From contig JAFXIC010000039.1 of assembly GCA_017533485.1 (NCBI GenBank), positions 1 to 34,762 of the forward strand: 34,762 nucleotides of DNA. The letters run 5' to 3'. The DNA is from Oscillospiraceae bacterium. Lineage in GTDB: Bacteria > Bacillota > Clostridia > Oscillospirales > Ruminococcaceae. Under the pieces are notes generated by a model, which ran no database searches, was not told where the DNA came from, and was given only the letters and a program-made list of their open reading frames with translations. The first letter of the stretch is position 1. Every line of letters starts with the position of its first letter. This document shows, piece after piece, positions 1-34,762 of the stretch. The position numbers and the translations under genes are program-made.

Positions 1-68
1 CCTGCGCATACGATATGCGCCTGTTTGCTATCGGCAAACGTGCTCTACTACAACTGAGCCATACTAGC
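1..68 (-). pseudogene. Degenerate tRNA-Thr-like copy, cut by the window edge
   Basis: Read on the minus strand, the acceptor 5' strand and D stem (GCTC/GAGC) are nearly identical to the intact tRNA-Thr at 194-266, but the D loop is longer. Where one anticodon arm should follow there are two tandem hairpins, each with a 5-bp stem and 7-nt loop: 23-39 (loop CCGATAG) and 4-20 (loop TATCGTA). Neither loop has the U33 that tRNAs require. The second is the Thr arm with small indels; the first is extra. The T arm would lie left of the window. The copy is beyond the terminator of the intact gene and has no promoter of its own. It is most simply a decaying tandem duplication, although the kept base pairing is notable. 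Confidence 0.75.
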
Positions 69-94
69 ATATGAAATTTTGCAAGGCTTAGCAG
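41..94 (-). repeat. Duplicated tRNA leader and D-arm segment
   Basis: Positions 69-94 are identical to 267-292, the 26 bp directly upstream (minus strand) of the intact tRNA-Thr. The identity runs on into the acceptor and D-arm sequences of both copies with only small differences. This shows that the left copy arose by tandem duplication of a unit beginning inside the tRNA leader and excluding the promoter. Confidence 0.85.
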
Positions 95-146
95 CCCGTC
101 TGTGATGTCGCTTTACCGACAACCAAAGGGGTATGTATGCATATAT

Positions 147-181
147 GAAAAGAAACCCTTGAAAATAACGCGTTTTCAAGG
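147..181 (-). terminator. Intrinsic terminator of tRNA-Thr
   Basis: On the minus strand, a 9-bp perfect stem (157-165 with 173-181) and 7-nt loop are followed by a T-rich tract (147-156). It lies directly 3' of the intact tRNA gene. Confidence 0.8.
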
Positions 182-193
182 ATTTCGGAATGA

Positions 194-266
194 AGCTAGT
201 AGTCGGACTCGAACCGACGACCTGCGCATTACGAATGCGCTGCTCTACCAACTGAGCCATACTAGC
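194..266 (-). tRNA. tRNA-Thr (anticodon CGU)
   Basis: The cloverleaf is complete at 73 nt: a 7-bp acceptor stem (GCTAGTA/TACTAGC), D stem GCTC/GAGC, anticodon arm GCGCA-TTCGTAA-TGCGC giving anticodon CGU (reads ACG), and a T arm with GGTTCGAGTCC. The discriminator base is U. The 3' CCA is not encoded; the next bases are TCA, so CCA must be added after transcription. A strong promoter and a terminator flank the gene as a single-tRNA unit. Confidence 0.97.
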
Positions 267-309
267 ATATGAAATTTTGCAAGGCTTAGCAGTGTTCAAT
301 GTGGTATCT

Positions 310-338
310 ATTATAGCATATTCTATGAAAAAAGTCAA
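310..338 (-). promoter_or_regulatory. Promoter of tRNA-Thr
   Basis: On the minus strand, -35 TTGACT (333-338), a 17-bp spacer and -10 TATAAT (310-315). It is near consensus for the housekeeping sigma factor, as expected of a stable RNA gene. Confidence 0.9.
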
Positions 339-384
339 GAGGTATGGCACGAAAAAATTTTTTGCGTAAAAATACCAAAAACAA

Positions 385-413
385 TTGTAATTTTCCAAAA
401 AGTGTGCTATACT
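385..413 (+). promoter_or_regulatory. Promoter of the S26-like membrane protein gene
   Basis: -35 TTGTAA (385-390), a 17-bp spacer and -10 TATACT (408-413). It diverges from the tRNA-Thr promoter and leaves a 5' leader of about 80 nt that holds the hairpin at 471-494. Confidence 0.75.
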
Positions 414-460
414 ATATAAGGATAATTTTGGACAAGGGCTTCTTTGCCCAATATGTCAAG

Positions 461-502
461 GAAAGGAGTACGGTTTTCTGCGAAAGCAGAACCGGATACC
501 AC
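461..502 (+). promoter_or_regulatory. Ribosome binding site separated from the start by a hairpin
   Basis: A strong Shine-Dalgarno GAAAGGAG (461-468) lies 34 nt before the only in-frame ATG (503), far too distant in linear sequence. Between them, 471-494 folds into a 9-bp stem with a 2-nt bulge and a GAAA tetraloop. If the hairpin counts as zero length, spacing becomes 10 nt. No in-frame ATG, GTG or TTG lies nearer the Shine-Dalgarno. Confidence 0.6.
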
Positions 503-1726
503 ATGGAAAAATCAAAGAAAACGAAGAAAAACAGAAAAGGTGCGTCTTGTCTTGGCGTGCTGTTGATCTTCATTATGCTGCTGTTTGCGGGAAGTACGGT
601 CGGCGTGAACCTTTTGTTCCGCGGCGATACAACCCCCAAGATTCTGAACCGCTACTGCTTCTATAACGATACCGAGGATATGGTATCGGTTCTCCCGACG
701 GGTTCGCTGGTCTTCGCAGTCGAACCTACCACCATCAAATCCAATGATATCGTGCTCTATCGTTCAACTGCCGGAATGGATCGCCTCGCCAGAGTCAGCC
801 TTGTCCTCGCATCCCAGTACAGTGATGTTGTCGAGGATCCGGTCTTCTACCTGACAAGCGAACGTGAAATGAATGCGATTACGGTCAGAAAATCCGATAT
901 CATCGGTACTTGTAAGCAGGTAAGCTTAGAGCTTGGACTGATGGTGAAATTTATGCGCAGTAAAACAGGACTTCTTTTCCTGCTGATTCTGCCGTGTCTG
1001 ATCATCCTGCTCTATATCATGGCGCTGATGTCCGCATCCAAAGAGGCTGCGGATGACGACGATGACGACGATACCGATCTCGCATTCGTGAAATCCATTC
1101 AGGAAAAGAAAAAACTCCAGCAGACTGCGGAGCTTCCGAAAATTCCGAGCGAAGAAAAGGCTGCGGCAGCTTCCCCGAAACAGACTGCAGCGAAAAAGCG
1201 TCTGACGGATGAAGAACTGGCGGCAATGGAAGAAAAGGAAGCGGCAGAGCGTGCGGAGCGTATCGCGGCAATCCGTACCCGTATGGAAAACCGCCAGCAG
1301 ACAGAGATGCCGGATAACGTACCGCTCTTTACAACCGAATTTATCGCAAAAACACATACCATGTCGATTCCGAAGAATGTGACAGCGGAAGCCGCGGCTA
1401 AGGCTGCACAGCAGAATAAAACCGCACAGAGTGCAAAGCCGGAAGAAAAGGCAAAGACCGTGACTTCCGGACAGCCGGAAAAGACTGCACCGAAGACCGA
1501 GGAGAAGCCTTTGAAGAAGGCGGAACAGCCGGAAGTCAAACAGGAAGCACCGAAGGCGGAAGCAGAGAAGCCGGTTGAAACAAAAGCAAAGGCTGCTGAG
1601 TCGGCAGAACAGCCTGAAACCAGAAAGAAGAAAAAGGCAGCAGAGCTGCGGAATCTGGTGGCATCGGCAAGCTACGAGGATCTGATGGCATTCCTGAATG
1701 CGGAAGAAAGCAAGCTCGATAAATAA
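503..1726 (+). CDS. Membrane protein with an inactive S26 signal-peptidase-like domain and a long Lys/Glu/Ala tail
   Basis: The 407-aa product starts at ATG 503; the frame is open to 344 but has no better start. A basic N-terminus and TM segment (about 17-38) lead into a domain like the SipW/archaeal type of signal peptidase: the PTGSLVFAVEP motif (65-75), a beta-rich stretch with DIIGT (132-136), and a second TM (157-175). The serine expected in the SMxPT motif appears to be Asp59 and the usual THR(I/V) region reads DRLARV (93-98), so peptidase activity is doubtful. A run of seven aspartates just after TM2 opens a charged, low-complexity cytoplasmic tail of about 220 residues ending in a short helical segment. 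The alignment by eye supports the fold more than a function; scaffold or regulator roles are guesses. It is monocistronic with its own promoter and terminator. Confidence 0.6.
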   Translation: MEKSKKTKKNRKGASCLGVLLIFIMLLFAGSTVGVNLLFRGDTTPKILNRYCFYNDTEDMVSVLPTGSLVFAVEPTTIKSNDIVLYRSTAGMDRLARVSLVLASQYSDVVEDPVFYLTSEREMNAITVRKSDIIGTCKQVSLELGLMVKFMRSKTGLLFLLILPCLIILLYIMALMSASKEAADDDDDDDTDLAFVKSIQEKKKLQQTAELPKIPSEEKAAAASPKQTAAKKRLTDEELAAMEEKEAAERAERIAAIRTRMENRQQTEMPDNVPLFTTEFIAKTHTMSIPKNVTAEAAAKAAQQNKTAQSAKPEEKAKTVTSGQPEKTAPKTEEKPLKKAEQPEVKQEAPKAEAEKPVETKAKAAESAEQPETRKKKKAAELRNLVASASYEDLMAFLNAEESKLDK

Positions 1727-1737
1727 GAATATGTATA

Positions 1738-1779
1738 AAAAGCAGGAGAATCTCATATCTGAGGTTCTCCTGCTTTTTT
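1738..1779 (+). terminator. Intrinsic terminator after the S26-like gene
   Basis: A long stem (1741-1750 with 1765-1774, extended inward by about 4 more pairs) is followed by a run of T (1774-1779). Preceding A residues also suit weak minus-strand function. Confidence 0.9.
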
Positions 1780-1800
1780 GTGGTTTTTCTGTGTTTATAT

Positions 1801-1979
1801 GTTTATCTTCTGTGAATGATTTGTCGTGCTGAAAAAAGCGAAAGGGGCAAACCAAGGGCAAGGGGGAGGATTGTTCGTGGAATGGTTTCACGGTTTTCAG
1901 TATTCTTTTGTTTATCTTCTGTGAATTATTTATCGTGCCGGGATAAAACGAAAGGGGCAAACCAAGGGCAAGGGGGAGT
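1801..1979 (+). repeat. Tandem 70-bp direct repeat at the edge of the palindromic repeat
   Basis: Two direct copies (1801-1869 and 1910-1979) both run from TTTATCTTCTGTGAAT to GGCAAACCAAGGGCAAGGGG. They differ by a few substitutions and are separated by 40 bp. The second passes straight into the larger repeat. The GGGGCAAACCAAGGGCAAGG module recurs at about 23277. I see no gene here; a 100-codon frame at 1816-2118 has no start signal. Confidence 0.8.
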
Positions 1980-2200
1980 GTTCGAGCGCGGCTCTCACGT
2001 CTCCCCCTTGACCCTATGGTTTTCCCCTTTCAAACCCCTTTCCGTTACCCATCCCCCTCTATTCGCGATAAAGTCCGCCATTCTATCATTTTCTGAAAAT
2101 GGGATTCCAAAGGGATAGTATCCCTTTGGCGGGGTATGGGGCAGCGCCCCATAGATCAATCCACAGGCGTTTTCATGCAGCGCCCCATAGATCAATCCAC
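1949..2200 (+). repeat. Modular palindromic repeat, copy 1
   Basis: A non-coding element with several hairpins in order: GAGC-GCG-GCTC (1984-1994); a C/T-rich block ending near 2064 that recurs almost unchanged at 23320-23393 and inverted at 34610-34670; a 23-nt palindrome (2107-2129); and ATGGGGC-AGC-GCCCCAT (2136-2152). A direct repeat of about 24 bp (GCAGCGCCCCATAGATCAAT and onward) occurs at 2141 and 2178. It lies between the convergent ends of two genes. The same modules occur at 23273-23788 and, inverted, at 34425-34762. Confidence 0.85.
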
Positions 2201-2212
2201 CGGTGATACATA

Positions 2213-3106
2213 TTATATAGTATGGGAAATAGCGGATGATTCTGCCGCTGGTTCCGCAGCATCAAAATCCCCTGCTTCCGGCATATTTTCCTTGTATGCC
2301 CAGATTGTTTTCCACCGCTTTGAAATTTCACCGCGCTTGGATTTCCGGATATAAATCAAACCGATGACTGCGAGGACTGCGGCAACGCTGAGCGAAATCA
2401 AAAATTCAAGATCAAATGCAATATCGTTCATAATACCATCCGACTGGACAGCTTCTTCGTTCAGCATCGCGATAAAATCCTGTGTGAAATGGCTGATGAT
2501 ACACCAGATGATATTTCCGGAACGGATATAAACCGCGCCGAACAGAATCCCGATTGCGATACAGTAGATTACCTGATAGACCGAAACGGCGAACGATGCG
2601 CCGGCGAACATATTGGTCATATGGAACAGGCCGAAAAATGCACCGGTGGTGATGACAACCAGCGGTATTTTCTTTTCCTCGAACTTGTACGCACGCATCA
2701 TATAGGCAATCGGAAGCGCACGGAACATCACTTCTTCTGCAACGCCGGCATTCAGAGAAAGGAGCGTGGATTGGAGCGTAGGGGCGGTTGTGATCACGGG
2801 AATTCCGGTCATCGCATAGAGCAGTCCGGGGATAATCAGAAGCGCACCGAGCCGGAAGCTGCCGCAGGTCGCAAAATTCTGCAGCTTTTCGCTCCGATAA
2901 ATCATATAAAAGAAAAAGAGCGAGTAAACACCGCCGAATGCACCAAGGCCATATACCCAGAGCATCTGGCGTGCTTCGTTTTCCGGTTCTATGATCAATG
3001 CGCCCATCGCACAGAAATTAACCAGCAGGTAGGCGATCAGAAACCAGCCCAGTGCACCGAGAATCGGATGGCGGAACTTACGATTGGCAAGATTGGTGTT
3101 TGGCAT
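2213..3106 (-). CDS. CPBP family intramembrane metalloprotease
   Basis: A 297-aa multi-pass membrane protein carrying the three motifs of the CPBP (CAAX protease/bacteriocin-processing, Abi) family: EEVMFR (E124, E125, R129), FxxxH (F158-H162) and HxxxD (H206-D210). These form the intramembrane glutamate/histidine metal site. Bacterial members have been tied to bacteriocin immunity and to processing of membrane proteins; the substrate here cannot be read from the sequence. The short C-terminal tail is charged. AAGGAG precedes ATG 3106 at good spacing, and a near-perfect promoter lies just upstream. It is transcribed alone, divergently from rpmH, and its 3' end faces the palindromic repeat. 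Confidence 0.9.
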
Positions 3107-3157
3107 AAAAAACTCCTTTTTATGAGAATGAAATGGATGGGCGGTATTTGCAGGTTT

Positions 3158-3186
3158 ATTATACAGAAAAACGGCTGTTTTGTCAA
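3158..3186 (-). promoter_or_regulatory. Promoter of the CPBP protease gene
   Basis: On the minus strand, -35 TTGACA (3181-3186), a 17-bp spacer and -10 TATAAT (3158-3163): a full consensus match. It diverges from the rpmH promoter about 115 bp away. No DnaA-box cluster is visible between them. Confidence 0.93.
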
Positions 3187-3298
3187 GGATTCGGCATATG
3201 GTAAGCGTGTCGGACAGATGCCATTGCCTAAAATATCTATTTCGGGAATGGCACTATACGAAATTTACAGCATCCTGCACAAATCGCCCCCCTTATGC

Positions 3299-3327
3299 TT
3301 GACTTTTTGCAGAAATTGCTGTATAAT
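3299..3327 (+). promoter_or_regulatory. Promoter of the rpmH operon
   Basis: -35 TTGACT (3299-3304), a 17-bp spacer and -10 TATAAT (3322-3327). It gives a leader of about 110 nt before rpmH and is probably the main promoter for the cluster through rsmG. Confidence 0.92.
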
Positions 3328-3442
3328 TGGTGCTTGCAGGGCATATTGTGCGTATTTGAATATGCATCGCCCGAAAATTCGTAATCCGGCTGTGCTGCAA
3401 GCCGCAGCCAGCTTTATACAAAAGAAAAGGAGTGACTTTGCA

Positions 3443-3577
3443 ATGAAGAGAACATATCAGCCGAAAAAGCTGCACCGCAAGAAGGAGCATGGCTTTATGA
3501 AGCGTATGGCAACCGCCAATGGCCGTAAGGTTCTGGCTCGCCGCCGTGCAAAGGGCAGAGCAAGACTGACCTATTGA
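3443..3577 (+). CDS. rpmH: 50S ribosomal protein bL34
   Basis: The 44-aa, strongly basic protein begins [18 protein letters not shown] and ends [12 protein letters not shown], the invariant pattern of bL34, at normal family length. It binds 23S rRNA in the large subunit. AAAGGAG lies about 10 nt before the ATG. It is first in the cluster and is followed by an intrinsic hairpin and then rnpA, the conserved order in nearly all bacteria. Confidence 0.98.
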
Positions 3578-3590
3578 TTCATGCAAGATG

Positions 3591-3619
3591 AGGGCAACAA
3601 TGCGGTTTGTTGCCCTTTT
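3591..3619 (+). terminator. Terminator/attenuator between rpmH and rnpA
   Basis: A 10-bp stem (3591-3600 with 3607-3616; GGGCAAC/GTTGCCC core) is followed by TTTT. No promoter is visible before rnpA, so partial read-through is likely and would give much more bL34 mRNA than RNase P protein mRNA. Confidence 0.75.
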
Positions 3620-3646
3620 CTAATAGCATGAAAGGAGTGAAACCGC

Positions 3647-4072
3647 GTGGTCTTTACAACAATGCTCAACCGGAATCCGGATTTCCTGCGTCTTTATCAG
3701 CGCGGGGCGTTCTGTTCCCTCGGCTCCGCCCTGCTCTATGCGATGCCGAATGGGAAAAGCTGTAACCGACTGGGCATTACCGCGGGAAAAAAGGTTGGAT
3801 GTGCCGTAAAGCGCAACCGCGCAAAACGAATCATCCGTGCCGCATATACGGCTTGTGAAATGGAGATGCCGATCGGGCTGGATATCGTGATTGTCGCAAG
3901 ACATACACTGCCGGAGGAAAATTCGGCGGTGCTGACGGAAGCCCTCAGAACACGCGGCCTCAGACATCTCATCGGTGTCAGCGACGGCAGCATCCGTCCC
4001 GAACCCAATAAACGCAGTACCGGCGGAAAACCAAAAGCCAGACAGAAAACTGCGGCAGCAGAAAAACAGTAA
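3647..4072 (+). CDS. rnpA: Ribonuclease P protein component
   Basis: A 141-aa basic protein that binds the RNase P RNA and helps it cleave the 5' leaders of precursor tRNAs. The signature region is seen as KKVGCAVKRNRAKRIIRAAY (the family RNR motif, about residues 47-66), followed by DIVIVAR. The start is GTG 3647 with AAAGGAG nine nt upstream. The last 25 or so residues (PEPNKRSTGGKPKARQKTAA) are a low-complexity basic tail beyond the usual domain. yidD follows after 4 nt. Confidence 0.95.
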   Translation: MVFTTMLNRNPDFLRLYQRGAFCSLGSALLYAMPNGKSCNRLGITAGKKVGCAVKRNRAKRIIRAAYTACEMEMPIGLDIVIVARHTLPEENSAVLTEALRTRGLRHLIGVSDGSIRPEPNKRSTGGKPKARQKTAAAEKQ

Positions 4073-4076
4073 GCCT

Positions 4077-4496
4077 ATGCGATATCTGATTGTCGCGCTG
4101 ATACGGGTGTATCAGCGATGGATTTCACCGCTCTTTCCGGCAGTATGCCGATACCGGCCGTCCTGTTCCCATTATACCCTTCAGGCGGTCAGAAAATATG
4201 GCAGCATCCGCGGATGCTGGCTCGGTGTACTCCGTATCCTGCGCTGCAATCCGTTTTCGGAGGGCGGATGGGATCCCGTACCTGAGCAATATGACATATT
4301 CGGACGGCATCATGGCAAAAAGCCGCCCGACCCGTATTATGAGGGCGCGAAAGGTGCCGCAAGACGGATCGGAATGCTGCTTTGCGCAAGAACCGACTGG
4401 AAAAGCGGAAAACGTCTTTCGTCCGCGAAATGCCGCCCGGAAACAGTGACAAATCTCCCAACCCAGAACGGAGGAACCTTAGATTGTTCGAACTGA
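4077..4496 (+). CDS. yidD: Membrane protein insertion efficiency factor YidD
   Basis: Begins MRYLIVALIRVYQRWISPL and carries the family cysteines in CRYRPSCSHYT and the RILRCNPFSEGGWDPVP segment. YidD is a small peripheral inner-membrane protein that assists YidC-dependent insertion. Homologues are usually about 70-90 residues; this one has 139, because about 60 polar residues follow the conserved core. The start at ATG 4077 lies 4 nt after rnpA, and the 3' end overlaps yidC by 13 nt, suggesting coupled translation. Confidence 0.92.
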   Translation: MRYLIVALIRVYQRWISPLFPAVCRYRPSCSHYTLQAVRKYGSIRGCWLGVLRILRCNPFSEGGWDPVPEQYDIFGRHHGKKPPDPYYEGAKGAARRIGMLLCARTDWKSGKRLSSAKCRPETVTNLPTQNGGTLDCSN

Positions 4497-5626
4497 TAGC
4501 AATTCCGCTTGGATGGATCATGCGATTGATTTATAACATCGTCGGCAGCTATGGTATGTCGATTCTGATCTTTACGCTGCTCGTAAAGGCCTGCACCATC
4601 CCAAGCACCTATAAGCAGCAGGTCAATACCGCGCGCAGAGGACTCCTCAGTCCGAAGCTCGAAAAAATCCGGAAATCCTATGCAAATAACCCTACGAAAA
4701 TGCAGGAGGAACAGAATAAGCTCTTTACAGAAGAAGGTATCAATATCAGCGCAGGCTGTCTCAGCGGTATTGTAACCTGTATCGTGCTGATGGGCGTCTA
4801 TCAGGTCGTTGTCCGTCCGATGAGCTTTATCCTCAATATGAAAAATGATGTCGCGCCTGCTACCGATCTGCTGAAGGCGTGGCTCGAATCCAACCAGATT
4901 ACCGAAAAATATCTCCAGGCTCGTCCGGAGCTGATTATTTTAAAATATGCCGAGTCCCACCCCGAAATTTTTGCCTCGATTTCCGGCTTTAACGAGAAAA
5001 TCGCAGGCTTCGAAAATACCTTCTTCGGGCTCGATCTCGGCGGCCAGCCCTCCCTTCATCCCGAAAATGGCTGGACCTTCTCTGCGCTCGTCCTCGCAGC
5101 ACTCCCCGTTCTCTGTTTCCTCGCGCAGATCCTCCTTACCTTCATCAGCCAGCGGCATATGAAAAAACAGGATCCCGAATCTGCGAAAACAATGGGCAGC
5201 ATGAACCTCATGCTCTATATGATGCCCGTGATGACGCTCTGGATGGGTTATAGCTTCCCCGCAGGTCTCAACTTCTACTGGCTGATTAACTCGATCAGCT
5301 CCGTTGTACTGACGCTCGGTATCTACCGCTACCTCACCCCCGAACGCGTGCTCGTCATCAATGAAAAGGAAAAACAAAAGCAGCTCGCAAAAGGCCCCGG
5401 CTGGATGCAGCGTATGATGGATATGTCCGCACAGATGCAGCAGGAACAGATGAATGCCGCACAGGGCGGAAACCGTACCCGCTATGCCGATGGTGATGAC
5501 GGAATGTCCCGGAAGGAACGTGCCGAATATGACCGGAAGCTGATCGAAGCTGCACGCCGCCGCGCTGCCGAGAAATATGGCGAGGAATATCCGGACGATG
5601 GCTTTGAACCGGATGAACTCGATTGA
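4484..5626 (+). CDS. yidC: Membrane protein insertase YidC/OxaA
   Basis: A 380-aa integral membrane protein that inserts and folds membrane proteins alone or with SecYEG. The start is TTG 4484, chosen because GGAGG lies about 8 nt upstream and the product then opens with the expected first TM (FELIAIPLGWIMRLIYNIVG); an ATG inside that helix is the only later choice. The conserved pattern follows: TPxxxKQQ-like PSTYKQQ, MQEEQNKLFTEEGIN, GCLSGI, an extended loop with acidic residues, then LMPVMTLWMGYSFPAGLNFYW. The cytoplasmic tail is charged (Lys/Glu/Arg-rich). It overlaps yidD by 13 nt. No signal-peptide lipobox is present, unlike some Gram-positive SpoIIIJ proteins. Confidence 0.95.
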   Translation: MFELIAIPLGWIMRLIYNIVGSYGMSILIFTLLVKACTIPSTYKQQVNTARRGLLSPKLEKIRKSYANNPTKMQEEQNKLFTEEGINISAGCLSGIVTCIVLMGVYQVVVRPMSFILNMKNDVAPATDLLKAWLESNQITEKYLQARPELIILKYAESHPEIFASISGFNEKIAGFENTFFGLDLGGQPSLHPENGWTFSALVLAALPVLCFLAQILLTFISQRHMKKQDPESAKTMGSMNLMLYMMPVMTLWMGYSFPAGLNFYWLINSISSVVLTLGIYRYLTPERVLVINEKEKQKQLAKGPGWMQRMMDMSAQMQQEQMNAAQGGNRTRYADGDDGMSRKERAEYDRKLIEAARRRAAEKYGEEYPDDGFEPDELD

Positions 5627-5675
5627 ATTTGAAACCTGAAACTTACGTAATATCACGTTTTTTTGAATCTGCTTG

Positions 5676-5717
5676 AAAGGAGAAGAATGCGAGCCTCGCA
5701 TTCGAAAACGAAAGATT
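5676..5717 (+). promoter_or_regulatory. Ribosome binding site of khpB with hairpin spacer hiding a decoy ATG
   Basis: AAAGGAG (5676-5682) is followed 4 nt later by an out-of-frame ATG (5687-5689), whereas the true khpB start is at 5718. Positions 5685-5692 pair perfectly with 5696-5703 (8 bp, 3-nt loop), burying the decoy ATG in the stem. Just before ATG 5718 there is only a weak purine stretch. This arrangement repeats that at 461-502. Confidence 0.6.
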
Positions 5718-6728
5718 ATGATGCAGGAATTTTCTGCCGCAACCCTCGAAGCGGCAAAGCAGATGGCAGCCGAATCGTTCGGTGTGCCGATTTCCGAATT
5801 GAAAGTAACTGTGCTCGAAGAACCGAAAGCAGGACTGTTCGGACTGTTCGGAAAAAAGAGCGGCGAATATAAAATCTCCGCGGAGTATTCCGCTGACACC
5901 GCAGAAACCCTTTCGGAAGATCTTGTCGAGAAAATCAGCAGCCCTTCTGTTTCCCGTGAAATCCTCGCAGCTGCGAACGAAATTACTGAGGATGAGACAG
6001 TTCCCGAAATGGACGCGGACGAATCCTCCGATTCCGCAATCGACCCTGTGATGGGACTCGAAAAAATGCAGATCGGTGCTGAATATCTGGAAAAAGTTTT
6101 AGCAAAAATGTATCCCGATATTCAGGTGGAGGCGCAGCTCGGTGAGAATGGCGTTGAAATCAACCTCGTCGGTGAGGATGCCGGAAAGCTCATCGGCAGA
6201 CGCGGCGAGACCCTCGATGCACTCCAATACCTGACTTCTATGGTCGCCAACCGCGGCGACAGAGATTATCTCCGTATCGCAATCGACACCTGCGGCTACC
6301 GCGAAAAACGCCAGAAAGCCCTTCAGGAGCTTGCACAACGCATCTGTAAGAGCGTACTGCGCACCGGAAGAAGTGTGTCGCTGGAACCGATGAACCCCTA
6401 CGAGCGGAGAATTATTCACTCGACTGTTACGGCGATTGAGGGCGTCAGCTCCCATTCCTCCGGCGAAGAACCGAACCGTAAGGTCATTATTACATCCGAT
6501 AACCCCCAGCCTGCACGCGGCGACCGTCGCGGCAGAGGCGGAAATCGTGAGCGCGGCGACCGCAATGATCGCGGAAATCGCGGCGGAAGAAATGACCGCG
6601 AGCGCAGACCCAGCGGCGAAGGCCCGAGAAAGCTTGACCTTTCGACCAGCTTCGAGAAGGATTATAAGCGTCCGAAGCCGGAAGATTCGCTGAATGCCGG
6701 CGTTTATGGCAAAATTGAAATTGACTGA
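5718..6728 (+). CDS. khpB: RNA-binding protein KhpB (Jag/EloR), SpoIIIJ-associated
   Basis: The 336-aa product starts at the double ATG (5718/5721), which gives the typical Jag N-terminus (EFSAATLEAAKQMAAESFGV). Domains: Jag_N (1-50) with a GLFGLFGKKSGEY segment; an acidic linker; a type II KH domain with IGRRGE (about 159-164); an R3H domain with NPYERRIIH (R230-x3-H234). A tail from about 262 is rich in Arg, Gly, Asp and Asn (RGDRRGRGG, RGNRGGRNDR), like RGG-type RNA-binding segments. In other Firmicutes KhpB acts with KhpA as an RNA chaperone affecting cell elongation and division. It follows yidC after a gap of about 90 nt and precedes a terminator-like hairpin. Confidence 0.93.
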   Translation: MMQEFSAATLEAAKQMAAESFGVPISELKVTVLEEPKAGLFGLFGKKSGEYKISAEYSADTAETLSEDLVEKISSPSVSREILAAANEITEDETVPEMDADESSDSAIDPVMGLEKMQIGAEYLEKVLAKMYPDIQVEAQLGENGVEINLVGEDAGKLIGRRGETLDALQYLTSMVANRGDRDYLRIAIDTCGYREKRQKALQELAQRICKSVLRTGRSVSLEPMNPYERRIIHSTVTAIEGVSSHSSGEEPNRKVIITSDNPQPARGDRRGRGGNRERGDRNDRGNRGGRNDRERRPSGEGPRKLDLSTSFEKDYKRPKPEDSLNAGVYGKIEID

Positions 6729-6735
6729 TGGAATG

Positions 6736-6763
6736 AAAGGGCGGCAGGTTTGTCGCCCTTTTT
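6736..6763 (+). terminator. Terminator/attenuator between khpB and mnmE
   Basis: An 8-bp stem AAAGGGCG/CGCCCTTT (6736-6743 with 6754-6761), extendable inward by three pairs, is followed by T residues to 6763. No promoter is visible before mnmE, so some read-through is expected. Confidence 0.7.
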
Positions 6764-6779
6764 CATGAATGGAGGAAAA

Positions 6780-8129
6780 ATGGCGGAAACGGTTGCAGCA
6801 ATTTCGACCCCGAATGCTGCGGGCGGAATCGGAATGATCCGGATTTCGGGCGAGGATGCGACGATGCTTGCCGAGCAGATTTTTTATTCGGTGAGCGGTC
6901 GGAAAGTGACGGAAATGCGCGGATATACCTGTGCATACGGGACAATCGCAGACGGGGACGAGGTGCTTGACGATGTGGTGCTGACGGTGTTTCGCGCACC
7001 CCATAGCTACACGGGTGAGGATGTCGTAGAGATTACCTGTCATGGCGGTGTGTACCTTTGTCGGAGAATTCTCGCGCTGCTTTATCGTGTCGGCGCGCTT
7101 CCGGCAGGCGCAGGCGAATTCACAAAACGCGCGTATCTGAACGGAAAAATATCCCTGTCACAAGCAGAAGCTGTCATGGATGTCATCGCGGCGGATGGCG
7201 AAATCGCGCTCAAACAGGCGAACTATGCGCGGAGCGGACGGCTTTCTCAGCGGATGCGGTCGTGCTCGGAAAAGATTACCGCGCTTCTCTCGGCATTCGC
7301 CTACTGGATGGATGATCCGGAGGAGTTTCCGCCCGAATTGCAAGAAGATACGCTGATTTCGGAGTTGGGCGATATTTGCGGCGAGTTGCAGAAAATGCAG
7401 GAAACCTATCGAAACGGAAAGGTCTTCCGCGAAGGAATCCGCGCAGTTCTGCTCGGACTGCCGAATGCCGGAAAATCCTCGGTTATGAACTGGCTTTCCG
7501 GCACACGGCGGAGTATTGTCACTGATATTGCGGGCACGACGCGCGATGTGGTGACCGAACAGGTTCGTTTTGGCGAATATACGCTGCTTTTGGCGGATAC
7601 CGCAGGCATCCGCGAAGCTTCCAATCCGATTGAGACAATTGGAATCGAAGCGGCATTTTCCGAAGTCCAGCAGTCTGATCTTATTCTCTATGTGGTGGAT
7701 GCTGCGGTTGGTCTGACAGCAGAGGACGAAGCGATTTTGCACCGTTTTGCTGACAAAAAACAGATTCTCCTCTGGAACAAAAATGATCTCGCCGGCGTTT
7801 CCGAGCCGCCGGAGGGCTATCCGACTGCTGTTTGTGCGGCGAAAACAGGAGATGGCGAGGAGAATTTACTTCGCGCATTGACCATGGTCTATCCGGTGCC
7901 GGATTCGAGCGCGGATATGACGATACTGAACGAGCGGCAGAGTGCACTGATTGCCGAAGCAAGCGCGTCACTGAATGCGGCAATTTCAGATTTGCTCGGC
8001 GGCCAGCCGCTGGATATGGTTTATCAGGATTTAGAATCTGCCGCAAATGCGCTCTTTTCACTCGATGGAGAAAACGTGTCGGAGGATGTTGTGAACGGAG
8101 TGTTCTCGAAATTCTGTGTCGGAAAATAG
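6780..8129 (+). CDS. mnmE: tRNA uridine-5-carboxymethylaminomethyl modification GTPase MnmE
   Basis: 449 aa, normal length. With MnmG it makes the cmnm5 modification at U34 of tRNAs. The N-terminal folate-binding domain begins ETVAAISTPNAAGGIGMIRISG. The inserted G domain shows G1 GLPNAGKSS (about 226-234), G2 GTTRD, G3 DTAG (D273) and G4 NKND. The C-terminus is FCVGK, matching the family's essential FC(I/V)GK cysteine motif. The start is ATG 6780 with GGAGG five nt upstream; a longer frame to 6750 lacks an RBS. mnmG follows after two parS sites. Confidence 0.97.
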   Translation: MAETVAAISTPNAAGGIGMIRISGEDATMLAEQIFYSVSGRKVTEMRGYTCAYGTIADGDEVLDDVVLTVFRAPHSYTGEDVVEITCHGGVYLCRRILALLYRVGALPAGAGEFTKRAYLNGKISLSQAEAVMDVIAADGEIALKQANYARSGRLSQRMRSCSEKITALLSAFAYWMDDPEEFPPELQEDTLISELGDICGELQKMQETYRNGKVFREGIRAVLLGLPNAGKSSVMNWLSGTRRSIVTDIAGTTRDVVTEQVRFGEYTLLLADTAGIREASNPIETIGIEAAFSEVQQSDLILYVVDAAVGLTAEDEAILHRFADKKQILLWNKNDLAGVSEPPEGYPTAVCAAKTGDGEENLLRALTMVYPVPDSSADMTILNERQSALIAEASASLNAAISDLLGGQPLDMVYQDLESAANALFSLDGENVSEDVVNGVFSKFCVGK

Positions 8130-8134
8130 CGAAA

Positions 8135-8150
8135 TGTTCCACGTGGAACA
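8135..8150. promoter_or_regulatory. parS-type centromere site 1
   Basis: The perfect 16-bp palindrome TGTTCCACGTGGAACA is the ParB-binding consensus known from many bacteria; symmetry extends to 20 bp (8133-8152). It lies in the mnmE-mnmG gap, in the gene cluster that usually marks the replication origin. Confidence 0.9.
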
Positions 8151-8166
8151 TTCTATCGTCGGATTT

Positions 8167-8182
8167 TGTTCCACGTGGAACA
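8167..8182. promoter_or_regulatory. parS-type centromere site 2
   Basis: A second identical 16-bp palindrome, with symmetry extended to 18 bp (8166-8183). Its centre is exactly 32 bp from that of site 1, about three helical turns, so both face the same side of the DNA. It ends shortly before the ribosome binding site of mnmG. Confidence 0.9.
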
Positions 8183-8203
8183 ATTCAGAAAGGAAGTGTT
8201 TGA

Positions 8204-10084
8204 GTGGGAATGCTCGAAAGCTTTGATGTCGCCGTGATCGGCGCAGGTCACGCGGGAATTGAAGCGGCTGTCGCTTCGGCAAAACGTGGGTGTAAGACTG
8301 CACTGTTCACGATTTCTCTCGACCAGATCGGAAATATGCCCTGTAATCCGTCGATCGGCGGCAGCGCGAAAGGACATCTGGTGCGTGAAATTGACGCGCT
8401 CGGCGGCGTTATGGGCAAGGCGGCGGACGCGTGTTGTATCCAGATGCGGATGCTTAACCAGAGTAAGGGCGCATCGGTGCATAGTCCGCGCGCACAAACC
8501 GATCGCCGTGCTTATCATGCGAAAACAAAGCAGATATGTGAAAACACCGAGAATCTGCATATTATACAAACAGAAATCGCGGATATCCTGCTCGATGAAA
8601 ATCGGTGCGTGACGGGCGTGGTCAATGCGTTCGGCGGCGTGTATCCGTGCAAAGCGGTTGTGATATGCGCCGGTACTTTCCTCGGCGGCAGAATTTATAT
8701 CGGCAAAACGTCTATGGAAAGCGGCCCGGACGCCTGTCTTCCGGCACGATTTTTATCGCAAAAGCTGGTCGAGCTTGGCATCTCACTCCGCCGGTTCAAG
8801 ACCGGTACGCCTTGCCGCGTCCATCGAAGAAGTATCGATTATTCTGTGCTCCAGCGACAGACAGGTGATCCGAATCCGAGGGCCTTTTCTTTTGCGGTAG
8901 ATGCTGCGGTGTGGCGAAACGATATTCCGTGCTGGATTGCGAATACGAACGAAAATACGCATCAAATCATACGCGACAATCTATCCGAATCTCCCCTCTA
9001 CGGCGGCTTGATTCATGGTGTCGGGCCGAGATATTGTCCGTCAATCGAGGACAAGGTCGTGCGGTTTTCAACGCGCGAACGCCATCAGATTTTTGTCGAA
9101 CCGACGGGAATTGATTGTGACGAGATGTATTTACAGGGCTTCAGCACCTCACTTCCGGAGTTTGTCCAGCTTGCGATGTACCGCTCGGTGAAGGGCTTCG
9201 AGCATATCGAAATCATGCGGTCGGCGTATGCGATTGAGTATGACTGTATTGACCCGAAATCACTCTTTTCCACGCTTGCTTTTCGGGATTTCCACGGCCT
9301 TTATTCGGCGGGTCAGTTCAATGGCACATCGGGATACGAGGAAGCTGCGGCACAGGGTTTGGTTGCCGGAATTAACGCATCTGCTTATGTTCTTGGCGAG
9401 GAGGAACTGACGTTGCCGCGCGCAAGCTCCTATATCGGCACGCTGATTGATGATCTTGTGACGAAGGGCTGCGAGGATCCGTACCGTATGATGACGGCGC
9501 GGAGCGAGCATCGTCTTTCCCTCCGTCATTCGACTGCTGACGCGAGACTGACGCCGATCGGGCGAAAGTATCGGTTGGTCGGTGATAGCGATTATGACGC
9601 GTTCACGAAGAAAATGGCGCATATCTCGGACGCTGTTGAAGCGATTTCCAAACAGACGGTTCATGTCAGCGCCGCGGTCAACGAGTATCTCTCAGCCGCC
9701 GGAACATCGGAAATTTCGGTCGGCTGCCGCATGGACGCGCTTCTTCGCCGCCCACAGGTCACGCTCAGCGGACTTTCGAATGCACTTGGGCTGTCCTTTG
9801 CGCTCACACCAGACGAAGCGGAAGAAGTCGAACTGAAGATAAAATATGAGCAGTATATCGAGCGGCAAAACAAGCAGAATCGTCATTTTTCCAATCTCGA
9901 ATGCATCCGTTTGCCGAAGCCGACGGATTATACCGGAATCCACGGCTTATCGTCCGAGGCGAGGGAAAAGCTTGGAAAGCAGCAGCCCGAAAATCTCGCA
10001 CAGGCATCCAGAATTTCCGGCGTATCGCCTGCCGATATCGCGATTCTGATGACTTGGCTGAAAGCAGGTGGCGGACGTGGCTGA
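8204..10084 (+). CDS. mnmG: tRNA uridine-5-carboxymethylaminomethyl modification enzyme MnmG (GidA)
   Basis: A 626-aa FAD- and NADH-dependent partner of MnmE, of normal length. The FAD-binding Rossmann motif is VIGAGHAGIEAAVASAKRG near the N-terminus; then NPSIGGSAKGHLVREIDALGG and MLNQSKGASVHSPRAQTDR, both strongly conserved. The MnmG signatures RFKTGTPCR and GLYSAGQFNGTSGYEEAAAQG follow, and the C-terminal helical domain ends near ARISGVSPADIAIL. The start is GTG 8204 with AAAGGA nine nt upstream; ATG 8210 is possible but too distant. It overlaps rsmG by 17 nt. Confidence 0.97.
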   Translation: MGMLESFDVAVIGAGHAGIEAAVASAKRGCKTALFTISLDQIGNMPCNPSIGGSAKGHLVREIDALGGVMGKAADACCIQMRMLNQSKGASVHSPRAQTDRRAYHAKTKQICENTENLHIIQTEIADILLDENRCVTGVVNAFGGVYPCKAVVICAGTFLGGRIYIGKTSMESGPDACLPARFLSQKLVELGISLRRFKTGTPCRVHRRSIDYSVLQRQTGDPNPRAFSFAVDAAVWRNDIPCWIANTNENTHQIIRDNLSESPLYGGLIHGVGPRYCPSIEDKVVRFSTRERHQIFVEPTGIDCDEMYLQGFSTSLPEFVQLAMYRSVKGFEHIEIMRSAYAIEYDCIDPKSLFSTLAFRDFHGLYSAGQFNGTSGYEEAAAQGLVAGINASAYVLGEEELTLPRASSYIGTLIDDLVTKGCEDPYRMMTARSEHRLSLRHSTADARLTPIGRKYRLVGDSDYDAFTKKMAHISDAVEAISKQTVHVSAAVNEYLSAAGTSEISVGCRMDALLRRPQVTLSGLSNALGLSFALTPDEAEEVELKIKYEQYIERQNKQNRHFSNLECIRLPKPTDYTGIHGLSSEAREKLGKQQPENLAQASRISGVSPADIAILMTWLKAGGGRG

Positions 10085-10778
10085 ACAATATCGTGCACTA
10101 TTTTCTAAGTATCAGCTTGATATTTCGGATACAAAGCTTGAATTATTGTCGCGTTATGCGAAGCTTCTTCACGACGAAGCACCGATCCAGAATGTCACGG
10201 CGGTTTCCGAAATTTCCGATATCTGGGTACGGCATTTCCTGGATTCCGCGTACCTTTTGAAGCATCTCGGTGGTGCACGGCGCATCATCGACATCGGAAC
10301 CGGCGGCGGCATCCCAGGCATTCCGCTTGCGATTCTGGACGAAAATCTGCAGATCACGCTTCTTGACAGTGAGCTTCGGAAGATTGAATTCTGCACGATG
10401 GCAATCGAAGAGCTTGGGCTTCGCGACCGTGTCACACCCATTTGCGGGAGGGCGGAGGAGCTTGCGAAAACAGCGGATTATCGTCAAAAATATGACGCGG
10501 TGGTATCGCGTGCCATGGCAAACGGTTCGATGCTGACAGAGCTTTCCCTTCCGTTTCTTAAAATCGGCGGCAGACTGCTTGCAATGAAAGGGCGCGGTTA
10601 TGACCCGGCGGTTGAGCGTTTTTCCGAGGCGGCAGGTTTTGTCGGCGGAGCGTCGGAGGAACCGATTTCCTATATGCTCGAATCCGAACAGAAATACCTG
10701 ATCTGTGTCAGAAAAACCAGTGAAACACCGCCCCAGTATCCGCGCCGCTTCGCAAAAATCAAGCGTTCTCCGCTTTGA
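10068..10778 (+). CDS. rsmG: 16S rRNA (guanine-527-N7)-methyltransferase RsmG (GidB)
   Basis: 236 aa. It methylates G527 of 16S rRNA using S-adenosylmethionine. The SAM-binding motif is IDIGTGGGIPGIPLAI (about 76-91), preceded by the family HFLDSAYLL segment and NVTAVSE. The start is uncertain: GTG 10068 or GTG 10077, the latter having AGGTGG just upstream; both lie inside the mnmG coding end, implying coupled translation. It is the last gene of the cluster, followed by parS site 3 and a terminator. Noc, Soj/ParA and ParB, which often come next in Firmicutes, are absent. Confidence 0.95.
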   Translation: MADVAEQYRALFSKYQLDISDTKLELLSRYAKLLHDEAPIQNVTAVSEISDIWVRHFLDSAYLLKHLGGARRIIDIGTGGGIPGIPLAILDENLQITLLDSELRKIEFCTMAIEELGLRDRVTPICGRAEELAKTADYRQKYDAVVSRAMANGSMLTELSLPFLKIGGRLLAMKGRGYDPAVERFSEAAGFVGGASEEPISYMLESEQKYLICVRKTSETPPQYPRRFAKIKRSPL

Positions 10779-10788
10779 ATTCCCAAAA

Positions 10789-10804
10789 TGTTCCACGTGG
10801 AACA
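10789..10804. promoter_or_regulatory. parS-type centromere site 3
   Basis: A third TGTTCCACGTGGAACA palindrome, extended to 22 bp (10786-10807) by flanking A/T symmetry. It lies between the rsmG stop codon and its terminator. Confidence 0.9.
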
Positions 10805-10810
10805 TTTCAG

Positions 10811-10843
10811 AGCCCGACTGCATGGAACACAGTCGGGCTTTTT
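10811..10843 (+). terminator. Terminator of the rpmH-rsmG cluster
   Basis: A perfect 9-bp stem AGCCCGACT/AGTCGGGCT (10811-10819 with 10831-10839), 11-nt loop and T tract to 10843. Confidence 0.92.
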
Positions 10844-10897
10844 GCAGAAAATGATGCGCGAATTGTCAGATTGTGTGGGAAATCATCGGATTATCCA

Positions 10898-10926
10898 TTG
10901 ACTTTGGCGCGATAGAATGCTATACT
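10898..10926 (+). promoter_or_regulatory. Promoter of the GH5-GH3 operon
   Basis: -35 TTGACT (10898-10903), a 17-bp spacer and -10 TATACT (10921-10926). The leader is about 45 nt. The start of the -35 region overlaps a single DnaA-box-like TTATCCATT (10891-10899), which is probably chance. Confidence 0.85.
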
Positions 10927-10978
10927 GATATACTGAATGAGGCGAAAATATCCAAATACGCCGATATGAGGAGTGTAT

Positions 10979-12217
10979 ATGAGAAAGAAAATTGCAGTGC
11001 TGGCAGCAGCGGCAGTCGGTTTTTGCGGACTGTCGGGCTGCCGCGAGGAATATCCCGAAACGGAAATTCCTGATTTTACGATTCCTGAACAGATTCTTGA
11101 CCATGCACAGGCAGAAATTCCGGAGATTGATGTGGATGGCTATGCCGTTCCCGATACGGAAGCGCTGAATTTTGTACAGGATCTGAAGCTTGGATGGAAT
11201 CTCGGAAATACCTTTGACGCATTCGATTGTAATCTGACGGACGAAATGGCATACGAAAAGGCTTGGTGCGGTGCATATACAACGATCGAAGATATTGCCG
11301 CGGTGAAGGCTGCCGGATTTCGCACAGTCCGGATTCCGGTTTCGTGGCATAATCACGTAGACGAGAATTTTCAGGTCAGCAAGGCTTGGATGCAGCGGAT
11401 TAAGGAAGTCGTGGATTGGTGCATCGCCTGTGACCTCTATGTCATCGTGAATACCCATCATGACAACGCGGAGGCATATTATTATCCGGATTCCGCGCAT
11501 CTCGAATCGTCCAAAGCATTTCTCTCCGCAATCTGGACACAGATGGGCGAGGTATTCCGCGATTATGACGAACGGGTAATTCTTGAATCTATGAATGAAC
11601 CGCGGCTTGTCGGGACAAATTATGAGTGGGTGCTCGACGAATCCGCACCGGAGTGTCAGGACGCGATGGAATGTATCAACCGATTGAATCAGCTTTTTGT
11701 CGATACAATCCGCGGCATCGGCGGCGGAAACGAAACGAGATATCTGCTCTGTCCGGGCTATGCGGCATCGGTGGACGGTGCGGCGGCAGAAGAATTCCGG
11801 ATTCCGGATGATCCGGCGGATCGTGTGATTGTTTCCGTTCATGCCTATACGCCCTATGATTTTGCATTAAACCGAGCCGGAACCGATTCCTTTGACAGCA
11901 GCAATCCTGTTGATCGGAACGCCGTGCTGAATTTTATGGATATCCTGTATGGAAAATTCGTGATGAACGGAACACCCGTGCTGCTCGGCGAATTTGGTGC
12001 ACTTAATAAGGATAATTTAGAGGACAGAATTGATTTTTCCGCATATTATGTAGCGGCGGCGCGCGGCAGAGGCATGACCTGCTGCTGGTGGGATAATAAC
12101 GCGTTTATGGGCAGCGGCGAGAATTTCGGGCTGTTATTCCGGAAGACCGCAACCTATACCTATCCGGATATTGTGAAAGCGATGCTTGCATACTGTGAAA
12201 CGGGAGAGGCATCCTGA
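10979..12217 (+). CDS. GH5 family glycoside hydrolase lipoprotein (endoglucanase-like)
   Basis: 412 aa. The signal peptide ends in lipobox LSGC, so the enzyme should be lipid-anchored outside the membrane. The (beta/alpha)8 GH5 domain opens with LGWNLGNTFDAF and shows RIPVSWHNHV, VIVNTHHD, the acid/base in NEP (E207) and the nucleophile in GEFG (E338). A Trp-rich CWWDNNAF motif lies near the end, as in cellulases and related beta-1,4-glucanases; the exact substrate (cellulose, xyloglucan, mannan) cannot be fixed by eye. No carbohydrate-binding module or dockerin is present. ATG 10979 follows GAGGAG after 5 nt. The GH3 gene begins one base after its stop codon. Confidence 0.9.
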   Translation: MRKKIAVLAAAAVGFCGLSGCREEYPETEIPDFTIPEQILDHAQAEIPEIDVDGYAVPDTEALNFVQDLKLGWNLGNTFDAFDCNLTDEMAYEKAWCGAYTTIEDIAAVKAAGFRTVRIPVSWHNHVDENFQVSKAWMQRIKEVVDWCIACDLYVIVNTHHDNAEAYYYPDSAHLESSKAFLSAIWTQMGEVFRDYDERVILESMNEPRLVGTNYEWVLDESAPECQDAMECINRLNQLFVDTIRGIGGGNETRYLLCPGYAASVDGAAAEEFRIPDDPADRVIVSVHAYTPYDFALNRAGTDSFDSSNPVDRNAVLNFMDILYGKFVMNGTPVLLGEFGALNKDNLEDRIDFSAYYVAAARGRGMTCCWWDNNAFMGSGENFGLLFRKTATYTYPDIVKAMLAYCETGEAS

Positions 12218-12218
12218 T

Positions 12219-13454
12219 ATGAGATACCGGTTCGAAACAGATTGCCGTATCCGGATGTTATCCTGTGTGATGGGCGGACTGATGCTGACGGGATGCATGG
12301 TGGAGGATATCCCGACAGGGGAGCACGCTTCGGAGATTCTGACGACGCCGACCGTCACAACGATTCCTCTGACACAGACCACGACTGCGGAAACCACTAC
12401 GACCGCATGGCAGGAGACATTATTTTCCGAGATGACAGAAATCTGGGCGGAATATCCTGCACTGACCGCGAAAATTGCGGATATGTCAATCGAAGAAAAG
12501 GCGGCGCAGATGCTGCTTGTGAGCTGTCATACGGTCACACCCGAAGAAGCGGCACAAGGCGGTGCAGGCGGCGTGTGTCTTTATACGAACGCATTCGAGA
12601 AAAAAACAAAAGCGGAAGTCTGTGCGATGACCGCGGAATATCAGTCCCGTTCGAAAATCCCGATGCTCATTGCAGTAGACGAGGAGGGCGGCGGTGTTAC
12701 GCGTGTCAGCGGCAATCCGAATCTTCGTGACACAAGGTTTCTGCGACCCGGAAAGCTCTACGAACTTGGCGGCTGGGAACGAATTGAAGCGGATACCGCG
12801 GAAAAATCCGAGCTTCTCCGCTCGCTCGGCATCAATGTCAATCTCGCACCGGTTGCCGATGTCCCGCAAAGCAGGAGTGACTATATATACTGGCGGTGTT
12901 TCAGCGATGACGCGAAGGAAACCGCAGAATATACGCGCCGTGTGGTTGCAGTGATGGAAGAAAACGGAATCGGAAGTACATTAAAGCATTTCCCCGGGTA
13001 TGGCGGAAGTACCGATACCCATAAGGGTATGGGGTATGACGGGCGTGAATATACCGCATTCACCGAGTCGGATTTTCTTCCGTTTTTATCGGGAATTGCG
13101 GCGGGTGCAGACTCGGTGATGGTGAGCCATAATATCGTATCCTGCATGGACGCGGAAAATCCGGCATCTCTTTCGCCTGCTGTCCATCGGATTCTCAGGG
13201 AGGAAATCGGATTTTCGGGTGTCGTGATAACGGATGATCTGGATATGAACGCGATCCGGGATTTCTGCGGCACAGAAGAAGCTGCCGTGCTGGCAGTCGA
13301 AGCAGGAAACGATCTGATCTGTACGCCGAGCTTTTCCGCGGCAAAATCAGCGATTGCAGAAGCCATCCGAAGCGGAAGAATCCCCGAAACAAGCGTCAAT
13401 GATTCCATCCTTCGGATTTTGATCTGGAAAGAGAATCTGTCGCTGATAAAATAA
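12219..13454 (+). CDS. GH3 family lipoprotein, probable beta-N-acetylhexosaminidase (NagZ-like)
   Basis: 411 aa. A signal peptide ends in lipobox LTGC, followed by a Thr-rich surface linker (about 47-70). The single GH3 TIM-barrel domain carries MLIAVDEEGGGVTR, the NagZ-type KHFPGYGGSTDTH loop with the Asp-His catalytic dyad (D266, H268), and ITDDLDM with nucleophile D339. That His-based acid/base is typical of beta-N-acetylglucosaminidases acting on muropeptides or chitin sugars, not of beta-glucosidases. ATG 12219 is one base past the GH5 stop, with GGGAGAGG upstream. The coupling to a GH5 enzyme suggests surface glycan processing. No clear terminator follows. Confidence 0.88.
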   Translation: MRYRFETDCRIRMLSCVMGGLMLTGCMVEDIPTGEHASEILTTPTVTTIPLTQTTTAETTTTAWQETLFSEMTEIWAEYPALTAKIADMSIEEKAAQMLLVSCHTVTPEEAAQGGAGGVCLYTNAFEKKTKAEVCAMTAEYQSRSKIPMLIAVDEEGGGVTRVSGNPNLRDTRFLRPGKLYELGGWERIEADTAEKSELLRSLGINVNLAPVADVPQSRSDYIYWRCFSDDAKETAEYTRRVVAVMEENGIGSTLKHFPGYGGSTDTHKGMGYDGREYTAFTESDFLPFLSGIAAGADSVMVSHNIVSCMDAENPASLSPAVHRILREEIGFSGVVITDDLDMNAIRDFCGTEEAAVLAVEAGNDLICTPSFSAAKSAIAEAIRSGRIPETSVNDSILRILIWKENLSLIK

Positions 13455-13498
13455 TGTCGGAATCCATCGAAAAAAGCCGGAAAAAATAAAAAAAGGGC

Positions 13499-13527
13499 TT
13501 GCAAAACCATCCGTTTTCCGCTATAAT
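13499..13527 (+). promoter_or_regulatory. Promoter of the SGNH hydrolase gene
   Basis: -35 TTGCAA (13499-13504), a 17-bp spacer and -10 TATAAT (13522-13527), starting about 45 bp after the GH3 stop. Confidence 0.85.
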
Positions 13528-13569
13528 ATATGTATACATCATTCCCCGAAAGAAAGGATACAATGCACT

Positions 13570-14556
13570 ATGCCAAATACAACCAAACCCAAACGCAGCC
13601 GGCAGTCCGAACCGGTGCACGCACCGAAAAAACGCCGTCGCCGCGGGCCGTTGATCCGCTTCCGCTTCGGCGCAATCCTGATGATCTGGATTTTATGTGT
13701 TGTTTTCGGATTCGGCGCATATATGATTCGCCGGAACGTAAATCCGGAGATTGCTGCGGCAGAACTCGCAGAAAAGCTGGAGAAAGAGAAGGGAACGGAA
13801 CATGAGGATGGCTATGACGAGGAGCCGTATTATCCGGAAGAAGAGCTGACGCCGGACGAGGATTCTTCTGCGACCGCGCCCTCTGAGCCCACACAGTCCG
13901 ATGCGGACTCGACTTCCACTTCTGCTTCCTCACAGGCTGTGATCCAGACGAAAATCAATCCTGTTCCCGAAGGTGCCCCCCAGCCGAATGACTACCTGAA
14001 CCGCTGTGCATTCTTAGGCGATTCGAATGTATACTATTTCGGCAAGCATGGACTGCTGCAAACGATGAGTGTGTATTCGGATGAGGTGCTGAACCTCGAA
14101 AACTACGAAACACATTATTTCGATCTCGATGGCACACAGATTAAGATGCTGAGTGCGATTCGCGCAGCAAGCTGTCCGATATACCTGATGTTTGGTGTCA
14201 AGAGCCTGATCCAGATGACGCCTGAAAAGGCGGCGGATCTGTATCTGGAGATGCTGAATAAGGTTCAGGCTGCTGCACCGGAATCGACGATTTATGTACT
14301 TTCGATTCCGCCCGTTACCTCTGCGGCAGAAAAATCTGACCTCAAGCTCCTCAACAGCAAGATTGACCAGTATAATTCCCTGCTGCTGGAGATTGCGAAT
14401 AACGCGGATGTATATTATGTCGATACGAATACCGCTCTGAAAAATAATCAGGGCAGACTGGATGCGGATAAGGCAATGGAAGACGGCGTACACCTGACCG
14501 CAGATGGCGGACGGATGCTGCTGGACTATGTCCTCTGTCACGTACCGGTCACCTGA
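13570..14556 (+). CDS. Membrane-anchored SGNH/GDSL-type hydrolase
   Basis: 328 aa. A very basic N-terminus (PKKRRRRGPLIRFRF) leads to one TM (about 37-57) and then an acidic, Ser/Thr/Pro-rich extracellular linker (to about 130). The catalytic domain has the block I GDSN motif (S152) and block V DGVHLT with D305 and H308. SGNH enzymes remove acyl groups from lipids or sugars; with an outward-facing domain, deacetylation of cell-wall or plant glycans is plausible but not shown. ATG 13570 is chosen over the out-of-frame ATG 13563 because AAAGGA is 11 nt upstream and the frame is fully protein-like. It is monocistronic. Confidence 0.85.
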   Translation: MPNTTKPKRSRQSEPVHAPKKRRRRGPLIRFRFGAILMIWILCVVFGFGAYMIRRNVNPEIAAAELAEKLEKEKGTEHEDGYDEEPYYPEEELTPDEDSSATAPSEPTQSDADSTSTSASSQAVIQTKINPVPEGAPQPNDYLNRCAFLGDSNVYYFGKHGLLQTMSVYSDEVLNLENYETHYFDLDGTQIKMLSAIRAASCPIYLMFGVKSLIQMTPEKAADLYLEMLNKVQAAAPESTIYVLSIPPVTSAAEKSDLKLLNSKIDQYNSLLLEIANNADVYYVDTNTALKNNQGRLDADKAMEDGVHLTADGGRMLLDYVLCHVPVT

Positions 14557-14598
14557 ACCGTAAATCCGACAGACTACTATAATATATATTAAGATAAC

Positions 14599-14651
14599 AG
14601 CAAACAGCGCATCGTTCCGGGGTGAAAGAACGATGCGCTGTTTGCTTTTTT
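14599..14651 (+). terminator. Strong terminator after the SGNH hydrolase gene
   Basis: A perfect 19-bp stem (14599-14617 with 14628-14646), 10-nt loop and six T. One of the strongest intrinsic terminators in the window. Confidence 0.95.
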
Positions 14652-14741
14652 GGGGTTGTAGGAATGTATCATGAAGCCGGGGTGGTGCTTCATAATCAAA
14701 GAAAAAAGAGAGGGTTGAAGTTGTCAGAAAATGCAATTTGG

Positions 14742-14827
14742 CGTACATTCGGGGGTGGGGCGATATTTGCTGCGTTCCGCACAGTCCGATTGGAAGCTGT
14801 GCCATCGAACCCTACGCCCCGTGTACA
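14742..14827 (-). ncRNA. Possible structured RNA element, identity unknown
   Basis: Four collinear helices can form: 14742-14747 with 14822-14827 (including one pair that is G-U only on the minus strand), 14757-14762 with 14815-14820 (GGGGCG/CGCCCC), 14774-14777 with 14807-14810, and 14779-14784 with 14797-14802 (GCACAG/CTGTGC), capped by a 12-nt loop. A minus-strand -10-like TATACT (14828-14833) lies at its 5' edge but has no good -35. It matches no RNA family I recognise; SRP RNA was considered and does not fit. Confidence 0.25.
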
Positions 14828-15089
14828 AGTATAGTTTACCGAGGCGGTGTGAACTTCCTGTGAAAGGGAATTGAAAGAAGCCTGAAAGCTCTGTGGCGAA
14901 ATTCACGTAAATAGGTGGATTTGCGGTGAAAGAGAATGGGATTGGCGAAAAATACGGAGAAAACGTCCTTTTTGACATCTCCCCCCCGGAATACAGCGGC
15001 GTGTTTTGTGCAAATGGCGAAAATTCAAAGAAAAAAGTGTGTTTAACGGTCTTTTTCAGATTTCATCATATGATTGTCACAAAACTGCG

Positions 15090-15095
15090 TATAAT
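15090..15095 (+). promoter_or_regulatory. Candidate -10 element of htrA
   Basis: TATAAT lies 50 bp before the htrA ATG. No good -35 is at the right distance: TTGTCA is only 10 bp upstream. An activator or alternative sigma factor may be needed. Confidence 0.4.
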
Positions 15096-15144
15096 AAGAA
15101 TTGTAAAGCGAATTTCCCGAACCAAAAGAAAGAGGTGCAGCATT

Positions 15145-16704
15145 ATGAGATTTGATGATGGATACCATCCCACCGAACCCAATATTCCCGACAATCCGAA
15201 TGTCCAGCCGCCGACTTTTTCCGGCAGCCCCCAGCAGTCCGGCAGCTACTATTCCCCCCGCAGCGGTGAATCTTCCTCGGACTACCCCGGCTATGGCGGC
15301 ACGAGAAGCCCCTATTCCGGCGGAAGACCCAATGGTCCGAATCCTCCGGGCGGCGGAAATTATTATGACTCCGATCTGGACGGCGAACCGAAAAAGCCGC
15401 GTTCGCGTAAGTTCCTGAAAGCCATCGCAGTCTTTGCCTGTGTCGCGCTCATCGGCTATACCTCGATTCAGTGCTACCAGTTCGCCACCGAACATGAATC
15501 CATGCAGAAATTCTTCGGCGGAAAGGATGCATCCAAAATCTCCGAGGAACAGGCGGATTCGGACGGCAGCAAACAGACAAATGGAAATCAGACCTCGAAA
15601 ACTGCACAGAGCAACAGCTCGGTTGTTCCGCAGGACTGGATTCAGCTTGCAGCACGCGAGGGTGCAATGAATATTCCCGATATCGTCGATAAGGTCATGC
15701 CGTCGAGCGTCGGTGTTTCGGCAACCTTCGTCGCACAGACACAGAGCTTCCCGATGTGGGGATTTGGTGAGCCGCAGGTTTATGAAAAGGAAATGACCGG
15801 TACCGGTACCGGCGTTATCATGAGCAAGGACGGCTATATTATTACCAACGCACACGTTATCTTTGACCACGAGAGCCAGTATAAATGCGGCCTCGCAAAG
15901 GAAATTCAGGTTGTGCTGAACGAGGAATGCTACGAGGGCGAAACCCAGTTCGAAGCAGAAGTTGTCGGTTATGACTCAGAGGAAGATCTCGCGGTGCTGA
16001 AAATCAATACCGATCAGGAGCTTGTGCCGGCAGAATTCGGAAGCAGTGATGAGCTGCGGGTCGGCGAGCTGGTGATTGCGATCGGCAACCCGCTTGGATT
16101 TGACCTGTTCGGATCGGTATCGACCGGTATTGTGTCCGCGCTGAACCGTGAAATGACCATCAACGAGGTGACGATGCGCCTGATCCAGACCGATACCGCA
16201 ATCAATGCCGGAAATTCGGGCGGCCCGCTGATTAACAGCTTCGGTCAGGTTGTCGGCATCAATTCCGCGAAGCTCAGCAGCAGCTATTATGGCGAAGCAA
16301 GCGTCGAGGGTCTGTGCTTTGCGATTCCGATGACCCACGCAAAATCTGTGATTGACGACCTGATTACATTCGGTTTTGTACGCGGAAAGCCGCTGATTGG
16401 TATCGGCGGTCAGGACGTTACCGAATCGGTTTCCCAGGCATATGGACTGCCGATGGGAATTTACGTTCGTGAAGTCAACGAGGGTGGTGCCGCAGATCTC
16501 GCCGGAATTGAAGTCGGTGATATTATCATCGCGGTCAACGGTGAAACCGTCACAACCTATGAGGAACTCAACGCGATGAAGAGCCAGTTTAAGGCAGGCG
16601 ATACGATTACGCTCACGGTTACGAGAAACCAGCAGGATATTGATTTCTCGGTCGTCCTTCAGGAAAAACAGCCGGTCGAGGAGGATGCACAGGCACAGGG
16701 CTGA
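15145..16704 (+). CDS. Membrane-anchored HtrA/DegP-type serine protease with PDZ domain
   Basis: 519 aa. A cytoplasmic segment of about 85 residues rich in Pro, Gly, Ser and Tyr precedes one TM (about 92-112). The trypsin-like domain has the full triad: His237 in TNAHV, Asp281 in EEDLAVL and Ser358 in NAGNSGGPL. One PDZ domain follows (about 418-505), including GGAADLAGIEVGDIIIAVNG. HtrA proteases degrade or refold damaged proteins at the outer face of the membrane. ATG 15145 has AGAGGTG about 8 nt upstream. The disordered proline-rich N-terminus is longer than in the best-studied HtrAs but common in Firmicutes. It is monocistronic and convergent with the MATE gene. Confidence 0.95.
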   Translation: MRFDDGYHPTEPNIPDNPNVQPPTFSGSPQQSGSYYSPRSGESSSDYPGYGGTRSPYSGGRPNGPNPPGGGNYYDSDLDGEPKKPRSRKFLKAIAVFACVALIGYTSIQCYQFATEHESMQKFFGGKDASKISEEQADSDGSKQTNGNQTSKTAQSNSSVVPQDWIQLAAREGAMNIPDIVDKVMPSSVGVSATFVAQTQSFPMWGFGEPQVYEKEMTGTGTGVIMSKDGYIITNAHVIFDHESQYKCGLAKEIQVVLNEECYEGETQFEAEVVGYDSEEDLAVLKINTDQELVPAEFGSSDELRVGELVIAIGNPLGFDLFGSVSTGIVSALNREMTINEVTMRLIQTDTAINAGNSGGPLINSFGQVVGINSAKLSSSYYGEASVEGLCFAIPMTHAKSVIDDLITFGFVRGKPLIGIGGQDVTESVSQAYGLPMGIYVREVNEGGAADLAGIEVGDIIIAVNGETVTTYEELNAMKSQFKAGDTITLTVTRNQQDIDFSVVLQEKQPVEEDAQAQG

Positions 16705-16748
16705 TGTCTGCGGATCCCAGATCCCACCCCTCTTTGAGATTTTCAATC

Positions 16749-16791
16749 AAAAACCCCGTTTCGATGAGAAGAATCATCGGAACGGGGCTTT
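16749..16791. terminator. Bidirectional terminator between htrA and the MATE gene
   Basis: A 14-bp stem (16754-16767 with 16774-16787, one G-T) and 6-nt loop. It is flanked by five A on the left and CTTTTC on the right, so it can end transcripts from both convergent genes. Confidence 0.88.
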
Positions 16792-16815
16792 TCATGTGAA
16801 AAAGAGAAGATAGCA

Positions 16816-18189
16816 TTATCCGGCTTCTTCCGTCATTTCCTGTGGTGTTTTGAGATGGCGGCACCAGACATTCGCCCGATAAAAGGCATAGGAGAGTGCG
16901 GTACCGAGCATCCAGCTGACCGGCCATGCCAGCCAGATTCCGGTTGCGTCAAAGGATTTCCTCAGGATCGAAGCGAGGAATACGCGAAGAATCAGGTCAG
17001 CAAAGGTTGCGATCATAAAGTATTGCATACTGCCGCTTCCGCGAAGGATGCCGTCGGAGATTGTCTTAATACAGATAATCGCATAGAACGGGGATACAAT
17101 CCGAAGAAAGGTCATACCGGTATCGAGTGCAAGACGGCTGCTGTCGGCATTCATAAAGAGACGGAGGAGGCTTGTGCCGCAGAGGAGGTAGAGGGCGGTG
17201 AAAACGAGTCCCGTACCGCAGGCGAGAATGACATCGGCACGGAAGCCTTCGCGGACACGTTCGGGCTTTGCGGCACTCAGATTCTGACCGGTGAAGCTGG
17301 AGATTCCGCTTCCCATATTCGTAAAGCAGCTCACAACAAAGGTATTGAGTTTAATTGCCGCCGAATATCCGGCGATAACAGAAGAACCGAATGCGCTGAC
17401 ATACCGCTGGATCACAAGATTGCCGATAGAGATAAAGCTCTGCTGGAGGATGCTTGGGATAGCGATCGCGGCGATATCCCGGAAATCACGCCATGTAAAA
17501 CGGGAGATTGTACCCATCGGTTTCGGAATCGCACGAAGTCTGCGCCGCAGCATAATGAGCGCGAGGATACAAGCCGCCCCCTGTGCGATGAGGGTTGCGG
17601 CCGCACAGCCGGCAACGCCTTTTCCGAGCACCGGTACGAACAGGAAATCCAGTGCGATATTTCCGAGGGAGGAGAAGATCAGCAGGTAAAGCGGAGTTTT
17701 GCTGTCGCCGAGGCTGCTGAAAAGCCCCGTGATGACATTATAGAGATGGACGAAAACGAAGCCTGCGGTATAGATTTTCAGGTAGATTGTGCCGTCTGTA
17801 AAGATATTCTGCGGCGTGCTGACGAGCCGCATCAGCGGTTCTGCGGCAATCACGCCCAAAACGGACAGGAAAACGGAAAGGATGAGACCGCTGATGAGGG
17901 CGGTGGAGATACAGGAATGTACGCGCGGATAGGCTTTTGCACCATAAAGGCGAGCGAGAACGACACCGCAGCCGATTTGTGAGCCGATCGCAATCGCCAT
18001 AAACAGCATTGTAATCGGATAACTCGCACCAATCGCGGCGAGTGCATCTTCTCCGATATACGTACCTGCGATTGCACTGTCCGCGATATTATAGAGCTGC
18101 TGGAAGAAGACGCTGAGGAAGAGCGGCATCGTAAAGCGAATCAGTACACGTCCTGCTGACCCTTGGGTCAGGTCTTTTGGGGTAGCCAT
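16816..18189 (-). CDS. MATE family multidrug/sodium antiporter
   Basis: 457 aa with 12 predicted TM segments in two homologous halves. The N-terminal DLTQGSAGRVLIRFTMPLFLSVFFQQLYNIADSAIAG is the classic MatE opening, and the second half begins near the TWRDFRDIAAIAIPSILQQSFISIG segment. Such proteins export organic cations or other small molecules using an ion gradient; the substrate is not predictable. ATG 18189 has AAAGGAGC about 10 nt upstream. It lies 135 bp downstream of the DUF2238-like gene on the same strand with no clear terminator or promoter between, so co-transcription is possible. Confidence 0.94.
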   Translation of the reverse strand: MATPKDLTQGSAGRVLIRFTMPLFLSVFFQQLYNIADSAIAGTYIGEDALAAIGASYPITMLFMAIAIGSQIGCGVVLARLYGAKAYPRVHSCISTALISGLILSVFLSVLGVIAAEPLMRLVSTPQNIFTDGTIYLKIYTAGFVFVHLYNVITGLFSSLGDSKTPLYLLIFSSLGNIALDFLFVPVLGKGVAGCAAATLIAQGAACILALIMLRRRLRAIPKPMGTISRFTWRDFRDIAAIAIPSILQQSFISIGNLVIQRYVSAFGSSVIAGYSAAIKLNTFVVSCFTNMGSGISSFTGQNLSAAKPERVREGFRADVILACGTGLVFTALYLLCGTSLLRLFMNADSSRLALDTGMTFLRIVSPFYAIICIKTISDGILRGSGSMQYFMIATFADLILRVFLASILRKSFDATGIWLAWPVSWMLGTALSYAFYRANVWCRHLKTPQEMTEEAG

Positions 18190-18324
18190 TGATTTTCTGC
18201 TCCTTTATGGCAATACCATACAAAGCCGTCAGGCGGGATTTGTGCGGTGCTGCCTGATATATGTCATAAAGAAAACGGGTGGGAAACCGTAAGTTCTGTA
18301 CGGGAGGATGCGGGGGCGGGCGTG

Positions 18325-19131
18325 TCAGGGAGTGGAATGGGGCTTTGGGATACCGGAAGATTCCTCTCGGATGGTCGGGATAAATGCTGCGGCAATCGCA
18401 TTATTTCCGCGCCGCTTGACATAAAACCAGCCCGGTACAGAAAAAACTGCCGCACCGATAAAGTTTACGAAAAGATCCTTGATGGTATCGGTCAGCCCGA
18501 TATCGAGATAGCCGTCTATTACGAACGAGCTTCCGTCCGCAGTATATAATATGGATTGCGTGATATTGGTTACGGCAATCGGAAGATTTCCGTTTTTGCC
18601 ATTGAGCGCGACGGAGCGGAACTGATATATAATAGTATCCTTTTGCATATCCAGCGCAAAGAGATGGTCCATTCCGAATTCAAAAAATTCCCAGAGCGTC
18701 CCGATTGTCATCGAAAAACAGAATGCGGTAAAGGTAAGGAATGCAGGAGAAAGGCGGAATTTCATGCGTTTATTCTGACAGAGGAGATCCACCAGCGAGA
18801 AGCCGAATGCAGAAAAGACAAAGCCGTTGACCGTATGCAGCATCGTATCCCAGAAGCTGTATTTCATATAGTAGCATTCGATTTCACCGAGGATTTCCGC
18901 TGCGAAGATAAAGAGGAAGATTGTGATTTCAAGCCCCGTCGGCAAGGTAATCCGGAATTTTTTCTCGATGAAGCTTGGCGCGAGAAAGAGGATGAATGCG
19001 AGGATACAGACAAAAAAACTTTCCCAGAGCTTCTGGGATGCGGTTCGGATTGCAACAGTAATGACGGCGAGCTGAAGCACGCTTCGGATGATGAGTGCCG
19101 TGGGTATGGATTTCTTTGGGCGGCGGTTCAT
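18325..19131 (-). CDS. DUF2238-like integral membrane protein
   Basis: 268 aa from ATG 19131, which has AAGGGGAG nine nt upstream; a TTG 33 nt further back lacks a site. There are about six TM helices. Conserved-looking motifs are WDTMLHTVNGFVFSAFGF and TLWEFFEFGMD, which resemble the DUF2238 (YjdF-type membrane protein) family of unknown function; the assignment is by motif pattern only. A charged loop with a predicted non-membrane segment (about 175-225) lies between the last helices. The mRNA leader contains a full terminator (19251-19276), so expression is probably attenuated. Confidence 0.7.
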   Translation of the reverse strand: MNRRPKKSIPTALIIRSVLQLAVITVAIRTASQKLWESFFVCILAFILFLAPSFIEKKFRITLPTGLEITIFLFIFAAEILGEIECYYMKYSFWDTMLHTVNGFVFSAFGFSLVDLLCQNKRMKFRLSPAFLTFTAFCFSMTIGTLWEFFEFGMDHLFALDMQKDTIIYQFRSVALNGKNGNLPIAVTNITQSILYTADGSSFVIDGYLDIGLTDTIKDLFVNFIGAAVFSVPGWFYVKRRGNNAIAAAFIPTIREESSGIPKPHSTP

Positions 19132-19250
19132 ATGCACAGTCTCCCCTTCTTCCGGTCGGATCAAAATGTATCAGTCGGATGATAACATTGTATGCCGAAA
19201 GCGGAGAATTATGCCGAAAGCGGCGGACGGCGGAAGCGGCGTCAGAACAG

Positions 19251-19366
19251 AAAAAAAGCAGGGTACAAAACCCTGCTGCCAGAAAAAAGAAAACAAATCA
19301 TAGTGTGTAGAACAAAAGAAAGGAGACAACAAAACGAGTGAAAATAACATAACATTATTTATCACC
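19251..19366 (-). ncRNA. Candidate small RNA or attenuated leader upstream of the DUF2238-like gene
   Basis: A consensus promoter (19373-19401) would start a transcript near 19366. It begins with a hairpin (19338-19365, 10 bp with one bulge, 7-nt loop), runs through about 60 nt of unpaired, pyrimidine-rich RNA, and ends in a 7-bp GC-rich hairpin (19258-19276) followed by seven U (19251-19257). The single-stranded part contains UCUCCUUUC (19318-19326), complementary to a Shine-Dalgarno. The architecture is that of a trans-acting small RNA. Alternatively it is the terminated leader of the gene that starts 120 nt further on. No reading frame with a ribosome binding site is seen in it. Confidence 0.5.
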
Positions 19367-19372
19367 AAGCTT

Positions 19373-19401
19373 ATTATACATCAACTTGCCCGAATCGTCA
19401 A
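19373..19401 (-). promoter_or_regulatory. Promoter of the small RNA / DUF2238-like leader
   Basis: On the minus strand, -35 TTGACG (19396-19401), a 17-bp spacer and -10 TATAAT (19373-19378). Confidence 0.85.
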
Positions 19402-19523
19402 CCATTTTTTTCGATTTTCAAAACCAAAACCTGTATTTTCGTCAAATTGCACAACCAAACCGGCGAAATATGGCAGGGGTTTCGGTTGGAATTGGCATAC
19501 GCCCGCCGCAAGACAAAAACTTC

Positions 19524-19556
19524 CGCGTAAAATTCGCGTAAAAAACGTATAAATCA
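19524..19556 (+). repeat. Three 11-bp direct repeats upstream of the PFOR promoter
   Basis: CGCGTAAAATT (19524), CGCGTAAAAAA (19535) and the weaker CGTATAAATCA (19546) lie one helical turn apart and end one base before the -35 box. They could be binding sites of an activator or A-rich UP-like sequence; no known regulator motif is recognised. Confidence 0.45.
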
Positions 19557-19557
19557 C

Positions 19558-19586
19558 TTTACAAGCGTGTCGTTTTGTGTTATAAT
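19558..19586 (+). promoter_or_regulatory. Promoter of the pyruvate:ferredoxin oxidoreductase gene
   Basis: -35 TTTACA (19558-19563), a 17-bp spacer and -10 TATAAT (19581-19586). The leader is about 78 nt. Confidence 0.88.
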
Positions 19587-19670
19587 AGATTTGCGAAATT
19601 CTGCGCGGAGGGTGCTTGGTGCGCCTGCACGCGGATTCCCATATCATTTACTTCAAGGAGGAACATTCCT

Positions 19671-22600
19671 ATGGCAATCGTTCGTAAGAAGAAGACGATG
19701 GACGGAAACAATGCTGCTGCATATGTGTCCTACGCCTTCACGGAAGTCGCGGGCATCTACCCGATTACGCCTTCCAGCCCGATGGCTGACTACGTTGACC
19801 AGTGGTCCGCTCAGGGTCAGAAAAATATCTTCGGCACAACCGTTAAGGTCGAAGAAATGCAGTCCGAAGCCGGTGCTGCCGGTACCGTACACGGCTCTCT
19901 GAATGCCGGTGCGCTTACCACAACCTATACCGCTTCTCAGGGTCTGCTCCTGATGATTCCGAATATGTATAAAATCGCCGGCGAGCTTCTCCCGACTGTA
20001 TTCCATGTCTCTGCTCGCTGCGTTGCTTCCCACGCACTGAATATCTTCGGTGACCACTCCGACGTCTATGCCTGCCGTCAGACCGGTTTCGCAATGCTCG
20101 CAGAAACCAACCCGCAGGAAGTTATGGACCTCGCTGCTGTCGCACACCTCGCTTCCATTAAGAGCCGTGTACCGTTCATCAACTTCTTCGACGGCTTCCG
20201 CACCTCCCATGAGCTTCAGAAGATCCAGATCTGGGACTATGAAGATCTGAAGGAAATGTGCGATATGGACGCTGTAAAGGCATTCCGTCAGCGTGCACTC
20301 AATCCGGAGAATCCGACCATGCGCGGCTCCCACGAAAACGGAGATATCTTCTTCCAGCATCGTGAAGCCTGCAACTCCTACTACAATGCTGTACCGGCAA
20401 TCGTCGAGGAGTACATGGATAAGGTCAACGCAAAGCTTGGCACAAACTATAAGCTCTTCAACTACTACGGCGCAGAGGATGCTGACCGCGTGATCATCGC
20501 AATGGGCTCTATCTGTGACGTTGCAGAAGAAGTCATCGACTACATGAACGCAAACGGCGAAAAGGTTGGTCTCGTAAAGGTCCGTCTGTATCGTCCGTTC
20601 TCTGCCGAGAAGCTCATCGAGGCAATCCCTGCATCTGCAAAGAAGATTGCTGTTCTCGACAGAACAAAGGAACCCGGCGCACTCGGCGAACCGCTGTTCC
20701 TCGACGTTGTTGCCGCACTCGCTGCACAGGGCAAGTCTGATATTAAGGTTGTCGGCGGCCGCTATGGTCTCGGCTCCAAGGATACTCCCCCCGCAAGCGT
20801 ATTCGCAGTCTTTGATGAGCTCGCAAAGGATGCTCCGAAGGCTCAGTTCACCATCGGTATCAATGATGATGTAACCTGTCTCTCGCTCGAGGAGAAGGAA
20901 GCTCCGAATACTGCCGCAGAAGGCACGATCGAGTGCAAGTTCTGGGGTCTCGGCGGCGACGGCACCGTTGGCGCAAACAAGGACTCCATCAAGATTATCG
21001 GCGACCATACCGATAAGTTCGTTCAGGCTTACTTCCAGTATGACTCGAAGAAGACCGGCGGTATCACCATCTCCCACCTCCGTTTCGGTGATAAGCCCAT
21101 CAAGAGCCCGTACTACATCAATAAGGCTGACTTTGTTGCCTGCCATAACCCGTCTTACATCCTCAAGGGTTATAAGATGGTCAACGACGTAAAGCCGGGC
21201 GGCGTCTTCCTCATCAACTGCCAGTGGTCTGCGGATGAAATCGGCAACTACCTGAATGCTGAGACAAAGCGCTATATCGCAAAGAACAATGTCCAGCTCT
21301 ACCTCGTAAACGCAATCGACCTTGCTGCAAAGATCGGTCTCGGTAAGCGTACCAACACCGTTTTGCAGTCTGCATTCTTCTCGCTCTCCAAGGTGCTTCC
21401 TGAGGCTGAGGCAATCGGCTACATGAAGGAAAAGGCACAGAAGTTCATGAAGAAGGGTATCGAAATCGTTCAGATGAACGAGGCTGCAATTGATGCAGGT
21501 GCAACCGCATATGTGAAGGTTGACGTACCCGCTGACTGGGCAAATGCACAGGACGAGGCTTGCGAATGCAGCACCAAGGGTGCAGAAAAGCTCGTAAAGA
21601 TGGTAAACGGTATCATGAATCCTGTCGGCAAGATGGACGGCGATTCTCTGCCGGTATCCGCTTTCGTTGACCATGCTGACGGTACCTTCGAGCAGGGTGC
21701 TTCCGCATACGAAAAGCGCGGCGTCGCAGTTCTCGTTCCGGAATGGAATGCAGAATCCTGTGCAAAGTGTAACCGCTGTGCATTCGTCTGTCCGCACGCT
21801 ACCATCCGTCCGTTCGCACTCACCGAGGCTGAAGCAGCTGCTGCTCCGGAAGCAACCAAGATTGCACCGAAGCCGATCGTTAAGACCGAGTATAAGTACA
21901 CCCTCGCTGTTTCCGCAATGGACTGCATGGGCTGCGGCGTCTGTGTCGGCGTATGTCCGACCAACTCCCTGAAGATGGTTTCCAGAGAGTCCCAGGAAGC
22001 TCAGCAGGCTGTATTCGATTACTGTGTCGAAAAGGTTACCGAGAAGGCAGATGTCGCTACCGACGCTACCGTTATCAGCAGCCAGTATAAGAAGCCGCTG
22101 CTCGAGTTCTCCGGTTCCTGCGCAGGCTGTGCAGAAACCTCCTACGCTCGTCTCATCACGCAGCTCTTCGGCTCCAGAATGTATATCTCCAATGCAACCG
22201 GTTGTTCCTCTATCTGGGGCGGCCCGGCAGCTACTTCCCCCTATACCACCGATGCCAACGGCAGAGGTCCGGCATGGGCAAACTCCCTGTTCGAGGATAA
22301 CGCTGAGCACGGTCTGGGTATGTACCTCGGCCAGAAGGCAATCCGCGACAGACTCATCGAAAAGGTTCAGAATATCGCAAACTGTGAAGACGCATCCGCT
22401 GAGATGAAGGCTGCTGCACAGGCTTACCTCGATACTGTCAATGACGGTGCGAAGAATGGTGCCGCAACAGACGCTCTGGTTGCAGAAATCGCAAAGATTG
22501 CTGATAAGTGCGACGATTGCAGCGATATCTACGAGAACCGCAACTTCCTCTCCAAGAAGTCCGTATGGATCTTCGGCGGCGACGGTTGGGCATATGATAT

Positions 22601-23201
22601 CGGCTTCGGCGGTCTGGATCATGTTCTGGCTTCCGGCGAAGATGTCAATATCATGGTATTTGATACCGAGGTTTACTCCAACACCGGCGGACAGGCTTCC
22701 AAGTCCTCCAACATCGGTCAGGTTGCACAGTTTGCAGCTGCTGGTAAGGCAATTGCAAAGAAGCGTCTGGCTGACATCGCAATGAGCTATGGTTATATCT
22801 ATGTTGCACAGATCGCTATGGGTGCAGATATGAACCAGACCCTCAAGGCAATCAAGGAAGCAGAAGCATACAATGGCCCGTCCCTCATCATCGGTTATGC
22901 ACCGTGCGAGATGCACAGCATCAAGGGCGGTATGCAGAACTGCCAGGCTGAGATGAAGAAGGCAGTAGACTGCGGTTACTGGAACAACTTCCGTTATGAT
23001 CCGCGTCTGGCTGAGGCTGGAAAGAATCCGTTCCAGCTGGATTCCAAGGCTCCGACCGAGTCTTATCAGGACTTCATCATGGGTGAGGCACGTTATTCTG
23101 CACTGACACGTTCCTTCCCTGAGCGTGCAAAAGAGCTGTTCGCACAGGCAGAGGCTACTGCTGAGAAGCGTTATGCATATCTGGCTGAGCTTGCAAAATA
23201 A
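19671..23201 (+). CDS. nifJ: Pyruvate:ferredoxin (flavodoxin) oxidoreductase
   Basis: 1176 aa, the usual length of the single-chain enzyme. It oxidises pyruvate to acetyl-CoA and CO2, reducing ferredoxin, and is central to anaerobic sugar fermentation. In order: the N-terminal domain with GIYPITPSSPMADY; the middle domain; two 4Fe-4S motifs (C697, C700, C703, C707 and C752, C755, C758, C762); a cysteine-containing SCAGCAETSY segment; and the thiamine diphosphate domain with GDGWAYDIGFGGLDH and EVYSNTGGQASKSS. ATG 19671 has AAGGAGG nine nt upstream. Codon choice is markedly biased (AAG for Lys, CTC for Leu, few rare codons), as expected for a very highly expressed gene. That bias also leaves a long meaningless open frame on the opposite strand. 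Confidence 0.98.
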   Translation: MAIVRKKKTMDGNNAAAYVSYAFTEVAGIYPITPSSPMADYVDQWSAQGQKNIFGTTVKVEEMQSEAGAAGTVHGSLNAGALTTTYTASQGLLLMIPNMYKIAGELLPTVFHVSARCVASHALNIFGDHSDVYACRQTGFAMLAETNPQEVMDLAAVAHLASIKSRVPFINFFDGFRTSHELQKIQIWDYEDLKEMCDMDAVKAFRQRALNPENPTMRGSHENGDIFFQHREACNSYYNAVPAIVEEYMDKVNAKLGTNYKLFNYYGAEDADRVIIAMGSICDVAEEVIDYMNANGEKVGLVKVRLYRPFSAEKLIEAIPASAKKIAVLDRTKEPGALGEPLFLDVVAALAAQGKSDIKVVGGRYGLGSKDTPPASVFAVFDELAKDAPKAQFTIGINDDVTCLSLEEKEAPNTAAEGTIECKFWGLGGDGTVGANKDSIKIIGDHTDKFVQAYFQYDSKKTGGITISHLRFGDKPIKSPYYINKADFVACHNPSYILKGYKMVNDVKPGGVFLINCQWSADEIGNYLNAETKRYIAKNNVQLYLVNAIDLAAKIGLGKRTNTVLQSAFFSLSKVLPEAEAIGYMKEKAQKFMKKGIEIVQMNEAAIDAGATAYVKVDVPADWANAQDEACECSTKGAEKLVKMVNGIMNPVGKMDGDSLPVSAFVDHADGTFEQGASAYEKRGVAVLVPEWNAESCAKCNRCAFVCPHATIRPFALTEAEAAAAPEATKIAPKPIVKTEYKYTLAVSAMDCMGCGVCVGVCPTNSLKMVSRESQEAQQAVFDYCVEKVTEKADVATDATVISSQYKKPLLEFSGSCAGCAETSYARLITQLFGSRMYISNATGCSSIWGGPAATSPYTTDANGRGPAWANSLFEDNAEHGLGMYLGQKAIRDRLIEKVQNIANCEDASAEMKAAAQAYLDTVNDGAKNGAATDALVAEIAKIADKCDDCSDIYENRNFLSKKSVWIFGGDGWAYDIGFGGLDHVLASGEDVNIMVFDTEVYSNTGGQASKSSNIGQVAQFAAAGKAIAKKRLADIAMSYGYIYVAQIAMGADMNQTLKAIKEAEAYNGPSLIIGYAPCEMHSIKGGMQNCQAEMKKAVDCGYWNNFRYDPRLAEAGKNPFQLDSKAPTESYQDFIMGEARYSALTRSFPERAKELFAQAEATAEKRYAYLAELAK

Positions 23202-23220
23202 TTCTTTTTAGCTCTCATAA

Positions 23221-23256
23221 AAATCCCGTCCGCTTTCTGGTGGACGGGATTTTTTA
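23221..23256 (+). terminator. Terminator of the pyruvate:ferredoxin oxidoreductase gene
   Basis: An 11-bp perfect stem (23221-23231 with 23242-23252) and 10-nt loop, merging into a run of T. Confidence 0.93.
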
Positions 23257-23272
23257 TTCCGGTAAAAAGGAT

Positions 23273-23393
23273 GAAAGGGGCAAACCAAGGGCAAGGGGGA
23301 GTGTTCGAACACCGCTCTCACGTCTCCCCCTTAACCCTATGGTTTTCCCCTTTCAAACCCCTTTCCGTTACCCATCCCCCTCTAGAGGCGTGC
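23273..23393 (+). repeat. Modular palindromic repeat, copy 2 (partial)
   Basis: About 120 bp nearly identical to 1951-2064: the GGGGCAAACCAAGGGCAAGG module, the GTTCGA hairpin region (here GAAC-ACC-GCTC, with one mispair), and the C/T-rich block ending CCCATCCCCCTCT. The downstream 23-nt palindrome and GGGGC hairpin of copy 1 are missing, so the element is truncated. Positions 23394-23525 between this copy and the next repeat block hold no recognisable gene. Confidence 0.85.
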
Positions 23394-23525
23394 TCTTACG
23401 ATAAAAATGGTTGGAAAAATATGCGTGCTGATGATTTGTATGCTGTATTGGGTGCGGTGATTGTAAGTAAGTGCGTTCTGATAAGGTGTAGCATAAGAGA
23501 GGAGGGGATGAGGTGGAAGGGGGTA

Positions 23526-23598
23526 CAAGGGGGAAACCCTGAAGGGGAGGAGAGAATGCGCGGGAGCGCTCTTTCCTCCCCTATGGGTGTCCCCCTTG
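23526..23598. repeat. Large imperfect inverted repeat within the palindromic repeat cluster
   Basis: CAAGGGGG (23526-23533) pairs with 23591-23598, ACCC (23536-23539) with 23585-23588, and GGGGAGGA (23544-23551) with 23574-23581, giving a long stem with small internal loops. Its right arm and the sequence after it recur inverted at the end of the window (34734-34762), so it belongs to the same repeat family. Confidence 0.65.
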
Positions 23599-23788
23599 GT
23601 TATTTTCACGAATCTAAAAAGAGGAGGACGAAAGAAAGAGGAATGTTCGAGCAATGCTCTCACGTCTCCCCACATAACCACGGGCAATCAATTGCCTACT
23701 GTTTTTCCCCCTTGGTTGTTTTCACGAATCTAAAAAGAGGAGAACGAAAGAAAGAGGAATGTTCGAGCACCGCTCTCATATCTCCCCC
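23591..23788 (+). repeat. Tandem 81-bp units of the palindromic repeat
   Basis: Two direct units (23591-23671 and 23707-23788) each run from CCCCCTTGGTT through TTTTCACGAATCTAAAAAGA and GAATGTTCGAGC to a TCTCCCC end. Both keep the hairpin GAGC-NNN-GCTC while its loop differs (AAT at 23653-23655, ACC at 23769-23771; GCG in copy 1). A 14-bp palindrome GGCAATCAATTGCC lies in the 35-bp gap between units. An open frame of 186 codons across the region has no ribosome binding site and consists of repeat sequence. Confidence 0.8.
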
Positions 23789-23795
23789 TTGTCAT

Positions 23796-24242
23796 TTACC
23801 TGCAAAACAGATAATATATGATACCGTATAGTACCGAAGCTGTTGTCCCGTAAAGAATCACCGGCCCTGCGATCGTGAATATTTTCGCTCCGACACCAAG
23901 AATATATCCTTCGGTTCTGGATTCCACTGCCGCCGATGCGACCGCATTCGCAAATCCTGTGATCGGTACAAGCGTTCCTGCGCCCCCATGCTTTGCGAGC
24001 TTTTCATAGAGTCCGAGTCCGGTAAAGACTGCGGAACAAAAGACCAGTATCACCGAAGTCCATGCCGCCGCCGCATCCGGTTCCACCTCAAAATAGAGAA
24101 GAAGCTGACGAATCCCCTCCCCCAGCATACAGATTGCACCGCCGATGAGAAATGACTTTATGCGTGTAGCACTCCCGTCTGTCCGATTCGATTCCTTGCT
24201 GACAAGCGACTGATATTCGTTCGGGGTAATTTTCCGGCTCAT
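23796..24242 (-). CDS. spoVAC: Stage V sporulation protein AC (SpoVAC) homologue
   Basis: 148 aa from ATG 24242, which has AAAGGAGC about 11 nt upstream. The protein starts MSRKITPNEYQSLVSKES, then has TM segments at about 30-50, 63-80 and 115-147, with the conserved FLIGGAICMLGEGIRQLL and the loop TLVPITGFANAVASAAVE-RTEG-ILGVGAKIFTIAGPVILYG. SpoVAC is part of the channel that moves dipicolinic acid into and out of spores; the Bacillus protein also behaves as a mechanosensitive channel. Its usual neighbours spoVAD and spoVAE are not here. The frame extends upstream of 24242 only as antisense to the neighbour. The leader carries an unusual promoter/hairpin arrangement. Confidence 0.93.
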   Translation of the reverse strand: MSRKITPNEYQSLVSKESNRTDGSATRIKSFLIGGAICMLGEGIRQLLLYFEVEPDAAAAWTSVILVFCSAVFTGLGLYEKLAKHGGAGTLVPITGFANAVASAAVESRTEGYILGVGAKIFTIAGPVILYGTTASVLYGIIYYLFCR

Positions 24243-24246
24243 ATCA

Positions 24247-24300
24247 AAAACCGCTCCTTTCCGTAAGATAACAATAGTATCTGCGGAAAAAAGCGGTTTT
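24247..24300 (-). terminator. Terminator of the upstream gene that also hides the spoVAC ribosome binding site
   Basis: In minus-strand RNA, 24284-24300 pairs with 24247-24263 over 17 consecutive pairs (two G-U), with a 20-nt loop, followed by U residues. The 3' arm includes the whole AAAGGAG of spoVAC. On the plus strand the two G-U positions become A-C mismatches, so the structure is specific to minus-strand RNA. It begins 7 nt after the stop codon of the preceding gene. Confidence 0.75.
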
Positions 24301-24305
24301 ATGCA
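24275..24305 (-). promoter_or_regulatory. Candidate forespore (sigma-G type) promoter of spoVAC
   Basis: On the minus strand, TGCATA (24300-24305), 18 bp, GATACTA (24275-24281). This resembles the sigma-G pattern (-35 like TGMATA, -10 like CATAMTA), the sigma factor that drives the spoVA operon in Bacillus. Transcription would start inside the hairpin loop and so omit the 5' arm. Confidence 0.5.
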
Positions 24306-24306
24306 T

Positions 24307-25641
24307 TCAGGGTGCAGGGTTGATGGTGTATTTTGGGGTATCCGGCTGAATGAGGTGATATTTTCCGTCCAGCTCCTCGACAAAGGATACGGTATCGGCT
24401 TCGAGAATCCAGATGCGCCGTACACAGTCACCGATTTCCGACTGATACGGGGAGAAGCTCCAGAGGTTTGAGGAGAAAGTATACGTCGGCTCATAGTCCT
24501 TGATAAAGCCTTTGATATTATGATGTTTCTGGAGATAAGCCTGGACATCATCAAGTGTAGCTTTTTCGGCATGGAGATTTTCGGAGAAGCCATAATCAAA
24601 CGGTTCGGATTCCAGCTTTTCCGAAATTGCCTTTGTATATTCTTCTGTCTGCGCCTCTGCGGTATGTGTAAATACAAATTCACGTGTACCGGGGTCTTCC
24701 GCGCCGGTACGGTATCCGACATTCACAAGTGTCAGACGATACTTTGTATTGACCGTAAAGGTTCCGGGTGTAAAGCCGGAGAGGAGAAGAGACTGGGTTG
24801 AATTGGGGGGGAGTTTCAGACCGGATTTTTCGAGGGAGAGGGGCTGATCGCTGATCGGCGCAGTAGAATTTTCGAATGTCACAGAGCATCCGCGCGAAAC
24901 AGAGATTTCAGAATCCGTGCCATTCGCGAGGAGAATCGTAACAGAAGAATCGGAATTGACATAGACATCATAAATCACAACATCCTGACACTGGCGGAGT
25001 TTTTCTTCTACCGCCTGTATTGGTTCGAGGGATGCACGATATTCCGCGGCTGCCTTATTCAGATATGCGGTGGAGTTGTCGAGTATCGCCTGCGTGTTTT
25101 GGTTCGGCGGGTTCATGGACAGCGTCAGCGGTTCGATGAGGTTGCAGCGGATATTGGTGGCGAGCGTCATGCAATTGGCTCTGGCTTTCTGATAGGCATG
25201 GAGGAGGGCGGTGATTTCGTCATGATTTTTGGTGACATCGGAAGCAGCCCCCACCTGACTCGTGGTTACGATATCCGAGGAATCGGGTGTGGAACTGGGA
25301 GCATCCGGTTTTGTGGCAGAGGCTTTCCGGTAGAGAAAGAGGCCCATGCCGCCGATGAGGGCGAGGGAAGCGGCAATGCTGGCGAGGGAGCGGATTTTTT
25401 GCCGGATGGAAGATCTGCGGTGAGATTTCGGAGCCGTGGGCAAATTGGTGACGGTAAAATCATCGGTGTCCGGCGTTTCTTCGAAGCGATGGGCTGCGGC
25501 ACGCTGGGTTTCGGGATGCATTGCAGCCTGATAGCGGATTTTCCGGAGTGTTTCCGCACGAAACCGCTGGGACGCACGAATTTTCTTTGCGGACTCGGCA
25601 TATTCCGAGAGCAGATCATGGGTTGTATAATCCTCGTTCAT
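24307..25641 (-). CDS. Single-pass membrane protein coupled to the ECF sigma factor, possible anti-sigma factor
   Basis: 444 aa from ATG 25641, whose ATGA overlaps the sigma factor stop codon; AAAGGAGG lies inside the sigma gene. A cytoplasmic part (1-95; YAESAKKIRASQRFRAETLRKIRYQ is helical and basic) precedes one TM (about 99-117) and an extracellular region of some 325 residues. This has a Ser/Thr-rich linker, a helical stretch (about 150-210) and a beta-rich domain (about 215-335) that looks like an immunoglobulin-type fold by its hydrophobic pattern. There is no zinc HxxxCxxC anti-sigma motif. The position makes it the likely regulator or sensor for the sigma factor; the extracellular region is not recognised. 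Confidence 0.65.
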   Translation of the reverse strand: MNEDYTTHDLLSEYAESAKKIRASQRFRAETLRKIRYQAAMHPETQRAAAHRFEETPDTDDFTVTNLPTAPKSHRRSSIRQKIRSLASIAASLALIGGMGLFLYRKASATKPDAPSSTPDSSDIVTTSQVGAASDVTKNHDEITALLHAYQKARANCMTLATNIRCNLIEPLTLSMNPPNQNTQAILDNSTAYLNKAAAEYRASLEPIQAVEEKLRQCQDVVIYDVYVNSDSSVTILLANGTDSEISVSRGCSVTFENSTAPISDQPLSLEKSGLKLPPNSTQSLLLSGFTPGTFTVNTKYRLTLVNVGYRTGAEDPGTREFVFTHTAEAQTEEYTKAISEKLESEPFDYGFSENLHAEKATLDDVQAYLQKHHNIKGFIKDYEPTYTFSSNLWSFSPYQSEIGDCVRRIWILEADTVSFVEELDGKYHLIQPDTPKYTINPAP

Positions 25642-26138
25642 ATGGCAGCGTCCTCCTTTCTGAAATGATGTTCGGTACAAAGCGCTTTGATTTTGATCCG
25701 TGCACGGCGAATCCGGGAAGCGATGGTTGCGCGCGGCGTATGCAGCATTTCGGCGGTTTCATCAATGGAATAGCCCTCGACGAAATGGAGACACATCGGC
25801 ACACGGACTTCTTTTGGAAGGCTCATGATGATACTCAGGACGGATTCCTCACGGCTGGTAAATTCGGTATAGCCGAGGGAAATCTGATCGGATTCGAGGG
25901 AGACTGTGCGGGTATGCTCCGCAGATTTTCTATAATCCTTGGCGAGATTGACCGCCGTCCGGATGAGCCACGGAAGAATATGCGCATCGGTCATATGGTC
26001 GGGTGCGGAAAGGAGCCGGAGGAATGCTTCCTGGGTACAGTCCTCTGCTTCCTGCATCCTGCCCGTCATATGCCATGCGGCACGCAGCACGATATCAGCA
26101 TAATCAGAAAATGCCTGTTCTACGCGGCTTTTCTGCAT
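25638..26138 (-). CDS. ECF-family RNA polymerase sigma factor
   Basis: 166 aa. Region 2 is seen as YADIVLRAAWHMTGRMQEAEDCTQEAFLRLL and LPWLIRTAVNLAKDYRKS (about 13-72); region 4 as LPKEVRVPMCLHFVEGYSIDETAEMLHTPRATIASRIRRARIKIK (about 108-152), a clear helix-turn-helix. Region 3 is absent, as in ECF (extracytoplasmic function) sigma factors. GGAGGTGA precedes ATG 26138. Translation is coupled to the membrane protein downstream through an ATGA overlap. The target regulon is unknown; an ECF-like promoter upstream suggests autoregulation. Confidence 0.93.
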   Translation of the reverse strand: MQKSRVEQAFSDYADIVLRAAWHMTGRMQEAEDCTQEAFLRLLSAPDHMTDAHILPWLIRTAVNLAKDYRKSAEHTRTVSLESDQISLGYTEFTSREESVLSIIMSLPKEVRVPMCLHFVEGYSIDETAEMLHTPRATIASRIRRARIKIKALCTEHHFRKEDAAI

Positions 26139-26184
26139 TCGCCCTTCACCTCCGTTATGTACAAGTTAGGATGTCTCTACTTTA

Positions 26185-26213
26185 TATACGATTGAGGGAC
26201 GCAAAAATGTGCA
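26185..26213 (-). promoter_or_regulatory. Candidate autoregulatory ECF promoter
   Basis: On the minus strand, TGCACA followed by TTTTT (26208-26213), a 17-bp spacer and CGTATA (26185-26190). ECF promoters of the sigma-W type have TGAAAC and CGTA, so the -10 fits well and the -35 only partly. The overlapping TATAAA could serve the housekeeping sigma instead. Confidence 0.4.
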
Positions 26214-26242
26214 CCTCTTAAAAATATTTTTTATTTCGCAAG

Positions 26243-26275
26243 AAAAAGAACAGCCATCGCTTGCAATGACTGTCC
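26243..26275 (-). terminator. Terminator of the mreB-family gene
   Basis: On the minus strand, a 12-bp stem with three G-U pairs (26264-26275 with 26248-26259), a 4-nt loop and five U (26243-26247), 21 bp after the stop codon. Confidence 0.85.
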
Positions 26276-26295
26276 TTTATCTGGATTGATATTCC

Positions 26296-27312
26296 TTAAT
26301 AGTATTTAATTTCCTCGGTAAGAATTTCCTCGTATGCAGGGAGATTTTCGAGGATTTTGCCGGTACCCTCCGCGACACAGTCGAGCGGATATTCCGCAAC
26401 ATAAACCGGCATACCGGTGACGCGGTTAATGAGCTTATCTATACCGCGCAGAAGTGCACCGCCGCCTGTGAGCGTAATACCCTGTTCGATGACATCGGCA
26501 GAAAGTTCGGGCGGTGTATTGCGGAGCGTTTCGCGGATTGCGTCGAGCACAACATTCAGCGGCTCGGACATTGCTTCTCTGACTTCCGCGGAAGTAATCG
26601 TGACATTTTCGGGCAGTCCGTTCAAGAGATTTCTTCCGCGCAGTTCCATGGTACTTTCATGTTCTTCGGGGAAGGCGGAACCAATTTCGAGCTTTACGGT
26701 TTCTGCGGTACGGTCACCGATTAAGAGGTTATATTTTTTCCGGACATAGTTGACGATTGCAAGATCGAAGGCGTCGCCTGCGGTACGGACAGACTTCGAC
26801 GAAACGATGCCGCCCATCGAGATGACAGCGACCTCGCTGGTACCGCCGCCGATATCGACGACCATGGTTCCGGTCGGTTCGAGGATATTGAGACCCGCGC
26901 CGAGTGCGGCAGCAATCGGTTCCTGCACAAGCTGTACCGGGCGAGCGCCGGCTTTATCGGCAGCTTCCTTAACGGCTCTCCGTTCGACAGCTGTAACGCC
27001 CGACGGAATACAGATCAGCACACGCGCTTTTGTAAAGAGGGTTTTGCGGAGTGCTTTCTTGATAAATTCCTGAAGAAGGGTTGCCGCGACATCGAAATCC
27101 GCAATCACGCCGTCCTTGAGGGGGCGGACAGCGACAATCGAGCCGGGGGTTCTTCCGATAATTTCCTTTGCTTCCTTACCGACCGAGCAGGCCTGATCGG
27201 TGCGTGTATTCACCGCGACAATGGAGGGTTCCCGCAGGATAATTCCTTTTCCGCGCACAAATACGAGTGTATTCGCGGTTCCCAAATCAATGCCGATATA
27301 TCTGGTAAACAT
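26296..27312 (-). CDS. mreB: Rod shape-determining protein of the MreB/Mbl family
   Basis: 338 aa, typical MreB length. It forms actin-like filaments at the membrane that guide cell-wall synthesis. Nucleotide-binding motifs: phosphate 1 IGIDLGTANTLVF at the N-terminus, ICIPSGVTAVERRAV, VQEPIAAALG, phosphate 2 MVVDIGGGTSEVAVIS, and the adenosine motif LTGGGALLRGID. ATG 27312 follows AAGGAGC after 7 nt. MreC, MreD and RodA are not adjacent, so this may be a stand-alone paralogue (Mbl or MreBH type); the sequence alone does not settle which. It has its own promoter and terminator. Confidence 0.95.
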   Translation of the reverse strand: MFTRYIGIDLGTANTLVFVRGKGIILREPSIVAVNTRTDQACSVGKEAKEIIGRTPGSIVAVRPLKDGVIADFDVAATLLQEFIKKALRKTLFTKARVLICIPSGVTAVERRAVKEAADKAGARPVQLVQEPIAAALGAGLNILEPTGTMVVDIGGGTSEVAVISMGGIVSSKSVRTAGDAFDLAIVNYVRKKYNLLIGDRTAETVKLEIGSAFPEEHESTMELRGRNLLNGLPENVTITSAEVREAMSEPLNVVLDAIRETLRNTPPELSADVIEQGITLTGGGALLRGIDKLINRVTGMPVYVAEYPLDCVAEGTGKILENLPAYEEILTEEIKYY

Positions 27313-27405
27313 GAGTGCGCTCCTTACATTTTTGTTCTACAAATTGATAGAAAAAGCCCTGTCCTCTGACGTGACAATATGGCAATAGAATTCTCTTACA
27401 TCTTT

Positions 27406-27434
27406 ATTGTATCACAAATCGACTCTGTGGACAA
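27406..27434 (-). promoter_or_regulatory. Promoter of the mreB-family gene
   Basis: On the minus strand, -35 TTGTCC (27429-27434), a 17-bp spacer and -10 TACAAT (27406-27411). The leader is about 90 nt. Confidence 0.75.
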
Positions 27435-27514
27435 TCCTTTTTTTCGCGTCTGCTCATTTTCAGCGTTTTCAACAAATCGAAAGGAAATAATCCTGCGGCA
27501 TTTCAGCATCTTTT

Positions 27515-28969
27515 TCAATTCCAGTAGAGCTGGAGTACATCACCGGAAACGGTAATGCGGCGGATGAGGCATTGCGCGACAGATTTTTTCACCGCGTCCT
27601 CACAGCTTGGAAACGGCGGAAAATCGTAGCTTTCGGCTGCGGCGTCAGCACGCCTGACCGCGGCTTCGAGCTGTTCACAGCGTTTCGAAAGACGGGTGAT
27701 TGCGGCGGCAACCGCCGGTATATCCACATCCGCCAGATCGGTAAGACTTTGTTCGAGCTTTGCACGCTGTATATTTGCGGAATTGAGCGCGAGCAGTACC
27801 GCAGGATCCTGTGTGTTCGGGATACGGCGTCTGGAAAGTGCGGCAAGCCGATGGGTGAGGGCTTCGTCGAGGAGCTGCTCTGCGTCAGCCCGATGCCAGA
27901 CCGAACCGATGCCGATGCATTTCCCTCTCTTTTTTCCGCCGCAGATCAGATATTCCGTGCTGCGTCCCGAAACGATCGTTGCCGCTGCACCGCATTGCGC
28001 ACAGAAGATCAGTCCGCTGTAGAGGAAACGGCGTGAAGAACCGAGGGTACGGCGGTTCCGGCAGCGGTTTAATTTTTCCTGACAGGCAAGCCAGACTTCT
28101 GACGGGACGATACCGAGATGCGGCGCACAAATCGCGTATACACCGTGCAGATTATTTTGTTTGGAGGGATTCTCGCGGCGGTCGGCATAGAGATAGACGC
28201 CGTGGTGTTCGGGCAGCGGTTCGGGAATACAAAGGCACGCACCCTGACGGGAAAGATAGGAATATACGCCGCTGTCCGCCCTGACATAGACCGGATTCCT
28301 GAGTACACGCCGCACGCTTTCCGGCTGCCAGATACTGCCGCGAGCGGTCGGGATTCCCCGTTCGTTCCAGTCTTTGGCGAGGATGGAAAGCGAGCCGTCC
28401 GCAAGCAGATACTGTCGGAAGCCATCGGTCACGACCGGTGCATTTTCATCCGCTTCCAGCATCTGCGTATGTTTTCCGCAAAGCGTCGTCGGGATTTTCC
28501 GGAATCCGAAGGGTGGTGTACCGCCGGTATCAAACCCAAGCTTTGCGCGTGCGAATGCAGCATCTCTGACGCGGCTGCTGATCGTTTCCCGTTCGAGCTG
28601 TGCGAAAACCATCAGCAGACTCTGCATCGCCTGTCCCATGGGTGTTTCGGTTTCGAAGCGTTCGGTATGGGAGGAGAAGCTGACATGATGGGCGCGGAAT
28701 ATTTCGAGCAGACGCGTGAAATCCGCAAGATTACGGCTGATACGGTCGAGCTTATAGACAATCACGCTGCTGACGATATCGGCCTCGATATCGGAAAGCA
28801 GTTTTCGGAGTGCGGGGCGGTCGGTATTCTTTCCCGAAAATCCACGGTCCGCATATACCAGAACCTCGGCATGATCGGGGAGATCTGTGCGGCAGAGCGC
28901 CTCCTGTGTCTCCAGACTGACGCTGTCGGCACGTTCGAGCGACTGACGGACATAAATCGCATGGTGCAT
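27515..28969 (-). CDS. Large serine recombinase (site-specific integrase/resolvase)
   Basis: 484 aa. The N-terminal resolvase domain has IYVRQS with catalytic Ser10, then YADRGFSGKNTDRPALRKLL and VYKLDRISRNLADFTRLL. The recombinase domain begins near FGFRKIP, with VRRVLRNPVYV. A zinc-ribbon-like part has CAQCG and CGGKKRGKC, followed by a coiled-coil segment (about 395-445). Such enzymes integrate, excise or invert DNA at att sites. GGGGAGG lies about 9 nt before ATG 28969. No phage, transposon or conjugative genes and no obvious att repeats flank it: its neighbours are an MreB-family gene and cellobiose phosphorylase. It may be a relic of a mobile element or act on a distant site. Confidence 0.92.
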   Translation of the reverse strand: MHHAIYVRQSLERADSVSLETQEALCRTDLPDHAEVLVYADRGFSGKNTDRPALRKLLSDIEADIVSSVIVYKLDRISRNLADFTRLLEIFRAHHVSFSSHTERFETETPMGQAMQSLLMVFAQLERETISSRVRDAAFARAKLGFDTGGTPPFGFRKIPTTLCGKHTQMLEADENAPVVTDGFRQYLLADGSLSILAKDWNERGIPTARGSIWQPESVRRVLRNPVYVRADSGVYSYLSRQGACLCIPEPLPEHHGVYLYADRRENPSKQNNLHGVYAICAPHLGIVPSEVWLACQEKLNRCRNRRTLGSSRRFLYSGLIFCAQCGAAATIVSGRSTEYLICGGKKRGKCIGIGSVWHRADAEQLLDEALTHRLAALSRRRIPNTQDPAVLLALNSANIQRAKLEQSLTDLADVDIPAVAAAITRLSKRCEQLEAAVRRADAAAESYDFPPFPSCEDAVKKSVAQCLIRRITVSGDVLQLYWN

Positions 28970-29125
28970 CGGATATTGCCTCCCCTTTCTTTCATCCGAT
29001 TTGTCCGAAGAAACCGGACGGATGTTTTTTGAAAATAGTCAACTCTACTGTCATATTCCATGAATCCTATGCATTGTTTGTGCAGGATGTACAGGAATCA
29101 CCGGAAAAGTTGTGTAAAAAAAGAC

Positions 29126-29154
29126 TTGAAATTACATAATTTCTATGTTATAAT
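29126..29154 (+). promoter_or_regulatory. Promoter of the cellobiose phosphorylase gene
   Basis: -35 TTGAAA (29126-29131), a 17-bp spacer and -10 TATAAT (29149-29154). The leader is about 80 nt and includes a short hairpin CAGAC/GTCTG. Confidence 0.88.
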
Positions 29155-29240
29155 TGATTATACTCGCGTGCAGACTGTACATAGAATACGTCTGCTGCGA
29201 ATGATGTCAAGACTACACAAAAAAAGGAGCGTAATTTTTC

Positions 29241-31700
29241 ATGAAGAAATTCGGTTACTTCGATGACGCGAACAAAGAATATGTCATTCAATCGCCCCAG
29301 ACTCCGTATCCTTGGATCAACTACCTCGGTACACAGGCTTTCTTTTCTCTGATTTCCAATACCGCGGGCGGCTATCATTTCTATAAGGACGCACGTCTGC
29401 GCCGTATTACCCGCTATCGCTATAATAATGTCCCGATTGATATGGGCGGCAGATATTTCTATATTTCCGACAACGGCACCATCTGGAACCCCGGCTGGTC
29501 TCCGGTCAAGACTGCGCTCGATTTCTATGAGTGCCGCCACGGTATGGGCTATACCGTAATTACCGGTAAGAAGAACGGACTGAAGGCGGAAGCAACCTTC
29601 TTCGTTCCGCAGAATTATGACGGCGAAGTCCAGCAGCTCGTTCTGACCAACGAAAGTGATGCGCCCAAAACATTCAAGCTCTTCTCCTTCGCGGAATGGT
29701 GCCTCTGGGATGCACAGGACGACTGCACCAACTTCCAGAGAAACTTCTCGACCGGACGCGTGGAAGTCGAAGGCTCTACGATTTACCATAAGACCGAATA
29801 CAGAGACAGACGTGACCATTACGCTTTCTATACCGTGAACGACGCGATCGACGGATATGATACCGACCGCGATTCCTTCATCGGTCTCTATAACGGCTTC
29901 GGCGATCCGCAGGCTGTTACGAACGGTAAGGCTGCCAATTCCTTCGCAGACGGCTGGTCTCCGATCGCTTCCCACTATAAGGAAATTACACTTGCAGCCG
30001 GCGAAACAAAGACGCTGGTCTTTATCCTCGGTTATGTCGAAATGCCCGCAGACAAGAAGTTCGAGGCGGACGGCGTTACCATCAATAAGGAAAAGGCTTA
30101 TCAAATGATCGAGCAGTACAATACCCCTGAAAAGGTTGCTGCCGGTCTGGCTGAGCTGCGTGCGGCATGGGATAAGCTCCTCGGCATCTTCAATGTCAAC
30201 ACCTCGGATGACAAGGTCAACCGTATGGTCAATATCTGGAACCAGTATCAGTGCATGGTTACCTTTAATCTCTCCCGTTCCGCATCCTACTTCGAGAGCG
30301 GTATCGGCAGAGGCATGGGCTTCCGTGATTCCAACCAGGATATCCTCGGCTTCGTCCACCAGATTCCGGACAGAGCAAGAGATCGACTGATCGACCTGGC
30401 TTCCACCCAGCTTGAGGACGGCGGCTGCTATCACCAGTATCAGCCCCTCACCAAGAAGGGCAACTCTGATATCGGCGGCGACTTCTCCGATGATCCGCTG
30501 TGGATGATCCTCTCCGTCGGCGCATATATCAAGGAATCCGGAGACTGGGGCATTCTCGACCAGCCCGTTCCGTATGATAATGACGAGTCGAAGGCAAAGC
30601 CGATGCTCGACCACCTCACGGTTTCCTTCTACCATATCGTCAATAACCTCGGCCCGCATGGTCTGCCGCTTGCAATGCGTGCGGACTGGAATGACTGCAT
30701 CAACCTCTCCTGCTTCTCCGATAAGCCGGGCGAGAGCTTCCAGACCTATACCAACCCGAAGTTCAAGGAAGAAGGCGGCTATTCCAAGGTTGCGGAATCC
30801 GTTATGGTTGCAACACTGTTCACCTATGTCGGCCCGACCTATGTCGGTATCCTCAAGCACCTCGGCAAGGATGAAGAAGCTGCAAAGGCACAGGCTGAAA
30901 TCGACAAGATGAAGAAGAATGTGATGGAATCCGCATTCGACGGCGAGTGGTTCCTGCGTGCATACGACGCTTCCGGCGCAAAGATGGGCTCGAAGGAGTG
31001 CGAGGAAGGTAAGATCTTTATCGAACCGCAGGGCTTTGCTGTCATGTCCGAGATCGGTAAGGATCAGGGCGCGGATATCAAGACCCTCGATTCGATCGAC
31101 AAGTATCTCAATACGAAGTATGGTCTGGTGCTGAACAATCCGGCATTCTCCAAGTATTATATCCAGTACGGCGAAATTTCGACCTATCCGGGCGGATATA
31201 AGGAAAATGCAGGTATCTTCACACATAACAATGCTTGGATCATCTGTGCGGAGGCATATGCCGGAAGAGGCGATAAGGCATTCGAATATTACAGCAAGAT
31301 TGCGCCGGCATTCAACGAGGATATTTCCGACCTGCATAAGACCGAACCGTATGTCTATGGTCAGATGATCGCAGGTAAGGATGCTTCCCGCTTCGGCGAA
31401 GGAAAGAACTCCTGGCTGACCGGTACCGCGGCATGGAACTTTGTAGCGGTTTCTCAGTATATTCTCGGTATTGCACCGGATTGGGATGGACTGAAAGTAG
31501 ATCCGTCGATTCCGAAGGAGTGGGACGGCTTTACCGCAACCCGTCAGTTCCGTGGTGCAACCTATAATATCAAGGTTGAGAACCCCAACCATGTTTCGAA
31601 AGGCGTTGTTTCGATGCTGGTAGACGGCAAGCAGGTTGACGGCTGTATCGTACCGGCTTGTGACGGCGGCATCCACGAGGTTGTCGTAACCCTCGGCTGA
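29241..31700 (+). CDS. Cellobiose phosphorylase (GH94)
   Basis: 819 aa. It splits cellobiose with inorganic phosphate to alpha-glucose-1-phosphate and glucose inside the cell, saving ATP during cellulose use. The N-terminus [16 protein letters not shown] and the [10 protein letters not shown] segment are typical of Ruminococcus/Clostridium enzymes. An N-terminal beta-sandwich is followed by an (alpha/alpha)6 barrel with [31 protein letters not shown] and RADWNDCIN; Asp485 in DWND is the expected general acid. The C-terminal part has the phosphate-side segment [25 protein letters not shown] precedes ATG 29241. Codon bias resembles that of the PFOR gene, so high expression is likely. No secretion signal is present, as expected for a cytoplasmic enzyme. 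Confidence 0.97.
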
Positions 31701-31714
31701 TAATGCAAAAATGA

Positions 31715-31750
31715 CGAAAAACGGTGTGGGCTTCGGTCCATGCCGTTTTC
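31715..31750 (+). terminator. Hairpin terminator after cellobiose phosphorylase
   Basis: A 14-bp stem with three wobble pairs (31718-31731 with 31736-31749) capped by a cUUCGg tetraloop. The T tract forms the 3' arm. Some read-through may supply the next genes, for which no promoter is visible. Confidence 0.65.
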
Positions 31751-31785
31751 CGCTTTGAAACGAGACTCAGAAGGAGGATGCATAT

Positions 31786-32652
31786 ATGGATTTTTTAGAT
31801 AGACTCAGCTCCGGACTGGACCGGCTTGCAGATAAGCTGGATACGCTCGCAGGAAGCTCCCCCTCCCCGTCCCTTTCCGACAGCACCTATGGAATACTCG
31901 ATAAAGAATATTGCTGGGAGGACTTGGACTATGCCGGAAAATATACGCTCCAGCGTCATGTCGTCGATAAGAGCTGTCGGATTATCGACCAGTATGGAAG
32001 TGTTTTGGAGCGCGGCACACAGGCAAACCTCGAACAGTCGATGGTCAGACGCGCCGCACAGCAGGCTGCGATTTCTGCGGCAGCTCCAAAATCTCCTTCC
32101 CCGACCATGGTGATGCCGGCGAATTCCGAAATCTCACAGGGCTTCCCCGTTCAGGCACAATATGGTGATATCATCGGTGTCGTCCGGAAAAATGGCGCAT
32201 ATACACACTATGGAATCTATGTCAGCGATACCTGTGTGATTCATTACGCGGTGCCGGCGAGTATGTCGGTCGGTCATGCGACCATCCATCCGACAAGCCT
32301 CAAGCTCTTTTTACGGGATGCGACGGAATATTTCATCCTCGATTTCCCGAAACCCTATCAGCCGCCTGTGGTGCTCGGAAATCATACGAACCATAACGAA
32401 ACAATCAGCGAACAGGTTGCGCGGAATTTACAGCAGCGGTACGGCTATCACCTCTATTCTCCGATTGAAACGGTCAATCGTGCGAAATCGCGGATCGGTG
32501 AAACACATTATAACCTGCTGACGAATAATTGTGAGCATTTCGCAATCTGGTGTAAGACGGGCGTAAACGAATCGCTCCAGGTCTCGGAAATGCTGAATAC
32601 ACTCGTGAACGCGACCGGATTCCAGTTCCACCGTCCGTTCAGCTGGAGGTAA
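31786..32652 (+). CDS. LRAT-like (NlpC/P60 superfamily) domain protein
   Basis: 288 aa with no signal peptide or TM, so probably cytoplasmic. The first 25 residues form an amphipathic helix (FLDRLSSGLDRLADKLDTLA). The LRAT-type domain carries YGDIIGVVRKNGAYTHYGIYV with His141, then VIHYA with His153, and NNCEHFAIWCKTG with Cys249. The His-x11-His spacing and NCEHF match the catalytic triad of the H-REV107/LRAT family of phospholipid and thioester acyltransferases, in the circularly permuted NlpC/P60 fold. Bacterial members are little studied; acyl transfer, lipid hydrolysis or peptidase activity are all possible. AAGGAGG lies 8 nt before ATG 31786. It is followed 4 nt later by deoB and probably shares its transcript. 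Confidence 0.8.
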   Translation: MDFLDRLSSGLDRLADKLDTLAGSSPSPSLSDSTYGILDKEYCWEDLDYAGKYTLQRHVVDKSCRIIDQYGSVLERGTQANLEQSMVRRAAQQAAISAAAPKSPSPTMVMPANSEISQGFPVQAQYGDIIGVVRKNGAYTHYGIYVSDTCVIHYAVPASMSVGHATIHPTSLKLFLRDATEYFILDFPKPYQPPVVLGNHTNHNETISEQVARNLQQRYGYHLYSPIETVNRAKSRIGETHYNLLTNNCEHFAIWCKTGVNESLQVSEMLNTLVNATGFQFHRPFSWR

Positions 32653-32656
32653 GGGC

Positions 32657-33835
32657 ATGGAAAAGCGGCGTGTATTTGCCATTGTACTCGATAGCTGCGG
32701 CTGCGGTGCGCTTCCCGACGCAGATCAGTTTGGCGACTGCGGAAGTCATACGCTGAAAGCCGTCTTTGACAGCGGAAAGCTGGATATACCGAATCTTCGG
32801 AAGCTGGGACTGTTTGACATTGACGGAATCGGCTGCGGAATACCCTGCGGCGAGCCGCTGGCAGCATATTGTAAATGTGCGGAGGAATCGGCGGGAAAGG
32901 ATACGACCACCGGACACTGGGAGCTGGCAGGACTGATTTCGACACGGCCGATGCCGACATTCCCGAATGGGTTTCCCGATGAAGTGATTGAAAAAATCGA
33001 AGCCTGTACGGGAAGACGGGTGCTTTGCAACCTGCCGTATTCGGGGACGGCTGTGATCCGCGACTACGGAAAAGAACATCTCGAAACCGGTGCACTGATT
33101 GTCTATACGTCCGCCGACAGCGTCCTCCAGATTGCCGCGCACGAAGAAGTCATACCGCCGGAGCAGCTCTGGAAAATCTGTGAAGATACGAGAAAAATCA
33201 TGTGCGGAGAATATAACGTCGGGCGGATTATCGCAAGACCCTTTGTCGGTGAATATCCCGATTTCACCCGTACCGCGAACCGACATGACTATTCGGTTGC
33301 GCCCTTTGCCCCGACAATGCTGGACGTGCTGAAAGATACGGGACATGATGTCATCGCGGTCGGTAAGATTTCGGATATTTTTGCAGGCCGGGGCTTGACC
33401 GAAGCCTTACGCACGGTGTCGAATGAGGATGGGATGGCGAAAACGCTGGAAATTGCGAAAACAAGGGATTTCAATGGTCTCTGTTTTGTGAATCTGGTGG
33501 AGTTTGACAGCGCGTTCGGCCATCGCAATGATGTGATAGGATATGCGAATGCGCTGAATGCGTTCGACCGACAGCTCGGTGAATTGCTGGCGAATCTGCG
33601 GGAAACGGATGTACTGATTCTGACCGCCGACCATGGCTGTGATCCGTCCACGGAGAGTACCGACCATTCGAGAGAATATATCCCGATGCTGATTACGGGA
33701 AAACAGGTAATGCCGCAAAATCTCGGTGTCCGCTCCTCTTTTGCCGATTTCGCACAAACCGTATGTGATATCTTCGGCGTGGATGCCGCACAGCTCGCCG
33801 GCACAAGTTTTTGGAATGAGATCGGAGTGAAGTAA
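32657..33835 (+). CDS. deoB: Phosphopentomutase
   Basis: 392 aa, normal family length. It interconverts ribose- or deoxyribose-1-phosphate and the 5-phosphates in nucleoside breakdown and salvage. It belongs to the alkaline phosphatase superfamily: metal-binding FAIVLDSCGCGALPDA at the N-terminus, the DTTTGHWELAG segment with the phosphorylated Thr, NRHDYSVAPF, VEFDSAFGHRND, and LTADHGCDPSTESTDHSREYIPML with the C-terminal metal ligands. GGAGG at the end of the LRAT gene precedes ATG 32657. The flavin reductase gene starts one base after its stop. Confidence 0.97.
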   Translation: MEKRRVFAIVLDSCGCGALPDADQFGDCGSHTLKAVFDSGKLDIPNLRKLGLFDIDGIGCGIPCGEPLAAYCKCAEESAGKDTTTGHWELAGLISTRPMPTFPNGFPDEVIEKIEACTGRRVLCNLPYSGTAVIRDYGKEHLETGALIVYTSADSVLQIAAHEEVIPPEQLWKICEDTRKIMCGEYNVGRIIARPFVGEYPDFTRTANRHDYSVAPFAPTMLDVLKDTGHDVIAVGKISDIFAGRGLTEALRTVSNEDGMAKTLEIAKTRDFNGLCFVNLVEFDSAFGHRNDVIGYANALNAFDRQLGELLANLRETDVLILTADHGCDPSTESTDHSREYIPMLITGKQVMPQNLGVRSSFADFAQTVCDIFGVDAAQLAGTSFWNEIGVK

Positions 33836-33836
33836 G

Positions 33837-34424
33837 ATGGGGAAGGTGTTCTGGAACGGCGGCGCACTTCTTGCGCCCGTACCGCCGGCACTCGTGACCT
33901 GTGGGACGCTCGAATCGCCGAATATCCTTACAATCGGCTGGACAGGAATCTGTTCAACCCATCCGCCGATGACCTATATTTCGGTGCGCCCGACCCGCCA
34001 TTCCTATGCGATGATAGAAAAAAGCGGTGAGTTTGTGATAAATCTTCCGACGACCGCCATGTGTCGGGAAGTAGATTTTTGTGGTGTGCGTTCGGGAAAG
34101 GATGTGGATAAGATCGCGAAATGCGGCTTCCACCTCGAACCCTCCGACAAGGTTTCTGCGCCGCTTTTATCGGAATCACCGGTCAGCCTTTCCTGTCGTG
34201 TGACGCAGAAAATCGCGCTTGGTTCCCATGATATGTTCCTCGCGGAGATTTTAAGCGTTGCGGTAGACGAGCGATATCTCGACAGCAAGGGCAAGCTGAA
34301 CTTACAGCAGAGCGGATTGCTGGCGTATGCCCACGGCGAATATTTTTCGCTCGGAAGAAAGCTCGGTGCATTCGGCTATTCTGTGAAGAAGAAAAAGCAT
34401 CCGCCGCGTAAGGCGAAAGGATAA
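33837..34424 (+). CDS. Flavin reductase-like / flavoredoxin family protein
   Basis: 195 aa with an FMN-binding split-barrel domain: LLAPVPPALVTCGTLESPNILTIGWTGICSTHPPMTYISVRPTRHSYAMI, then EFVINLP, CREVDFCGVRSGKDVDK and CRVTQKIALGSHDMFLAEI. Members bind FMN and act in electron transfer or flavin reduction; the partner is unknown. Several cysteines (e.g. CxxxxFC near 80) are present. It overlaps the end of the deoB ribosome-loading region: GGAGTGAAG just before ATG 33837 serves as its site, so translation is probably coupled to deoB. The C-terminus is basic (KKKKHPPRKAKG). Confidence 0.9.
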   Translation: MGKVFWNGGALLAPVPPALVTCGTLESPNILTIGWTGICSTHPPMTYISVRPTRHSYAMIEKSGEFVINLPTTAMCREVDFCGVRSGKDVDKIAKCGFHLEPSDKVSAPLLSESPVSLSCRVTQKIALGSHDMFLAEILSVAVDERYLDSKGKLNLQQSGLLAYAHGEYFSLGRKLGAFGYSVKKKKHPPRKAKG

Positions 34425-34762
34425 TGGGCGCTGCCTGAAAAACGCCTATGGATTGTTTTATGGGGCGCTGCCCCAAACCCCGTTTATATGTATCTCCGAT
34501 GGAGTTATTATGGGGCGCTGCCCCAAACCCCGCCCAAGGGATACTATCCCTTGGGAATCCCATTTCAGGAAAATGATAGAATGGTAAATTTTATCTTCCT
34601 TGCACGCGAATAGAGGGGGATAGGTAACGGAAAGGGGATTGAAAGAGGAAAACCATAGGGTTAAGGGGGAGACGTGAGAGCCGCGCTCGAACACTCTCCT
34701 TTCTTTTTATATTCGTGAAAATAACCAAGGGGGACACCCATAGGGGAGGAAAGAGCGCTCCC
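34425..34762 (-). repeat. Modular palindromic repeat, inverted copy 3, continues beyond the window
   Basis: Read on the minus strand it contains all modules found in the other copies: the right arm of the large inverted repeat, TTGGTTATTTTCACGAAT, GAGC-GCG-GCTC (34678-34688), the C/T-rich block, the 23-nt palindrome (34533-34555), and two TGGGGCAGCGCCCCA hairpins. Relative to copy 1 the 23-nt palindrome has a paired change (third base pair A-T in copy 1, C-G here). It begins about 10 bp after the flavin reductase stop. No gene is seen in it. Confidence 0.85.

Follow-up and report, generated by a model that had tools for sequence, protein, structure and literature searches.

In phage T4, the long early RNA of the lysozyme gene hides its ribosome site, and the short RNA from the late promoter does not. 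For sigG (spoIIIG) of Bacillus subtilis, a large hairpin in the read-through RNA has been proposed to block translation (Masuda 1988, Sun 1991, cited in PMC5942855), and PMC5942855 describes this hairpin as unable to form in RNA from sigG's own promoter. Mistimed forespore products can be harmful to growing cells, as the same paper reports for misexpressed sigG (Mearls 2018, PMC5942855).

We analyzed the leader of a spoVAC-like gene in a contig from an Oscillospiraceae bacterium (GCA_017533485.1, JAFXIC010000039.1); "the window" below is the whole stretch of DNA analyzed, 34,762 nucleotides. Among openly licensed papers, none was found that treats spoVAC together with promoter, translation and hairpin. 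Among the matches listed for broader queries (title and start of abstract), only PMC5942855 bears on a lock of this sort.

The spoVAC-like locus and its hairpin

On the minus strand, an ECF sigma gene is followed by a gene of 444 aa and then by the spoVAC-like gene. The features are:

25638..26138, minus strand: ECF-type sigma factor gene (profile searches), overlapping the 444-aa gene
24307..25641, minus strand: upstream co-directional gene, 444 aa (ORF, profile searches)
24300..24305, minus strand: -35 element TGCATA of a sigma-G-type promoter (sequence, motif enrichment)
24284..24300, minus strand: 5' arm, AAAACCGCUUUUUUCCG (folding), within the -35/-10 spacer, its first base common to the -35 element
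24275..24281, minus strand: -10 element GATACTA, 18 nt after GCATA (sequence, motif enrichment)
24268..24270, minus strand: expected transcription start in the hairpin loop, placed from the -10 spacing only
24247..24263, minus strand: 3' arm, CGGAAAGGAGCGGUUUU (folding), including the Shine-Dalgarno
24254..24259, minus strand: spoVAC Shine-Dalgarno AAGGAG, inside the 3' arm
23796..24242, minus strand: spoVAC-like gene, 148 aa, ATG at 24242 (ORF, profile searches)

The spoVAC-like product matched PF03862 (E 1e-39; 135.9 bits, passing the cut-off of 25) and scored 151.7 bits against TIGR02838, below the cut-off of 164. Neither Pfam nor NCBIfam gave a match for the 444-aa protein at E <= 0.001. 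It contains one hydrophobic stretch (by eye); judged by position only, it is probably the partner (anti-sigma) of the ECF sigma factor, the two genes (24307-26138) perhaps making up a sigma/anti-sigma pair. Elsewhere in the window, the region between spoVAC and a long ORF (23293-23790) holds an 82-nt direct repeat in two copies (93%) and a 40-nt repeat family in three copies; the long ORF beyond it is a candidate pyruvate:ferredoxin oxidoreductase, by eye. A large serine recombinase gene with Resolvase, Recombinase and zinc ribbon domains (27515-28969) sits between an MreB-like gene and an 819-aa ORF.

The stop codon of the co-directional upstream gene (TGA, 24309-24307) lies 64 nt ahead of the spoVAC start codon (24242-24240), a geometry suited to read-through. 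Within this gap, following the TGA on the minus strand, come TGCATA, an 18-nt spacer, GATACTA and AAGGAG. The promoter that the sequence-only reading had placed just after the upstream stop, TGCATA-N18-GATACTA, is present, and as GCATA-N18-GATACTA it scored 10.9 (p 0.010, the lowest value that 100 shuffles allow), with a G in its -10 element where the sigma-G consensus has C. The sigma-F/G motif searched for was GHATA/R, 17-18 nt and a NATNNTA or CAT(N2)TA-like -10 element, under our own scoring. At shuffle p <= 0.05, this motif type occurred in 44 of 93 distinct spoVAC leaders versus 7 of 103 neighbour genes. The 5' arm (24300-24284) precedes the -10 element (24281-24275) and hence lies upstream of the expected start; since promoter and 5' arm overlap, RNA from this promoter would lack that arm. 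The 5' arm takes up no extra room, because it sits within the -35/-10 spacer.

Promoter-like sequences also precede two other genes of the same genome, GCATG-N18-CATACTA at a sigG-like gene and GTATA-N17-AATGCTA at SpoVAD. The sigG-like gene scored 360.7 bits, the best of seven match stretches; the model cut-off of 457 was reached by none of 30 genus genomes. SpoVAD and SASP are also encoded in the window's genome. In genome G000, spoVAC is on contig C23, apart from SpoVAD and a SpoVAE-like match on contig C75, and the neighbours of spoVAC differ widely across the family. Leader design varies as well. Most SASP leaders of the genus (L089-L113) have a CACGGCAGC block directly after a -10-like ATACTA and then a leader of about 70-130 nt, quite unlike spoVAC or sigG leaders. 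Five spoVAC leaders (L069, L071, L073, L076 and L080) have GGTGAT as their best Shine-Dalgarno match, separated from ATG by only 3 nt. With a -10 element that ends 14 nt ahead of ATG, their sigma-G RNA leader would be very short.

Folding of the minus-strand RNA bore out the stem described in the sequence-only reading: 24284-24300 pairs with 24247-24263 in 17 consecutive pairs, two of them U-G, with a short inner helix in addition, and the Shine-Dalgarno (24259-24254) is buried within the 3' arm. The two G-U pairs are, as that reading had it, specific to the minus strand, plus-strand RNA having two mismatches at the site. The hairpin alone (24300-24247) had a predicted energy of -26.7 kcal/mol (z -8.2), and within a 90-nt RNA the value was -30.1 kcal/mol (z -4.7); neither was equalled in 200 shuffles. 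When the upstream part was dinucleotide-shuffled 4000 times, the stem score of the window was never reached. That score is 38, and the highest value among 103 neighbour genes of related loci was 22; the two top-scoring of these genes turned out to be SpoVAD leaders. The stem of the window is not due to chance. An Rfam search of 24100-24450 gave no match at gathering score, the only hit being Ref64 (18.8 bits, gathering 44.3, E 0.48).

Conservation in a sister genome and access to the ribosome site

The genus sample comprised 30 genomes, the window's own and 29 others, many of them incomplete. A spoVAC protein match was found in 28 of the 30, weakly in two (G004, G017). The 444-aa upstream gene was found in two, the window's genome and G020; because many genomes are incomplete, other carriers may have been missed. 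In both genomes it stands directly before spoVAC, with 39-40% identity between the upstream proteins and 75% between the spoVAC products. The stem is kept in this one sister with the same gene order, where 16 of 17 pairs remain through seven substitutions. Six pairs differ: one has exchanged both bases (C-G to A-U), four carry a one-sided change and still pair, and one is broken. When substitutions were drawn at random, with the Shine-Dalgarno fixed and 60% transitions assumed, at most one pair was broken in 1.5% of trials. The stem score of G020 was reached by 1 of 4000 upstream shuffles, and its predicted fold buries the start codon too, AUG pairing with CAU of the -35 element.

The predicted probability that the Shine-Dalgarno is unpaired was 0.00 in the long RNA of both genomes, versus 0.75 (window) and 0.83 (G020) in RNA beginning at the expected start. 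By accessibility of the Shine-Dalgarno, G020 and the window ranked first of 67 leaders (p 0.005 and 0.010), 6 of the 67 being at p <= 0.05. A strict occlusion cut was reached by 8 of 108 promoter-bearing leaders versus 5 of 99 neighbours and 0 of 24 spoIVA leaders, and a looser one by 13 of 108 versus 12 of 99 and 4 of 24. As accessibility hardly separated the gene sets, it was dropped as the sole measure, and two others were added beside it: own-versus-swapped pairing (see below) and the opening cost, that is, the extra energy needed to open the leader from Shine-Dalgarno through AUG in a 75-nt versus a 28-nt leader. This extra cost was 17.7 kcal/mol in the window and 15.4 kcal/mol in G020; the 99 neighbour genes had a mean of 1.16 and a maximum of 8.5 kcal/mol, with 5 of 99 at 5 kcal/mol or more.

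We consider the hairpin to be, with fair probability, a promoter-nested ribosome-site lock. RNA reading through from the operon of the ECF sigma factor and its partner would carry both arms which, to go by folding and comparison, would form the 17-bp hairpin and hide the spoVAC Shine-Dalgarno; stray or vegetative transcripts should then escape translation. Sigma-G polymerase, as the motif suggests, would start in the hairpin loop, and its RNA, having the 3' arm only, is predicted by folding to leave the ribosome site open. A ribosome ending the upstream gene would, from its size, be expected to cover just the outer few pairs. Vegetative expression of the upstream operon and read-through from it are presumed in this scheme.

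Hairpins at other sporulation genes

For a wider comparison, 76 spoVAC starts, six of them corrected by hand, gave 67 distinct leaders. Neighbour controls went from 103 to 99 on removal of four that were spoVAC or spoVAD leaders; SASP starts were located by tblastn; and the sigG tests used 25 of 26 leaders, the window's own being left out because no Shine-Dalgarno was recognized in it by the script. At p <= 0.05, the upstream region formed a stem with the ribosome site in 16 of 67 spoVAC leaders versus 8 of 103 neighbour genes.

In the own-versus-swapped test, the upstream region of each leader was set against its own ribosome site or those of relatives, one leader per similarity cluster being retained. 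Stem-score z values were 3.4 for sigG of the genus (25 leaders, 12 clusters), 3.0 for spoVAC of the genus (26 leaders, 16 clusters), 5.9 for spoVAC of other genera (70 leaders, 51 clusters) and 2.8 for spoVAD (24 leaders, 21 clusters). No excess was seen for neighbours (-0.1; 99 leaders, 89 clusters), gpr (-0.6; 25, 17), SASP (-0.5; 25, 9) or spoIVA (-2.3; 24, 13). The gpr leaders have no obvious sigma-G-type promoter (by eye) and SASP promoters lie 70-130 nt upstream, beyond the 70 nt tested, so these two sets are controls for base composition and not for promoter-nested arms. When the three sigma-G genes of the genus were pooled, the energy z was -6.9 at the ribosome site, -0.5 at early codons, -1.8 in the region further upstream and -5.2 at the antisense ribosome site; in spoVAC of other genera the antisense value was -4.6 versus -4.3 for sense. 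As the antisense signal is nearly equal, this test alone cannot tell RNA from DNA. The region further upstream also scored in spoVAD (-2.8) and in spoVAC of other genera (-2.4).

An opening cost of at least 5 kcal/mol was found in 13 of 25 sigG leaders; among spoVAC leaders it was found in 17 of 70 from other genera and in 6 of 26 from the genus. The controls gave 5 of 99 for neighbours, 2 of 24 for spoIVA and 1 of 25 for gpr. As sets, sigG (p 1.7e-5) and spoVAC of other genera (p 0.0031) differed from neighbours, and no difference was seen for spoVAC of the genus (p 0.14) or spoVAD (p 0.59). Two candidates were set aside. Without the window and G020, spoVAC of the genus (22 leaders) showed no stem-score excess (z 0.8, p 0.23; ddG p 0.017), and a genus-wide lock at spoVAC was rejected on the loss of that excess. 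As a third locked gene, spoVAD is not claimed, because its opening-cost result (2 of 24) was no better than that of controls despite its z of 2.8.

For sigG in other Clostridia, we took the best 30 of 186 matching genomes among 291 searched. In these 30 loci a co-directional ORF, its tail like IKRLKKE, ends 74-213 nt upstream and is probably sigE. These loci gave a z of 4.2, and their longest stem had 17 pairs (L265; 14 in L287); they serve as a positive control because a hairpin has already been described at sigG of B. subtilis. Covariation within a hand-chosen sigG subset of seven sequences was weak: a single pair had both of its bases replaced (CG to UA, in two sequences), and the count of such double changes was reached by 279 of 500 shuffles.

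Strength of the spoVAC hairpin went with the position of the upstream gene. The 22 spoVAC leaders with a co-directional ORF ending within 64 nt (automatic call) had a mean hairpin z of 2.69, versus 0.48 in the other 45 of 67 (Mann-Whitney p 2.7e-4, uncorrected for relatedness); the mean was 0.28 for leaders with a co-directional ORF farther away (18) and 0.62 for divergent ones (27). The contrast was stronger (3.46 versus 0.48) when 17 co-directional leaders were selected by hand, and 4 of 48 leaders outside this selection also had z >= 2. We relied on the automatic set, which includes unverified ORFs (L005, L018, L023 and L059, with no Pfam match). Mean z in seven co-directional lineages, drawn up by hand, was 7.2, 4.3, 4.2, 0.8, 2.7, 3.7 and 1.0. 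Two co-directional leaders (L015, L027) had no hairpin, and two divergent ones (L069, L085) had one. At L083 and L088, where z was -0.1 and -0.6, a SpoVAB-like gene stands upstream (Pfam-confirmed for L088 only), so read-through is probably the normal message there.

Arm sequences differ among loci. In the Ruminococcus group, spoVAC follows a histidine kinase gene (Pfam tested for L055) and the arms do not resemble the window's, being AATATTCCGC/GCGGAATATT in L055-L057 and AAATCAGTCTTTT/AGGAGGCTGATTT in L065 and L070. L068, whose upstream protein is similar at its start and end, has a terminator-like repeat (by eye) ending just ahead of the -35 element, and the lock is absent (p 0.52). In L010, the pairing joins CATAAGAA of the spacer to TTCTTATG at the start codon.

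Outside the window and its sister, the effect is far weaker and uneven. It may be, as a tentative generalization, that forespore genes of Clostridia lying behind co-directional genes repeatedly evolve a lock against read-through, with the promoter region (the spacer, sometimes the -35 element) serving as the anti-ribosome-site arm. If so, the choice of sigma factor would decide translatability as well as transcription. It is common for sporulation genes to sit tightly behind unrelated genes, and a lock opened by the start site would explain how they are insulated in compact genomes without separate terminators. A single proposed case, B. subtilis sigG, would become a testable pattern with named loci in uncultured gut Clostridia.

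Alternative explanations and comparison with known systems

The hairpin might instead serve chiefly as an intrinsic terminator for the ECF sigma operon, forced by the 64-nt gap to overlap the spoVAC ribosome site, which we regard as unlikely. The layout of an A-tract, a 17-bp stem with a G+C-rich part and then UUUUUGAU would suit a terminator, which would also predict the concentration of hairpins where a co-directional gene ends close by. Yet four of the five residues of the UUUUU tract pair with the A-tract in the predicted fold, and the stem encloses about 20 nt; a terminator scan for loops of 3-8 nt did not list it. Among 52 stems scoring at least 17 (sigG, spoVAD, spoVAC), the window is one of five with a U-rich tail, whereas 47 lack one, and own-specific pairing was strongest at the ribosome site. 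The sister has UUUGU in place of UUUUU; it is mainly because pairing is kept there and the U-tract is not that we prefer, from these two genomes, a ribosome-site lock to a terminator. The two-layer lock of the sequence-only reading is supported in part: folding and comparison favour the ribosome-site hairpin with its nested promoter, and the terminator layer finds no support in the UUUGU of the sister and the 5 of 52 tails, although the copy in the window may still act as a terminator. That vegetative transcripts would fail to express spoVAC is a prediction of that reading.

Nor does it seem at all probable that the inverted repeat is a DNA operator around the promoter for a forespore regulator such as a SpoVT-like protein. 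A repeat with its centre close to the -10 element, a core of TTCCGC...GCGGAA in several leaders (by eye) and the nearly equal antisense signal are what a DNA repeat would give; arm sequences and spacings, however, vary widely among genes and species, each leader pairs specifically with its own partner, and sense-strand stems hold a modest excess of G-U over A-C (103 versus 64; 56 versus 52 in controls). A repeat that arose by chance or survives as a relic, next to a genuine sigma-G promoter and with no regulatory role, would fit the 51 of 67 spoVAC leaders with stem p > 0.05. We give it very little credence for the window, whose stem score none of the 4000 shuffles reached and whose sister keeps the stem with a compensating change, even though the upstream protein is so diverged.

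The ribosome-site lock that we favour shares features with several known systems. Like spoVAC, some intrinsic terminators overlap a downstream ribosome site and consist of a stem followed by U residues; the spoVAC hairpin differs in its long loop and in its U-tract, which is mostly paired and is lost in the sister. The T4 lysozyme gene belongs to a phage and involves other sigma factors. In Bacilli, a small hairpin in the sigG leader also hides the ribosome site of a forespore gene; as PMC5942855 describes it, that hairpin has five pairs, is present in transcripts started at sigG's own promoter and damps expression, whereas the spoVAC hairpin would not form in RNA from the spoVAC promoter. The closest likeness is to the large hairpin of B. 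subtilis sigG, according to the same paper also a read-through-only hairpin at a forespore gene behind a co-directional gene (PMC5942855). Compared by the description in PMC5942855, the gene there is sigG and the upstream genes are the spoIIGA-sigE operon; here spoVAC follows an ECF sigma operon and the 5' arm sits inside the promoter spacer. The mechanism has already been proposed for B. subtilis sigG, a point that the sequence-only reading did not make, and, by analogy, spoVAC appears to be a case of the same kind at another gene.
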